Shown here in pieces: positions 1-60,130 of a stretch of 60,130 nucleotides of DNA. This DNA comes from a virus, in IMG/VR virus record IMGVR_UViG_3300025108_000048, positions 1-60,130 of that record; one strand, given 5' to 3'. Positions within the stretch are counted from its first letter, which is position 1. Each line of letters starts with the position of its first letter. The notes beneath the pieces were generated by a model that made no database searches, had not been told where the DNA came from, and saw only the letters and a list, made by a program, of their open reading frames with translations. The position numbers and the translations under genes are program-made.

Positions 1-33
1 GAGGGTGACTTCGATATCAAAGAGGAGGTATAG
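1..33 (+). CDS. 3' end of an upstream gene (partial)
   Basis: Frame 1 reads a short acidic tail, EGDFDIKEEV, followed by a TAG stop at 31-33, just before the exonuclease gene. It looks like the C-terminus of a gene that begins outside the window. Ten residues are too few to identify it, and frame 2 is also open here, so the call rests on composition and on the tight spacing typical of this operon. Confidence 0.3.
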   Translation, partial: EGDFDIKEEV

Positions 34-59
34 AATTGTTGAACCTATAAAAGGTAAAA

Positions 60-1076
60 ATGTCAGTATTATTAGTAGACGGAGATAACTTACTTACAAT
101 CGGATTTTATGGAGTAAAAAATTACTTCTATAAGGGTGATCACATTGGTGGTATATATCATTTCATTAATACTTTAAGAAAATCATTTGAACTTTATAAG
201 TTAGACAAAATTGTTGTTTTTTGGGACGGAGAAGATGGTGCCGCCACTCGTAAAAGGATGTATTCTCGTTACAAAGAAAACAGAAGACAACGAATTAGAA
301 CCGACAAAGAAAAAGAGTCTTACACAAGACAAAGAAGAAGAATTCAACAGTACCTCGAGGAACTATATGTTAGACAAGGTGAGTTTGAATTCTGTGAGGC
401 GGACGACGGTATTGCCGAATACACACAAAAAAGTTCCGAGAATATAATTGTTTACTCTTCTGATGGGGACTTAGCTCAATTAGTATCTGACACAACAAAG
501 ATATATAACCCATCACACAGGAAACTTTACGGTCAAAATGATATAATACAATACGAACATCAAGAACTACACATACAGAACGTTAAAATCGTTAAGATGG
601 TGTGTGGTGATCGATCAGACAATATCACAGGAATCTATAATTTAGGTACTAAGAAAATTTTAAAACTTTTTCCTGAGTTAAAAACAAGACCTGTCACTTT
701 AAATGAAATTGTTGAACGTTCAAACGAATTATTTGAGAAAGACAAAGATAACAAAACCATTAAAAATCTTTTAACGGGTGTTACAAAATACGGTATTTAC
801 GGGGAAGAGTTCTTTAACCTTAACGAAAGTATTGTAAGTTTAGATCAACCGTTTCTCACGGATATTGCGAGAGAAACAATCACAGACCTTATAAATGAAA
901 AATTGGATCCTGAAGGAAGATCCTATAAGAACACGATGAAGATGATGATGGAAGATGGGATATTCACTGTCTTACCTAAATCAGATGATGCGTGGATAAA
1001 ATTCCTTAACCCTTTCTTACGTTTAACCCGTAAGGAAAAAAATAAAAGAGTTATAAAAATTAAAACAAATGAGTAA
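60..1076 (+). CDS. 5'-3' exonuclease / flap nuclease (T4 RNase H-like)
   Basis: The 338-aa protein has the layout of the PIN/FEN-1 exonuclease family, which includes T4 RNase H and the 5' nuclease domain of DNA polymerase I. Visible landmarks are LVDGDN at the N-terminus, VVFWDGE near residue 55, RYKENRR near 70, the acidic EADD near 113, SSDGDLAQLV near 132 and the helix-hairpin-helix entry GDRSDNITG near 182. The acidic residues fit the two-metal active site. The family removes RNA primers and flaps during lagging-strand synthesis. It is the first complete gene of the replication/nucleotide operon and overlaps the next gene by 8 nt. The start follows an A-rich stretch without a clear Shine-Dalgarno sequence, as for most genes here. 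Confidence 0.88.
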   Translation: MSVLLVDGDNLLTIGFYGVKNYFYKGDHIGGIYHFINTLRKSFELYKLDKIVVFWDGEDGAATRKRMYSRYKENRRQRIRTDKEKESYTRQRRRIQQYLEELYVRQGEFEFCEADDGIAEYTQKSSENIIVYSSDGDLAQLVSDTTKIYNPSHRKLYGQNDIIQYEHQELHIQNVKIVKMVCGDRSDNITGIYNLGTKKILKLFPELKTRPVTLNEIVERSNELFEKDKDNKTIKNLLTGVTKYGIYGEEFFNLNESIVSLDQPFLTDIARETITDLINEKLDPEGRSYKNTMKMMMEDGIFTVLPKSDDAWIKFLNPFLRLTRKEKNKRVIKIKTNE

Positions 1077-1521
1077 CAACGAAACGACAAAACTTGAATT
1101 TCTATTAACCTTGAACGATAATATTATCTGTCAAAGGTTCTTTAATGTCAGAGGATTTAACCCAAAAGTTAAAAGATCTATGGATCTTCACTATGATGTA
1201 AAAAATATTTGTGAAGAAATCGAAGAAAATTTGAAACAAAAAACTTTGGATTATCTACATAAAGATCAACATTATTTTCCCGTTTTCGACCCTTTGAACA
1301 ACGAGGGTCCAGACCCGGATGAATACTTCAGAGTAGAGATTAAGCAGAATGACGATGTATTTATTTCAAGAGCATTCCCCGCACATATCTATCACCCTAA
1401 AGTGAGATATTCTGTGGACATTCGACCGATCTTAAGAAGAGTATTAGGTGGACTAAGCGAAACCTTCTCTTTAGAGGATATAACAACAAAATATATGAAT
1501 TATAATTTACAACAAAACTAA
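1069..1521 (+). CDS. Hypothetical protein in the replication operon
   Basis: The 150-aa product is not recognised. It contains two similar halves: FFNVRGFNPKVKRSMDLHYD near residues 24-43 and FISRAFPAHIYHPKVRYSVD near 99-118. Both read as an aromatic/basic strand followed by PKV(K/R)xSxD, suggesting an internal duplication. No signal peptide, membrane segment or metal motif is visible. It starts inside the last codons of the exonuclease gene and ends 6 nt before the helicase gene, so it is probably co-translated and might assist replication. That role is inferred from position only. Confidence 0.7.
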   Translation: MSNNETTKLEFLLTLNDNIICQRFFNVRGFNPKVKRSMDLHYDVKNICEEIEENLKQKTLDYLHKDQHYFPVFDPLNNEGPDPDEYFRVEIKQNDDVFISRAFPAHIYHPKVRYSVDIRPILRRVLGGLSETFSLEDITTKYMNYNLQQN

Positions 1522-1527
1522 AGTATT

Positions 1528-2919
1528 ATGAGTGAGATGAACTTCGGAAAACAAGGAAACCAATTCCAACAAGCATTAATTAAATCAATAATTGAAGACG
1601 CCAAATATGGTGAACAAATTATGGAGGTTCTTGAAAGTAGATACTTTGACAATAATTCATTTAAGTATATTATCACACATATAAAAGAGTTACAGGATAT
1701 ATATAAAACTATCCCAACATATGAGACTCTTAAACAAAAGATAATGACTGAGACGGCTAATAATCCATTGGCTGGTAGGTTACACAGTGAGACATTACAA
1801 TCAATAGAGGGGTTGGAAGAAGTTGTTGTCGGTCAAACGTATGTAAAGGACACCGCACTTAATTTTTGTAAACAACAGAATTTGAGAAAGACCATGAGTG
1901 AGGCATTAAAGATCATAGATAAGGGTGATTTCGAGTCATACGATAAAATTTCAGAGATGGTTAATACTTCACTACAGGTAGGTGCGTCAGATGATGATAT
2001 CACTGATATTTTTGATGATCTTGACAATGCATTAGACATCGATCCAAGAGTTCCTATACCTACGGGTATAAGTGGTTTAGATGATCTTTTAAAAGGTGGT
2101 ATTGGAACGGGAGAATTAGGTATGATACTGGCACCCACAGGTGTTGGTAAATCAACTATTCTTACTAAGTTCGCGAATACCGCGGCAAATACAGGACACA
2201 AAGTTGTACAAATATTTTTCGAAGACACTAAAACACAAATTAAACAGAAACATTTTACGTGTTGGTCAGGGTTTAGTACCGATCAACAAGTCGAAAGTCC
2301 TGAGGCTAAGTTAGCGACAATTGCGAAAGCACGTGAGTGTCAAGAAAGAGAAAGTTTTGGTGGTTTAAAAATTATCAGAATGGAAAATTATAACACCACA
2401 GTTAGTGATGTTAAAAGAAAATTATTAAAATTACAATCACAAGGATTCAAGGCGGATTTAGTTGTCATTGATTATGTGGATTGTATGATTGCGGATAGAT
2501 CTAAAGGATATGATGAAGAATGGAAAGGTGAGGGTTCTGTAATAAGACAATTAGATGCAATGTGTTATGATCTTAATGTGGCACTGTGGACCGCATCACA
2601 AGGTAATAGAAGTTCGATATCAGCGGACATTGTGAACGTTGATGACATGGGGGGATCAATTAAAAAGGCACAAACAGCACATATAATTCTTTCAATTGCA
2701 AAGAGTTTAGAACAAAAAGATAATAAGACGGCTAATATGAGTTTAATTAAGTCGCGAGTTGGTAGAGACGGTGTGAACTTTAACAACTGTAAATTCGATA
2801 ATGAATTTATGGAAATCGATGTCACGGAACAAGAAACCTTATTGGGTCATCAAATGAGGAAACAAGAACAAGGAATGAACCGTGCGGCAGAGATTTACAA
2901 ACAAACACACAACCTATAA
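1528..2919 (+). CDS. Replicative DNA helicase (DnaB/T4 gp41-like)
   Basis: The 463-aa protein has a helical N-terminal region of about 170 residues followed by a RecA-like ATPase core. The Walker A motif APTGVGKST lies near residue 207, Walker B LVVIDYVDC near 311 and a glutamine/arginine-rich WTASQGNRSS segment near 355. These features and the length match hexameric DnaB-family helicases, including T4 gp41, which unwind DNA 5'-3' on the lagging-strand template and recruit primase. The partner primase is probably the gene at 40449, far away in this genome. It sits in an operon with the exonuclease and ribonucleotide reductase. Confidence 0.93.
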   Translation: MSEMNFGKQGNQFQQALIKSIIEDAKYGEQIMEVLESRYFDNNSFKYIITHIKELQDIYKTIPTYETLKQKIMTETANNPLAGRLHSETLQSIEGLEEVVVGQTYVKDTALNFCKQQNLRKTMSEALKIIDKGDFESYDKISEMVNTSLQVGASDDDITDIFDDLDNALDIDPRVPIPTGISGLDDLLKGGIGTGELGMILAPTGVGKSTILTKFANTAANTGHKVVQIFFEDTKTQIKQKHFTCWSGFSTDQQVESPEAKLATIAKARECQERESFGGLKIIRMENYNTTVSDVKRKLLKLQSQGFKADLVVIDYVDCMIADRSKGYDEEWKGEGSVIRQLDAMCYDLNVALWTASQGNRSSISADIVNVDDMGGSIKKAQTAHIILSIAKSLEQKDNKTANMSLIKSRVGRDGVNFNNCKFDNEFMEIDVTEQETLLGHQMRKQEQGMNRAAEIYKQTHNL

Positions 2920-2944
2920 TTAATTAACTAAATACATTAAAAAC

Positions 2945-3919
2945 ATGAGTGAAAAGATTTTACAAGAAAATCCTGGACGATTCGTCCTATTCCCAATAAC
3001 ACACAACGATATTTGGAAATACTATAAACAACAAGAGGCGAGTTTTTGGACTGCGGAAGAAATTGACTTACAACAAGATGTGAGTGATTGGACCAATAAA
3101 TTAAACGATGATGAAAGACATTTCGTAAAACACGTATTGGCGTTTTTTGCGGCGTCTGATGGTATTGTCAATGAAAATCTCGCGGAGAACTTTATTAATG
3201 ATGTACAGTATACTGAAGCAAAATTCTTCTATGGTTTTCAAATCGCAATGGAGAATATTCACTCAGAGACTTATTCACTATTAATTGATTCATTAATTAA
3301 AGACACAGTAGAACAAGATAGATTGTTTAATGCGATTGAAACTATTCCCGCAATTCAAAAGAAAGCGGAATGGGCACTTAAATGGATTGAATCTGATTCA
3401 TTTGCGGAGAGACTTATTGCATTCGCAGCGGTGGAGGGTATATTCTTCTCAGGATCATTCTGTTCTATATTTTGGTTAAAGAAACGTGGTTTAATGCCGG
3501 GTCTAACATTTTCTAACGAATTAATTTCAAGAGATGAGGGATTACACTGTGATTTTGCATGTCACTTATATAACAACCATATTGAAAATAAATTACCTAA
3601 AGGAAGAATTGAGGAAATTATTCTTTCAGCATTGGAAATAGAGAAAGAATTTATCCTTGAAGCACTACCTGTTAGGTTAATCGGTATGAATGCGGATTTA
3701 ATGGAAAAATACTTAGAATTTGTTACTGATAGATTGTTAGATTCTTTAAATATTAAAAAGGAATTTAATACTGAGAATCCATTTGACTTTATGCAAAACA
3801 TAGCATTACAAGGGAAAACTAACTTTTTCGAGAAAAGAGTGGCGGAATACCAAAAAGCGGGTGTTAATAACGAAACCGAAGAGGACATAGATTCTGCGTT
3901 CGGAGATATGGATTTTTAA
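2945..3919 (+). CDS. nrdB: Ribonucleotide reductase class Ia, beta subunit
   Basis: The 324-aa protein is the radical-generating R2 subunit. Recognisable segments are [12 protein letters not shown] near residue 34, [16 protein letters not shown] near 54, the metal-ligand helix [20 protein letters not shown] near 91-110 and a later helix with [15 protein letters not shown] near 195. The Glu and ExxH residues fit the di-iron site, and the Tyr of HSETY is the likely radical carrier. With NrdA it reduces ribonucleoside diphosphates to supply phage DNA synthesis. It lies 25 nt after the helicase and 12 nt before nrdA. Confidence 0.95.
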
Positions 3920-3931
3920 CAACTAAGAAAG

Positions 3932-6385
3932 ATGAAGGTAAAAAAGAGAAATGGTTCCTTAGAACAAATGAAATATGACAAGATCACAAGGAGAATATCT
4001 GCATTGTGTTCTGATCTAAACTTGGATTACGTAGACCCCACATATATTACTTTAAAGGTTACACAAGGAATATATGATGAGATAACCACAACAGAGTTAG
4101 ATACTTTGGCTGCGGAGACTGCGGCATCTATGACAACCACTCATCCCGATTATTCAAAACTTGCGGGTAGACTAGCGGTTACTAATTTACATAAAACAAC
4201 ACCTAAAAAGTTTTCACAAGCAATAAAAGAACTATATTCTTTTATCGAACCAAGGACAGGTAAAGAATCCTCATTAATATCTGACGATTTATATGAATTC
4301 GTTATGAAAAACAAAAGTACTATTGATGGTGCGGTTGTCCAAGAAAGGGATTTTGATTTTGATTATTTTGGGTTTAAGACTTTAGAGAGATCATATCTGT
4401 TAAAAATTAGTGGTAGGATCGTTGAACGACCTCAATATATGTATATGAGGGTTGCAATGGGAATATGTAATGGGGATATAGATGAAGGAATTAGGATTTA
4501 TAATGATTTATCCCAACACTTTTATACTCACGCAACACCAACCCTATTTAATGCAGGTACAAGACGACCACAAATGTCATCTTGTTTCCTTATTGGTAAT
4601 AAAGGTGACGATATTAATTCGTTATTTGATACCGTAAAGGATGTTGCTAATATATCTAAATGGGCTGGTGGTATAGGTTTACACGTACACGATGTAAGAG
4701 CGAAAGGTTCATACATAAAAGGTACAGGTGGTGAGTCCGACGGGTTACTACCAATGATGAAAACCTACAACGAAGTTGCGAGATGGATAAATCAAGGGGG
4801 TAAAAGAAAAGGGTCATTTGCAATATACCTTGAACCATGGCATGCAGATGTCTTCGAATTTATTGACTTAAGAAAAAATCATGGTAAAGAAGAGATGAGA
4901 GCGAGAGATTTATTTCTTGCAATGTGGACTCCTGATTTATTTATGGAAAGGGTTAAACAAGATGGGGATTGGACTTTATTCTCACCTGACGAAGCACCTG
5001 GTTTATCGGATGTATATGATTCACCAGAATCTAAAAACTTTACTGAGTTGTATGAAAAATACGAACAAGAGGGTAAAGGTAGAAGAGTGGTGAAGGCAAG
5101 AAAACTTATGGATGCGATATTAACCGCACAGATTGAAACAGGTACACCATACATGTTATATAAAGATGCCGCTAACTCTAAATCAAATCAAAAGAATTTA
5201 GGGACCATTAAGTCATCTAACCTATGTACTGAAATTATTGAATATAGTTCACCTACAGAACAGGCGGTTTGTAACTTAGCATCTATAGCATTACCAAAAT
5301 ATATTGTAGATGGTGAGTTCAGTCACAGTTTACTATATGACTATGTTTATCAGGTAGTAAGGAATTTAAATAATGTAATTAACTTAAATTTCTACCCTAC
5401 AGAAGAAACTAAGAGATCTAATTTTAGACACAGACCAATTGGGTTAGGTATACAAGGTTTGGCGGATGTATTCTGTAAACTTAAAATACCTTTTGAATCA
5501 GAAATTGCGGATACACTTCAAACAGACATATTTGAAACCATATATTTTGCGGCAATGACCTCATCTAAAGATATTTCTTCTGATGTTGGACCATATGAAT
5601 CTATATCAGGATCACCTATAGAAAAAGGTATTTTCCAATATCAAATGTGGGGATTAAAAGATAAAGATTTATCAGGTAGATGGGATTGGAAATCACTTAG
5701 AAAAGAGGTGGTTAAGTACGGTGTAAGAAATTCACTTTTATTAGCACCTATGCCGACAGCATCTACGGCACAAATATTAGGTAATAATGAGGCGTTCGAA
5801 CCATTTACTTCTAACTTATACTCAAGAAGAACATTAGGTGGTGAATTTATTGTTATCAACAAACATCTTGTACAGAGTTTAATGGAAAATGATTTGTGGA
5901 ATGATGAAATCAAGAATAAACTTATAATGGAGAATGGTTCTGTACAGAATATTCCTGAAATTCCTGTTGACGTTAAGGAAGTTTACAAGACTGTTTGGGA
6001 AATGTCTCAAAAAACATTACTGAATATGGCGGCGAAAAGATCTGTTTTTATTGATCAGTCACAATCACTTAACCTTTTTATAAGTAATGCTACGAAGGCG
6101 AAGTTGTTGGCGGCACATTTACATGGATGGAACTTAGGTTTAAAAACAGGAATGTATTATTTAAGAACAAAATCTGCGGTCGACCCACTTAAAGGTTTAG
6201 GTGTAAGTACGACTAAAAATAAAACACCTGAGGTAGAGTCGGAACCACAAAAAGAAGTGGTTGAAACCAATACCATGCCGACCTCTAATTCCTTAATAAG
6301 TGATAATAAAGAATTACAAATGGTTTCACAACCTACAATACGTCCTGATGACTCACCGTTCGAGTGTGAAGGTTGCGGATCGTAA
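3932..6385 (+). CDS. nrdA: Ribonucleotide reductase class Ia, alpha subunit
   Basis: The 817-aa protein carries an N-terminal ATP-cone (MKVKKRNGSLEQMKYDKI), so allosteric control is likely retained. The catalytic core shows SSCFLIGN near residue 212, SSNLCTEIIEYSS near 430 (the N-C-E active-site pattern) and AVCNLASIAL near 447. It also shows PMPTASTAQILGNNEAFEP near 608-626. The C-terminal pair CEGCGS is the redox-relay cysteine motif. All five cysteines expected for class I alpha subunits appear present. It is the last gene of the first operon and is followed by a clear terminator. Confidence 0.96.
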   Translation: MKVKKRNGSLEQMKYDKITRRISALCSDLNLDYVDPTYITLKVTQGIYDEITTTELDTLAAETAASMTTTHPDYSKLAGRLAVTNLHKTTPKKFSQAIKELYSFIEPRTGKESSLISDDLYEFVMKNKSTIDGAVVQERDFDFDYFGFKTLERSYLLKISGRIVERPQYMYMRVAMGICNGDIDEGIRIYNDLSQHFYTHATPTLFNAGTRRPQMSSCFLIGNKGDDINSLFDTVKDVANISKWAGGIGLHVHDVRAKGSYIKGTGGESDGLLPMMKTYNEVARWINQGGKRKGSFAIYLEPWHADVFEFIDLRKNHGKEEMRARDLFLAMWTPDLFMERVKQDGDWTLFSPDEAPGLSDVYDSPESKNFTELYEKYEQEGKGRRVVKARKLMDAILTAQIETGTPYMLYKDAANSKSNQKNLGTIKSSNLCTEIIEYSSPTEQAVCNLASIALPKYIVDGEFSHSLLYDYVYQVVRNLNNVINLNFYPTEETKRSNFRHRPIGLGIQGLADVFCKLKIPFESEIADTLQTDIFETIYFAAMTSSKDISSDVGPYESISGSPIEKGIFQYQMWGLKDKDLSGRWDWKSLRKEVVKYGVRNSLLLAPMPTASTAQILGNNEAFEPFTSNLYSRRTLGGEFIVINKHLVQSLMENDLWNDEIKNKLIMENGSVQNIPEIPVDVKEVYKTVWEMSQKTLLNMAAKRSVFIDQSQSLNLFISNATKAKLLAAHLHGWNLGLKTGMYYLRTKSAVDPLKGLGVSTTKNKTPEVESEPQKEVVETNTMPTSNSLISDNKELQMVSQPTIRPDDSPFECEGCGS

Positions 6386-6410
6386 GTTTAACCACATTTT
6401 GTCAGTTTTT

Positions 6411-6440
6411 TTTAAACCCACCACCAAGGTGGGTTTTTTA
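6411..6440 (+). terminator. Rho-independent terminator after nrdA
   Basis: The inverted repeat AAACCCACC (6414-6422) and GGTGGGTTT (6428-6436) encloses a 5-nt loop and runs into a T tract. It separates the replication/nucleotide operon from the baseplate operon. Confidence 0.88.
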
Positions 6441-6465
6441 TTTACAATCATTTTAGTATTGAATA

Positions 6466-6473
6466 TATTTATT
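6466..6473 (+). promoter_or_regulatory. Late-type promoter box TATTTATT before gp25-like gene
   Basis: The octamer TATTTATT lies after the nrdA terminator. Its TATTTA core ends 5 nt before the ATG at 6477, so a transcript starting at the usual distance from a -10 box would be leaderless. No -35 hexamer is seen. Confidence 0.5.
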
Positions 6474-6476
6474 AGT

Positions 6477-6929
6477 ATGGCAGTAACATATGGAATTGAC
6501 TTTCCTTTTAGAGAAAGTCTGACAGGAGATTATTTAAAAATGAGTACAAGTCCCGAAAAAGAGGTCAGGGCAAACCTTATTCACCTTATTCTTACAAAGA
6601 AGGGTAGTAGATATTACTTACCTGATTTTGGAACGAGGATATACGAATACATCTTTGATCAAAACGATATGGTTACATTTAATTTAATTGAGGAAGAAAT
6701 TAGAGAGGGTTGTAAGAAATACTTACCGAATCTTGATATTAATTCAATTAAAGTGATTTCTTCAGAAGATGATTCCGATCCCGTAACAACGGTGGATGAA
6801 GAAGATGATGAAAGATTATTTAGACTTGCGGACGAATCAACTAAACCATACACCGCAAAAGTTAAAATTGATTACACGGTTAATAATGGTGCGTTTTCGT
6901 CATCAGATTTTATAATAATTAATATATAA
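6477..6929 (+). CDS. 25: Baseplate wedge protein, gp25-like
   Basis: The 150-aa product (MAVTYGIDFPFRESLTGDYL) matches the GPW/gp25 family: a small N-terminal strand, then EVRANLIHLILTKKGSR and YLPDFGTRIYEYIF, the family's diagnostic 'one-tail' segment. In T4, gp25 joins the baseplate wedge to the tail tube and sheath start. A longer reading frame opens at 6300, but it would run through nrdA and the terminator. The ATG at 6477 gives the family's normal length and N-terminus and sits right after a late-type box. Followed after 1 nt by the gp6-like gene. Confidence 0.9.
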   Translation: MAVTYGIDFPFRESLTGDYLKMSTSPEKEVRANLIHLILTKKGSRYYLPDFGTRIYEYIFDQNDMVTFNLIEEEIREGCKKYLPNLDINSIKVISSEDDSDPVTTVDEEDDERLFRLADESTKPYTAKVKIDYTVNNGAFSSSDFIIINI

Positions 6930-6930
6930 G

Positions 6931-8763
6931 ATGGCAAAAAAAATATCATACGCTAAAAGAGACTTTGCAGGATTAAGGGAAGAGTTGGTTAATTTAACTA
7001 ACGATTTTTATCCTGACTTAATAAAGAATACTAACGATGCATCGATTTATTCGGTGATGTTAGATCTTAACGCCGCAATAGGTGATAACCTACACTACCA
7101 CATTGATAGGGTTTGGCAAGAAACGATGTTAGATTTCGCACAACAAAGGAGATCACTTTTTCACATTGCAAAAACATATGGTATTAATGTACCGGGTAAT
7201 CGTCCATCAGTCGCATTATCTGATTTCTCAGTAAATGTACCTGTAAGAGGTGATAAAGAAGATGAGAGATATTTGGGTGTACTCAAGGCAGGGGCACAAG
7301 TATCGGGTGGAGGACAAACATTTGAAACTATAGAGGATATAGATTTCTCAAGTCCATTTAATAGTAAGGGAGAACCGAATAGACTTAAGATACCAAACTT
7401 TGACAGTAATAATAAGTTGGTATCATATACAATTACCAAAAGAGATGCAATAGTTAATGGTGTATCAAGAGTTTTTAGAAGAGTAATTGGGGCACAAGAT
7501 CAAAAACCATTTTTAAAATTGTTTTTACCTGAACAAAATGTGTTAGGAGTAACATCAATAATACATAAGGAAGGAACTAACTTCACGTCTAACCCGTCAA
7601 CCTCTGAATTTCAAGATGAGAAAAACAGGTGGTATGAAGTTAAGAGTTTAATGGAGGATAAGGTATTCCTACCAAATAAAACCAAAACATCAGACACGGA
7701 TAATTTTACTGCGGGTGAATACAAAAGAGTAACAAACAAATTTATTTCAGAATATACACCTGAAGGATATATGTCAGTGACTTTTGGATCCGGTAATATT
7801 GATCCACTTGATAACTTAGACAAGTTTAACGAAGGTAAGTTGAAGGTTAACCTGGCATCATATTTAAATAATTTATCATTAGGGTCAACACCTAAGAAAA
7901 ACTCAACTGTGTTTATCAAATATAGAATAGGTGGAGGTAAAAATAGTAATCTCGGTGTTAATGTGATAACAAGTGTAGAAAATGTAGAGTTTAATGTGAC
8001 AGGACCATTAGGAAATGTTAATAGTCAAGTTATACGTTCTTTAAATGCAACCAACGTAACCCCTGCGGTGGGTGGTTCAGATCAACCTACAATTGAGGAA
8101 ATAAGAAATATGGTGGGATATAACTTTGCAGCACAGGATAGGGCGGTAACACTTAATGATTATAAAGTTTTGATAGAGACCATGCCTTCTACATACGGTG
8201 CACCCGCAAAAGTAAATGTCATGGAAGAAGACAATAAAGTTAAAATAAAACTTCTTTCCTACGATGATGAGGGTAACTTAAATGATACTGTTTCAACAAC
8301 ACTTAAAAACAACATATTAAGGTATCTAACGAACTATAGAATGATTAATGACTATATTGATATACAAAGTGGAGAAGTCCTTGATTTAGGGTTAGAAATC
8401 GATTTATTAATTGATAAGAATATTAATCAGACAGACGTACTTAAAGAAGTGGTTAGTCAATCAACATCATTCTTCAATATAGAGAAAAGAAAAATGGGTG
8501 ACCCACTGTTTGTAGGTGAGTTACAGAAAGAAATATCAAATATATCTGGAATTGTTAATGTTGTTGACTTAAGAGTTTTTGGAAAAACAGGTGGAGAATA
8601 TTCACCGGCGGAAGTAAGTCAAGGATATAGTGACGAGGAAACAAAACAAGTTGCTCAGTCAGATTCAACAATTTTTATGAAGAGTAACCAAATCTTCCAA
8701 ATTAGATTCCCTAATAAAGATATAAAAATTAGGGTTAAATCTTTAGGTTCCACTACATTTTAA
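6931..8763 (+). CDS. 6: Baseplate wedge protein, gp6-like (baseplate J family)
   Basis: The 610-aa protein begins with the typical N-terminal region of T4-like gp6: SYAKRDFAGLREELVNL, then FYPDLIKNTNDASIYSVMLD and NLHYHIDRVWQETML. It later shows the baseplate-J-like segment AVTLNDYKVLIETMPSTYGA near residue 407. gp6 dimers form the continuous ring of the T4 baseplate and control its opening. Adjacency to the gp25-like gene repeats the conserved T4 order. Confidence in the family is high; the assignment of individual domains is by eye. Confidence 0.9.
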   Translation: MAKKISYAKRDFAGLREELVNLTNDFYPDLIKNTNDASIYSVMLDLNAAIGDNLHYHIDRVWQETMLDFAQQRRSLFHIAKTYGINVPGNRPSVALSDFSVNVPVRGDKEDERYLGVLKAGAQVSGGGQTFETIEDIDFSSPFNSKGEPNRLKIPNFDSNNKLVSYTITKRDAIVNGVSRVFRRVIGAQDQKPFLKLFLPEQNVLGVTSIIHKEGTNFTSNPSTSEFQDEKNRWYEVKSLMEDKVFLPNKTKTSDTDNFTAGEYKRVTNKFISEYTPEGYMSVTFGSGNIDPLDNLDKFNEGKLKVNLASYLNNLSLGSTPKKNSTVFIKYRIGGGKNSNLGVNVITSVENVEFNVTGPLGNVNSQVIRSLNATNVTPAVGGSDQPTIEEIRNMVGYNFAAQDRAVTLNDYKVLIETMPSTYGAPAKVNVMEEDNKVKIKLLSYDDEGNLNDTVSTTLKNNILRYLTNYRMINDYIDIQSGEVLDLGLEIDLLIDKNINQTDVLKEVVSQSTSFFNIEKRKMGDPLFVGELQKEISNISGIVNVVDLRVFGKTGGEYSPAEVSQGYSDEETKQVAQSDSTIFMKSNQIFQIRFPNKDIKIRVKSLGSTTF

Positions 8764-8811
8764 AATTCTTTTTCTGTATTATTATTAATTAAGGGAAACT
8801 ATGTTCCAATC

Positions 8812-8819
8812 TATTTATA
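8812..8819 (+). promoter_or_regulatory. Late-type promoter box TATTTATA
   Basis: TATTTATA lies in the 60-nt gap after the gp6-like gene. Its TATTTA core ends 6 nt before the ATG at 8824. Confidence 0.45.
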
Positions 8820-8823
8820 TGAT

Positions 8824-11800
8824 ATGATGCAGAAACACAGAATACGTACTGAAATAGGAAATAATCAAAAATTGACTGTAGAGTTAAAACAAGATTATGA
8901 CCTATTAGAGATACTTTCACTCAAATTTAGTCAAAAAGACGCATACACATCTCTTTGTGCTGATTATGGAGTTGTTTGTGGTAGAATTAGCGCAAACCAA
9001 GGATTTGGTGTCGCAAATGCAAGAGTATCAATTTTTATACCCTTGGACGATGTTGATGAACAAGATCCTGTAGTATCTGCACTTTACCCATATAAATTAA
9101 CACAAGACACAAATACAGACGGATACAAGTACAATCTTTTCCCAAAAAGAAAACAACACACAGGACACACACCTACAGGTACATTTCCCGACCAAGAAGA
9201 CATTCTAACAAGAGAGGAAGTACTATATGTTTATGAAAAATACTATAAGTACACTGTAAAGACTAACGACGCTGGTGATTTTATGATATGGGGAGTTCCT
9301 GTTGGTAAACAAACAATACATGTAGATGTAGATTTATCAGACATGGGATGTCAGTCGTTAGTACCTTATGATTTTATTTATGAGGGAGTTTCTGAAGAAA
9401 AGTTTGAAAACAATTACTCATTTAGAAGTAGTTCCGACATTGGAAGTTTACCACAGACATTAACTTTTGAGGAAAGTTTAGAAGTTTATCCTTTTTGGGG
9501 TAACGAGGATTTATGTGAAATAGGAATTACAAGAACAGATTATGATTTATCCGAACAAGGTATTAGAATAGAACCATACTCAATCATGATGGGGGGGACT
9601 TTCACTGATTCAGGAAAGGATTCGGTAAGAGTTAGGTGTAATGTTGATAACCAAATGGGGGAAAAATGTGCACTCGTAACTGGTGAAGGTGATATCGAGG
9701 CAATTAGATTTTCTGGATATTATGAGGAAAATAATGATGGGACACCAAATTTCGAAAGACCAATATTAGAGGCAATACAGTTGGATTCCCAAATAGATAA
9801 AGAAGGTAATTTCTTTTTTAGAGTACCCATGAATATGGGATACAGAATTACAAATGAATTTGGTGAATTAGTGGAAACTAAAGATACCCAAAGGGGAATA
9901 CCTACAAGAGGAACTTACAGATTTAGATTTTCGTTACAAAATGATAATGGTCAGAAAAAACAATACAGGGGTAAGTATTTGGTACCACAAGTTAAAGAAC
10001 ATCAATTAAGTGGTGAGATTCATCCCAACGCGTACACATTCTCAGATAATTTAGATGATTACCCTTCCGATTCACATGATGATATTACGGGTATTAATAA
10101 TAATGGGTTTGCAAATGACATGTTTTACTCTTTTAGATACAATAGGGTTTATACGGTATCGTCATTTATTAACCAATACCATAATAAATCTTGGGGTGAA
10201 CGAGTATTTCCGTTTTTTGCAAAAGATAGAAATGAATCCTTTATCGGTATAAAAGAAATACAACCCTCCATTGAAGAAGATTGTTCGAATAATAACGAGT
10301 ACTTCCCAATTACTGATGCGGTTAGAAATCACAAATTTAAGTTCCTAATCACAACGATCTTAAATTTTTTGGAAAGACTTTATTTAATTATTACTCAATT
10401 TGCATTTGATTTCATTGTTGAGTTCATATTTGATGTTTCTGAAATCCTTTACAACATTAAAATTCCTGTCGTTAAATACAGACCTTTCAAAGGAACCGCA
10501 AGAAAAGTTTCCAGATTCGCACGACAAATTCAAATTGCCACAATTAGAAATTTAGAATTAATTAATTATCCTGATTGTTATGAATGTTCAAAAGATCCAC
10601 TAACGGGTAGTGACGGAACCCCTGGTGGAGATACATACGAGATAGTTCTTATAAATGATGATGGGGACGAAGTAGATTTCCCAAGTAGTACCGATAGTAG
10701 TACTCTAGAGTCGATTGTTAATGCTTCGGGTTTGACCGCGGTGAACAGTAATATAGTTACTAACCACCCATATGACCCAAATGATGGTACTTCAACTGGT
10801 TCTCCCGATTATTTGGATTTAACTATAACAGGTGGACATCCTGATAAAAACTATATTATAAAATTTATTGTTGAACCAGAAGTTGGATATACTGACCCCA
10901 ATACGGGAGATTACATAATTACATCGCAGGCGGTATATAATTATCTATTTATTGGATATGGATCTGATTCTCCGGTAAACGATTCAGTTACTGGAAGGTA
11001 TGATGGTCTTTCGTACGAGATATTTACTGCTTACTACGATGCCAACAACACAGATATGAGTGGTACCTTACCCACTTCAGACCCGGGAACTGTATTATCC
11101 GCTGTTGGTCAATTTACCATTCACACCGTCTATTTCTATGGTGAAAAACAGGTAAATACTACTTCTAATGATTTAGCGGAATCCGGTTGTTCTAAATATG
11201 ATACCATTTACGATCCTGATAATGACATGTCATTAAGGGCATTTTTGAATAATGCTGGAGGGACAAATGATTACAATTATTGGGTTGGGGTTGGTTCACA
11301 AGGAAGTGCTTATCCCGACATCTTTATAGACACTGAAGATCCGTGTAACTATACCCCACCATCATTTGATATCGTGGCATCAATTAGTGCATGGTATAAG
11401 GAAGCTGGTAAATCAGGTGATCCATATACCTCAAGAAGATGTAGGATAGCGGACGGACACGCACCAGATAGAGAAACAGGAATCCCTGCAGGTACTGCGT
11501 CAGGACATTCAGAATTTAGAGACGGTGTCTATACTTTAATTGCGGCTGGGGGTAAAAATAGAGCAATGATTCTAAACTACTCAAGAAGAAAATTACTCGG
11601 AAAACTTATGTGTGGGGGTATAACATCATACACATTTAGTAATAGTTGGTTAAATGGGTCATTATACTTCTTCCAATTTAGAAGAAGAAAAGGGGGTAAT
11701 AATGCAAAATATTGTAAAGATGTTATACATCGGGAAGTAGACGACACTGGAGTACACTATTATTATAGATCAACACCATATGACGGTACTAATTTTATTG

Positions 11801-12669
11801 GTGGTAAAAATGAAGAAAATAGTCAGACTAACCCCGAAATATTATTTCCAACAACAATTATGGATTTAGGACCAAGAAACATGTTCATTAAGGAGATATG
11901 TGTAGACCCTGAATTAGATGTAAACTGTTCAGTATCTAAGAGTATTGGAAATACATCATACCAAGACATAAACGACCTAATGGAGTGGGTTATATCCTCT
12001 AAAGAGGTCAAAGAAAAGGGAAAACTAAAAGTACAAGATCTTTTTGATAAAAGGGGTAATGGGTCAATGGACGGAGATATTGTTCAATTATTAAATTTCA
12101 ACTCCCAACTTGGGATATACGGGTATGACGATGAGGACCCAGATAGTCCCTACTTCCCTGTTAATGGCGCTGAGTATTTTGATGGTGTTGGACCACTAAG
12201 TTTAAACTTTCGTTTTTCTGAAGATGATGAGGATACTGAAATTGTTGAAAAAGATGGTACGTTACTTAGAATATGTATAAACTCATCAGGTAATTTAACC
12301 GAAACAGCTCAGGATGTCCCATATTATAGGTGGGATAAAAAGGGTGACGGATTTGGTGGTGTCGGGACGACCAATACAGAATCCCAAGATTGGTCGAGAA
12401 ATACCATATACTCAACCAAATATCAGGGAGGGTGGACCTTTCCCGGTTTAATGGAAATAGACCCATATAACGATGCCGGTGGGGATCCAACAGACGAGAT
12501 AAATAGTCATTACTATGATGGTAGTATTTTACCACCATTTCGTGAGTGTAACGACGATAATTACATACCAGATGAAGTACCACTTGGTGGACCTTACCAC
12601 TTTTACTTCGGTTTAAGAACTGGTAAAAGTTCTTGGAATAAATTTATTAAAAACTTCGGTCCGTTATGA
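8824..12669 (+). CDS. Large baseplate/tail structural protein (possible gp7 counterpart)
   Basis: The 1281-aa protein is not assigned with certainty. Its N-terminus (residues about 1-200) contains an Ig-like or carboxypeptidase-regulatory-type segment, VKTNDAGDFMIWGVPVGKQT. The middle holds a hydrophobic/aromatic stretch near 510-560 and numerous Gly/Asp/Tyr-rich beta-type segments. Position directly after the gp25 and gp6 genes is where T4 carries gene 7, the largest wedge component, so a gp7-like role is a reasonable positional inference. Two adjacent start codons (8824 and 8827) are present. It overlaps the next gene by 4 nt. Confidence 0.65.
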   Translation: MMQKHRIRTEIGNNQKLTVELKQDYDLLEILSLKFSQKDAYTSLCADYGVVCGRISANQGFGVANARVSIFIPLDDVDEQDPVVSALYPYKLTQDTNTDGYKYNLFPKRKQHTGHTPTGTFPDQEDILTREEVLYVYEKYYKYTVKTNDAGDFMIWGVPVGKQTIHVDVDLSDMGCQSLVPYDFIYEGVSEEKFENNYSFRSSSDIGSLPQTLTFEESLEVYPFWGNEDLCEIGITRTDYDLSEQGIRIEPYSIMMGGTFTDSGKDSVRVRCNVDNQMGEKCALVTGEGDIEAIRFSGYYEENNDGTPNFERPILEAIQLDSQIDKEGNFFFRVPMNMGYRITNEFGELVETKDTQRGIPTRGTYRFRFSLQNDNGQKKQYRGKYLVPQVKEHQLSGEIHPNAYTFSDNLDDYPSDSHDDITGINNNGFANDMFYSFRYNRVYTVSSFINQYHNKSWGERVFPFFAKDRNESFIGIKEIQPSIEEDCSNNNEYFPITDAVRNHKFKFLITTILNFLERLYLIITQFAFDFIVEFIFDVSEILYNIKIPVVKYRPFKGTARKVSRFARQIQIATIRNLELINYPDCYECSKDPLTGSDGTPGGDTYEIVLINDDGDEVDFPSSTDSSTLESIVNASGLTAVNSNIVTNHPYDPNDGTSTGSPDYLDLTITGGHPDKNYIIKFIVEPEVGYTDPNTGDYIITSQAVYNYLFIGYGSDSPVNDSVTGRYDGLSYEIFTAYYDANNTDMSGTLPTSDPGTVLSAVGQFTIHTVYFYGEKQVNTTSNDLAESGCSKYDTIYDPDNDMSLRAFLNNAGGTNDYNYWVGVGSQGSAYPDIFIDTEDPCNYTPPSFDIVASISAWYKEAGKSGDPYTSRRCRIADGHAPDRETGIPAGTASGHSEFRDGVYTLIAAGGKNRAMILNYSRRKLLGKLMCGGITSYTFSNSWLNGSLYFFQFRRRKGGNNAKYCKDVIHREVDDTGVHYYYRSTPYDGTNFIGGKNEENSQTNPEILFPTTIMDLGPRNMFIKEICVDPELDVNCSVSKSIGNTSYQDINDLMEWVISSKEVKEKGKLKVQDLFDKRGNGSMDGDIVQLLNFNSQLGIYGYDDEDPDSPYFPVNGAEYFDGVGPLSLNFRFSEDDEDTEIVEKDGTLLRICINSSGNLTETAQDVPYYRWDKKGDGFGGVGTTNTESQDWSRNTIYSTKYQGGWTFPGLMEIDPYNDAGGDPTDEINSHYYDGSILPPFRECNDDNYIPDEVPLGGPYHFYFGLRTGKSSWNKFIKNFGPL

Positions 12670-14411
12670 TAAAAAAGAAAATTGTTGCACCAAGTAAACG
12701 TTATAAAAAGGCGGAATCTGAAGATTTAACTTTAAGAATAAATTTTGAAGAGGATAAGAGTTTATTAAGGGAGGGTGATAAAAATATAGTTTTAGACATT
12801 GCAGAACTTTATAGAAAGGAACGTAATGAAAGTACCAAATATAGAATTTATGGTAAAATGAATATGGTGTTTAGAAACACATATAGCGGAACCACCACAT
12901 ACGATCCTTTACGTAACAACCTTTATATTATAGGTGATGGTCTTGATGGGGATTTTACGGGACACTTACCATATAACGAATTTGCATTCATTAGAAACGA
13001 TTATGTTAGAGAAGTCTCTATTTCAACAGGTACTACAATGGGGACCTATGATCCCAACATATTTATAACAGGTGATACCACACATAGAGTGATAAATGAA
13101 ATAGACTCCGCATCTACAAATTGGAATGTGTTTTTATCATATGTCTATGATAAAGACTCAACACACCAAATGAAGTATACTTTGTCGGGAAATACGGAGT
13201 ATAGTTTTACGGCATCTAATGGAGTACCGTTTAGGGTAACGGAGTATCCGAACTACTACGAACTTACAAGTCCAATACCACATAATATGAAACAGGGGGA
13301 ATTCGTAATAGTTTCAGGAACTTCAATAAGTAGTGGTACCGAATTGGATAGAATATTCCCAATATCTTCAGTAGGTAATGAAATATTTGACTCTGAGAAA
13401 TATGTATTAATCATACAAAAGTCGGCACTATCTAATTCACAAACAATGAGTGGGGTGGTTTTCGGTAAAAGATGTATAGACAAATTAAGAATGTCGGGAA
13501 CAACATCTGAGTATTATGTTCATAAACACAAAATACTCACAAATACTGACGACTGTATAATAGATAGAACAGGTTTTGAAACACCTGTTTTTGAAATAGA
13601 AAGAAAATTACAGTTTGAAACCGCAGACAATAGAAATGATGTGTATACAGTACAGAATAGACCTGAAACGGTTCTATTTCATTTTAAAGATGAGATAGAC
13701 ATAAATGGTCTAATAAATAATTTAGGTTATACAATAACGGACCTTTATGTAACGAAAGTGTTTAAAAATGGTAATGGATATTTCCAATATCCCCCAAGAC
13801 ACGGTTATAAATTTCATTTCCATAATAATTGGGTGGATAATCATTTTGATACTTCATTTTCAGGGTCAGACTCAGGACTACAATCAACCAACTTTAGTAA
13901 TAGTGGTTTTACATTTACAAAAGGTACTGAACTTCAGAAAGATGACGAGATATTAGGTGCATTTGTGGAATACAATAAAGAAGATTTTAAAGAAACTATA
14001 TTGTCTGAGTCGTTTCATAAATACACAATTGATTTTAACATTTTTAATCACGGACAAATAGATCCAAGTGTCGGATCAACCGTAACAAATCCTTTAGGGT
14101 TATACTACCAACCTCACCAAAGGGTTAAATTAAGAGAATTATCACCATACGTGGAGACCGCAAATACGGATCAAATATATGGACTACCTGAGAACTCTGT
14201 TTACGATGAATATAGGGTTTTATGGAAATGGAGAGATTTATATGACCATGGTTATATTGATCCCGATGGGTTTGGAACAAACCACCCATTTACAAATGGA
14301 CAACATTACGTCAAATCTGACATAAACTTTTACCTTAGAAATGAGGAGACCTTCATGAATAAAAGTGATGGTTTAACTAATTTCAGTGAGGATAACGATG
14401 GAATATGTTAG
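12666..14411 (+). CDS. Putative baseplate/tail structural protein
   Basis: The 581-aa product is unrecognised. It is rich in Tyr, Thr, Asp and Asn and in short beta-type segments such as YRIYGKMNMVFRN and YYLRNEE-like endings, with a basic N-terminus (MIKKKIVAPSKRYKK). It overlaps the preceding gene by 4 nt and abuts the next gene with no gap, indicating translational coupling within the baseplate operon. It occupies the place of T4 gene 8 or 9, but no motif supports a specific match. Confidence 0.6.
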   Translation: MIKKKIVAPSKRYKKAESEDLTLRINFEEDKSLLREGDKNIVLDIAELYRKERNESTKYRIYGKMNMVFRNTYSGTTTYDPLRNNLYIIGDGLDGDFTGHLPYNEFAFIRNDYVREVSISTGTTMGTYDPNIFITGDTTHRVINEIDSASTNWNVFLSYVYDKDSTHQMKYTLSGNTEYSFTASNGVPFRVTEYPNYYELTSPIPHNMKQGEFVIVSGTSISSGTELDRIFPISSVGNEIFDSEKYVLIIQKSALSNSQTMSGVVFGKRCIDKLRMSGTTSEYYVHKHKILTNTDDCIIDRTGFETPVFEIERKLQFETADNRNDVYTVQNRPETVLFHFKDEIDINGLINNLGYTITDLYVTKVFKNGNGYFQYPPRHGYKFHFHNNWVDNHFDTSFSGSDSGLQSTNFSNSGFTFTKGTELQKDDEILGAFVEYNKEDFKETILSESFHKYTIDFNIFNHGQIDPSVGSTVTNPLGLYYQPHQRVKLRELSPYVETANTDQIYGLPENSVYDEYRVLWKWRDLYDHGYIDPDGFGTNHPFTNGQHYVKSDINFYLRNEETFMNKSDGLTNFSEDNDGIC

Positions 14412-15380
14412 ATGAAAATTAGATTTAATCAAAATAATAAGAACTTATTAATCAATAAGGAACAAAACTTTAAAACTGATGCTGGATGGGATGAGAATTT
14501 TCAGTCATATGAGGATGAGGTTTTAAAAGACATTATAAATCCTGTTGAGAACTACGAAACTAATAGGTATGTTCATAAACCTTACGTTTCTACAATAGGT
14601 CAAGCACCTGGTTCAGGAGACACGTCAGCTCCTGACGGTAGTAATGATTCCGCATTTTCAACATCATTATTTACAACTACTGTTAGTTCCGTAGAACAAA
14701 CCGATATATGGTTTTACTTTTATTTTAAAAACCCATCAAATGTCTACACATTGGATTACAATAATGTGGGCATTACCCAAACAGATAAATTAATGGCTAA
14801 CTTAAAATATAGTTTTTTTAGGTTAGAGTTTTATAAAACCCCCAATAACGAACCACCTAACAGATCTAATAGGAGATTGGTTTTTGCAAAAAATTTAGCA
14901 CCCGCGGTTGGAGAAAGAGCAACCTTTGAAAATAAGTTCGAGAAAATATATGTACCTGTATTTTTTGGTTCAAGTATGAGAAACAAAGAGAATATGTATC
15001 TTTTTTGGTTCCATGACGATACTGTTTTAGAAGAGACAGAACTTACGGGAACTACTTTCTTTATGACCGCAAAGTTTTACAATTCTTTTGATGGTAGTAA
15101 GGTACCATTTGCAAATAAAGAAATAACAGACACTTCGAACATTGTAGAAGAAGAAGATCTATACTTCCAAGTAGAGATGGACAGGACCAACACACCCACA
15201 TACCATTACACTATTTCAGAGTACGACGGAACCTCATCACCTTACACTTCGAATAGAAAAGGTATGAGTGGAGACCCCATAAAGTTTTATGAGATCCCTA
15301 CACCAACTGTAGATAGTAGTGACCCATTAGCACCTACAACACCGGTAGGACCTGCAGACCCTAATACTTCAACTGATTAA
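14412..15380 (+). CDS. Putative tail structural protein with Thr/Pro tail
   Basis: The 322-aa product is unrecognised. Residues about 80-300 look beta-rich, with segments such as IWFYFYFKNPSNVYTLDY and YLFWFHDDTVLEETELTG. The last 30 residues are rich in Pro, Thr, Ser and Asp, a short version of the linkers that dominate the adhesin genes downstream. It lies flush between its neighbours in the same operon. Confidence 0.6.
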   Translation: MKIRFNQNNKNLLINKEQNFKTDAGWDENFQSYEDEVLKDIINPVENYETNRYVHKPYVSTIGQAPGSGDTSAPDGSNDSAFSTSLFTTTVSSVEQTDIWFYFYFKNPSNVYTLDYNNVGITQTDKLMANLKYSFFRLEFYKTPNNEPPNRSNRRLVFAKNLAPAVGERATFENKFEKIYVPVFFGSSMRNKENMYLFWFHDDTVLEETELTGTTFFMTAKFYNSFDGSKVPFANKEITDTSNIVEEEDLYFQVEMDRTNTPTYHYTISEYDGTSSPYTSNRKGMSGDPIKFYEIPTPTVDSSDPLAPTTPVGPADPNTSTD

Positions 15381-16301
15381 ATGATGAACAAAAATTATTA
15401 TAAAATATTAAGATCAATTACGGGTACTACATATCACTTACCAATATACTTGGATAGTAAAGGTTATGAGATGGGCGGAATGGTTGGATTTGAAGGGGAC
15501 ATTGAACAGGTCGAACAAATAACAAATTTTAATTACCAACATACCAGTGGAAACACAATTAGGTTGTATAACTCAGTCAATAGGGACGCGTTAAGGATAA
15601 TTAAAAACGAAGATTTTTCTATTGATTGGGGTGACGGTACTGTAGACACTATTGGTGTGGGTATGGGTAATAATTTAGAATTTAAACAACATACATTTCC
15701 TTCTTCAGGTACTTATAATGTGTCTATTGGTTTAAGTAATAATTGGGCTCAGAAAAAAATAACTAAAAAAATTACAGTACCTAAAAACACAACAGTAACT
15801 AACCCTAATGGGTCATTTGGTCCGTTCACGTTACCATATACTACGGGAGTTACAATCACCCAAAACTATATAAACGACTTAGATTATGTCGAGAAAGACT
15901 CAGACGGTCCAATATATTTTGCGGCTAAAGGGAGAAGTAGAATAAGTGAATTAAAGAGATACGGTGAAAGTACTTACCAAGGTACAACAATAGGTACAGA
16001 TGGTGTAGGTAGTTATACGGGGTATACAATAGATAATTTATCATATAAAGATTATGATGATGGAATAACAACAATAACGGGGACAACAAGTGATTATGAA
16101 AAAGAAGAGGTTTTTAATGAGATGTTAACAAGGAACGAACATTTCATTGGTTTTATTGACGAACCAACCATTTTTTCTGATGTATTTGTTGAAAGGGGTA
16201 AGCAAGGAGTCTTAGAAATGAACCTAAGATTAGGAGAAATCGACAACGTAGGTGAAATAGATATCTACGGAAATGGATTTTTCCAAGTTAAAAAACAATA
16301 G
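15381..16301 (+). CDS. Tail structural protein with PKD-like domain
   Basis: The 306-aa product contains a PKD-type Ig-like signature: FSIDWGDGTVDT near residue 75 and, about 25 residues later, HTFPSSGTYNVSIGLSNNW. WGDGT followed by GTYxVxxxxxN is the conserved core of that fold, which in other proteins mediates protein or glycan contacts. The remainder, including SELKRYGESTYQGTTIGTDG, is not recognised. The start codon is doubled (15381 and 15384). It is probably a baseplate-peripheral or fibre-attachment protein; that role is positional. Confidence 0.62.
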   Translation: MMNKNYYKILRSITGTTYHLPIYLDSKGYEMGGMVGFEGDIEQVEQITNFNYQHTSGNTIRLYNSVNRDALRIIKNEDFSIDWGDGTVDTIGVGMGNNLEFKQHTFPSSGTYNVSIGLSNNWAQKKITKKITVPKNTTVTNPNGSFGPFTLPYTTGVTITQNYINDLDYVEKDSDGPIYFAAKGRSRISELKRYGESTYQGTTIGTDGVGSYTGYTIDNLSYKDYDDGITTITGTTSDYEKEEVFNEMLTRNEHFIGFIDEPTIFSDVFVERGKQGVLEMNLRLGEIDNVGEIDIYGNGFFQVKKQ

Positions 16302-16306
16302 AATAA

Positions 16307-16314
16307 TATTTATT
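16307..16314 (+). promoter_or_regulatory. Late-type promoter box TATTTATT
   Basis: TATTTATT lies in the 25-nt gap before the gene at 16327, which is 12 nt further on. A weak AAAGGA sequence follows and could serve as ribosome binding site. Confidence 0.4.
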
Positions 16315-16326
16315 AATTAAAAGGAT

Positions 16327-17241
16327 ATGGCAGTAGGTAGTTATGGAACAGTAAGACCGGCAGATGTGTCACCATCAGACGTAGAAATTTTCTATCATTA
16401 CGTCTCGGGGAGAACGTCGTCCGCACCTGTACAATTTAAAAAATTAAATTCAGAAGATATATTAACACCTATCTATCACAATTCAGATACGACGGATGCA
16501 CCGAACGCACCTGATACGGAAATTTTAGGTGGACTATACAATCTAAAGTTAGATACGGCGGACTTCGATGAATTAGGTATATATACCTTACATCTTAGAC
16601 CTAAACAAATAAGAACCTCTATAACCGACTGTGGGGTGTTAGCGGCACTACCATCTGTAAGAGGAATTATAATAGATTTAAGTAATGTGCCGTCAACAGA
16701 TAGAAATAAATTCAACCCTCAAGGGTTAGTTGGATACAGAATAGAGTATTTGAATAACGATGGAAGTAAAACCCCTAACTTTTACAGGGTTGTTACATCT
16801 TCATTCTACTGTACTCCAATTACGTCAAACCTGACAAGTACAACTCAAAAGGCAATAAGATATCAATATACAGATCAAGCGACTAATTTGTTGTTTTTAA
16901 CGGTAACTCCGTCATCTGCACCATCTAATAGACCGAATACAGTTCCTTTTATTGGGGAACCGTCTCAAAACATAGTTTTATCAAATACATTTTTTAACCC
17001 AACAACGATTGAGGTTGATATGGTAGAACACGATGAGACAACATTGGCTTACGCATTCTACGGTAACCAAACAAAATCTATTTCTGATGGAATATACACG
17101 ATATACACTGCGGAAAACAATATCTACAAACAATTTAACTTGTTTGAGGTGAGAGATGAGTTCAACGAAACACTTTACGAGGTTAGAGAAGAGAGGGACG
17201 AAATCGATGAAACTAAAAACTTTGATGATATCACTGAATAA
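16327..17241 (+). CDS. Putative tail structural protein
   Basis: The 304-aa product is not recognised. It begins [20 protein letters not shown] and reads as a series of beta-strands with a charged C-terminus ([19 protein letters not shown]) that could be helical. It overlaps the start of the giant gene at 17241 by 1 nt, so the two are probably translated together and may belong to one sub-assembly at the tail tip. Confidence 0.6.
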
Positions 17242-20200
17242 TGGCGAAAAGAAAAGTTCCAAGTCAATCTGCGAGTGGAGGGGATACCTTTAATGACAAC
17301 TTAGTTGGTAATCAAATTACCAATGGGTCAAGTCAGTTGACTGCCACAAACTTTTCAATAGATAAGACAATACCACAAAGAGATACTAAGAGTTTTACAT
17401 CCGTACCTTTTTCTGATTTTTTAACAATTGAAGATCTTAAAGAAGAAACTAATGCGCCTAAAACAAAATCAGATAGATCCGTAAAGAAAGAAGGTAAAGT
17501 AAAGTTCAGAGAGAACAAAGACGCGGGTTCTAAGACACTATTTGGATCTTTAAGTAAAAGACTATCATCTTCAGTTAATAATATAGTAGAACAGTTCCCT
17601 GCGGGTTTCTTTATTGACAAAGATACTCCTATATCATTTTCACAATACACTGCGGAGAATATTACTTACGATCTTAAGGCAAGAACAACAACTTTTAAGT
17701 TTGAAAGATCAAAAATATTCAATCCATTAGACGTAGTACTTGAAAAACCTTTAAGTAATGTAAGTCCTGATGTTAATAACGAATTTAAAAACTTCTTTGA
17801 GAATTATTCTAAGTACTCCCTTATTATTGATGAGGTTGAGTATGAGATATTAACATATACAAAGGCGGGTAACGACGGACTTATTACGTTAAAAGTTAAA
17901 GGAAAACCTTTTATTGGTGACACATACAGTGAGAGTTTCTTAATTAGACCAATTAATCAGACAGTAGAAGAGTTTTTCGGAAGTTTAGATGAGTTAGAAA
18001 GTTTAATATTAGATAGAGAATCTACACCTAAGTACACCGCTGAGTTTAAACTACCAAAAGATTCCTTAGATGGTTCTAAAACAGAAACTACAACAACTAA
18101 AATTAGTTGGCCATTATTCAAAGATGGTTGGAACATAAAGATCGGTGGTACTGAATATATTGGATACTTAGAAAGTTTAAAATCTATAGGTGATGAAGTC
18201 GATCAATACAAGTCTAACTTAATATCAAGATTTTTAACAACAGCATCACTAAATGAATTCGATACTGAAGATCAAAGAATGTCTTCGATGTTTCAGATTT
18301 ATGGTAGTGGTTTTGATTCTGTAAAGAAATTCATAGACAACATAGCATACATGAGAAATGTAAGTTATGATAAGATTAATAACATTCCCGATGTATTATT
18401 AAAGAATCTCTCAAACACACTTGGATTAGATTCTGTAAACCTATTTGATGAGAAATCATTGGACGATACACTTTATTCAAGAGTGGATAGTCAGTTCGAA
18501 GGTAATAACCTTGGAATGAATATGGTTGAAGCGGAGGCGGAATTCTATAGAAGATTAGTCATTAATCTTGTAAGAATATATAAATCTAAAGGTACAAGAA
18601 AATCTATTGAGTTCTTTTTAAGGTTTATTGGTGCACCTGAACCATTAATAAAAATTAACGAACATGTATACAAATATGACGATGTTAAGAAGGTTTCTTC
18701 AGACATCGATGATGACATTTATGATTTAACTCAATTAGAAAAAACGTTCACTGTTGGTCAGATAGACCTTGAGGACAAAACACATTCTTTCATATACCAA
18801 GGAATAACAACAACGGGTACCACAACATACCAAGTAGATGAATACCCAATAGTATTAACGGGTGTAACAAAATACGGGGATGTACAAAAAATTGTAAGTG
18901 AGAATAATGACGTATTCTTTCAAAAAGGTTCAGGTTGGTATGAGATATCCTTACAACATAGGTCATCGACCGAATTAGATGTTGAGAATTCCAACTTGCT
19001 GTCTAATCCTAAGATTATAAAAACAAAAAATAAGGACTACACTTATGGTGAGGACTATTTTGATTTATATAGGCAATTTTACGGATTAGATTACGGACAC
19101 GAATTACACAATACGATTGATAACGAAAAGACAGAGTTACTGTCGGATGTAGACTCAAAAACTTTAAATAGAAAAAACATACAAATCTACTTGTCATCTG
19201 CACAAGGTATTGATTATGATGTGTATAAAAAGTCTAGAGATTTAGAGGTAAGTTTTGGATTAAAAACTCTCCAACCACAAACAGGTTTTACGTTTGCGGA
19301 ATACATGGATAATGTATTAAACGAACAAATACGTAATTCACATGTCGTTAAGTATCAAAAATCATACATTCAATTAGAGGATGTGTATTGGGGGTATTTA
19401 GAAAAGGTAGGGACACCATATAGTTTCCCAACGGTTAATGAATTCATAAACAGAATGAGTCCACATTGGGTGGAGATTGTGGAACAGTTTGTTCCAGCAA
19501 CAACCCTATGGACGGGTGGTAATATTTTAGAAAATAGTCGTATTGGGAGATCTAAACACGATTATTTAAAACCATGTACCATTGAACAAGTTGAAGATAA
19601 TCTATTTCCTAAATTAGGTTTTGAACATTCTATAGAGGAAGATTTAGAAGTTTACTTTTTAGGGGATAAAGACTTATTTAGAGGATTAACGGTAGTAAGT
19701 GGGGTAACTTATGTATTAAAGATAGTTTTAATGGGTGAGGTGTATACCGCATCTTCTCCGATTACACTTACTGGTGGTCAACTATTCGATCCATTCGTAT
19801 CTACTTCTGATTGTACAACAATTAATGAGGTTGTTTTTGATAGTGGGGAGACTTTTGACGGATCAAAACATTTACCCTTATTATGTGATTTTAAGTGTAA
19901 TTTAAATCCTGACAGAGATGTATTAGATCCATTATGGATTAATGCGGTCGATAGTATATTTTCTCAAATAAATGAAAAATACTTCACCAAAACAGCGTAC
20001 ACAGGTTATGACACAATTAGTAACCATGCCGGTGGTGAAGGATATGAAAGAATAACGGGTAACACAGAAACAAGTGATGAAAATCAAAACATAGAGGGTG
20101 GATTTAATTCTGAACTATCAACCAACGGAGAAAACTACGGATATGAAAATGTCCCTATAGTTTCTCATGAGATTTTTACTGATAGTGATGGTATTGAAAA

Positions 20201-23200
20201 AATAAGAATTACACCATTCACGTATGATACACAATTGTATGTCTCAAACCCTGGTGATCCATACGGTGACGCATACATACCCGCGGATTTAGATTGTTTA
20301 GATTTAAGTACGTTCGATTTTTATTGGGAGTCAACATATCTAACGGGAACTACGGAATGTGACCCTAAGGTTAAAGTTTACGGACCAAATACTTTCTATA
20401 CATTACCTGAAGATGAGGACGATTGTATCCTAATGGAGGATGTCTATTTCGAAGTGTCGGGTGTTACATTTGGTAATGAAGATACTATAGATGATGGAGA
20501 TCCATGTACTGATTGTCCACCATATAATACATCTTGGCCGTTAAACATATTCATAGATTGTGTTGGTGGGTATAATGAATCAATTAGTGGACATACGTAC
20601 ACAGTTGATCATATTTCAGGATGTACGTTTGTTGTTAATAATGTTAGAGAAAATGATGTCATTGACATCTCAATAACAGATGCGGCAAATTGCGATCAAA
20701 AAATAAGAATAGAGGGATTACAACAAAAGTTTGAATGGGACCCTGTAGATGGTGACGATGTTACTACATCAAGAAGTCATTATTTAGAATACTCATTTGA
20801 TACTTACGCTGATGGGGATAACCCTGATAGTAGTGAACCTCTTAATAGTCAATCTGGTATTACTTTCTGTGATAATTATTCAGGATATACTATACAACCT
20901 ATTGTACAATATAGACCTACGTTTGATTATGGTCTGAGACAAAACACTAAAGTTATAAAAGTAAATAATGGTGTTATACTTGACGAAAATACAACTTGGG
21001 ATCAAATACAAACCTATTTAGATGATAATACTTTAGAAAAAATAAACATTGAAAATGTTGTAATAGGTGATCAACTACTTTCAGGGGTATATAAAGATTG
21101 TCCTTTCTCATCTCAAGATTATAACGATGCGGTTATTAGTGGTTATTCGTTCTCTTATGATTATAAGGTCGTAACAGTTGAAAATAAAGACTGTTTAGGT
21201 TCTACTAAAATTAACAAGATAAATGAAAGATTTAGTTTTTTACCTAATACTAGATTATGGGTAATGACTAAAACAATGGAAGATGGAAGTCAGGGGGATA
21301 ATTGGAGATTTATTGAAAAGTATCCTGAAGAATTATATCCAAGACCTGATGATCCTACAGATCCTTGTTGTACTTATCAAGTTGGTTACTACGAAAGGGG
21401 AGACTTTATTTTTAACGAACACGGTTTTCCTATTGAAGTACTCAAGGTCGATTTAGACTACTGCGCAAGAGATTTGTTCTACCATTTAAATGTCACACAG
21501 AAAACAGATGCTAACGTTAGTTGTACTGAAGTAATATTATTTAATGGTGATTCTGAGGACTGTATATTAGTTGGACATGACGAACAGAAGTTCGAAAACA
21601 TGGACATGAAAATGCAACAATACTTCCAAGACAAGTTAGATTGTTCTGACATGCCGGACATAGATGACATTGAGAGGGATTTAACAGGATTAGATGATTG
21701 TAACACATTAAATGCGTTTAAAATTAAACACTTTGACACTGGGGAGATAAGATATACCGAAATAAACGATGACTTTGATATAGGAGATACGGTAAATATT
21801 GAATTTATTTACAGTGGTTCTTACAACGAAGAAATTAACTCAATTCAGAAACTATCACCGGGACAAAATTGTTGGGTTGTAATCTCTAAAGTTTATGCTA
21901 ATGTCATTGAATATTTGGCATCGGGCCCATGTGATGATGTTAGACGACCAGGTCCAAGCGCTACCCCAACTAACACACCAACACCAACACCTACAAGTAC
22001 TCCAACGAGCACACCTACAAGTACCCCAACTCCAACACCAACGAGCACACCTACGAGTACACCAACATCAACACCAACGAGTACACCAACAAGTACTCCT
22101 ACCCCAACACCTACAAGTACACCAACGAGCACTCCGACTAGCACTCCGACTAGCACTCCGACTAGTACTCCTACATCAACACCTACAAGTACTCCTACAC
22201 CCACACCTTCACCTACACCAAATTGTGACTTTGACATAGATATTGATGTCGTAACCCCTACACCAACACCTACAGAAAGTAGTACTCCTACACCCACACC
22301 TACACCAAATTGTGATTTCGATATTGATGTTGATGTTGTTACCCCTACTCCTACACCAACACCTTCACCCACACCAAATTGTGACTTTGATGTGGACATT
22401 GATTTAATAACTCCAACCCCAACACCCACTCCAAGTCCAACACCAGATTGTGACTTTGATATAGATATTGATGTAGTAACTCCAACACCTACAGAAAGTA
22501 GTACTCCTACACCAACGCCAACTCCAACTCCGAACTGTGATTTCGATATTGATGTAGACTTAATAACTCCTACACCTACCCCAAGCCCAACAGGTAGCCC
22601 AACCCCAACTCCAACTATTGATTGTGACTTTGACATAGATATTGATGTCGTAACCCCAACACCTACTCCAAGCCCAACAGGTAGCCCAACCCCTACACCT
22701 ACACCAGATTGTGATTTTGATATAGACGTTGATTTAGTTACTCCTACACCTAGCCCAACAAGTAGTCCAACACCTTCACCAACACCTACGATAGACTGTG
22801 ATTTCGATATTGATGTGGATTTAGTTACACCTACACCAACTCCTACACCAACAAGTAGTCCATCACCTACCCCAACACCAGATTGTGATTTTGATATAGA
22901 CGTTGATTTAGTTACTCCTACCCCAACAAGTACTAATATACCACCCACATCAACACCAACCCCTACACCTACACCAGATTGTGATTTCGATATTGATGTA
23001 GATTTAATAACTCCAACGCCTACCCCTACGGAAAGTAGTATTCCATCACCAACCCCTACACCTACACCAGATTGTGACTTTGATATAGACGTTGATGTCG
23101 TAACCCCTACACCAACACCAACAAGTAGTCCATCACCCACCCCAACAAACACACCAACTCCAACTCCGAACTGTGATTTCGATATTGATGTGGATTTAGT

Positions 23201-25046
23201 TACTCCTACACCTTCACCAACAAGTAGTCCTACACCAAGTCCTACCAACACTCCTACACCTTCACCAACGCCGAATTGTGATTTTGATATAGATGTGGAT
23301 TTGGTAACTCCAACACCAACACCTAGCCCAACAAGTAGTTCAACTCCAACACCTACAGAAAGTAGTACTCCTACACCCACCCCAACACCTAATTGTGATT
23401 TTGACATAGATGTGGATTTGGTTACTCCTACCCCAACACCTTCACCAAGCCCAACTAATACACCTACTAATACCCCAACTCCAAGTCCAACACCTAATTG
23501 TGATTTCGATATTGATGTTGATGTAGTTACACCAACCCCTACCCCAAGTCCAACGAGTACTCCGACTAACACGCCAACACCAAGTCCAACGAGTACTCCG
23601 ACTAATACGCCTACACCAAGTCCAACCCCTAACTGTGATTTTGACATAGATGTGGATTTGGTAACTCCAACACCAACAAGTACTCCAACTAACACACCAA
23701 CACCAACAAGTACTAACACACCTACACCAAGTCCTACTAACACACCTACACCTTCACCAACGCCGAATTGTGACTTTGATATTGATGTGGATGTCGTAAC
23801 ACCTACTCCTACACCTAGCCCAACAAGTACTAACACACCTACACCAAGTCCTACTAATACGCCTACACCAAGTCCAACCCCTAACTGTGATTTCGATATT
23901 GATATTGACGTGGTAACCCCTACACCAACACCTACTAACACACCAACACCAAGTCCAACTAATACCCCAACACCTTCACCAACAAGTAGTCCTACACCAA
24001 GTCCAACTAATACACCCACACCTACCCCTACACCGAATTGTGATTTCGATATAGACATTGATGTGGTAACCCCAACACCTACACCAAGTCCGAGTCCAAC
24101 CAACACACCAACACCTAGCCCAACTAACACACCTACACCTACACCTACACCGAATTGTGATTTTGATATTGATGTTGATGTAGTAACACCTACACCAACC
24201 CCGACAACTAGTCCTACACCTACACCAACAAGTAGCCCTACCCCTACACCAACAAGTAGTCCAACACCAAGCCCAACTAATACACCTACACCAACACCTA
24301 CACCTAACTGTGATTTCGACGTAGACGTTGATGTAGTTACACCAACTCCTACACCAAGCCCAACAAGTACTCCTACACCTACACCAAGTCCGAGTCCAAC
24401 TAACACACCAACGCCAAGTCCGACAAGTACCCCAACCAACACACCTACACCAAGCCCTACTAGTACTCCAACACCAACACCTACACCTAACTGTGATTTC
24501 GACGTAGACGTTGATGTGGTAACACCTACACCAACACCTACTCCAAGCCCAACACCTTCACCAACTCCATCACCCACACCAATAGATTGTCCTGCACCAT
24601 GTACGACAACAATAAACTCAGATCTATTCCAAACTTGGAACACTAACTTGGTTGGGTCCAACTTTAAAGAATTGGGTGGATATTGTAATGAAGTGAGAAA
24701 TAAGAGTGGTAATGTAGTATCAACGAATAGTGAAGAATGGACTTACGATACAAACACATGTATTGTTTACGTTTACTATGAAGGTAGTACTATGAGAAGG
24801 AGTTGTATTGGGGAGCATACATCACCCGTAGGGACTGAAGTAAGTTCTTTTGACCATACAGATGGTACCCTTACACCAACAGGTTCAAATAGGTTATTTG
24901 ATACTGATATAAGATTTATAGATAATGATAACAATGCAATAATAATAGTAACCGAGTGGGATTCCACATTAACATCATTATTACATGTTCACATTTTATG
25001 TGACTGTAGTTTTGAGGGGGATGTTACCGTTCATAATTTGAAATAA
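17241..25046 (+). CDS. Giant tail protein: P2 gpI-like domain plus 22-copy [10 protein letters not shown]/Thr-Pro array
   Basis: The 2601-aa protein is a composite. Residues about 1-150 are basic and disordered. Residues about 320-480 contain [16 protein letters not shown]-type helices and [20 protein letters not shown] followed by [14 protein letters not shown], which resembles the phage tail protein I / P2 gpI baseplate family. Residues about 800-1570 are Cys- and Asp-rich and unrecognised. From about residue 1574 a Thr/Pro/Ser linker begins, into which a ten-residue motif, (N/D)CDF-D(I/V)D(I/V)D, is inserted 22 times, starting at 22221 and ending near 24520. A terminal domain of about 150 residues with several cysteines closes the protein. 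The tail-tip domain suggests virion anchoring; the array may be a long stalk. Its biochemical role is unknown. Confidence 0.78.
21961..24590 (+). repeat. Thr/Pro linker with 22 [10 protein letters not shown]-type motifs
   Basis: Degenerate 6-9-nt units encoding TP, SP, STPT and NTPT alternate with 22 copies of a motif of about 30 nt encoding (N/D)CDF followed by D-(I/V)-D-(I/V)-D-(V/L)-(V/I). Spacing grows from about 23 to about 60 residues toward the 3' end. Protein sequence is strongly conserved, but synonymous codons vary between copies (TGTGACTTT, TGTGATTTC, and so on), so many copies are not recent DNA duplicates. Every copy has one cysteine and four to five acidic residues. Confidence 0.93.
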
Positions 25047-25050
25047 AAAG

Positions 25051-25058
25051 TATATATT
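25051..25058 (+). promoter_or_regulatory. Possible promoter box TATATATT before the SprB-repeat gene
   Basis: A TATATT box (25053-25058) ends 6 nt before the ATG at 25065, the same geometry as other predicted leaderless starts. No convincing -35 box is present. Confidence 0.3.
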
Positions 25059-25064
25059 TTAATA

Positions 25065-28000
25065 ATGGCAAGAATATTCGACATAAAAATAACATCAGGG
25101 ACTTCACACAGTCTCTATACGATATACTACGATCAAGTCGATGCTGCCAATATCGCAACAAGAGTGAGTACCTCATTACCTGCAACAGGTGTGACATATA
25201 ATGATTTAATAAGTGGTTCGGGAGTCACAGTTAGTGTCCCTAACAGTGCAACTTCAATACTACTATATAATAATTCATGTGTGATTGATGATGAAATTAT
25301 TTTACCAACCCCAACTCCATCACCTAGCCCAACAAGTACACCAACACCAACACCAACAAGTAGTCCTACACCAAGTCCTACACCAAGTCCAAGTCCAACA
25401 GAGACACCTACCCCAACACCATCACCGAGCCCAACAAGTACTCCAACTCCTAGTCCAACGACTAGTCCAACACCAACACCTACACCAAGTCCAACTCCAA
25501 ATTGTGATTTTGATATGGACATCAATGTGGTTACACCCACACCAACACCCACACCAAGCCCAACAAGTAGTCCAACACCTACACCTACAAGTACTCCGAC
25601 TCCAACACCAAGTCCGAGTCCAAGCCCAACAGAGACACCTACACCAACACCGAGTCCGACAACAAGTCCTACTCCAACTCCAACTAGTACACCAACACCT
25701 ACTCCAAGTCCAACACCAAATTGTGACTTTGACGTTGATGTCACCCTTAATACAAGACCCTCCATAATAGTACCTAATTTTTCTCAAACAGAAAACACGG
25801 CAACAGGAACTACAATAGGTAACTTAGTTGCAAATGATGATGAGGGAGGAACGTTTACGTGGGTATTTGAAGATACCGCAAGTTATCCTGATAATAATTC
25901 TTTCTCATTGACTAGTGGTGGGGTATTATCTAACGCGGAGGTTTTCAACCATGAGGTAAAAAGTTTATATACTTTATATGTTAAGGTCACCGATAACGGT
26001 GGATTAACAAATACAAGAGAATTTACGGTAGATATAGTCGATGTTAATGAAACACCATACGGTTTAACCTTAAGTAATAATTCGCAAAGAGAAAACACAC
26101 CAACGGGGACAACAATTGGTATTTTTTCGGGGTTAGATGTTGACAGTAACGAAACATTTACATACGCACTAACGGGTAGCGGTAATAATAATTCGGCGTT
26201 CGCCTTATCAAGTTCGGGTGTACTCAAAAATGCAATAGTTTTTAATTATGAGGTTAAAAACTCTTATAGTATTGAAGTGACGGTTACGGATAGTGGTAAT
26301 AACACTTATACGGATACATTTACAATTTCAGTACTTGACGTTAATGAATCACCAACAAATTTATCCTTATCAAGTAATAGTATTGCGGAAAATCAATCTA
26401 CAGGAACAACAATAGGTACTTTCAGTAGTACGGATGTTGATTCGGGAGATAGTCATTCTTATGAACTTGTTAGTGGTTTAGGAGATACTAATAATGGTTC
26501 ATTTACATTAACAAGTGGTGGTGTTCTAAAAAGTAAAGAAGTTTATAACTATGAAGGTAAGAACAGTTATTCTATAAGAGTAAAAACTACTGATTCGGGG
26601 GGATTAACCTACATAGGTATATTTACGATTTTGATTACAGATCTTAACGAAACCCCTTCTAACATAACACCATCAACAGTGTCGTTTCAAGAAAATCAAT
26701 CGACAGGAACAACAGTGACTACATTCACCGCCACCGATGTTGATGCGGGCGATACACATACTTTTGAATTAGTAAGTGGTGTTGGAGATACCAACAACGA
26801 TTCGTTTAGTTTGAATAGTAATGGTACTCTGACATCTAACGAGGTGTTTAACTACGAAGTTAAAAACTCGTATACAATAAGAGTCAAAGCAACAGATTCA
26901 GGTGATTTAACATACGAAAGATCAGTAACAATTAATATCACCAACGCAAACGAAGTACCCACAGATATAACTTTATTAGATAATAATATCCCTGAAAATA
27001 GTTCTACAGGTACTACGGTTGGTCAATTATCAACTACAGATCCTGATGCATCAAATACATTTACATATACATTAGTAAGTGGTGTAGGAGACACTAATAA
27101 CAGTTCATTTAAGATAAGTGGTAATAAGATTCAAAGTAGTGAAGTATTCAACTATGAAGTTAAGAACACTTATTCAGTTAGAGTAAGGTCAACAGATCAA
27201 GGAGGGTTATATAGAGAAGAATCGTTTACCATTAATGTAACTAATGTTAATGAAACTCCAACAAACATATCATTATCTAATTCATCTATTGATGAGAATG
27301 TGGCAACAGGGACCACTGTGGGGACACTATCAACTACAGACCCTGACGCAGGAAATACATTCACATATACATTAGTAAGTGGTGCGGGTGACACTAATAA
27401 CGGTTCGTTCTATATAGACGGAACAACCTTAAAAAGTAATCAAGTTTTTGATTATGAAACCAAGAATTCATACACAATAAGAGTAAGAACAACAGACCAA
27501 GGTGGATTATGGTATGAAAAGAAAATAACGATATCAATTACAAATATCAGTGTTTCAGGAACTGCGGATGTAACCAATATTACATGTAGCAATCTAAAGA
27601 ATGGTAGTATTGAGGTTACCTCAACTACAGGAGGTGATTCACCATATACATATTCAATTAACGGTACTAATTACCAAACATCAACGACATTTTCAAATCT
27701 CGACTCAGGAACCTACACAATTTATATAAAAGACGACAATGGTGAAATAGGTACTATAAGTAAAACAGTTACAAAACCATCCGCAATAACAATATCCGAC
27801 ACCCATACAGACCCAACATGTGATGGTGATTCTGATGGTACAATTACTTTCACCGTTGGTGGAGGAACAGGAACCAAAACATATACGTTAAATGGTGTGG
27901 CGATTACTAATCTTTCTCAAACAGGGTTGGATGAAGGCAACTACACTTTAGTTGTAACCGATGAAAATGGATGTACAAATTCAAGAACAGTGGTACTAAC

Positions 28001-31000
28001 TAAGTCAGCGATAACCTTATCGGTATCCATAACAAATACAATATGTAATGGATTACAATCGGGTGAAATTAGGATAACTAATATAGGTGGTGGTAATGGT
28101 GGTCCGTACAAGATAAAATTTGATGACGGAGAGTTTGAAGATGATAATGGGGCTAATCGTACAATAAGTAATTTATATGCGGGTACATACACAATAACAA
28201 TACAAGATGGGAGTTTCTGTGAGAGAGAATTCTCGGTAACAATAACAGAACCATCACAAGTATCATTTACATCAACACATACTGATCCAACATGTTGGGA
28301 CGGTTCGGATGGTGAAATAATTATAACGGCAACGGGAGGTAGTGCACCATATGAATACAAACTAAATAATCAGTGGTATCCTTCAGGGAACTTCACAGGG
28401 TTAACAACTGGAAATTATACATTAGACGTTAGAGATGTTAATTTATGTCAAACAACAGGATCAAGTAGTTTAACGTTATTAAAATCAGCACCTATAGTAA
28501 CGTGGTCATTTACAAATGTCACATGTAATGGGGCTGGTGATGGTACTATATCGGTGGCAAACCCATCTGGTGGAAACGGTGGAACATATCAGGTAAAACT
28601 TAATAAATTAGGTACCTATGTAGACCTACCAAACAATACTATTCAAGACTATACGTCATTAGCACCTGGTACACATACCATATTCATTAAAGATGGTGAG
28701 GGTTGTATAAAAACATACACACAAACCATAACACAAAATGCAGTGGTAGGTATATCTGTTTCAAACACAATGCCGACATGTAGATTTGATAGTGACGGTC
28801 AAATTGTTGTTACAGGTAGTGGTGGGACTGGGTCTTACACTTATAGTAAAGACGGTACTAATTATCAAACATCCAACACATTTTCAAACCTTTCAAAAGG
28901 AAGTTATACGTTATACGTTAAAGATACTAATGGTTGTGTGGTGAATACATCAACCACATTAGATAAAGCACAAGTAACGGCATCAATTTATTCTAATGCA
29001 CCTAACTGTCATAACGGTAGTGATGGTGATATTACATTGGCAGCAATTACGGGTGGAAACGGTGGACCATATCAGTTTAAATTTTCAAGTGGTAATTGGA
29101 CTAATTTTACTACACCAGTAACGTTTACAGGTAAATCGGGAGCAACACCTTATTATGTGTACGTTAGGGACAAAGTTGAGTGTGAAAATGAATATCAAAT
29201 AGTATTAAATAACCCACAAAACTTAGTAATAACCACATCGGTGACACATCCGACGTGTCGTGGAAATAGTGATGGCGAAATTGTAATCACATCTACTGGT
29301 GGTACAGGAACTAAATTATATTCAATAAATGGTGTTAATTATTTTACGTCAGGTACGTTCACAGGACAGACTGTAGGGACAAGAACAGCATATGTGAAAG
29401 ATAGTAATAACTGTATTACGACTAAGAGTGTTACATTAACAAAAACTGATCCTTCATTTAATGCGTCACTTGAACATGTTTCATGTAATGGTGGTACAGG
29501 AACAATAACAGTATCAAGTCCAACAGGTGGAAACGGTGGACCATACCAAGTTAAATTAGATAGTCAATCGTACATAAACTTTAATACAGGCACACCACCT
29601 GAATATGAATTCACAGACGCGTCTGTGGGTCCACATACTGTAACAATAAAAGATAAGGACGGATGTACTAAAGGTTATACATATATTATTACACAACCAC
29701 CGGTGGTCAATGTAACTACAAAAAGTGTTACTCACCCATCGTGTCGTAATTCTAATGATGGTTCGATAACATTTGAAGCAAGTGGAGGAACAGGATCACT
29801 AACATATACAATGAATGGGGTATCAACAACAGATCTCACATTCACAGGTTTAACCATAGGTGGGTACTCGTTTAGAGCGACAGACCAAAATGGTTGTTAT
29901 GACCAAGTTACGGTAATTCTTCAAAAAAGTGATGTTACCGCAACGGTATCATCATCAAACCCTACGTGTTATGGTGGTACAGGATCAATAACAGTGTCTA
30001 ACCCAATTGGTGGAAACGGTGGAACATATAGTTCTAAAATAGGTTCGGGAAGTTATTCTACAACATTCCCTAAAACATACAGTAATTTGAGTGGTGGTTC
30101 ACATACTATCACTGTTAGAGACGGTGATGGATGTACAAGAACATACACAAAAACAATAACAGTACCCACACAAGTTAGTTTTACCACAACATTAACACAC
30201 CCTTCATGTAGTGGAGATAATGATGGTGAAATAGTAATTAATGCAAGTGGGGGTAGTGGATCGTACACATATTCTTTAAATAACGGATTTAATTACCAAT
30301 CGAGTAATACTTTTTCTACTTTAAGTTCCGCTATCTATTTGATAAGAGTCAAAGATAGTGCTAACTGTGTTCGATCAGGAAGTGCACAACTAAATAAGAC
30401 CGCTCCAAACGCGACATTTACAACAAGTAGTGTAAGTTGTCATGGTGGTAGTGACGGTGAGATAACAGTGTCGAATCCAACAGGAGGTAACGGAGCAACA
30501 TATAGTTCTAAAATAGGGTCAGGAAGTTACACAACGACTTTCCCTAAAACATATACAGGTTTATCGGAAGGAAAAAGTACAATCACAATTAAAGATAAAG
30601 ACGGTTGTGAACAATCTTATCAGGTAACCATAACTGAACCTTTAGATGATACTGCAACAATAACATCATTTACCACAGGTGCTAATGGTGACATTACTGT
30701 TACATCTGCGGGTGGGACGTGGAATAAAACATATAGATTATATGAGGACACAACGTCTCCCTATACTAATAGTGGGGGTGTTTTAGTCGCAACTATCACA
30801 GGTGTGACAGCGGCAAATCATTCACAAACATTCAGTAGTTTACCTGAAGGGTATTATTATGTTGTAGTTACCGATGCAAACGGTTGTGTCTCAAGTACAT
30901 CAGAACAAAGTACATTTGCCGATGGTGATGACTGTAATTGTATAGAGGTTGGTGTTATTTCGAGTAAATTAACAAGCGGTGGTAATGATTTATACTACAT

Positions 31001-31244
31001 TAATAATGATTGTGAAAATGGGATGACTTCTGTAAACTTAAACAATTATTTAGCTGAGATTGGTGAAGACGAGGAAAGTAATATTTTTAAATTCTGTAGT
31101 CAGTCACCGTATAGTCATAGTTTTAAATATGGTTTAGCTGGTGAGACTTTCGATGGACCTCAAGGTGGGGGAATAACAGTAACACCTTTTGATGATCCAT
31201 GTACTAGTAACTCGGATTGTTCAAAAACCATTAAACCATTTTAA
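25065..31244 (+). CDS. Modular adhesin: Thr/Pro linkers, cadherin-like repeats and SprB-type repeats
   Basis: The 2059-aa protein starts with a domain of about 85 residues ([20 protein letters not shown]) that resembles the N-terminus of the gene at 34176. Next come Thr/Pro linkers holding two CDFD motifs (25500 and 25719). Six cadherin-like modules follow, each with an xENxxTGTTIG start and an ending such as VDVNETP. From about residue 840 there are roughly thirteen SprB-type modules of 70-80 residues. Their signature is a Cys before GxxDGxI, a GGxGxY segment, GTYTxxVxDxxGC and VTITxP. SprB repeats are named for the flavobacterial gliding adhesin. The C-terminal 130 residues are Cys-containing and unique. 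It is probably a tail-exposed host-binding fibre; the modules may have come from a Bacteroidota host. Confidence 0.85.
25306..25738 (+). repeat. Thr/Pro linker with two CDFD motifs
   Basis: The stretch encodes alternating TP/SP units and contains [11 protein letters not shown] and [10 protein letters not shown] motifs, the same element as in the preceding gene. The second copy has lost part of the acidic strand. Confidence 0.85.
25755..27555 (+). repeat. Six cadherin-like modules
   Basis: Six units of roughly 95-100 residues each open with a short strand, then E-N-x-x-T-G-T-T-(I/V)-(G/T). Each contains GDTNNxSFxL or a related segment, and V-F-N-Y-E-V-K-N-(S/T)-Y followed by a strand and D-x-G. 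Asp/Glu residues at module borders (DVNETP, NVNETP) fit calcium-binding cadherin linkers. Confidence 0.78.
27560..30650 (+). repeat. About thirteen SprB-type modules
   Basis: Each module starts with a Cys in a T-C or S-C dipeptide, followed by G-x-x-D-G-x-I, then G-G-x-G or GGNGG with a Tyr, and ends with G-x-Y-x-(L/V)-x-V-x-D-x-x-G-C. Alternate modules are more alike (GGNGG type versus GGTG type), suggesting that a two-module unit was duplicated. Confidence 0.82.
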
Positions 31245-31305
31245 CCTAATTGGTATATAATAAATAATAAATTAATAACAAAACGAATAAATCGTAAAAA
31301 CGATA

Positions 31306-31313
31306 TATTTATA
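31306..31313 (+). promoter_or_regulatory. Late-type promoter box TATTTATA
   Basis: TATTTATA lies in the 94-nt gap before the gene at 31339, 25 nt upstream of its ATG. The gap is otherwise A/T-rich and featureless. Confidence 0.5.
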
Positions 31314-31338
31314 ATAAACAAAACAAAATTAAAATAAC

Positions 31339-31944
31339 ATGGCAGGAGCAACAGGATCGACGTATCAAGTAACATTCACCCTATCACCAGCATTTACTGG
31401 AACGACAGAGGCTGATAGTTTTACAATAATTGGAAAACACTGTAATGGTAATCCTTCAGACACTACTATAGCGTCAGGGGTTTCTAAAGCAGAATTAACC
31501 ACAGGAATGACATACACAATTGCACAAACAATTTCAGGTGGAACTATAACATCAACAGGAGATTGTACTAACTCTGTCAATTGGACAGGTTTAGCGTGTG
31601 AAGGTGACCCAAGTCCAACACCTACACCAACATCTGAAGGAGAACCTGGAGGTGGTGGAGGATCACTATTCCAAGTGAGTAGATGTAACGATGATTCCAC
31701 ATGGTTAATTGCTGACGATATAAGTTGTATTGAAGGTAATCCGAGTACACCACCTAACCCAAGTATTTATCAAGTAGGTGAATATATACAGATGACGACA
31801 GGAACTTCTTGTTCAAGTCCACAAACTTCATATTGTGCGTTAATTACGGCGGTTGATGTAAGTGGTACAAGAAATGCGGTACTAATACAACACGCTCTTC
31901 TTAACAAAGATAAAGGTTGTACTAACACTGAATGTATTGAATAA
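31339..31944 (+). CDS. Small modular adhesin with Cys-rich C-terminal module
   Basis: The 201-aa protein has an N-terminal beta-type domain (about 1-95), a very short Pro/Thr linker with a poly-Gly stretch (GEPGGGGGS) and a C-terminal module of about 90 residues. The module runs from FQVSRCNDDSTWLIAD through YQVGEYIQM and YCALITAVD to GCTNTECIE. The same Cys pattern (SRC...C...YC...GC...C) recurs at the C-terminus of the gene at 33142. It has its own late-type box and a terminator, so it is probably an independently expressed minor virion protein. Function is not known. Confidence 0.72.
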   Translation: MAGATGSTYQVTFTLSPAFTGTTEADSFTIIGKHCNGNPSDTTIASGVSKAELTTGMTYTIAQTISGGTITSTGDCTNSVNWTGLACEGDPSPTPTPTSEGEPGGGGGSLFQVSRCNDDSTWLIADDISCIEGNPSTPPNPSIYQVGEYIQMTTGTSCSSPQTSYCALITAVDVSGTRNAVLIQHALLNKDKGCTNTECIE

Positions 31945-31965
31945 TACATTTTAATTAATATATTA

Positions 31966-31997
31966 AAAAAAAACCCGTCTTTATGATGGGTTTTTTT
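31966..31997 (+). terminator. Rho-independent terminator
   Basis: Stem AAAAAACCCGTC (31968-31979) and GATGGGTTTTTT (31985-31996), with one G-T pair and a 5-nt loop, followed by a T. It lies 22 nt after the stop of the preceding gene. Confidence 0.85.
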
Positions 31998-32022
31998 ATT
32001 TAAAGTAATCTACTTATTAATG

Positions 32023-32030
32023 TATTTATA
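32023..32030 (+). promoter_or_regulatory. Late-type promoter box TATTTATA
   Basis: TATTTATA lies between the terminator and the ATG at 32034; the TATTTA core ends 5 nt before the start codon, predicting a leaderless message. Confidence 0.55.
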
Positions 32031-32033
32031 TGT

Positions 32034-33134
32034 ATGGGATTAATTGTTAGAGTATTTGATATTGTTTCACCTAATGACTTTGATTTAAGTATTGGGTTGT
32101 CACCGTATGGGCCGTTCACAAAATTAGACGGACCTGGACCTGATAATTCTTGGCCAAACTCTACGGATAGAGACTATAGAACGGAACCAATTTATATTGG
32201 AGACAATGAACCCGAAGTGATTAATGGTGTACCACCATCATCAGAAGTAATATTTTATGATTTAGAGTTTGATACTGAATTTTGGTTGAAAATGGAGGAT
32301 AAGGTAAATGTTATAGATATATGTGGAGATAATCAAACACCAAGGTACATTGTAGAAAACATATACATACATGATAGTAAGACATTTGAATGTTACGATA
32401 AGATAAACTTTAGTGTGTCTTATGAATGTGTATTACCACCAACCCCAACACCCGAACCGACACCAGGAACAACCCCAACCCCAACTCCATCACCAACAGG
32501 TGTAGTTATAGACGACAAGACTGAAATTAATATATACTTTGATAATTCAGGTTCTATGGGTAGTACTGAAGCCCCACTAAATACTATGGCCACAACCATT
32601 CTTAAAAACTGTTTACTACCGTTTTATAACAACGACTCTGCCTTATATGATAGTAGGGTAAAAGTTTTAACTATGGGTCAACTTAATTTAAGTGAAAGAA
32701 GTTACGGTTGTATGGCAAGAACTGGTACAACAATTAATATTACTAAAGTCATAAACTTATCATTTCAAGATGAAGGACAATCAGTTTATCACGGTGGTAA
32801 TGGGTGGACTAATGCACAAACGAGAACGAATGCCTTTAATGCCGATATAACATTATTAAGAAATAACATTGATAATAACCCATCAGATTATATAGTTGGG
32901 GAGATTTTCCAAGTCCAAACCAATACTACTGGACAGTGGTTGTCCTTTAGAAATTTATTGGAATCGGTTGATGGTGGTTTAGGTCAATATACTGGTGTTT
33001 ATGGATTATCCGATAAACCTGAAATACATAATACCTATGGTGTTACACCAGGGAGTACTCCACAATATTATATGGGACTTATAATCACAGCAATTAATAA
33101 TTTAGGTTATAGTATACCTAACTGTACAGAATAA
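32034..33134 (+). CDS. Modular adhesin with von Willebrand factor A domain
   Basis: The 366-aa protein has an N-terminal domain of about 135 residues (MGLIVRVFDIVSPNDFDLSI), a Thr/Pro linker near 137-160 and a C-terminal domain of about 205 residues. The last begins with EINIYFDNSGSMGSTEAP. D-N-S-G-S fits the DxSxS metal-ion-dependent adhesion site of vWA domains, preceded by the expected hydrophobic strand and followed by an amphipathic helix. vWA domains bind protein ligands through a metal. Its place in the adhesin array and its late-type promoter suggest a virion-surface role. The N-terminal MGxIVR start is shared with the next gene. Confidence 0.75.
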   Translation: MGLIVRVFDIVSPNDFDLSIGLSPYGPFTKLDGPGPDNSWPNSTDRDYRTEPIYIGDNEPEVINGVPPSSEVIFYDLEFDTEFWLKMEDKVNVIDICGDNQTPRYIVENIYIHDSKTFECYDKINFSVSYECVLPPTPTPEPTPGTTPTPTPSPTGVVIDDKTEINIYFDNSGSMGSTEAPLNTMATTILKNCLLPFYNNDSALYDSRVKVLTMGQLNLSERSYGCMARTGTTINITKVINLSFQDEGQSVYHGGNGWTNAQTRTNAFNADITLLRNNIDNNPSDYIVGEIFQVQTNTTGQWLSFRNLLESVDGGLGQYTGVYGLSDKPEIHNTYGVTPGSTPQYYMGLIITAINNLGYSIPNCTE

Positions 33135-33141
33135 AGATAAT

Positions 33142-34122
33142 ATGGGGAGAATAGTAAGACTAAATATTTCGTTAGATAACAGTCATTCATTAGATGACTT
33201 TCCCGTTGATTTATATTCGGGTTTAACAAGTGGGGATACAACTAATTTAGTATATGCAAATATAGTTAGTACGGATATACCACTTGATCTAATGTTTGAA
33301 GATAGTGATTTAAATGTTAGTAATGACCCTAATAATCCTTTTGCACCACACTGTTATATGAGAATATCATCTGACGGATGTTATGATGAAATAATAAAAT
33401 TAGAGGTACCAAAAGTAGATTGTGAAATGTGTGTTGATTTCCAAGAAATTATACCAGAACCAACACCCACTTCAATACCACCAACACCTACTTCAATACC
33501 ACCAACACCTACTTCAATACCACCAACACCTACGGAAGGACCAACACCTACCCCAACACCGACATTACCACCTGGACCAAGTCCTACACCAACAACTACG
33601 AGTACACCAACCCCTACACCAACAAGTAGTCCTACACCAAGTCCTACACCAACAAGTACTGACGGACCAACAACATGTAATGAGTACTCATTATATATGA
33701 CAGGACAAGGTGAAACGTCCTCACAGTGGGAATGGACTGAATGTGGAGGTTCGGTTACAACATGGACAAATGTGGGTGCTAACTATAGGGTTGTATGTTC
33801 AGAAACAATACCGACATTAAATTACGGTGATGGGTTTAGTTTACTTAACGGGGATTGTGGTAATTATACGGTAAGTAGATGTACTGATGGACAACAATTT
33901 ACTGTTGCCAAAAATAAGAACTGTAACACAGGTACACCACCAGCATATAGTGTTGGAGATATTATCCAATTCAAAGAAATGAGCGTTACTAATGGTCAGT
34001 GTTTTGGTGCGTCCTACTGCGGTACTATTACCGCCACGGACTCAAATACACCACATGATGCGTTAGTAAGTAGGGCCGCAACAGTTGATGGTTGTGACGA
34101 TGTAATACATTGTGAGAATTAA
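33142..34122 (+). CDS. Modular adhesin with Thr/Pro linker and Cys-rich C-terminal module
   Basis: The 326-aa protein starts MGRIVRLNISLDNSHSLDDF, similar in its first residues to the previous gene. Three tandem PTPTSIP-type units lead into a Thr/Pro linker (about 107-175). After it comes a region with two Trp/Cys segments (SSQWEWTECGG, TWTNVGANYRVVC). The C-terminal module then runs from YTVSRCTDGQQF through YSVGDIIQF and YCGTITATD to GCDDVIHCEN. That module matches the C-terminus of the gene at 31339. It follows the vWA gene after 7 nt and probably shares its transcript. Confidence 0.72.
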   Translation: MGRIVRLNISLDNSHSLDDFPVDLYSGLTSGDTTNLVYANIVSTDIPLDLMFEDSDLNVSNDPNNPFAPHCYMRISSDGCYDEIIKLEVPKVDCEMCVDFQEIIPEPTPTSIPPTPTSIPPTPTSIPPTPTEGPTPTPTPTLPPGPSPTPTTTSTPTPTPTSSPTPSPTPTSTDGPTTCNEYSLYMTGQGETSSQWEWTECGGSVTTWTNVGANYRVVCSETIPTLNYGDGFSLLNGDCGNYTVSRCTDGQQFTVAKNKNCNTGTPPAYSVGDIIQFKEMSVTNGQCFGASYCGTITATDSNTPHDALVSRAATVDGCDDVIHCEN

Positions 34123-34143
34123 AAATTTTAATTTAAAATAAAG

Positions 34144-34151
34144 TATTTATA
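34144..34151 (+). promoter_or_regulatory. Late-type promoter box TATTTATA
   Basis: TATTTATA lies 24 nt upstream of the ATG at 34176, in an otherwise A-rich 53-nt gap. Confidence 0.5.
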
Positions 34152-34175
34152 TAATAAGAATAAAAAAATAGTAGA

Positions 34176-35726
34176 ATGGCAAGACAGTTTACAGTAACAT
34201 TGACATCAGGAACCGATTCAGGTCCTTACAACATATATTATGATTCGGTATCATCAGGTACGTTAGCCACTTTATGTGGAACATCTAATTTAGCGGAGAA
34301 CCTAACATTATCTCAAGTACAATCGGGAGTATGTGTTGAAGTTCCAAATGATGCGGACCGTATTATATTTTATAATACCAACCCTGACATTGCAAAAGAC
34401 TGTGAAACTAATCAGGAAGTTCATGAATTAACGAGTGAGCCAAGTCCTTCACCAACAACTACGAGTACACCAACCCCTACACCTACAGAAAGTAGTACAC
34501 CAACACCAACACCTACACCAAGTTCAACAGAAGATATTGCATGTCAATGTTTTGAGTTTATTAACACAACTCAAAATAATATTTCATATATATATACCGA
34601 TTGTAACGGTACAAGTGTAGAGGCGGTCTCTGATAAAGAACCATGGACATTCTACGTCTGTGCTCAAAGTATAGACAGTGTAACAAGTAATAAATTAACT
34701 TATAGTGTTTATGGCCCATGTGCTGAAGGAGTTTGTGTTAATACTCCATCACCAACACCAACTAACACACCAACATCAACACCTACGAGTACTCCTACAT
34801 CAACACCAACTCCAACACCTACAGCAACGGATATACAAGGAGTTCAATCGAGAGATCGAAAGTTCCAGAATTGTGGTACAACACCTGGATCTCCGGATAG
34901 TGCTGAAGTGGAAACTCAAGCAGCACCTGGTGACGGAGAATCGACTATTCCAATTTTTATATACCTAACGATAGATGAATATGGTAGTACACCAGGGTTA
35001 GGTGATAAAGTCCGTGTTAATTTCGGTACGAGTGATCAATATTGTTATGAATATGTTGGTATTGAAACAGGTGAGGAAAACACATCATTAGTGGTTGAAT
35101 TAGATGATTGTAATTGTGACACCGCTCAAGGTGTATGTAAATTCTTTGAAGTTGGTTCAGAAGTAGATCAAAGTAGATATGGTTTACGTTGGGTCCGTTC
35201 AAATGAGGAAACACCCACGACGGCTAAATTTAATAGTATGACCTCCACACCAATGGGACAGGAAGTCGGTAGTTCTGTAGCCGTCGGGGTATGTACCGCC
35301 ATTGGAACTTCAGTAAGTATATGGGATTCTAATGATGATTCATTAGTTTCGAATTTACCAGGAGTCAGTACTCTAGCTCAAAAGAATTCAAGTTGTGATG
35401 AGACTCCACTTGGAAGATGTCAATACAATGTCCCTGATGAACCTACTCAAACGAATAGAACAGTTACGGGTTGTACTTCAGGTAATATATATGTCATTAA
35501 TCATACTGAAACGTGTGACGCCGGTACTATACAAGCGTCTACAGATGAATTAGAATTAGGTGATGTAATATGGATTACCGTAGGTGATTGTGGTGAGGCT
35601 GTTGATGAATGTGCAACTGTGGGACAAGTTACCAATGATGAAATAACCGCGATTAGAAGAGGTCAAGAAACATTTAATGGGTGTTCCAATGATGAGGGCA
35701 ACGCCACAGGGTGTTACATGCCTTAA
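34176..35726 (+). CDS. Modular adhesin, paralogue of the gene at 35801
   Basis: The 516-aa protein has an N-terminal domain of about 85 residues (MARQFTVTLTSGTDSGPYNI) that resembles the N-terminus of the SprB-repeat gene. A Thr/Pro linker follows, then a Cys module at about 121-190 ([34 protein letters not shown]) and a second linker. A unique domain of about 200 residues comes next, and finally a C-terminal module (VTGCTSGNIYVINHTETC to GCYMP). The Cys module and the C-terminal module recur at 35801 with stretches of identical DNA. Probably a small fibre or fibre-tip protein; the receptor is unknown. Confidence 0.74.
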   Translation: MARQFTVTLTSGTDSGPYNIYYDSVSSGTLATLCGTSNLAENLTLSQVQSGVCVEVPNDADRIIFYNTNPDIAKDCETNQEVHELTSEPSPSPTTTSTPTPTPTESSTPTPTPTPSSTEDIACQCFEFINTTQNNISYIYTDCNGTSVEAVSDKEPWTFYVCAQSIDSVTSNKLTYSVYGPCAEGVCVNTPSPTPTNTPTSTPTSTPTSTPTPTPTATDIQGVQSRDRKFQNCGTTPGSPDSAEVETQAAPGDGESTIPIFIYLTIDEYGSTPGLGDKVRVNFGTSDQYCYEYVGIETGEENTSLVVELDDCNCDTAQGVCKFFEVGSEVDQSRYGLRWVRSNEETPTTAKFNSMTSTPMGQEVGSSVAVGVCTAIGTSVSIWDSNDDSLVSNLPGVSTLAQKNSSCDETPLGRCQYNVPDEPTQTNRTVTGCTSGNIYVINHTETCDAGTIQASTDELELGDVIWITVGDCGEAVDECATVGQVTNDEITAIRRGQETFNGCSNDEGNATGCYMP

Positions 35727-35771
35727 TTAAATTTAACCTATAAGTTGTGGTTTATTAATTTGTTTCCATTG

Positions 35772-35779
35772 TATTTATA
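35772..35779 (+). promoter_or_regulatory. Late-type promoter box TATTTATA
   Basis: TATTTATA lies 21 nt before the ATG at 35801, in the 74-nt gap between the two paralogues. Confidence 0.5.
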
Positions 35780-35800
35780 TACATAGACTAAATATATATA

Positions 35801-37279
35801 ATGGGTAATCTTGTAACAGTTAAAAATAATTATGATAATGGAGTGTGTAGTGGATTTACCATATACACAGGTACCACTTACAATGGACACCCATTTACAA
35901 TACCACCTTCCGCAAATAGTATAGGTTTTCACACATTACCACATACCTTTGATATTGGATATTATAGTGGTCCATTATATGTCTTTTTAGAGCATTGTGA
36001 CAATCATATTTCACCCCCACCAAACGAAGACCCAAAAAAACAAGGTGGATTCCAAGTAGTACTAATCGATGTTGATTGTGAAGTATGTCCACCAAATTCG
36101 GATTCAATTGACTGTACAATGATTGTTAGTTTTGTGGAAAATAAATCCACTGACTGTAACTTTACGGTAACTTTTGACGAGATACTTACATCACCATCAC
36201 CAACACCGACATCAACAAGTACACCAACACCAACACCGACATCAACAAGTACACCAACACCAACACCAACATCAACAAGTACACCAACACCAACACCAAC
36301 ATCAACAAGTACACCAACACCAACACCAAGTTCAACAGAAGATATTGCATGTCAATGTTTTGAGATTAATAGTAACCGTCAGGGTTATTTCAATTACTCA
36401 TATTTTGATTGTAATGGTGTGAGGGTAGATGCAACGTCTGAGACTCCACCAATGCAGGAAATAACATTTTACGTGTGTGCACAAAGTATAATATCAGTTG
36501 CTGATAAAGTGACTTATAGTGTTTATGGCCCATGTGCTGAAGGAGTTTGTGTTAATACTCCATCACCAACACCTACACAAACACCTACACCTACTCCAAC
36601 GAGTACCCCAACAAGTACACCAACATCAACACCTACGAGTACTCCTACGAGTACACCAACATCAACACCAACAAACACACCAACATCAACACCTACGAGT
36701 ACTCCTACACCAACACCAACTAATACTCCAACCCCAACTCCAACATCAACGTCACTTATACAGTTAGAATGTGTAATTGCCACCTTTACTGCTAGTGGAG
36801 GTAATTTAACGGTTACTTATGATCCGTGTGGTGGAGGTAAGAGACAAAATCTGTTTATATTTGATGGTCAGACAGGAGAGACCGTTTGTGCACAAAACAA
36901 CTCATGGACATATGATTATCCTGATTATTTAGGTAGTGTAAGTATTGACCCATGTCCTCCCGATCAAACCCCAAGTCCATCAGGTGTAGATGATGAACCA
37001 AGTAATGGTAATAGGGCGGTTATAGGTTGTGATTCAAATACTGAATATATAATTAATGAGAACGAAACATGTTTAAATGGTCAGATGGCAATCACCGCAA
37101 ACCAATTGCAACCGGGTGAAATAATATGGATCAGTGCTGAAGAGTGTGGTGATGTTATTGAATGTGCAACTGTAGGGGTACCTAAGGTAGGTCCAATAAC
37201 TGCAGTTAGGTATAATGAGAATACGTTTGAGGATTGTAGTCAAGAAGAAAACTTTCAGGGTGGGTGTTACATGCCTTAA
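35801..37279 (+). CDS. Modular adhesin, paralogue of the gene at 34176
   Basis: The 492-aa protein has its own N-terminal domain of about 130 residues with several cysteines. A linker contains four near-identical units of [10 protein letters not shown] type (about 136-176). A Cys module follows at about 181-251 ([34 protein letters not shown]), then a long Thr/Pro linker, a short unique domain and the C-terminal module ending GCYMP. It differs from the 34176 protein in the N-terminus and central domain but shares both Cys modules and the terminal one, so it looks like a domain-shuffled copy. Confidence 0.74.
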
Positions 37280-37315
37280 TTTAATTATGACAATCCATAA
37301 AAATTTATTATATGA

Positions 37316-37323
37316 TATTTATT
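37316..37323 (+). promoter_or_regulatory. Late-type promoter box TATTTATT
   Basis: TATTTATT lies 29 nt before the ATG at 37353. A second box, TATACT at 37341-37346, ends 6 nt before the same ATG, so either could set the start. Confidence 0.45.
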
Positions 37324-37352
37324 ATTAACACTAAAATACGTATACTTTAATT

Positions 37353-39644
37353 ATGAGTTTCTTAAATCAAAATAATGCGGAATTTTTATCAGCAAGACTA
37401 ACCCAAAAGGGTAGAAAATCTATTGCTGAGGGAGATTTTCAAATAAAGTTTTTTCAGGTAGGAGATTCTGAGTTCGATTATACTCAACCTTTTCACCAAT
37501 TAAATGGAGAAATAAACACACCACAACAAAGTGTTTTCGCACCTTTTGATAAAGATAGTCAAGTAAAGTACCCTTATTTAATGGATGGTAATCGTGCAAC
37601 TACTTATGGGGTACCTATTAAAGATTCCATTACTGAAACTTTAAGAAACGGAATGGGACCTGCAGGGTTTGTAACTGAATATAAAGAATATGATGAAGTT
37701 AACTGTAGTGGTACTACCATAGAATGTGCGACAGTCAGGTTACCTTTAAGTGGGGTAAGCGCAACCAATACAATAACATTTACAGAAACACAAGCGTATT
37801 TAGATTGTGATAATGGATCTACCTCTTCAATAGACACGAATTATTTATCTAGATTTAATCAATGTGAATACATCACTATTGTTTTTAATAATGAATTTGT
37901 AAGTGAAGAACAGGTTATAACGAGTAATTCAACTAGTTTAGTTTATAAAATTTTAAATATAACAACAGTAACAGGGATTACAACAACACCTAATTGTGAT
38001 GAAGTCATAACAGGTCAAACCACAATAACTGTTGATAGGTATACACCCGATTTCACGTCGATTAACGGTTATGCCGAAATTGTGTGTAATAAATGTAAAA
38101 TAGAACACCCTTTATCGGGAACTACAGCTGAGGTATGTGTCTCTAATCAAGTTGATCCGAGTGAACAACATGATCCATGGACATTAAATACCGTTTGGAA
38201 AGAATTACCTATTGGCGGACAGATTGATGATGAGAGTATAAGTGGGTATACTAGTGCTAAACACATATCCACAATGGAATACTTAGGATATGGGACTTCA
38301 AGTGGTCAGGTAACAAATACAGGAACCACTTACTTTAACTCATATGATGAAGAAATTACGGTTTCTCCTGAAGAACAAAAATGTATTGCGGTTATACATT
38401 ACTCAGAATTAGGTCACGTATTTGAAGATCCTGAAAGGTTTTTTAAGTATGATGATTATATTGGTAGTTCTACAGGAACTACGGAAGGTGTGTTGGTAGA
38501 TGAAGAAGTGGTATCGGATGTTGAATTCTTCAATATATACCTACCATTTATATATTATGAAAACAGTACAGGTACCACCGTTGGATCTGAATTCAAAATG
38601 GGTGAAACAGACTATTATTTAGATTCGACAGTTGCAGGAACACCGGGAGATATTAGAACTAGATATATTAAATTTCGTTACATACTAGATGAAATAGGTA
38701 AAAAGGTAGGTAAAGTATTTGTAGATAAAAAAATTATAGTATTTGATGATCAGGAGTTAGTTGCATTATTAGACTACAGATCAAATAGAAGATACACATT
38801 ACCAACACCAAAAGTATACCACATCCCTAGTGATGGTGTAATTGCGGAATCATGTTTTTCAGGTACAACAGAACAAACATACCATATAACATATATGTTA
38901 AGTTATGTTGATGGGAACGAATTTGAATTAAATGGTTTACCATGTAATAACTTCTCTAAGGTACAGATAAATGTGGTGGATAATGAATGTGAAATCAAAT
39001 ATCCTGCAAATATAGGTATTAAATGGGGAGGTGAAGACCATCCAAATGGAGTAGGATCTTTTCAACATATGAATACGACTTTTAGTGGATCAACTAAAGG
39101 TTATATCGCAAATAAATTATGGATTTTGGTACAAGAAACCACAAATGAGGTTAATACGATACCTGATCCAACACAATGGACTAAAATAGATATTACCGAT
39201 AAAATACCTAATCATGTTTCGGGTTTAATTGATCCAACTAAACTTAGAGACCACACTTTTGTTATTAAACAGACCGATATAGATGGGGGTAGTTTATTTG
39301 ATATAGAGGACTACCTAAAAGAATTACCAACAGGAACAGATTATATGGGAAGTTCAGACCCCTCTACCGATCCACAATTCGGTGATGAACAACCCTTCCC
39401 TGGTAGTATAAAATTAGTTAGATCTACAGACATCGAAGAGATGAGATTCTTGGTTAATTTACCACACACTCAGTGGAATTTATCACAAAACCCTACACTC
39501 GATAACGGTATAAGAAGTAATGAGGAAAGAATAACTGAAGTCGCATTACTTAACCAAAATAAAGAAACCTTAGTTACCGCTAAGACATCATCACCTATTA
39601 AGAGAACAGGATCTCAAGTAATTTCAGTAAAAATAGATTTTTAA
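37353..39644 (+). CDS. Virion structural protein
   Basis: The 763-aa protein begins MSFLNQNNAEFLSARLTQKG, followed by GRKSIAEGDFQIKFFQVGDSE, an N-terminus I associate with structural proteins of T4-like phages of marine and freshwater bacteria. The rest is beta-rich with repeated GTT and Cys-containing turns, without Thr/Pro linkers. It ends the adhesin region and precedes the replication genes. A tail or neck position is likely from context; the exact role is not known. Confidence 0.68.
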   Translation: MSFLNQNNAEFLSARLTQKGRKSIAEGDFQIKFFQVGDSEFDYTQPFHQLNGEINTPQQSVFAPFDKDSQVKYPYLMDGNRATTYGVPIKDSITETLRNGMGPAGFVTEYKEYDEVNCSGTTIECATVRLPLSGVSATNTITFTETQAYLDCDNGSTSSIDTNYLSRFNQCEYITIVFNNEFVSEEQVITSNSTSLVYKILNITTVTGITTTPNCDEVITGQTTITVDRYTPDFTSINGYAEIVCNKCKIEHPLSGTTAEVCVSNQVDPSEQHDPWTLNTVWKELPIGGQIDDESISGYTSAKHISTMEYLGYGTSSGQVTNTGTTYFNSYDEEITVSPEEQKCIAVIHYSELGHVFEDPERFFKYDDYIGSSTGTTEGVLVDEEVVSDVEFFNIYLPFIYYENSTGTTVGSEFKMGETDYYLDSTVAGTPGDIRTRYIKFRYILDEIGKKVGKVFVDKKIIVFDDQELVALLDYRSNRRYTLPTPKVYHIPSDGVIAESCFSGTTEQTYHITYMLSYVDGNEFELNGLPCNNFSKVQINVVDNECEIKYPANIGIKWGGEDHPNGVGSFQHMNTTFSGSTKGYIANKLWILVQETTNEVNTIPDPTQWTKIDITDKIPNHVSGLIDPTKLRDHTFVIKQTDIDGGSLFDIEDYLKELPTGTDYMGSSDPSTDPQFGDEQPFPGSIKLVRSTDIEEMRFLVNLPHTQWNLSQNPTLDNGIRSNEERITEVALLNQNKETLVTAKTSSPIKRTGSQVISVKIDF

Positions 39645-39693
39645 TCTTTACAATCTCCTTAAATTTGTTTATTAATTGTCTATATACATTTAT

Positions 39694-40299
39694 ATGGACA
39701 AGAAATTTAAAAACAAACCGAAAATATTAGGATTAGACATTTCTACAAAAACCATTGGCTGGGCTCTGTTTGATATAACAGGATCACATCTACTTGAGTT
39801 AACTCACTTTTCACCTAAGATAAAACCAAAACCTGAGGATAAAATAGAGGAACTACTTAAAAAGGCCGACGGGTTCAGAAAACACTTAGAAAACTATAAA
39901 GACATCGGTATTACTAAGGTTATTATCGAAGAACCACTGTTAAACTCAAACAATGTTTATACGGTTGGTACTTTACTTAGATATAATAGTATGATTCTTT
40001 TATCTTGTTTCGATGTTTTAGGTATTGTACCCACATTTATATCAACATACAACGCTAGAAAATTTGCATTCCCCGATTTAGTGGGACAGAACTCGAAAGG
40101 ACGAAACGTACTTTTTGGTGGTTATCCTAAAACTATCGATAAAAAACATGTGGTATGGGAACATGTGAATGATTTGTTTCCTGAAGTAGAATGGCCACTT
40201 GCAAGGACGGGTAATCTTAAAAAAGAAAATTACGATATGAGTGATGCCGCAACTGCGGTCATTGGTTACATAAATAAAATAAAAAGTGAAGAGAAGTAA
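39694..40299 (+). CDS. RuvC-like Holliday junction resolvase
   Basis: The 201-aa protein starts with the RNase H-fold strand ILGLDISTKTIGWALFD (Asp15). It has VIIEEPL near residue 77 and ends with DMSDAATAVIGYI (Asp181, Asp184). This spacing of acidic residues matches RuvC-type crossover junction endonucleases, which resolve branched DNA before packaging. A TTG start 18 nt upstream is possible, but the ATG at 39694 gives the normal N-terminus. In T4 the unrelated gp49 performs this job; no gp49-like gene is seen here. Confidence 0.8.
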   Translation: MDKKFKNKPKILGLDISTKTIGWALFDITGSHLLELTHFSPKIKPKPEDKIEELLKKADGFRKHLENYKDIGITKVIIEEPLLNSNNVYTVGTLLRYNSMILLSCFDVLGIVPTFISTYNARKFAFPDLVGQNSKGRNVLFGGYPKTIDKKHVVWEHVNDLFPEVEWPLARTGNLKKENYDMSDAATAVIGYINKIKSEEK

Positions 40300-40333
40300 T
40301 ATAGGTCCTTTACTTTGTTGAATTAATTACTTA

Positions 40334-40421
40334 TATTTATTAAAAACGGGGCGTATAGGGTTTATTCTCTATACGTTGGTTGGTTGTCCCCAGGGAGTGG
40401 TGTTCCTGGGGACTTTTTTTT
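40334..40421 (+). ncRNA. Candidate small structured RNA
   Basis: A late-type box TATTTATT (40334-40341) is followed by two consecutive hairpins and a T tract before the primase promoter. Hairpin 1 is CGTATAG (40352-40358) paired with CTATACG (40369-40375). Hairpin 2 is GTCCCCAGG (40386-40394) paired with CCTGGGGAC (40405-40413). No credible reading frame lies between. A transcript from the box would be roughly 65-75 nt. The alternative is a plain terminator for the resolvase gene plus an unrelated hairpin. Confidence 0.4.
40386..40421 (+). terminator. Strong Rho-independent terminator
   Basis: Perfect 9-bp GC-rich stem, 10-nt loop and a run of eight T. It insulates the resolvase gene (and the candidate small RNA) from the primase operon. 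GC content is conspicuously higher than in the surroundings. Confidence 0.92.
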
Positions 40422-40436
40422 CTCATTTATTTTTCG

Positions 40437-40442
40437 TATATT
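40437..40442 (+). promoter_or_regulatory. Promoter -10 box TATATT before the primase gene
   Basis: The context CGTATATT is shared with the boxes at 55976 and 56464. The box ends 6 nt before the ATG at 40449, so the mRNA is predicted to be leaderless. The -35 position falls in the terminator T tract and is a poor match. Confidence 0.5.
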
Positions 40443-40448
40443 CTAAGT

Positions 40449-41390
40449 ATGATGACCCAAGAAGTAGATTTTATACCGTTAGTCGATGTTCTCCACGATA
40501 TATTTGGTGAAAGTAGATCACATAATGATGTTAGAGGTCAGATTACGTTTGATTGTCCTGTGTGTTCTCACGATATAAAGGGTTTAGATGAGGGTGATGG
40601 TAAGGGTAACTTGGAGATAAACTATAAGATGTTTGTTTATAAATGTTGGGTTTGTTCCGAGACATATCATACACATGGTCATCTAAATAAGTTAGTTTAT
40701 AAGTACGGAAGTAAATTACAAATTAGAGATTTCAAATTATATAGTCCTGATGAGTTTGTATACCGTGCAGACAAACAATTTAAAAAATTAAGACTACCTA
40801 AAGAGTTTATAGAATTTTCTGAAGCGAGTATGGGTAGGAAATTAACTCACCATTACAAACAGGCATACAAATATCTAAGAGGTAGAAATATAAGTGATGA
40901 TATGATACAGAAGTATCGTATTGGTTATTGTGATAATGGTTTATATGAAAATAGAGTTATTATACCATCCTATGACGAGTATGATGATATCAATTATTTT
41001 GTTGCTAGGTCGTTTACAAGATACAGTAGGAGAAAATATATGAATCCTCAAGCGGATAAAGAGAGTTTGATATGGAATGAACATTTAATCGATTGGGAAA
41101 AACCAGTTTATATTGTTGAGGGTGCGTTTGATAGTTTATTTTTAGAAAATTCCATACCAATGTTAGGTAAGTTCATTACCGACAACTTATTGGAGAAGAT
41201 ATATGACAACGCAAGTAAAGTAACCATTGTTTTAGATGGAGACGCGTGGTCAGACACTAAAAAATTATACCACAGAATGAATGTGGGGAGACTCATGGGT
41301 AAGGTATGGGTAATAAAATTAGATATAGATAAAGATATTGCCGATATGGGTGGTGATTTATCAAATTATAACGAAATACAATTAGATTAA
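40449..41390 (+). CDS. DNA primase (DnaG / T4 gp61-like)
   Basis: The 313-aa protein has an N-terminal zinc ribbon, CPVC at residues 36-39 and CWVC at 66-69. A middle region contains YLRGRNISDDMIQKYRIGYC (the DnaG-type segment before Toprim). A Toprim domain follows, with IVEGAFDSLFLEN and VTIVLDGDAWSD carrying the Glu and DxD residues. It would synthesise RNA primers together with the helicase at 1528. The reading frame extends upstream to 40380 through the terminator hairpin, but the doubled ATG at 40449/40452 gives a normal N-terminus just behind the promoter. It overlaps the next gene by 1 nt (TAATG). Confidence 0.9.
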   Translation: MMTQEVDFIPLVDVLHDIFGESRSHNDVRGQITFDCPVCSHDIKGLDEGDGKGNLEINYKMFVYKCWVCSETYHTHGHLNKLVYKYGSKLQIRDFKLYSPDEFVYRADKQFKKLRLPKEFIEFSEASMGRKLTHHYKQAYKYLRGRNISDDMIQKYRIGYCDNGLYENRVIIPSYDEYDDINYFVARSFTRYSRRKYMNPQADKESLIWNEHLIDWEKPVYIVEGAFDSLFLENSIPMLGKFITDNLLEKIYDNASKVTIVLDGDAWSDTKKLYHRMNVGRLMGKVWVIKLDIDKDIADMGGDLSNYNEIQLD

Positions 41391-42244
41391 TGGATTTAAA
41401 TCAAGAAGCGGAGAAAATAAGGAAAATATTAAATAAAAGAAGGGATGATATAAGTTTAACTTTCATTGAGGAGGATCACTTATATTTCATGAGAGACAAT
41501 AATGGGATGATTAGGTCTAACTATCCATCAGTCTCTAAAGTAATCAAAAAATTCTATGAAGAGTTTGATTCTGAAGGTATCTCATGGAGAATGTCTAAGG
41601 GAGATAAACAAAGACAAAAAGAATTATTAAAAGAGTGGGCGGACAAGGGAACTTATGCAACCAATCAAGGGAGTAGAGTTCATTATATCTTAGAAAAGGT
41701 ACTGATTGAGGAGTACGGTGATTATAAAGATGTAAGAGAACCAATATATCAATGTGATGAGGAACAAATAGAACGAAGTAATAATATGATAGGTGCGGGA
41801 AAAGACTTTATAAAGTTAATGCACGAAAGAAATGCAGTATTACTCGATACGGAAATTGTCTTAGGTGATCCTGATTTAGGTTATGTGGGTCAACCTGATA
41901 AGGTGTGGTTAGTTGAGAATAAAGAAGGTACCGATTATGGTATTGTTATTACTGATTGGAAAACAAATAAACCTGAAAACTTTAAAAAGAAACATTACAC
42001 AAAAAAGATGTATCCACCTTTTGATAATGTAGATAGTACTGCATTAGGTCACTATTATTTACAATTACCTTTTTATGGTAGACTTCTTATGAAGATGTTA
42101 GAGGGGTCGGATTTTGAAGATAAAAAGTTGTTAGGTTGTATTATTGTTTTGGTAAAGGAAGATATGAGTTATGAGGAATATAGGGTACCTAAAGATGTCA
42201 CACATAAAATCCTTTTAATGGATATGGATAAAGTTTTAAAATAA
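41390..42244 (+). CDS. PD-(D/E)XK nuclease (RecB/Cas4-like exonuclease domain)
   Basis: The 284-aa protein shows the ordered motifs of RecB-type nuclease domains: GSRVHYILE (94-102), Glu155 in LLDTE, GYVGQPDKV with Asp170, the core ITDWKTNK with Asp189 and Lys191, and QLPFYG with the QxxxY pair Gln225/Tyr229. The fold cleaves DNA with two metal ions. It lies between the primase and nucleotidyltransferase genes, joined by 1-nt overlaps on both sides. Likely roles are recombination, DNA end processing or host DNA breakdown; the substrate cannot be told from sequence. Confidence 0.85.
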   Translation: MDLNQEAEKIRKILNKRRDDISLTFIEEDHLYFMRDNNGMIRSNYPSVSKVIKKFYEEFDSEGISWRMSKGDKQRQKELLKEWADKGTYATNQGSRVHYILEKVLIEEYGDYKDVREPIYQCDEEQIERSNNMIGAGKDFIKLMHERNAVLLDTEIVLGDPDLGYVGQPDKVWLVENKEGTDYGIVITDWKTNKPENFKKKHYTKKMYPPFDNVDSTALGHYYLQLPFYGRLLMKMLEGSDFEDKKLLGCIIVLVKEDMSYEEYRVPKDVTHKILLMDMDKVLK

Positions 42245-42693
42245 TGGGAAAAGGAAAGATAGGTTTTACTGCTGGTAATTTTGATTTATTACATCCGGGT
42301 TATATATATACTTTCGAGACCGCAAAACAACATTGTGATTGGTTTATTGTCTTCCTACAAAGAGATCCATCTTTACATAGAAAAAGTAAATATAAACCTG
42401 TTATCCCTCTTTACGAAAGATATAAAACTCTAATGTCTATACAATACATAGATGAAGTATTCGTATACCAAACAGAAGAAGAATTATTACAATTGATAAA
42501 TATAATTAAACCTGACATTAGAATATTAGGTGAAGATTATTTAGGTAAAGATTTTACAGGAAAAGAATTACCAATAGAAGTGATATACACAACCAGATCC
42601 CATGATTGGTCAACAACTAAAATAAAAGATCTGATTACAAAACAGACCATACAACAAAACCCAAACATATTAAACGATGGAGAAAAAATTTAA
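42244..42693 (+). CDS. Cytidylyltransferase-like nucleotidyltransferase (TagD family)
   Basis: The 149-aa protein has GNFDLLHPGYIYTFE, a variant of the GxFDxxHxGH nucleotide-binding motif, and RSHDWSTTKIKDLI, corresponding to the (R)xxxxSTTxI motif. Size and order match glycerol-3-phosphate or similar cytidylyltransferases, which make CDP-activated alcohols. The second His of HxGH is Tyr here, as in the neighbour, so the substrate may be altered. It overlaps the next, related gene by 17 nt. A role in modifying a surface or DNA precursor is speculation. Confidence 0.8.
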   Translation: MGKGKIGFTAGNFDLLHPGYIYTFETAKQHCDWFIVFLQRDPSLHRKSKYKPVIPLYERYKTLMSIQYIDEVFVYQTEEELLQLINIIKPDIRILGEDYLGKDFTGKELPIEVIYTTRSHDWSTTKIKDLITKQTIQQNPNILNDGEKI

Positions 42694-43429
42694 GAAAGGA
42701 GTAATTGCGGGTAATTTTGATATTATCCATCCAGGGTATGTGCATATGTTCAAAGAATGTTTTGATCAGTGTGAGGAGTTTATAATTCTATTACATACCG
42801 ACCCATCTATTGAAAGACCTAAAGAAAAACTAAAACCAATTTTAGATATACAAGAAAGAATGAAAATTCTTTTCTCTATAAGGTTTATCTCAAATATATA
42901 TACATATACATATGAGAAGGATCTAATTGATTTACTTAAAGAAATACAACCTGATGTGAGGTTTCAAGGTGTAGACTACAAAGACCGTAAATTTACAGGT
43001 GATGAATTAGATATACCAATATCATGGATCAATAGAGACCATGGATGGTCTACCACAAAATTTAAAAAATTAATAACCGAATCAACTTACCAAACTGAAA
43101 TTAAACCTTGGGGTGAATATAAAGTGGTGTACGAAACGGATGACTGTAAAATAAAGAATATAACATTAAAACCAGAACAAAGAATGTCTTACCAATACCA
43201 CACTGAAAGACAAGAGGTGTGGACAGTTACCAAAGGAACTTTAACCATCATACTAGATGATGAAAAGATTTTTAGAGGGGTGGGTCAATCGGTTAGAATA
43301 CCTAAAGGTAGGAAACACAGAGCATGGAATGAAACTGATGAGGTTGTAGAATTTATAGAAGTGCAGACAGGGACATACTTTGGTGAAGACGATATCATTA
43401 GAATAGAAGACGATTATAAAAGAGAGTAA
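42677..43429 (+). CDS. Nucleotidyltransferase-cupin fusion
   Basis: The 250-aa protein joins a TagD-like domain (about 1-135: GNFDIIHPGYVHMFK, RDHGWSTTKFKKLI) to a cupin (about 140-250). The cupin has KPWGEYKVV, LKPEQRMSYQYHTERQEVW, TKGTLTIILDD and IPKGRKHRAWN, resembling the type II mannose-6-phosphate isomerase cupin with its HxxxxE and His metal ligands. The first domain is about one-third identical by eye to the preceding gene, so the pair probably arose by duplication. The combination suggests making an activated sugar or polyol, but the pathway is not established. Confidence 0.82.
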   Translation: MEKKFKKGVIAGNFDIIHPGYVHMFKECFDQCEEFIILLHTDPSIERPKEKLKPILDIQERMKILFSIRFISNIYTYTYEKDLIDLLKEIQPDVRFQGVDYKDRKFTGDELDIPISWINRDHGWSTTKFKKLITESTYQTEIKPWGEYKVVYETDDCKIKNITLKPEQRMSYQYHTERQEVWTVTKGTLTIILDDEKIFRGVGQSVRIPKGRKHRAWNETDEVVEFIEVQTGTYFGEDDIIRIEDDYKRE

Positions 43430-43430
43430 T

Positions 43431-43670
43431 ATGAAAACAGTTAAGAATAATAATGAAGATGTGAAAAGAGTCGATGACTCAACCGCACAAATGTTAGTTA
43501 ATAGTGGTTCTTGGTTTTATTGTAGTAAAGTAGAATATAAGAAAAATAGAAAATCTGTTAAGGTAAAAACTAACAACAAAACCGAAACTAAAGATATTGA
43601 AAACAGAGGTTTATCAGATAAAAAACTTAGAAGAGAAAGAAAACGAGCTAAATCAAATAGAAATGATTAA
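43431..43670 (+). CDS. Small basic hypothetical protein
   Basis: The 79-aa product is Lys/Arg/Asn-rich with a short hydrophobic segment (MLVNSGSWFYCSKVEY) and a strongly basic C-terminus (KKLRRERKRAKSNRND). No family is recognised; nucleic-acid binding is possible from charge alone. It starts 1 nt after the fusion gene and overlaps the SbcD-like gene by 8 nt, so it is part of the same operon. Confidence 0.62.
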   Translation: MKTVKNNNEDVKRVDDSTAQMLVNSGSWFYCSKVEYKKNRKSVKVKTNNKTETKDIENRGLSDKKLRRERKRAKSNRND

Positions 43671-44466
43671 AAAAATTATACATACCGCTGACATACATAT
43701 ACGTAGGACTAAGTACCACGACATGTATATTGAACAATTTGAAAAGTTTATTGAGAGTGCTAAGGAGCGCATCAAAGATTATGCGTATGATGAAGTAAGA
43801 GTGGTTATTGCGGGAGATCTCGTGCACGAGAAAATCAATATATCAAATGAACAATTAGTAATATTATCTAAATTCTTAAATGACATTACTCGTGAAATAG
43901 GTAAGGTAGTTATCATACCGGGTAATCATGATTTCTTAGAAAATAATCACGAAAGGGTTGATAGTATAACACCTGTTGTTGAAATGATGAAAAACGACAA
44001 CATTGTCTACTATAAAGATAGTGAGGTTTATAAAGACGAGAATATTAATTGGGTTGTCTACTCACTATACCAACACAATCAAAGACCTGTATTTGAAAAA
44101 GAAGACGGGTTATATGTTGGTCTTTTCCATAGTCCAATTGCGGGATTATCCACCGACACTGGTTATGAGTTTGAAGACGGATATTCTCCTTTAAATTTTA
44201 AGGACCTTGACATATTGTTATGTGGGGATATTCACAAGAGACAAGTTTTTGAATTACCTGATGGTGGGAGAGCGGTTATGGTTGGTTCATTAGTACAACA
44301 AAACTTTGGTGAAACAGTAAAACATCACGGATATGGTATTTATGATGTAGAGACCGACGACTATGAGTTCTTTGATTTAGAAAACAAACAACCATTTCTT
44401 CACTTCTCAATAAACGACATTAAAGACATTGACGATGAAAAAGAAATCCTCCTTAATATTGGATGA
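43663..44466 (+). CDS. Recombination endonuclease subunit, SbcD / T4 gp47-like
   Basis: The 267-aa protein has the calcineurin-like phosphoesterase motifs in order: HTADIHI, IAGDLVHEK, IPGNHDFLENN, LFHSPI and CGDIHKRQ. This is the Mre11/SbcD/gp47 nuclease arrangement. With the SbcC-like ATPase at 45893 it would process DNA ends in recombination-dependent replication. The frame is open back to 43597, but the ATG at 43663 starts immediately before the first motif. The last 32 nt overlap the next gene. Confidence 0.88.
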   Translation: MIKKIIHTADIHIRRTKYHDMYIEQFEKFIESAKERIKDYAYDEVRVVIAGDLVHEKINISNEQLVILSKFLNDITREIGKVVIIPGNHDFLENNHERVDSITPVVEMMKNDNIVYYKDSEVYKDENINWVVYSLYQHNQRPVFEKEDGLYVGLFHSPIAGLSTDTGYEFEDGYSPLNFKDLDILLCGDIHKRQVFELPDGGRAVMVGSLVQQNFGETVKHHGYGIYDVETDDYEFFDLENKQPFLHFSINDIKDIDDEKEILLNIG

Positions 44467-45019
44467 TGAATTCCTTGAATACTGTGAACTAAATAAAATA
44501 GTTAAGGTAAACAAATTGGCAAAGGAAACATTTGACAGAGGATTCACTATCTTAAAATACGGTGAAACTCCTTCCTTTTTAAAAGGTAAGGAAGTCATTA
44601 AGGAGATTGAGAAAGAAGTTGTAAAAGAAATTGAAGTAATCAAAGAAGTGGAAAAACCTGTTGAGGTAATCAAAGAGGTTGAAAAGATAGTTGAAGTAGA
44701 AAAACCTATCGAGGTAATAGTAGAAAAGGAAATATACATAACTGATGACGAGCAGGTCAAACAACTTGGTGATAAAATTTCTGAATTAGAAAAAGACAAA
44801 AAAGGACTATCTAAAAAAGTCACCTCACTTGAAACAAAACTTAGAAAGAAACCTAAGAAAGTTGTAAAGGAGGTTATCAATAGTGACGAGATTGATAAAT
44901 TGAAAGAAGAGAATAAAAAACTTAAAGAGGACTTAGAAAAAATAACCTCATCTCTATCCGGCCTAAACAAAGCGAAATATATTAAAAATTCCAACCTAAA
45001 CTCATTATACGACGAGTAA
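44435..45019 (+). CDS. Coiled-coil protein with VEKPVEVIKE repeats
   Basis: The 194-aa protein has an N-terminal globular part of about 50 residues, including a helix like those of small DNA-binding proteins (LDDEFLEYCELNKIVKVNKL). A Lys/Glu/Val repeat region follows (about 55-105; units of VIKEVEKPVEV type), then a long predicted coiled coil (about 110-180). The first ATG of the frame is 44435. It overlaps sbcD and ends the primase operon. Function is unknown. Confidence 0.68.
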   Translation: MKKKSSLILDDEFLEYCELNKIVKVNKLAKETFDRGFTILKYGETPSFLKGKEVIKEIEKEVVKEIEVIKEVEKPVEVIKEVEKIVEVEKPIEVIVEKEIYITDDEQVKQLGDKISELEKDKKGLSKKVTSLETKLRKKPKKVVKEVINSDEIDKLKEENKKLKEDLEKITSSLSGLNKAKYIKNSNLNSLYDE

Positions 45020-45025
45020 ACGGGG

Positions 45026-45054
45026 TTGACTCTTAATATTAATTTACGTATCTT
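45026..45054 (+). promoter_or_regulatory. Sigma-70-type promoter, TTGACT-17-TATCTT
   Basis: TTGACT (45026-45031) and TATCTT (45049-45054) are separated by exactly 17 bp. The -10 box ends 5 nt before the ATG at 45060, predicting a leaderless mRNA. Confidence 0.75.
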
Positions 45055-45059
45055 TTAGT

Positions 45060-45371
45060 ATGATAGGTTTATTAATATTTTGGAGTTTTATGGCGTATGG
45101 AATGACGACCATAATAGTATACGGATCAATATTCGAAGGTCTTCGTAATTGGATCAAGAAACACTCAAAGTTTTTCGGTGAATTAGTTAATTGTCCTCTA
45201 TGTACATCAACATGGGTGGGTTTCTTTTTATCGTTAACCTTAGGTGGTATAAGTTCACAAATTTTCTCGATTGGTTATTTTGGGATATTCTTTGACGGAT
45301 TGTTTACTGCGGGTGCTGTTTGGGCAATAAACTCTTTTGTAGAATTTTTCGAAGAAAGTAGAATAAAATAA
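45060..45371 (+). CDS. Small membrane protein, DUF1360-like
   Basis: The 103-aa protein has an N-terminal hydrophobic helix (about 2-22), a Cys pair in ELVNCPLCTSTWVGF and two further hydrophobic segments (about 52-66, 72-92). The CPxCTxxWVG segment resembles the DUF1360 family of small membrane proteins in bacteria and phages, whose function is unknown. Its own sigma-70-type promoter suggests expression apart from the primase operon. It precedes two further genes of the SbcC unit. Confidence 0.72.
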   Translation: MIGLLIFWSFMAYGMTTIIVYGSIFEGLRNWIKKHSKFFGELVNCPLCTSTWVGFFLSLTLGGISSQIFSIGYFGIFFDGLFTAGAVWAINSFVEFFEESRIK

Positions 45372-45379
45372 CACCATGA

Positions 45380-45892
45380 ATGTTTATACCGGGTAAATTC
45401 AATGATACTCTTATAAGGAACGAAGTGATTAAATTTTTTAAACAACGGTTTAGAATTAATTTAAAACATAATGACGTACACAATAAGATAGATCTTGTAG
45501 GTATAAACGACCCCACATTAGGTGTGGAGGTAGAACATGGGAAATGGGTTGGTAATTTTTGGGAAAATGACAATTACTCGTTAATATCTGAACAATCGTT
45601 TAGAACCGCAAACATTCCAATAAGAAAAGAGAAGTATTGGTTAGACGAATACGTTTATTATAATAAATTAAGGTCTAACCCAAGCAGTACTAAAAACATA
45701 TTTGTAAGATCTAATGCAGACTTTACACAGTTTTTAGTTATACGACCTGAAACTGTTAGAAATCCTAAAAAATTAGTCAGATCCAAGTTCAAACCTTCAA
45801 ATAGTAATGAGGTAGAAGAATGGTTGTCGTTTAAAAAAAATGACGTAGAAACCTACAATGTAAAAAATGGAAAATACTATAAAGTAAAATAG
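45380..45892 (+). CDS. Hypothetical protein, possible nuclease fold
   Basis: The 170-aa protein is not recognised. The segment HNKIDLVGINDPTLGVEVEH (about 34-53) has the D...ExE arrangement of PD-(D/E)XK-type nucleases, followed by KWVGNFWEN. The required Lys is not clearly placed, so this remains a suggestion. It sits 8 nt after the membrane protein gene and abuts the SbcC-like gene, which fits a DNA-processing role. Confidence 0.6.
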   Translation: MFIPGKFNDTLIRNEVIKFFKQRFRINLKHNDVHNKIDLVGINDPTLGVEVEHGKWVGNFWENDNYSLISEQSFRTANIPIRKEKYWLDEYVYYNKLRSNPSSTKNIFVRSNADFTQFLVIRPETVRNPKKLVRSKFKPSNSNEVEEWLSFKKNDVETYNVKNGKYYKVK

Positions 45893-48232
45893 ATGAAACA
45901 CGAAAATCCATATATTAAGGTAACTTGGCACGACACTCCTGAAGCATTCACTCCCGAGAAAATGAAGAGGGTGAAAAACTACTTTAAAGAAAAGTACAAC
46001 ACAAGATTCATTAAAGTAATTACTAAAATCCAAACCACAAATAGTAATAATAAACTCAAATCACTTGAAATAAGTGAAAGTATATTAGACCCTAACTATC
46101 AGAAGTTACTAATGAAGGACTTCATCAAGGAAAACAATATTGTGACTCATGGTGATATGATTGAAAGATTAGATAACAAGGTCAATGAAACAATATTTGC
46201 ACAAGATGAGACAATCATTAAATATAATCGATGGTACATCAAAAATGTAGAGTTTTCGAACTTTTTGTCATTTGGTGAGAACAATAGAATTGATTTCGAA
46301 ACGTTAGATGGGATTACAGTTGTAGAATCTAACCCGAGAAATTTCGGTGGTAAATCTACATCTACAGTTGATTTATTAATGTTCTTATTTTTTAATAGTA
46401 CAACCAAAACAAATAAGTCTGAAGAGATTTTTAATAGATTTACTGATAAAGACCGTGTACACGTAAAAGGTGTGATAACTATTGATGGTGAAGACTATGT
46501 AATTGAAAGGGAGGTTACCAGAAAATTAGGTAGATCTGAAAAATACACTGTTAAGAATGATCTTCAGTTTCATAAGATACTTGAGGATGGATCCTATAAG
46601 AATCTATCGGGAGAACAACGTAAAGAGACTGAAAAGTTTATTGTCAAAGCGATAGGGACTAAGAAGGATTTTCTTTCCACCATTTTAACTACAGGTTATA
46701 ATTTAGAAGAATTAATCGATACTAAACCAACTGAAAGAGGTCAAATACTGACTAAATTTATTGGTTTAGAGGCATTAAAAGAAAAAGAGGTGGTCTGTAG
46801 GGAAATGAAAAATACCTACGAGAGAAAGATGTTGTCCAATACTAAAGATAAGTTCACTTTAGAAAATCAAATAGAAACATATTATGAACAAATAAAGATA
46901 AAAGACGACGAAACACATAACAAACAAAAAGAATTAAAAGATGCCACGGAAAGACTCAAAACATTAGAGTCAAAGAAAGAGGGAATTCTAAGTGAGAAAC
47001 ATACTGACGTTGACCAATCTTTAGTAAAAACTAACCCAACCACTATAAAGAGTGAGGTGAGGGATTGCGATGATAAAATAAAAAGACTAAATAAAACCCT
47101 ATCTGAAACCGTTGTTAAAGAACCAAAGGGGTATTATTTGGAGGATGAACATGACACGATGAAGGATCTTATAAGAGATCTTACATTTAAAGTAAAAGAA
47201 GACACTCACAATATTAAAAAATGTGAGGACCATATTAAACAACTAACTGAGGGGAGCATCTGTCCAACATGTAAGAGACCTTTAGAGGGTATTGACCATA
47301 CTAAAGAGATTAAATCAAAAAAATTAGAAATAAAGGATTTTGAAAAAATCATAGTTGACACTAACAAAACCATAGAAAAAACTACTAAAGATGAAGTTAA
47401 GTTTTCCACGCTGAAAAAAGAATACGATACGTATGAAAAAAACAAACTCATTAACACTCGATACGAACTTGAAATTAGACAAATCGAGATGGATAAAAAA
47501 GACAAAATTAAAAAACTAGAATTTTTTGAAGCTAACAAAAAGAAACACGAGAGAAATATACAAATAGATAAAGATCTTATAGTACTTAGAACTCAAATAG
47601 ATACTGCATCTTCCGACATAAAACAATCTAATATTTTGATTGAAAGATATAAGAATGATATAAAGAATTTTAATGACAAAATCGATACCAACAAAAAATT
47701 AATAAAAGAAATATTGGTTGAAGAGAAGGTTTTAGAAACTTATAAAGTATATTTAACCGTGTTTGGTAAAAATGGTATATCTAAAACCATTTTAAGAGAC
47801 ATGATCCCATTTCTAAATAACGAATTGAGTCACTTATTGGACGATAGTTGTATGTTTAAATTAGAAATCAAAATTAATGGAAGTAATGAACTTGATTTTA
47901 TAATGATAGACACAGATACCAGGGTTGTTAAACCTCTTTACGCAGGTTCAGGGTATGAAAGAACGATAGCATCTTTAGCACTTAGAAGTGTACTAACTAA
48001 GGTTTCATCATTACCAAAACCAAACATTGTGGTCATGGATGAGGTGTTTGGGAAGATTGCTGATGAAAATTTAGAAATGGTTGGGGAGTTCTTCATTAAA
48101 ATTAAAGAATATTTTGAACACATACTAGTAATTTCACACAATCCATTAATAAGGACATGGTCGGATAACCTACTTATGATTGAGAAAAATGAAAATATAT
48201 CATCCATAGAGTCAATTAATACAAAAATATAA
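45893..48232 (+). CDS. Recombination endonuclease subunit, SbcC / T4 gp46-like
   Basis: The 779-aa protein is an SMC-type ATPase. Walker A is NPRNFGGKST (147-156), the zinc hook is CPTC (about 457-460) at the tip of a long Lys/Glu-rich coiled coil, and Walker B is NIVVMDEVFGKI near 711 after a GSGYERTIASLALRS signature. It pairs with the SbcD-like nuclease at 43663. About 115 residues precede the usual first strand (VEFSNFLSFGE); T4 gp46 lacks such an extension. It is the last gene of the transcription unit starting at 45026. Confidence 0.92.
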   Translation: MKHENPYIKVTWHDTPEAFTPEKMKRVKNYFKEKYNTRFIKVITKIQTTNSNNKLKSLEISESILDPNYQKLLMKDFIKENNIVTHGDMIERLDNKVNETIFAQDETIIKYNRWYIKNVEFSNFLSFGENNRIDFETLDGITVVESNPRNFGGKSTSTVDLLMFLFFNSTTKTNKSEEIFNRFTDKDRVHVKGVITIDGEDYVIEREVTRKLGRSEKYTVKNDLQFHKILEDGSYKNLSGEQRKETEKFIVKAIGTKKDFLSTILTTGYNLEELIDTKPTERGQILTKFIGLEALKEKEVVCREMKNTYERKMLSNTKDKFTLENQIETYYEQIKIKDDETHNKQKELKDATERLKTLESKKEGILSEKHTDVDQSLVKTNPTTIKSEVRDCDDKIKRLNKTLSETVVKEPKGYYLEDEHDTMKDLIRDLTFKVKEDTHNIKKCEDHIKQLTEGSICPTCKRPLEGIDHTKEIKSKKLEIKDFEKIIVDTNKTIEKTTKDEVKFSTLKKEYDTYEKNKLINTRYELEIRQIEMDKKDKIKKLEFFEANKKKHERNIQIDKDLIVLRTQIDTASSDIKQSNILIERYKNDIKNFNDKIDTNKKLIKEILVEEKVLETYKVYLTVFGKNGISKTILRDMIPFLNNELSHLLDDSCMFKLEIKINGSNELDFIMIDTDTRVVKPLYAGSGYERTIASLALRSVLTKVSSLPKPNIVVMDEVFGKIADENLEMVGEFFIKIKEYFEHILVISHNPLIRTWSDNLLMIEKNENISSIESINTKI

Positions 48233-48242
48233 TGAGAATTAA

Positions 48243-48272
48243 TTGTACATTTAATAAAATTGTTTAACTTTG
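48243..48272 (+). promoter_or_regulatory. Bacteroidota-type promoter TTG-N19-TAACTTTG before clpP
   Basis: TTG at 48243-48245 and TAACTTTG at 48265-48272, 19 nt apart, match the Bacteroidota consensus (TTTG, then TAnnTTTG) closely. The start codon of clpP is 20 nt downstream. Confidence 0.7.
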
Positions 48273-48292
48273 AAAAATCAACAAAACACATT

Positions 48293-48967
48293 ATGATACC
48301 AAAAGAATATAAAGATTTCAACCTATTTGCAAGAGACCAAAAAGTAAGCGGTTCTCAATTAGATTATTATAACAAACAGATAGAGAATAGTTTAACTCCT
48401 TATATATTAGAAGAGAGACAAATGAATGTTACCGTTATGGACGTATTCTCAAGACTAATGATGGAGAGAATTATTTGGGTTGCGGGTCCTGTAAATGACA
48501 ATATGTCAACTATCGTTCAAGCACAACTTATGTTTTTAGATAGTATTGATAATAACGATATCACAATGCATATTGATACACCAGGTGGTTCTGTCAAATC
48601 GGGACTATCTATGGTTGATGTTATGGACTATATAGATTCAGACATACAAACCATTAATACGGGAATGGCGGCGTCTATGGGTTCTATCCTTTTAGGCGCG
48701 GGTACCAAAGGTAAAAGAGGGTCACTTAGATTTTCGAGAACAATGTTACACCAATCAAGTGGTGGTTTCAGAGGAAATATACAAGATGCAGAGATTGATA
48801 TGGTTGAGTGGAAAAAACTTAATCACCAACTATTCGATCTTTTAGGTGATTATTGTGGTAAACCAGCCGAGGTGGTTATGAAGGATGCATCTCGTGATAT
48901 GTGGTTATCGGCGGATGAGGCACTTAAGTATGGTATCATCGATAAAGTGGTAAAAAAGAAAAAATAA
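48293..48967 (+). CDS. clpP: ClpP-type serine protease
   Basis: The 224-aa protein carries all ClpP landmarks: HIDTPGGSVKSG near 93, the nucleophile Ser128 in GMAASMGS, His153 in MLHQSSGG and Asp202 in ASRDMWLSADEA followed by LKYGIIDKV. Phage ClpP homologues may act as prohead proteases or work with host Clp ATPases; no head gene is in this window to decide. The frame is open to 48260, but the ATG at 48293 follows the promoter and gives a normal length. Stand-alone promoter and no ATPase partner nearby. Confidence 0.93.
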   Translation: MIPKEYKDFNLFARDQKVSGSQLDYYNKQIENSLTPYILEERQMNVTVMDVFSRLMMERIIWVAGPVNDNMSTIVQAQLMFLDSIDNNDITMHIDTPGGSVKSGLSMVDVMDYIDSDIQTINTGMAASMGSILLGAGTKGKRGSLRFSRTMLHQSSGGFRGNIQDAEIDMVEWKKLNHQLFDLLGDYCGKPAEVVMKDASRDMWLSADEALKYGIIDKVVKKKK

Positions 48968-48978
48968 ATAATAATCAA

Positions 48979-48986
48979 TATTTATA
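48979..48986 (+). promoter_or_regulatory. Late-type promoter box TATTTATA
   Basis: TATTTATA lies 19 nt before the ATG at 49006, directly after clpP. Confidence 0.5.
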
Positions 48987-49005
48987 GGAATATAACATAC
49001 ACAAC

Positions 49006-49701
49006 ATGAAACGTTTATTAAACATGGATATCAAAACAGTTGCGATCATCGTGTTATGTGTATTCCTTTTACTAAGAAATTGTTCGAACGGAGATACCGA
49101 GACTCGAGAGATAGTCAAAGTTGACGGTAAAAAGTACGAATTATTAGATCAAAAGGTAGATACCGTAATCATTGAAAAAACTGTTAAGGTTCCGACTTAC
49201 GTACCAAAGTACATTACTAAGGAAGTAATTAAAGAGGTTAAGATCCCTGCAGATATAGATTCATTAGCGGTGGTTAGAGACTACTACACTAAGATAACAG
49301 TCAAAGATACTCTACAACTTAATTATGATTTTCCTGAAGAGGTTAAAGACTCCTTAGGGAATAAACCACCTTCTAATTTAGGTTATGGTATTTTAACTGA
49401 CGTGATTGGTCAGAATACTATACAGTCAAGAGATGTAGATTGGTACTTTAAAATACCTACCGTATATAATACTAAAATTGTTAAGGACTTACCTAAAACA
49501 CAATTGTATTATGGTTTTAATTTAGGTCTAAATAGAACGGATATCTTTTCAAGTGTCGGAGGAGGACTTATATTAAAGACAAAAAAGGATAAACTATACC
49601 AACTTAATATCGGTTTGATGAATCAACCAACACCCACATCAACACTTACACCTTATATTGGTGGTGGTATCTATTGGAAAATAAACCTTAAGAAGAAATA
49701 A
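49006..49701 (+). CDS. Envelope-anchored hypothetical protein
   Basis: The 231-aa protein has an N-terminal transmembrane helix (about 10-25) ending in LLLRNCSNGD. A Lys/Val-rich segment with KVPTYVPKYITKEVIKEVK (about 61-79) follows. The C-terminus (about 165-231) alternates like beta-strands (GFNLGLNRTDIFSSVGGGL, YIGGGIYWKINL). The layout suggests a protein anchored in the inner membrane that reaches the periplasm or outer membrane. A spanin-like role is possible but unsupported by a family match. Behind a late-type box; abuts the next gene. Confidence 0.62.
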   Translation: MKRLLNMDIKTVAIIVLCVFLLLRNCSNGDTETREIVKVDGKKYELLDQKVDTVIIEKTVKVPTYVPKYITKEVIKEVKIPADIDSLAVVRDYYTKITVKDTLQLNYDFPEEVKDSLGNKPPSNLGYGILTDVIGQNTIQSRDVDWYFKIPTVYNTKIVKDLPKTQLYYGFNLGLNRTDIFSSVGGGLILKTKKDKLYQLNIGLMNQPTPTSTLTPYIGGGIYWKINLKKK

Positions 49702-50154
49702 ATGACAAACAGTTTTATACTTTTTATTTTCGGTATGTTCGAGGACACTGAGGATATCGAGTTTTATTGTAACGAAATTCTATTAGAAAACCCTGCAGTA
49801 AAATCATTAAGATTTATAGTAGAAAATTCTAAGAATCTTATAGTTATATTAGAATCAGATAAAACACAAAAAGAATTAAGTAAATCATTACATAAAGATT
49901 TATTAGATCAGAACGTAAAATTCTATTTTATATTTAGGAGAGATGAGGTAGTGTCAGCACACATACCCGAACAAGTAAAGAAATTTATTTATGGGGAAGT
50001 GAGTGATGAGGAAAAGTATATTATGGTACAATACACTAAGGTAAGTAAGGTTGATTCACTTGACTTAGATGAGGTTCTTGAAAAAATTAAAAACAACGGA
50101 ATAGATAGTTTAACAAAAGACGAAAAAAAGTTCTTAGATAATTTTGATTATTGA
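49702..50154 (+). CDS. Hypothetical protein with a C-terminal DSLTKDEKKFLDNF tail
   Basis: The 150-aa protein is not recognised over most of its length. The last 30 residues (VLEKIKNNGIDSLTKDEKKF, then LDNF) match the short helical tail (ILDKI-x-x-x-G-x-x-SLTxxEKxFL) that I know from Bacteroidota rhomboid-family and other proteins. The tail is thought to be a small protein-protein contact. The N-terminus (NSFILFIFGMFED) is hydrophobic but short. It directly follows the envelope protein gene and shares its promoter. Confidence 0.62.
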   Translation: MTNSFILFIFGMFEDTEDIEFYCNEILLENPAVKSLRFIVENSKNLIVILESDKTQKELSKSLHKDLLDQNVKFYFIFRRDEVVSAHIPEQVKKFIYGEVSDEEKYIMVQYTKVSKVDSLDLDEVLEKIKNNGIDSLTKDEKKFLDNFDY

Positions 50155-50171
50155 TTTCGTTTACATATTTT
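50144..50171 (+). promoter_or_regulatory. Promoter TTGATT-16-TATTTT before the sigma factor gene
   Basis: TTGATT (50144-50149) and TATTTT (50166-50171) are 16 bp apart; equivalently TTG-N19-TATTTTAG, the same spacing as the clpP promoter. A leader of about 30 nt precedes the ATG at 50210. The -35 box lies inside the end of the previous gene. Confidence 0.5.
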
Positions 50172-50209
50172 AGTAGTTCAGTATTCACATTTAAAAATTT
50201 ACCACAACC

Positions 50210-51022
50210 ATGAACAAAAGCAACAGTTTCCTAAACACCGAAGAGATAAGTTTCTACCTTAAAGACGTAAAAAAAATACCAACCACCAACAACAAAAGAC
50301 TAAAAGAAATTATACATAGTCTTAAACAGAAAAACATAACAGAAAAAGAAAAAACGTCTTTACAACACGAACTTGTAGTTGGAAATCTAAGGTTTGTTAT
50401 TAGTGTTGCTAAACAGTTCTCAAATCAAGGGTTAGACTTACCCGATTTAATTTCAGAAGGTAATATTGGTATGATTAGGGCGTCTGAGGAATTCGACCCT
50501 AATAAAAAGGTCAGATTTATTTCTTATGCGGTTTGGTGGATAAGACAGGCAATTATGTCTTCCTTAAATGAGAACGCAAGAACTATAAGACTTCCATCTA
50601 ACATTATACAAGAATATCAGAAAACTAAAAAGATGTCATTTTCTGAAGACGATCCTGATTTTGTAGAAAAATATAACAAACAGGCTTCACAATATGTTCC
50701 AAAAACCGTAAGTTTAAGTAATCCGATTAATGAAGAAGGTGATCAATTAATTGACATTGTTGTCAATAAAGATTCTTTAAATCCTGAAAGTTACTTGGAA
50801 AATGAAAATGAAAGAAAGAAACATGTGAAGAACGCATTGTCAATACTAAACGATAAAGAGAGAACGATTATTGAGAAGTACTTTGGATTAAATGGGGTTC
50901 AATGTAATTTAGAAGACTTGGGTGAGGAGTTTGGATGTACCAAGGAGAGGATAAGACAAGTCAAGGAAAAGGCAATGAAAAAACTCAGAAATGAGAGTTT
51001 TACATTATTAAAATATTTATAA
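50210..51022 (+). CDS. RNA polymerase sigma factor (RpoD-like)
   Basis: The 270-aa protein has a sigma region 2 (about 58-130: GNLRFVISVAKQFSNQGLDL, DLISEGNIGMIRASEEFD, RFISYAVWWIRQAIMSSLNE, RTIRLPS). A short spacer with SLSNPINEEGDQLIDIV follows, then region 4 (about 209-262: DKERTIIEKYFGL, LEDLGEEFGCTKERIRQVKE). The compact layout resembles the primary sigma factor of Bacteroidota (about 287 aa) more than T4 gp55. It probably redirects host RNA polymerase; the TATTTATA boxes before structural genes are its likely targets, but this is inference. It is followed after 18 nt by an envelope gene. Confidence 0.93.
   Translation: MNKSNSFLNTEEISFYLKDVKKIPTTNNKRLKEIIHSLKQKNITEKEKTSLQHELVVGNLRFVISVAKQFSNQGLDLPDLISEGNIGMIRASEEFDPNKKVRFISYAVWWIRQAIMSSLNENARTIRLPSNIIQEYQKTKKMSFSEDDPDFVEKYNKQASQYVPKTVSLSNPINEEGDQLIDIVVNKDSLNPESYLENENERKKHVKNALSILNDKERTIIEKYFGLNGVQCNLEDLGEEFGCTKERIRQVKEKAMKKLRNESFTLLKYL
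51014..51021 (+). promoter_or_regulatory. Late-type promoter box TATTTATA
   Basis: TATTTATA spans the last codons of the sigma gene and lies 19 nt before the ATG at 51041, so the lysis/envelope genes can be read apart from the sigma gene. Confidence 0.5.
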
Positions 51023-51040
51023 GAGTAAAAAAATATAATT

Positions 51041-51343
51041 ATGAAAAAATTTTTAGAAAAACATTTCGTAACAATCGTTTTCGTTATCTTAATCTTCACC
51101 TTTTTTAGAGGTTGTGGTGATAGTAGGGAAATGTCCGCATTAAAAAAAGAAATGATAGAGTTAAAGGACTTTAGTAAAGAACGAACTTATACTAAAGAAC
51201 AATTAGATTTAAGATTAAAAATCGAAGGATTAAAAAGTGAACACAGAATGATTCAGGCGACTGACAGAAAGATGTTCGATTTAAACAGACAAACTCAAAT
51301 AGAAAAAGAGTTAGAGTCATTACAAAGTGAACTTATTAAGTAA
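51041..51343 (+). CDS. Small membrane-anchored coiled-coil protein
   Basis: The 100-aa protein has an N-terminal transmembrane helix (about 8-23: HFVTIVFVILIFTFFRGCGD) followed by a charged helix with coiled-coil character to the end. The Cys right after the helix (RGC) parallels RNC in the gene at 49006. Position just before a membrane protein and an endolysin suggests a part in lysis or envelope attachment; no family is recognised. Confidence 0.65.
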   Translation: MKKFLEKHFVTIVFVILIFTFFRGCGDSREMSALKKEMIELKDFSKERTYTKEQLDLRLKIEGLKSEHRMIQATDRKMFDLNRQTQIEKELESLQSELIK

Positions 51344-52573
51344 ATGGGAAGTTGGTTAAGGAATAACTTCAAGTTATTAATTTATATTTCGTTTTTAGTA
51401 CCGATTATAACGGTGGCAATAGTATCTATATCTCACGTTACTGTGTGGTACGGGATATCTAATCCAATGTCTTGGGCATTGTATCTATCGATAGGTATTG
51501 AGATTGCGGCACTGTCGGCATTGGCCGCAATATCAGCACAAATGGGATCTAAAGTTTACGTACCCTTTGGTATCGTTACCTTAATACAATTTGTTGGTAA
51601 TATTTTCTTTGCGTTTGAATTCATTAAAATAGGTAACGAACAGTTTCTATCTTGGGTTGAATTAACAGGACCTATATTGGAATATGTTGGTATAGAACAA
51701 GGGGACCTACAATCACACAGAAGATTCTTGGCAATATTTGCGGGTGGTATGTTACCACTTATATCCTTATCGTTCTTACATATGTTAGTTAAGTTTAATG
51801 AGGAGAATGCAGAATCAAAAACTCAAGAAGGTGAAGACACTAAAAAAGTTATTGAAGAGGAAACTAAAATCAAACCTACTAACGAAGAATTAGATAAGTT
51901 ACAAGACCTACTAAACAAATTTAAACCAGAAGAAAGAGAAGAACATCTACAAACCATAATTGATAATGACCAAGAAATGGGATTATGGGATAATACTACT
52001 AACGATGGTTTAGAAGATGATGAAGTACCTCCTGAATGGTTAAGTGAGGGACCCGAACCTGAAGAACACGAGTATAATGATTTTGATACCACAATAGAAG
52101 AAGACGAGTGGGACGAAGATCATGCATTAGACATGGTAATGAATGATATGGTATCCGATTTATCACCTCGAGATATTTCAAAAATTGTAGAAGAATCAGA
52201 AGAAGTTATAGAAGAACCTATACAACCTATACCCAATAAAGTCTCCAATAGATATGAACAAAAAAGTGATTATTTAAGTAGAAGTACTGATTGGGATTCT
52301 AAAGAAAAGGAAGAAGAAGGTTTATTACCTGACACAGTGGAATCTGCGGAATTAGATCTACAAACGGGACAAATATCAACACCCGAACCAATTAAAGAGA
52401 TTAGTGTTGAGATTGATGAAAACCAATTTACCCCTAAAAATAATTTTGAGGTTGATGTGGAGGTTAAACCTTCACCTACCCCAACACCTACAAATCCCCC
52501 AAACCCAAACTTTGTTGTGGGAAAAACATTAAGTGAGGTACAGGATCAAACAGATTCTGAAAAAAAAAATTAG
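51344..52573 (+). CDS. Multi-pass membrane protein with long acidic tail (frame may continue by frameshift)
   Basis: The 409-aa protein has four likely transmembrane segments in the first 155 residues (about 10-30, 42-64, 74-92, 130-148). A Glu/Asp-rich cytoplasmic or virion-facing region follows (about 155-370), then a short Thr/Pro stretch ([15 protein letters not shown]). The stop comes right after a run of ten A. In the -1 frame the sequence remains open for another 121 codons and encodes more Thr/Pro linker of the same style. A holin role is possible from its place before the endolysin, but the length and acidic tail are unusual for holins. Confidence 0.72.
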   Translation: MGSWLRNNFKLLIYISFLVPIITVAIVSISHVTVWYGISNPMSWALYLSIGIEIAALSALAAISAQMGSKVYVPFGIVTLIQFVGNIFFAFEFIKIGNEQFLSWVELTGPILEYVGIEQGDLQSHRRFLAIFAGGMLPLISLSFLHMLVKFNEENAESKTQEGEDTKKVIEEETKIKPTNEELDKLQDLLNKFKPEEREEHLQTIIDNDQEMGLWDNTTNDGLEDDEVPPEWLSEGPEPEEHEYNDFDTTIEEDEWDEDHALDMVMNDMVSDLSPRDISKIVEESEEVIEEPIQPIPNKVSNRYEQKSDYLSRSTDWDSKEKEEEGLLPDTVESAELDLQTGQISTPEPIKEISVEIDENQFTPKNNFEVDVEVKPSPTPTPTNPPNPNFVVGKTLSEVQDQTDSEKKN

Positions 52574-52935
52574 AAAACCCACCTACAGAAGTCCCAATTC
52601 CAACATCGACATCGGTACCTTCTAATACACCCACACCTTACCCAACAAGTACTCCAATACCAACGAGTACATCAACACCTTACCCAACAAGTACTCCAAC
52701 ACAAACGAGTACTTCAACACCTTACCCAACAAGTACCTTAACACCCACACCAACAGAAAGTAGTACTCCTACACCGACAAGTACACCTACTCCAACCCCA
52801 ACCCCAACATTATTCGTTGACGACCTATATATGGAACCTGGGGTCGGGGTCGCACCACAAGAACCATATTTAATGGTGGGTTCCAAAGTAATCACAAGAA
52901 ATGTTGGAAATTCGAGACGTAGAAACAATAGATAG
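52559..52935 (+). other. A10 slippery run and -1 frame extension encoding a Thr/Pro tail
   Basis: Ten A (52560-52569) precede the TAG at 52571-52573. Slipping back one base gives KKLENPPTEVPIP and then 121 codons to the TAG at 52933-52935. These include three TPYPTST-type units and a terminal domain with LFVDDLYMEPG and a basic end (RNVGNSRRRNNR). The 328 nt after 52573 hold no other gene. The composition matches the Thr/Pro linkers of the tail proteins, so this is coding sequence. It may be reached by programmed frameshifting or transcript slippage, a real mutation may have cut it off, or a homopolymer sequencing error may be responsible. Confidence 0.7.
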
Positions 52936-53506
52936 AAAATCATTAAACCACGTTGGTCGCAAATATAAAAAAAGACAAATTCTTTTATATGACACTAAAC
53001 GTAGGATTGATGATTTTGTCGGTAAGATAAAATATCGAAAAGATGGTAAGTATGAGGACATACCTCATTTTATTGTTTCTAAAATGGGTGACATTTACCA
53101 AGTATTGGATATGGATTATTCTTCGGTTACGTTCGGTAACCACGAACTAGATAGAAAACAAATTAAAATTGCGGTTGAGAACTTAGGATGGTTACATAAA
53201 AACACCATAACGGGTTATTATAGTAATTGGATTGGAGACCCTCATCGAACTGAACCATTCATCAGGAGTTGGAGAGACAAATTTTATTGGGATCGTTACA
53301 CCGATCAACAAATGGAAAGTATTGTTAACCTATGTGAATACATTTGTGATCAGAAACAAATAGATAAAAGAGTGGTCCCCAGTCACGGTTATATAGAAAA
53401 GATAGATAAATTTAAGGGAATTGTATGTAAATCCAATTTTTCAAATATTTATACAGATATAAACCCTTCATTTAATTTTAAAAAATTTTTAGATGATGAA
53501 ATATAA
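52901..53506 (+). CDS. Endolysin: N-acetylmuramoyl-L-alanine amidase (amidase_2/PGRP type)
   Basis: The 201-aa protein has the amidase_2 landmarks: DIPHFIVSKMGDIYQV with His56, the glycine/asparagine segment TFGNHELD, RYTDQQMESIVNLCEYIC near 132-149 and PSHGYIEKIDKFKGIVCKSN with His162 and Cys176. These residues are likely zinc ligands. The enzyme would cut the amide bond between N-acetylmuramic acid and the stem peptide. No signal peptide is present, so a holin or similar is needed for export. The start overlaps the -1 extension of the upstream gene by 35 nt. Confidence 0.85.
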   Translation: MLEIRDVETIDRKSLNHVGRKYKKRQILLYDTKRRIDDFVGKIKYRKDGKYEDIPHFIVSKMGDIYQVLDMDYSSVTFGNHELDRKQIKIAVENLGWLHKNTITGYYSNWIGDPHRTEPFIRSWRDKFYWDRYTDQQMESIVNLCEYICDQKQIDKRVVPSHGYIEKIDKFKGIVCKSNFSNIYTDINPSFNFKKFLDDEI

Positions 53507-53993
53507 AACACATATGAACTACGACAATACTAAAAAAATGTTGAATACTCTCAGAAGTCTGACAGAATCAACAGTAAAACAAGGAACGATCTCTGAACAA
53601 GAGGAGAAAGAAGAATTAAAAGACAACGTAACTGTTGTAGGAGGTGTTGAGGTGAGACTTATTGCGTCCTCTAATGAAGATTTAGAGATCAATGAACAAC
53701 AAAAGAAGATCATAGGTGACATCATTAGTAATTTTGGTACTCAGGTATCGGATTTAGGTGATTTACGACCAGGGATCACGATACAGTCTAATCAAGTAAG
53801 GTTAGATGGTAATCTACCTGATGTAAGTTTAGATTTCGTGATTATTGCGGGTGAGAACAAAGGTACATATCTTAATACTGCGATGTTGAAGGTAAATTAT
53901 GACTTATTAGAGTCAATACAAAAACTATTAAAGTTTGAAGATGTGTTTGCGGATGCATTGAATGACCTAATATCTCAAAGAAGGATAGATTAA
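53493..53993 (+). CDS. Hypothetical protein
   Basis: The 166-aa product (start at 53493, 53496 or 53514; the last gives an N-terminus MNYDNTKKMLNTLRSLTES) is unrecognised. The N-terminal 40 residues are helical and charged. The rest alternates helix and strand (VEVRLIASSNEDLEI, ITIQSNQVRLDG, VSLDFVIIAG). It overlaps the endolysin gene by up to 14 nt and is 1 nt from the next gene, so it is co-transcribed with them. Confidence 0.62.
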   Translation: MMKYKTHMNYDNTKKMLNTLRSLTESTVKQGTISEQEEKEELKDNVTVVGGVEVRLIASSNEDLEINEQQKKIIGDIISNFGTQVSDLGDLRPGITIQSNQVRLDGNLPDVSLDFVIIAGENKGTYLNTAMLKVNYDLLESIQKLLKFEDVFADALNDLISQRRID

Positions 53994-53994
53994 C

Positions 53995-54240
53995 ATGGCT
54001 CTTACAACCACAGATAAAACTCAAATACAAAGTATAGCGAAGAAAGAGATAAAAGACTTCCTTAACGGTACTCAAGCACATAAGATTGTGGTTGATATGG
54101 TTAAAAAAGAGATGGGTACAAGAGACATTAATAAAAAAGTGGTGGAATTATCTACTAAAGTTGTTGTTGAGTTATTTAAACAACTGTGGCAACGTAAATC
54201 TTTTTGGGAAGGACCCCTAAAAAACATTAATAGTAAATAA
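53995..54240 (+). CDS. Small hypothetical protein
   Basis: The 81-aa product is largely helical and basic (IQSIAKKEIKDFLNGTQAHK, VVDMVKKEMGTRDINKKVVE, FKQLWQRKSFWEGPLKNI). No motif is recognised. It is flanked by near-zero gaps, and its stop overlaps the start of the next gene (TAATG), indicating coupling. Confidence 0.6.
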   Translation: MALTTTDKTQIQSIAKKEIKDFLNGTQAHKIVVDMVKKEMGTRDINKKVVELSTKVVVELFKQLWQRKSFWEGPLKNINSK

Positions 54241-54761
54241 TGAAAAAAGAAACTAAGGAAGCTACAATGTCAGGTGGTTCTTCAGGATCATTCGAAGCAC
54301 CCATGAACTTTATGAGTAAGAGAGAAATCTATAAAATTCATAATAGTAAGAAATACAACGAAGAGGAACCGAAAGAAGAGGAATTTACTGAGGCAACGAC
54401 TTCAGCCACTTCATCGGCAGGACAATATGACGCACCATTTGGTGGTGGAGGTAAAGATCCACTTAAAATAGGTGGACCTAAGACAATCGTACAACGTATG
54501 AAACATATGAGAAAAACTAACTTTCCAATGTACGGAGGTTCGGGTGGTTCATATGTTAAGGTGAAAGAAAAATGTAAGAAATTCCCATATTGTGACGAAG
54601 GTGACATTAATGCATTGGAGTTTTATGAAAACGACGAATTAAATGAAGCAGTAAAGAATGTTTCAAAAAAATACGGTTTACCCTATAAAGAGGTGGAGAA
54701 AATAGTAATAAATGAGATAAAGGATATATTTATAGAATATGAAAGTTTCAGAACTAAATAA
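54240..54761 (+). CDS. Hypothetical protein with duplicated Gly/Ser 'EAT...AP' element
   Basis: The 173-aa product contains two copies of a low-complexity element: EATMSGGSSGSFEAPM near residue 7 and EATTSATSSAGQYDAPF near 51. Gly-rich basic segments and KFPYCDEGDINALEFY follow. A C-terminal helical part (VSKKYGLPYKEVEKIVINEI) ends the protein. No family is recognised. The last 23 nt overlap the next gene, whose late-type box lies inside this one. Confidence 0.6.
   Translation: MKKETKEATMSGGSSGSFEAPMNFMSKREIYKIHNSKKYNEEEPKEEEFTEATTSATSSAGQYDAPFGGGGKDPLKIGGPKTIVQRMKHMRKTNFPMYGGSGGSYVKVKEKCKKFPYCDEGDINALEFYENDELNEAVKNVSKKYGLPYKEVEKIVINEIKDIFIEYESFRTK
54727..54734 (+). promoter_or_regulatory. 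Late-type promoter box TATTTATA
   Basis: TATTTATA lies inside the end of the previous gene; the TATTTA core ends 6 nt before the ATG at 54739. Confidence 0.42.
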
Positions 54762-55947
54762 AATTATTGAAGAAACTATCTCAAAAGAGATAACGACCAC
54801 CATTTTAAACGAAGAAGGTGGTAAAAAGACCGCACACTGTATTAAGTGTGAGGGTCAATACGTTGAGATTTGTGATACCAAAGAGGAGGCAGATCAAAAA
54901 TGTGAAGAATATAATAAAAATAACCCCAACAAAGATTTTGTTGTGGAAATAGAAACCTATGAATCAAAAGAAGATTTATTAGATAAATTAGAACAAATAG
55001 GTGAAGAATTAGACTCAAAAGACATGAAAAAAGACCATTCAATCGAAGAATTAGAACAAGACCAACACGAAAATGCATTTGTTTTGGCGGCGGACGCAGC
55101 TAAAGACAAAGGTGAGAAGGAATTTGAATTTCCTAAAGGTAGTGGTAAGATGCATCCTGTAACAATTAAATCAGACATAGACGAAAAAGAAGACTGTCAA
55201 GAATGTGGTAAGGATATGTATGAAGACGAAGAAGAGGGTGGTGTTTATCAAGACATCGACGAATCAACTTGTGAATCTTGTGGTAAATCTTTATGTGAAT
55301 GTAGTGGTATGGATGAAGAGTCAATCAATGAAACTAAAGAACCTAAAGTACTTAGACTTTCAGAATCACAATTAATTGATATGATTAGTAAATTAGTTAA
55401 TGAGGCGGTAACACCAGGTTTAAAGGCGGTTCAAGACTCACATAAGTTAAGTAATAAAGAAACAAAAGAACATATGGGTAACGTAGATAAGAAATTAAAG
55501 AAGGCATTATCAATTGAAGGTAATGACAATCCTGAATTCCCAAATGCATCGGGTAAAGGTGAGATAGACCCTAAAAAAGTAGTACATAATACCGAAGAAG
55601 AAAATGAAGAGGTAGATATGGAAAGAGGGGAACACGCATTGGACTTAGACTACGACCATGAACCTAGTGATCAGTTTAAAGACAGAGTCAAAAAGGCATT
55701 AGAGGGTGATTCCACTATGGGTAACGCAGACGGAGGAAATACAATACCAACTGAAACAGGTAAAAACCTATCAAAAACAGCGGAGAAGAGAAAAGAAAGA
55801 AATGAAAATCAACCGATGTATAAGAAAGATATACAACCAGTTAAGTCGGTTAATGAAGAAAAAGAATCAAAAGAAGAAAGTAACGTTTTACAAGAAGAGA
55901 TCAAAAGACTAAAAGATCTTTCTAATTATAACGAAAAGACTCAATAA
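54739..55947 (+). CDS. Acidic hypothetical protein with two Cys-pair ribbons
   Basis: The 402-aa product starts with a short amphipathic helix (MKVSELNKIIEETISKEI). A Cys segment (HCIKCEGQYVEIC) near 33 follows, and a second, denser Cys region (CQECGKDMYEDEE, CESCGKSLCEC) near 153-185 could bind zinc. The middle and C-terminus are very Glu/Lys/Asp-rich, with KVLRLSESQLIDMISKLVNE near 203. Highly acidic composition and a late-type box would suit a virion or scaffold protein, but no family is recognised. Confidence 0.62.
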   Translation: MKVSELNKIIEETISKEITTTILNEEGGKKTAHCIKCEGQYVEICDTKEEADQKCEEYNKNNPNKDFVVEIETYESKEDLLDKLEQIGEELDSKDMKKDHSIEELEQDQHENAFVLAADAAKDKGEKEFEFPKGSGKMHPVTIKSDIDEKEDCQECGKDMYEDEEEGGVYQDIDESTCESCGKSLCECSGMDEESINETKEPKVLRLSESQLIDMISKLVNEAVTPGLKAVQDSHKLSNKETKEHMGNVDKKLKKALSIEGNDNPEFPNASGKGEIDPKKVVHNTEEENEEVDMERGEHALDLDYDHEPSDQFKDRVKKALEGDSTMGNADGGNTIPTETGKNLSKTAEKRKERNENQPMYKKDIQPVKSVNEEKESKEESNVLQEEIKRLKDLSNYNEKTQ

Positions 55948-55952
55948 TATTG

Positions 55953-55981
55953 TTGTCTTTGTTTTCTTTTATTCGTATATT
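55953..55981 (+). promoter_or_regulatory. Sigma-70-type promoter, TTGTCT-17-TATATT
   Basis: TTGTCT (55953-55958) and TATATT (55976-55981) are exactly 17 bp apart. The ATG at 55994 follows after 12 nt, leaving a leader of about 6 nt. Confidence 0.72.
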
Positions 55982-55993
55982 AATAATGGAAAT

Positions 55994-56449
55994 ATGGAGA
56001 ATAAAGACACATATCTTAAATCAATACTTAAAGACCAAGATTACGGATACCAGACAGAAGTCTGGTACCGTGCTTACAGTATATCAATAGAAAAAATAGA
56101 ACTATTCTACGACTTAGTCGATTCACTTTATAGAATGGTTGATCAAACTTACTTAGGACCTGACGCAATTATTACAGAAGAAGAACAAAAAATTCACTTC
56201 ACTTGGTGTTGGGATAGGGTCATAGGTAACTTATCTAAAGAGAAAATAAATATTAATCTTCGAGGAATACACTACGAGTACTTTTGGGATTTTTTCTTAG
56301 AATCGTTTTACTATCTAAAGATGGACGAAGAAGAAATCAAGATTAAAGAGTACCTCTATAGATTGTTTAATTACAACCACAAAAAGACAAGGTCTGAACT
56401 AGCGGTTTTAACAGAAATTTATAAATTACTAGAAAAGAACTTGAACTAG
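55994..56449 (+). CDS. Hypothetical protein
   Basis: The 151-aa product is rich in Tyr, Trp, Leu and acidic residues and looks all-helical (YSISIEKIELFYDLVDSLYR, YEYFWDFFLESFYYLKMDEE). No metal or nucleotide motif is seen. It has its own strong promoter and a second promoter within its last codons for the next gene, so it is a single-gene unit, probably expressed early. Confidence 0.65.
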   Translation: MENKDTYLKSILKDQDYGYQTEVWYRAYSISIEKIELFYDLVDSLYRMVDQTYLGPDAIITEEEQKIHFTWCWDRVIGNLSKEKININLRGIHYEYFWDFFLESFYYLKMDEEEIKIKEYLYRLFNYNHKKTRSELAVLTEIYKLLEKNLN

Positions 56450-56469
56450 TAAAATAAATTCCGTATATT
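56441..56469 (+). promoter_or_regulatory. Sigma-70-type promoter, TTGAAC-17-TATATT
   Basis: TTGAAC (56441-56446) and TATATT (56464-56469) are exactly 17 bp apart, with the -35 box inside the end of the upstream gene. A leader of about 17 nt precedes the ATG at 56493. Confidence 0.7.
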
Positions 56470-56492
56470 ACTATCAGAAACGGTAATAAAGT

Positions 56493-56675
56493 ATGGAAAC
56501 GTTAGGAAAAATTAAGGACCTGGTAGAGAAGATGTCGGTTGACACTCACAAGGTATACGACAAAGGTAACAGATCTGCATCAATCAGAGCACGAAAATAC
56601 GCTCAGGAAGTAAAGAGTCTTATTGCATCATTCAGAAAAGAAATTTTAGACGAAATAAAAAGACATGATAAATAA
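56493..56675 (+). CDS. Histone H1-like DNA-binding protein (Hc1 type)
   Basis: The 60-aa protein reads IKDLVEKMSVDTHKVYDKGN, then RSASIRARKYAQEVKSLIAS and FRKEILDEIKR. The pattern (L-x-x-L-V)...(Y-x-K-G-N-x-x-A-x-x-R-A-R-K)...(E-(V/I)-K-x-L-x-x-x-(F/R)-R-K-E-I) is that of the short Hc1-like proteins common in Bacteroidota. These bind DNA and are thought to compact or organise it. Here it could coat phage DNA or affect host nucleoid or transcription. It has its own promoter and overlaps the next small gene by 11 nt. Confidence 0.82.
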   Translation: METLGKIKDLVEKMSVDTHKVYDKGNRSASIRARKYAQEVKSLIASFRKEILDEIKRHDK

Positions 56676-56844
56676 TATAGAGTTATATATCTTGATCTTA
56701 TCAATAGTCTTTATTCTAAGATTCGTATTTGAATTCGTAGTAAAACTATTTGTAACATCTGCAGAACCATTATCAATTAACAAGTATGAGAAGGTAATTT
56801 TATATTTTGCAATCTCATATATAATAACATATATAATAACATAA
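56665..56844 (+). CDS. Small two-helix membrane protein (59 aa)
   Basis: An ATG at 56665 overlapping the end of the H1-like gene opens a 59-codon frame: MINNIELYILILSIVFILRF at the N-terminus and VILYFAISYIITYIIT at the C-terminus, joined by a short polar loop with SAEPLSINKYEK. Two transmembrane helices are likely. Overlap with the upstream gene and a 5-nt gap to the next gene support a real coding sequence. Function is unknown. Confidence 0.62.
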   Translation: MINNIELYILILSIVFILRFVFEFVVKLFVTSAEPLSINKYEKVILYFAISYIITYIIT

Positions 56845-56849
56845 ATTAA

Positions 56850-57350
56850 GTGTACGAAATATTAAAACCTTTAAGACCTTATTTCTTCTCTCTAAGAGAG
56901 ATTAAGGGAAATGTTAGTTTGGACTTAAAACTCCCATCTAAATGGAAATACGAAGAAATTGTTTCTGTTTATAAGACCTTGAAAATAAAGGTCCAAGATA
57001 AGAACGACAAAGATGTGTTAGTTTCTTTTATATCTGAAGCGTCTCAAGATGGGTACAACACCACACTACAATGTGCGAATGAAGTTGTAGAAAAAAATAT
57101 TGAGAACGAAAAGAAGAGAGAGTTATTCGATAAAAAAGTTAGAGAAATGAGAGCATTGTTTGAGGAAAGTAAATTAGATGATCTCGAAAATTTAAAATTT
57201 GAAAGTAATGTCCAAGAATACGACACGCAAAGAATTAGATTGGCTGGAGAAGGAGATTCAAAAGGATCAGTTGGAAGTGGAGACTCACAAGAAAAAGATG
57301 ATTCAACAACTGATGAAGACGAAGAAGGAGGATCTATTCAGAGTCCCTGA
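56850..57350 (+). CDS. Hypothetical protein (GTG start)
   Basis: The 166-aa product starts with GTG (MYEILKPLRPYFFSLREIKG) and has an N-terminal mixed alpha/beta part (LDLKLPSKWKYEEIVSVYKT, VLVSFISEASQDGYN). A helix like a coiled coil follows (about 80-125), and then a Gly/Ser/Asp/Glu-rich tail. The tail (from about residue 120) is shared out of frame with the next gene, so its composition may be dictated by that overlap. No family is recognised. Confidence 0.62.
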   Translation: MYEILKPLRPYFFSLREIKGNVSLDLKLPSKWKYEEIVSVYKTLKIKVQDKNDKDVLVSFISEASQDGYNTTLQCANEVVEKNIENEKKRELFDKKVREMRALFEESKLDDLENLKFESNVQEYDTQRIRLAGEGDSKGSVGSGDSQEKDDSTTDEDEEGGSIQSP

Positions 57351-57414
57351 AAAGGAAAAAACAAATAAATTAAAAGACCTACTATCAAGGGTAGGTAAAA
57401 TACTAGGTATGTAA
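57208..57414 (+). CDS. Small helical protein overlapping the upstream gene out of frame
   Basis: The 68-aa product starts MSKNTTRKELDWLEKEIQKD and continues with EVETHKKKMIQQLMKTKKED and a C-terminal KLKDLLSRVGKILGM. It looks like the short, charged helical proteins (K-E-L-D-W-L-E-K-E) that I associate with T4-like phages of Bacteroidota. It begins 143 nt before the upstream gene stops, in another frame, and its stop overlaps the next start. The protein-like composition favours a real gene. Confidence 0.6.
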   Translation: MSKNTTRKELDWLEKEIQKDQLEVETHKKKMIQQLMKTKKEDLFRVPEKEKTNKLKDLLSRVGKILGM

Positions 57415-57659
57415 TGTCAAAAGAAAAAAAAGGTGATGTATTAAACCAATTGGCAATTATTTCGGATTTAATCGAGAAGGTTGCTATTGATTCTAATGCA
57501 AGTACTGTATTTTACGAGTTAGATGAAGATCAATACGAGGAGGTATATGATTACATTAAAAAGAAATTTAAAGGGGAAGGTGTTGAAGAGAGTGACTCTG
57601 GTACGTTCTCTATTCTGATAGGTGAGGTCTCCTTTATGTTTAGTAAGAATAGTGTCTAA
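57414..57659 (+). CDS. Small acidic hypothetical protein
   Basis: The 81-aa product has a helical N-terminus (LNQLAIISDLIEKVAIDSNA), then VFYELDEDQYEEVYDYIKKK and a C-terminal strand pair (GTFSILIGEVSFMFSK). It is coupled to the upstream gene by a TAATG overlap. Its last 20 nt overlap the end of the minus-strand gene, so the two units converge here without a clear terminator. Confidence 0.62.
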   Translation: MSKEKKGDVLNQLAIISDLIEKVAIDSNASTVFYELDEDQYEEVYDYIKKKFKGEGVEESDSGTFSILIGEVSFMFSKNSV

Positions 57660-58290
57660 AAAGTTCAGTACGTTTATAACCTTTCTTTTCAAGTAAATTA
57701 TAAAGGGTTTTTCTTTGGGTGGTGGTAATATCCTTCACAAAAATGAAATTACCCTTTTTTTTATGTTTTAATAAGTCCTCTCTAAGTAAGTCAAATAATC
57801 TGTCAGAATCGTTCAGATTTTTATTACCAAACATTTTAACATTGTCTTCTATTTGTAGGAATAATTTTGTATTCAGGGTAAATATTTGGGCAATTTCATC
57901 CACATCCTCTAATATACTCAATAGTTGGTGGTACCTAATGTGTTGTTTAATGTCATGATCATAAATCTTCTCTTCCTGCCAATAGGGTACTATCTCTTTC
58001 ATTCTAAACCCTTTCATGTCCACACCCGCTTGATACAATCTACCGTACTCGTCTCGTTTTACGACTGTTTTTTTCTTAGCCCACCTATTATCAGGATATA
58101 TTAGAGCGAGTTCATAATCCAACTGTTGATTTCGTTTACCACCATACTCCTTCGTGTATCTTGGTTTCTTTTCAGTTTTCAACTCATACCACATGTCACG
58201 TATTGCGGGAAGACTAATAGTTTGGTAGAAGAGTTTCTTTCTTTTTTTATTACAGAAGAGTATTATTTTATACTTCTTCTTTTTTTTCAT
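57640..58290 (-). CDS. Hypothetical protein of the minus-strand island
   Basis: The 216-aa product (ATG at 58290; a TTG 6 nt earlier is possible) begins MKKKKKYKIILFCNKKRKKL. It contains segments such as YELALIYPDNRWAKKKTVVK, KIYDHDIKQHIRYHQLLSIL and FIFVKDITTTQRKTLYNLLE. It is basic, mixed alpha/beta and not recognised. It is translated after the small membrane protein gene at 58457, whose stop lies 2 nt before its start codon. These are the only convincing minus-strand genes in the window. Confidence 0.72.
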   Translation of the reverse strand: MKKKKKYKIILFCNKKRKKLFYQTISLPAIRDMWYELKTEKKPRYTKEYGGKRNQQLDYELALIYPDNRWAKKKTVVKRDEYGRLYQAGVDMKGFRMKEIVPYWQEEKIYDHDIKQHIRYHQLLSILEDVDEIAQIFTLNTKLFLQIEDNVKMFGNKNLNDSDRLFDLLREDLLKHKKKGNFIFVKDITTTQRKTLYNLLEKKGYKRTELFRHYSY

Positions 58291-58292
58291 AC

Positions 58293-58457
58293 TCAAAACA
58301 GTAGAGATAGAAGTTTATAGAGTCCATATAGGGATAAACCTAAAACTATAAATAAGAATATCTTAACCCCTTTCTCTACTTTGATCACTTCTTGTAATAA
58401 TTCTTCCCTTTCTTGTTTTTTCTTGCACTTTGAACAAGATTCCTTTTTTTTCTTCAT
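58293..58457 (-). CDS. Small Cys-pair membrane protein (54 aa), minus strand
   Basis: A 54-codon frame reads MKKKKESCSKCKKKQEREEL, a short helix, and then a hydrophobic segment (KIFLFIVLGLSLYGLYKLLS). The CSKC pair at 8-11 could bind a metal or form a disulphide. An in-frame ATG at 58457 lies 6 nt from a perfect -10 box, and the stop at 58293-58295 couples it to the next minus-strand gene. It is too short for usual gene calls but well supported by context. Function is unknown. Confidence 0.68.
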   Translation of the reverse strand: MKKKKESCSKCKKKQEREELLQEVIKVEKGVKIFLFIVLGLSLYGLYKLLSLLF

Positions 58458-58463
58458 AATAAT

Positions 58464-58492
58464 AATATAAGTAATTTATAAGTATTTATCAA
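58464..58492 (-). promoter_or_regulatory. Sigma-70-type promoter on minus strand, TTGATA-17-TATATT
   Basis: Reading the minus strand, TTGATA (58492-58487) and TATATT (58469-58464) are exactly 17 bp apart; the ATG at 58457 follows after 6 nt, predicting a leaderless mRNA. It overlaps the plus-strand box at 58483. Confidence 0.65.
58483..58490 (+). promoter_or_regulatory. Late-type promoter box TATTTATC
   Basis: TATTTATC ends 3 nt before the ATG at 58494 (TATTTA core 5 nt before). It is nested inside the minus-strand promoter, so the two directions may exclude each other. Confidence 0.45.
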
Positions 58493-58493
58493 T

Positions 58494-59246
58494 ATGAAAC
58501 TATTGGAAATAGTCGAGGGGGATAAAATAAAATGCGAGAGCTGCGGATGGAGTTGGAAAATCTCCGAAGGTGGTGACGACTTATATATTTGTCATAAATG
58601 TGGTAACGACACAAATGTCGATACCATAGATGAGTCATTAAAAGAACTCAAGTTCATTGATTCAATAAGTGATAAACACCAAAAAGAGATAGACTACAAT
58701 AGAGAAAGTGGTTTGTTTAAGGATTTCGATATTTCCAAATATAAGAAAATGTATCCTCCTAAGAATGATTCTAAGGATACTAAAGAGGAGTTAAAAACAT
58801 TATCATCACTACCCGAACAAAAAGACTTTGTTGAAAAGTATGATCGTATATTCAAATCATTTAAAGAATATGCGGAACAAAAGGATCACAAAATACCTAA
58901 AAGTCAAATTAAAGAGGTTATTAAAAGTGCTGCGGGTATTGTCTATGAATTAAAATATCACTTCAACAGACCAAGACCACAACAAATAGCGGAAAAACAT
59001 GACATGAAAATAGGTGGTATGGATTTGGAAAGTGCAAAATCACCATCATACCCATCAGGACACTCGGTTCAATCTAAAATAGTTGGAGAAATATTAGTTG
59101 AAGTTACTAAAGACGTGGAGTATCGTAATATTGCCGAAAAAATATCTATAAGTAGAAATGTAGGACGAGTACATTTTCCTAGTGATTCTAAATTAGGTGA
59201 GAAGTTAGGTGAAGATTTGTTCGAATTCTTAAAAAACAAGAGATAA
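58494..59246 (+). CDS. PAP2-family phosphatase with N-terminal zinc ribbon
   Basis: The 250-aa protein has a zinc ribbon (Cys14, Cys17, Cys33, Cys36: CESCGWSW, YICHKCGND). A helical middle and a soluble PAP2 domain follow, with all three catalytic motifs: KX6RP (Lys154, Arg161-Pro162), PSGH (187-190) and SRX5HX3D (Ser220-Arg221, His227, Asp231). The family removes phosphate from lipids, sugars or other small substrates. No membrane helices are seen, unlike lipid phosphatases. A late-type box in front suggests late expression, possibly as a virion component. The substrate is unknown. Confidence 0.85.
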   Translation: MKLLEIVEGDKIKCESCGWSWKISEGGDDLYICHKCGNDTNVDTIDESLKELKFIDSISDKHQKEIDYNRESGLFKDFDISKYKKMYPPKNDSKDTKEELKTLSSLPEQKDFVEKYDRIFKSFKEYAEQKDHKIPKSQIKEVIKSAAGIVYELKYHFNRPRPQQIAEKHDMKIGGMDLESAKSPSYPSGHSVQSKIVGEILVEVTKDVEYRNIAEKISISRNVGRVHFPSDSKLGEKLGEDLFEFLKNKR

Positions 59247-59251
59247 CGAGG

Positions 59252-59280
59252 TTGACTTACTCATTCTTTTTCTGTATATT
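59252..59280 (+). promoter_or_regulatory. Sigma-70-type promoter, TTGACT-17-TATATT
   Basis: TTGACT (59252-59257) and TATATT (59275-59280) are exactly 17 bp apart; this is the best match in the window. A leader of about 24 nt precedes the ATG at 59311. Confidence 0.78.
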
Positions 59281-59310
59281 TTATATAAGTAAACGAAACT
59301 GCGGAATCAC

Positions 59311-60130
59311 ATGATAAGTTATATTGGAGGTAAGGCTAGAATAGGGAAATGGATAGTTCCCTTAATCCCTAATGACATTGAGACATACGTTGAACCTTTT
59401 TCAGGGATGTTTTGGGTGTTCTTCAATATGGACCTTAAAAAATACCCCAATCTTAAGACAGTAGTATACAATGACTTCAATGGGTTGAATGCAAACCTAA
59501 TGAAGTGTTCTTTAGAGTACGATAAGATGCATGAAGAATTAAACAAGTATATCGAATATGTACAGGTAGTTGGTGAAGAAAACACACCTCCTGAATGTAG
59601 AGAATTTTTCAATAGATGTCAAGAAGAGGTCTTTCATCCTGACTACGAAATAGGGGAGTATCCAAATTACGAGGCCGCAGCAAAATACGTTTACGTACTA
59701 ACACAAATATTTTCAGGTTCCAAACCTGAAACCTCAAACTACACAGACTATAAAGGTAAGTATCGTTGTAAAGTCCTGATATTTATGGATAAGTTGAAGA
59801 ATGACAAGTTTAGAGAACACTTCGACAAAATAACGTTCGTGGAAAATATGGATTTCCAAGATGTAATTGAGAAATACGATTCTCCTACTTCTTACTTCTA
59901 TACTGACCCACCTTATTGGAAAACTGAAAACTATTATTCGAATCACGATTTTGATAGGTCAGACCATGAAAGATTAGCGGACTGTTTAAAAAATTCGGAA
60001 GGTAGATACAGTTTATCGTATTATGACTTTCCATTATTACAGACGTGGTTTCCTTACACGGATTACAAATGGGAAAAGAAGGGTTTTAAAAAATCCGCAG
60101 CAGCGAAGAAAGACGGTACACAAAATACGG
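59311..60130 (+). CDS. Adenine-specific DNA methyltransferase, D12/Dam class (truncated by window end)
   Basis: The frame is open from 59311 to the end of the window (273 codons). It starts MISYIGGKARIGKWIVPLIP, a YxGGKxxxG variant of the SAM-binding FxGxK motif, then YVEPFSGMFWVFF and VVYNDFNGLNANLM. The catalytic TDPPYWKTE lies at about 198-206. This is the D12 class of N6-adenine methyltransferases. No restriction enzyme gene lies nearby, so protection of phage DNA from host restriction or an epigenetic role is likely. The C-terminus lies outside the window. Confidence 0.88.
   Translation, partial: MISYIGGKARIGKWIVPLIPNDIETYVEPFSGMFWVFFNMDLKKYPNLKTVVYNDFNGLNANLMKCSLEYDKMHEELNKYIEYVQVVGEENTPPECREFFNRCQEEVFHPDYEIGEYPNYEAAAKYVYVLTQIFSGSKPETSNYTDYKGKYRCKVLIFMDKLKNDKFREHFDKITFVENMDFQDVIEKYDSPTSYFYTDPPYWKTENYYSNHDFDRSDHERLADCLKNSEGRYSLSYYDFPLLQTWFPYTDYKWEKKGFKKSAAAKKDGTQNT

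Follow-up and report, generated by a model that had tools for sequence, protein, structure and literature searches.

Within the window, meaning the whole analysed stretch of 60,130 nucleotides from an IMG/VR virus record, the gene of a four-TM membrane protein stops directly behind a run of ten A, and the −1 frame stays open for another 121 codons. This raises the questions whether these codons are expressed as part of the protein and, if so, at which step the frame would be changed. The zero-frame codons over the run read GAA AAA AAA AAT TAG. The run, the stop right behind it and the open −1 frame, from which the first-pass annotation had started, were all found again in the window sequence. 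Without a frame shift, positions 52574–52900 would be non-coding ahead of the next ORF at 52901; this gap was confirmed as well, with a length of 327 nt instead of the 328 nt given before. The features of the locus are:

50210–51022, + strand: sigma-70 family factor (homology search)
51041–51343, + strand: protein of 100 aa adjoining the following ORF upstream; one TM segment is likely and, on visual inspection, a coiled coil is probable
51344–52573, + strand: zero-frame ORF, 409 aa, C-terminal end EKKN*
52541–52559, + strand: predicted RNA hairpin of 7 bp, CAGGAUC-AAACA-GAUUCUG (folding prediction)
52560–52569, + strand: putative slippage run A10 (read from the sequence; A9–A11 in 39 distinct sequences)
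52571–52573, + strand: zero-frame stop TAG right behind the run, ending the short product (at most four codons away in 39 of 39)
52570–52935, + strand: −1-frame tail of 121 codons with its stop at 52933–52935, a Thr/Pro linker followed by a conserved basic tip
52885–52932, + strand: conserved basic tip KVITRNVGNSRRRNNR, in the long product only, partially overlapping the next gene and common to continuous-frame relatives
52901–53506, + strand: downstream gene, 201 aa, Amidase_2/PGRP fold (Pfam PF01510; AlphaFold model with Z 16 to amidase endolysins)

The 409-aa protein has its four-TM domain at the N-terminus (approximately residues 7–151), followed by an acidic arm of about 255 aa which is probably disordered. 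An ORF similar to the upstream 100-aa protein lies at the equivalent place in the relatives that were inspected (L001, L003, L005, L006 and L010).

Relatives of the locus

Scans of viral contigs (IMG/VR) yielded, after removal of copies, 67 distinct loci including the window. These were divided into the classes SLIP (39), FUSED (4) and SHORT (22), with two truncated or odd loci (L028 and L088) standing outside the classes. In members of the SLIP class, to which the window belongs, the zero frame closes with an A run, which is an A9 in two, an A10 in 32 and an A11 in five of them, so that the run, for which a comparison of homologues had been proposed, proved to be conserved. The zero-frame stop lies 0–4 codons past the run in all 39 members, compared with 28% of positions further along. 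The −1 relation is the same in every member, and the −1 frame is open for about 150–450 nt past the zero-frame stop; in 38 of 39 members, L083 being the exception, it ends 32–41 nt inside the downstream gene (35 nt in the window). The 348 kb of sequence from these loci contain just one other run of A10 or longer on the + strand, and about a dozen runs of A9. Because of this rarity and the recurrence in 39 distinct sequences, the combination of A10 and −1 relation is not a matter of chance. Eleven of the other long A/T runs listed for the loci were inspected and lay at gene ends, between genes or in in-frame KKK codons, none of them with a productive −1 frame. In three members of the window's clade (L003:3597, L004:3656 and L016:1637) a neighbouring gene ends in an A9, encoding KKK or KKKK before the stop, likewise with no productive second frame seen.

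The four FUSED relatives (L010/L040, L027, L032 and L033/L093) have one continuous frame and no run, with the same C-terminal tip and the same overlap. Judged from these sequences, the tail belongs to the full-length protein, whose frame is uninterrupted in some of the relatives. Proteins of the SHORT class are shorter and lack the long tail; most have an end resembling KKVLSYxRRDA, with a comparable overlap, and the neighbouring amidase-fold gene is more diverged in this class. In a tree built from the four-TM domain the SHORT class forms one side of a supported branch, while the FUSED class requires four changes, at least two of which are forced by well-supported branches. The first-pass annotation had held that homologues with a continuous frame would speak against programmed slippage. 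Such homologues do exist in the four FUSED relatives, yet they do not refute slippage, since the run is retained in 38 further relatives, among which the continuous ones are scattered on the tree. Outside of these loci, a single scan of genome contigs for a cellular relative found none, and a search of a phage collection yielded one weak relative (LR756500, 26%).

Protein coding in the −1 frame

For the −1-frame tail up to the start of the next gene, the pooled dN/dS of 15 pairs of relatives is 0.29, whereas values of 1.38 and 1.02 are obtained when these sites are translated in the two alternative frames. The differences in the tail are distributed over the three codon positions as 188, 209 and 391, with third positions being the richest. 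Among close pairs of low divergence, L062–L063, L062–L149 and L089–L079 have values near or above 0.8. By this pattern of substitutions, the tail evolves as a protein in the −1 frame and under purifying selection. As a separate observation, the tails of L062, L063 and L149 exhibit a pS of only 0.04–0.09 right after their A runs, despite a diverged remainder of the gene; this near-absence of synonymous change may stem from recombination or from a further overlapping constraint.

The tail of the window, with 24% T, 21% P and a basic end, had been described as a Thr/Pro stalk with a basic tip. This description stands for the tip, which is conserved, but the stalk is limited to some lineages: the linker is freely variable, being rich in Thr/Pro in some clades, that of the window among them, and acidic in the rest. 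The tail end K..xRNVxNSxRRRxx is kept, with variation, in all members but L083 (4955–5190), the sole SLIP member whose −1 tail has no basic tip and stops ahead of the downstream gene. Part of the conservation of the tip may be explained by the gene start that it overlaps; the K..xR part of the tip precedes the ATG of the overlapping gene.

The hairpin and the proposed change of frame

In the window, the 3′ arm of the predicted hairpin terminates on the base preceding the run. Hairpin statistics were obtained from 34 upstream sequences that are less than 85% identical to one another. The 36 nt ahead of the run have a mean folding z of −2.07 (Stouffer −12.1 for the 34 sequences) and, when compared with random synonymous recoding for the same amino acids, a Stouffer value of −10.2, with 15 of 34 sequences individually below 0.05; as the 34 sequences are related, these Stouffer values overstate their independence. 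No comparable folding signal was found in windows further upstream or downstream. Windows of 30 nt have a mean energy of about −1.5 kcal/mol, which drops to −6.05 kcal/mol once their 3′ end lies at the edge of the run. In 31 of 34 sequences the predicted hairpin ends 0–3 nt from the run. A stem of at least 5 bp ending within 4 nt of the run is present at 91% of the sites, compared with 27% for other A5–8 runs and 28% for positions drawn at random from the loci. Double-sided compensatory pair changes occur among relatives with the stem in register, for example CG to TA between L037 and L036; close pairs weigh most in this respect, as the register of the stem between distant clades may coincide by chance. 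The abutting hairpin is weak or absent in L022, L072 and L165. By these folding predictions, the position of the hairpin at the run is conserved in most lineages, and the arrangement of A run and abutting hairpin is retained in at least 34 distinct phage sequences. The run, the hairpin, the frame relation and the coding tail are all present and all conserved.

We consider it highly probable, from the comparison of these sequences, that run and hairpin form a programmed transcriptional slippage site. The claim of the first-pass annotation that slippage at the A run yields two products from one gene gains strong support from the relatives. While an RNA polymerase copies the A10, the RNA–DNA hybrid would turn into an almost pure rA:dT hybrid which can slide without mismatches; its length is 9–10 bp according to PMC5009743, about the same as that of the run. 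The nascent hairpin just upstream would fold at the exit channel and pull the RNA, and a share of the transcripts would gain one A (or lose two). We infer both the polymerase as the slipping agent and the gain of one A as the direction: by re-pairing one base back in the sheared hybrid, the RNA would acquire an extra A, in agreement with the −1 frame seen throughout. Ordinary translation of slipped transcripts in the −1 frame would then produce a long membrane protein of about 532 aa with linker and basic tip. On unslipped transcripts translation would terminate directly after the run, leaving the 409-aa form that lacks the tip.

Such an anatomy, with a predicted hairpin adjoining the 5′ edge of the slip motif and a homopolymer of about hybrid length (9 or more; A9–A11 in all 39 members), matches by analogy hairpin-stimulated transcriptional slippage and not −1 ribosomal frameshifting. 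In an IS630-type insertion sequence of Roseiflexus, slippage is enabled by a nascent hairpin immediately 5′ of the motif, as outlined in PMC5009743. There, the slipped mRNA of the transposase (Penno et al., 2015, via PMC5009743) also joins two frames. However, the Roseiflexus motif is T5C5 with a deletion of 1 nt, whereas the phages have A9–A11, a net −1 frame (+1 or −2 nt) and a membrane protein gene. The tssM1 gene of Citrobacter rodentium also encodes an inner-membrane protein and has an A11 just before the stop; poly-A slippage was demonstrated experimentally, and both the truncated and the full-length form are needed at a ratio of 3–4:1 (PMC4256274). It differs in that its tail lies in the other frame and that it is a bacterial gene and not an element of a virus family; the proteins are unrelated as far as known, and the word hairpin is absent from that paper (PMC4256274).

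The alternative that survives best is −1 programmed ribosomal frameshifting on A_AAA_AAA/G within the run, by which the long product would be made with the upstream hairpin tuning the process; we regard it as unlikely. Every member does contain an in-frame A_AAA_AAA/G heptamer inside the run, yet seven A would be enough for this type of frameshifting and all 39 runs have 9–11. SD-like 4-mers occur 6–18 nt upstream of the run in 12 of 34 sequences against a background of 8%; Bacteroidia ribosomes, and with them those of the probable hosts, do not recognise SD sequences (PMC9976891). Phages of the lambda type use −1 frameshifting, as noted in PMC5009743, and the Roseiflexus hairpin promotes a deletion, whereas the productive change in the phages must be +1 or −2 nt. 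On the other side, a hairpin adjoining the slip site upstream attenuates −1 frameshifting by 70S ribosomes (Huang et al., PMC6321510). The usual downstream stimulator is missing, because folding in 100-nt downstream windows is at the coding background (mean z −0.70 vs −0.63 in pseudoknot-free folding). A folding signal first read from these windows (Stouffer −4.1) was dropped, as the mean for coding windows chosen at random is almost identical. Whether ribosome or polymerase slips had been left open in the first-pass annotation; the hairpin abutting the 5′ edge and the lack of a downstream signal favour the polymerase.

Three further explanations fare worse than ribosomal frameshifting. Phase variation, in which the run would change its length during DNA replication and thereby switch the tail on and off, is possible for poly-A tracts (PMC3711429). 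It appears very improbable here, as no near-identical group varies in run length and as it leaves the hairpin and the close stop unexplained. It is equally improbable that the tail constitutes a small gene of its own with an independent start: a tail-frame ATG is present in 13 of 34 tails, but it is absent in the other 21, its place is not conserved, and continuous-frame relatives have the tip as C-terminus of the membrane protein. Homopolymers are prone to sequencing error, but it is hardly credible that the gene is disabled or that the break in frame arose in sequencing or assembly: the arrangement recurs in 39 distinct sequences from many metagenomes, the run length is uniform in every near-identical group (e.g., A10 in all of 24 loci from about 12 contigs, most of them present twice), and the tail is under purifying selection.

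Transcriptional slippage at the run is also distinct from a known phage case of a short and a −1-extended product, the G/GT tail chaperone of phage lambda, which is ribosomal, is sited before the tape measure gene and concerns a different protein. No phage precedent was found in literature searches. On balance it appears probable that this phage lineage keeps a two-part device for RNA polymerase slippage, a poly-A run of hybrid length and an abutting hairpin that shears the hybrid, which inserts one A and sets both the ratio of the isoforms and the translation of the next gene. To our knowledge no earlier conserved hairpin-driven slippage element in DNA viruses has been described, and if the proposal is true, this would be the first. 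With about 34 divergent versions of hairpin and poly-A run, compensatory changes and four plain fusions, the rules of slippage would become testable. In addition, gene calls can be corrected, as a reading from the DNA only drops a conserved C-terminus in most of these phages and leaves a false gap.

Possible roles of the products and the probable host

The four-TM domain is modelled with an AlphaFold pLDDT of 77. No significant match of the protein was found in Pfam, PHROGs or PDB, including any holin family, nor of the model among solved structures; those predicted viral proteins to which it is significantly similar are uncharacterised. From hydropathy and charge, both ends of the membrane protein are expected to be cytoplasmic. 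The arrangement would most likely serve to set the ratio of the forms with and without the basic tip. As a second possibility, compatible with the first, translation of the downstream gene might be coupled to slippage, a reading prompted by the end of the long ORF, which in almost every member lies shortly after the start of the next gene. A similar situation is described for spa13/spa32 and mxiE of Shigella, where slippage adds about 112 aa overlapping the next gene and affects its expression; these are other genes in another organism, and the passage concerned mentions no hairpin (PMC5009743).

An Amidase_2/PGRP fold was recognised for the downstream protein by both Pfam and the AlphaFold model. 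In an alignment, D31 and S161 occupy its amidase zinc-binding His positions. Because Asp and Ser appear to replace these His residues in the window's class, a role as plain endolysin seems doubtful, and the protein is possibly PGRP-like and non-catalytic. Cys176, at the place of the third zinc ligand of the His/His/Cys set, is kept in 31 of 38 sequences, and SHORT-class relatives keep H31 in the alignment. A match of the amidase-fold protein to alphaRep was judged a chance similarity.

The genes of the window include a DnaB-like helicase, a ribonucleotide reductase and a baseplate wedge, the latter sharing 26% identity with its counterpart in Flavobacterium phage immuto. A 2059-aa protein (25065–31244) with 12 SprB repeats and six cadherin domains resembles gliding-motility adhesins of Bacteroidota. 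Of 16 contigs bearing relatives, six have a gene for bS21, a protein also encoded by freshwater Bacteroidetes phages (PMC9723584). Because of the immuto-like wedge, the SprB/cadherin protein and bS21, these large phages are likely to have a Bacteroidota host. A 922-codon open frame on the − strand (21893–24661) lies antisense to a 2601-aa ORF and is probably a by-product of the composition of that ORF.
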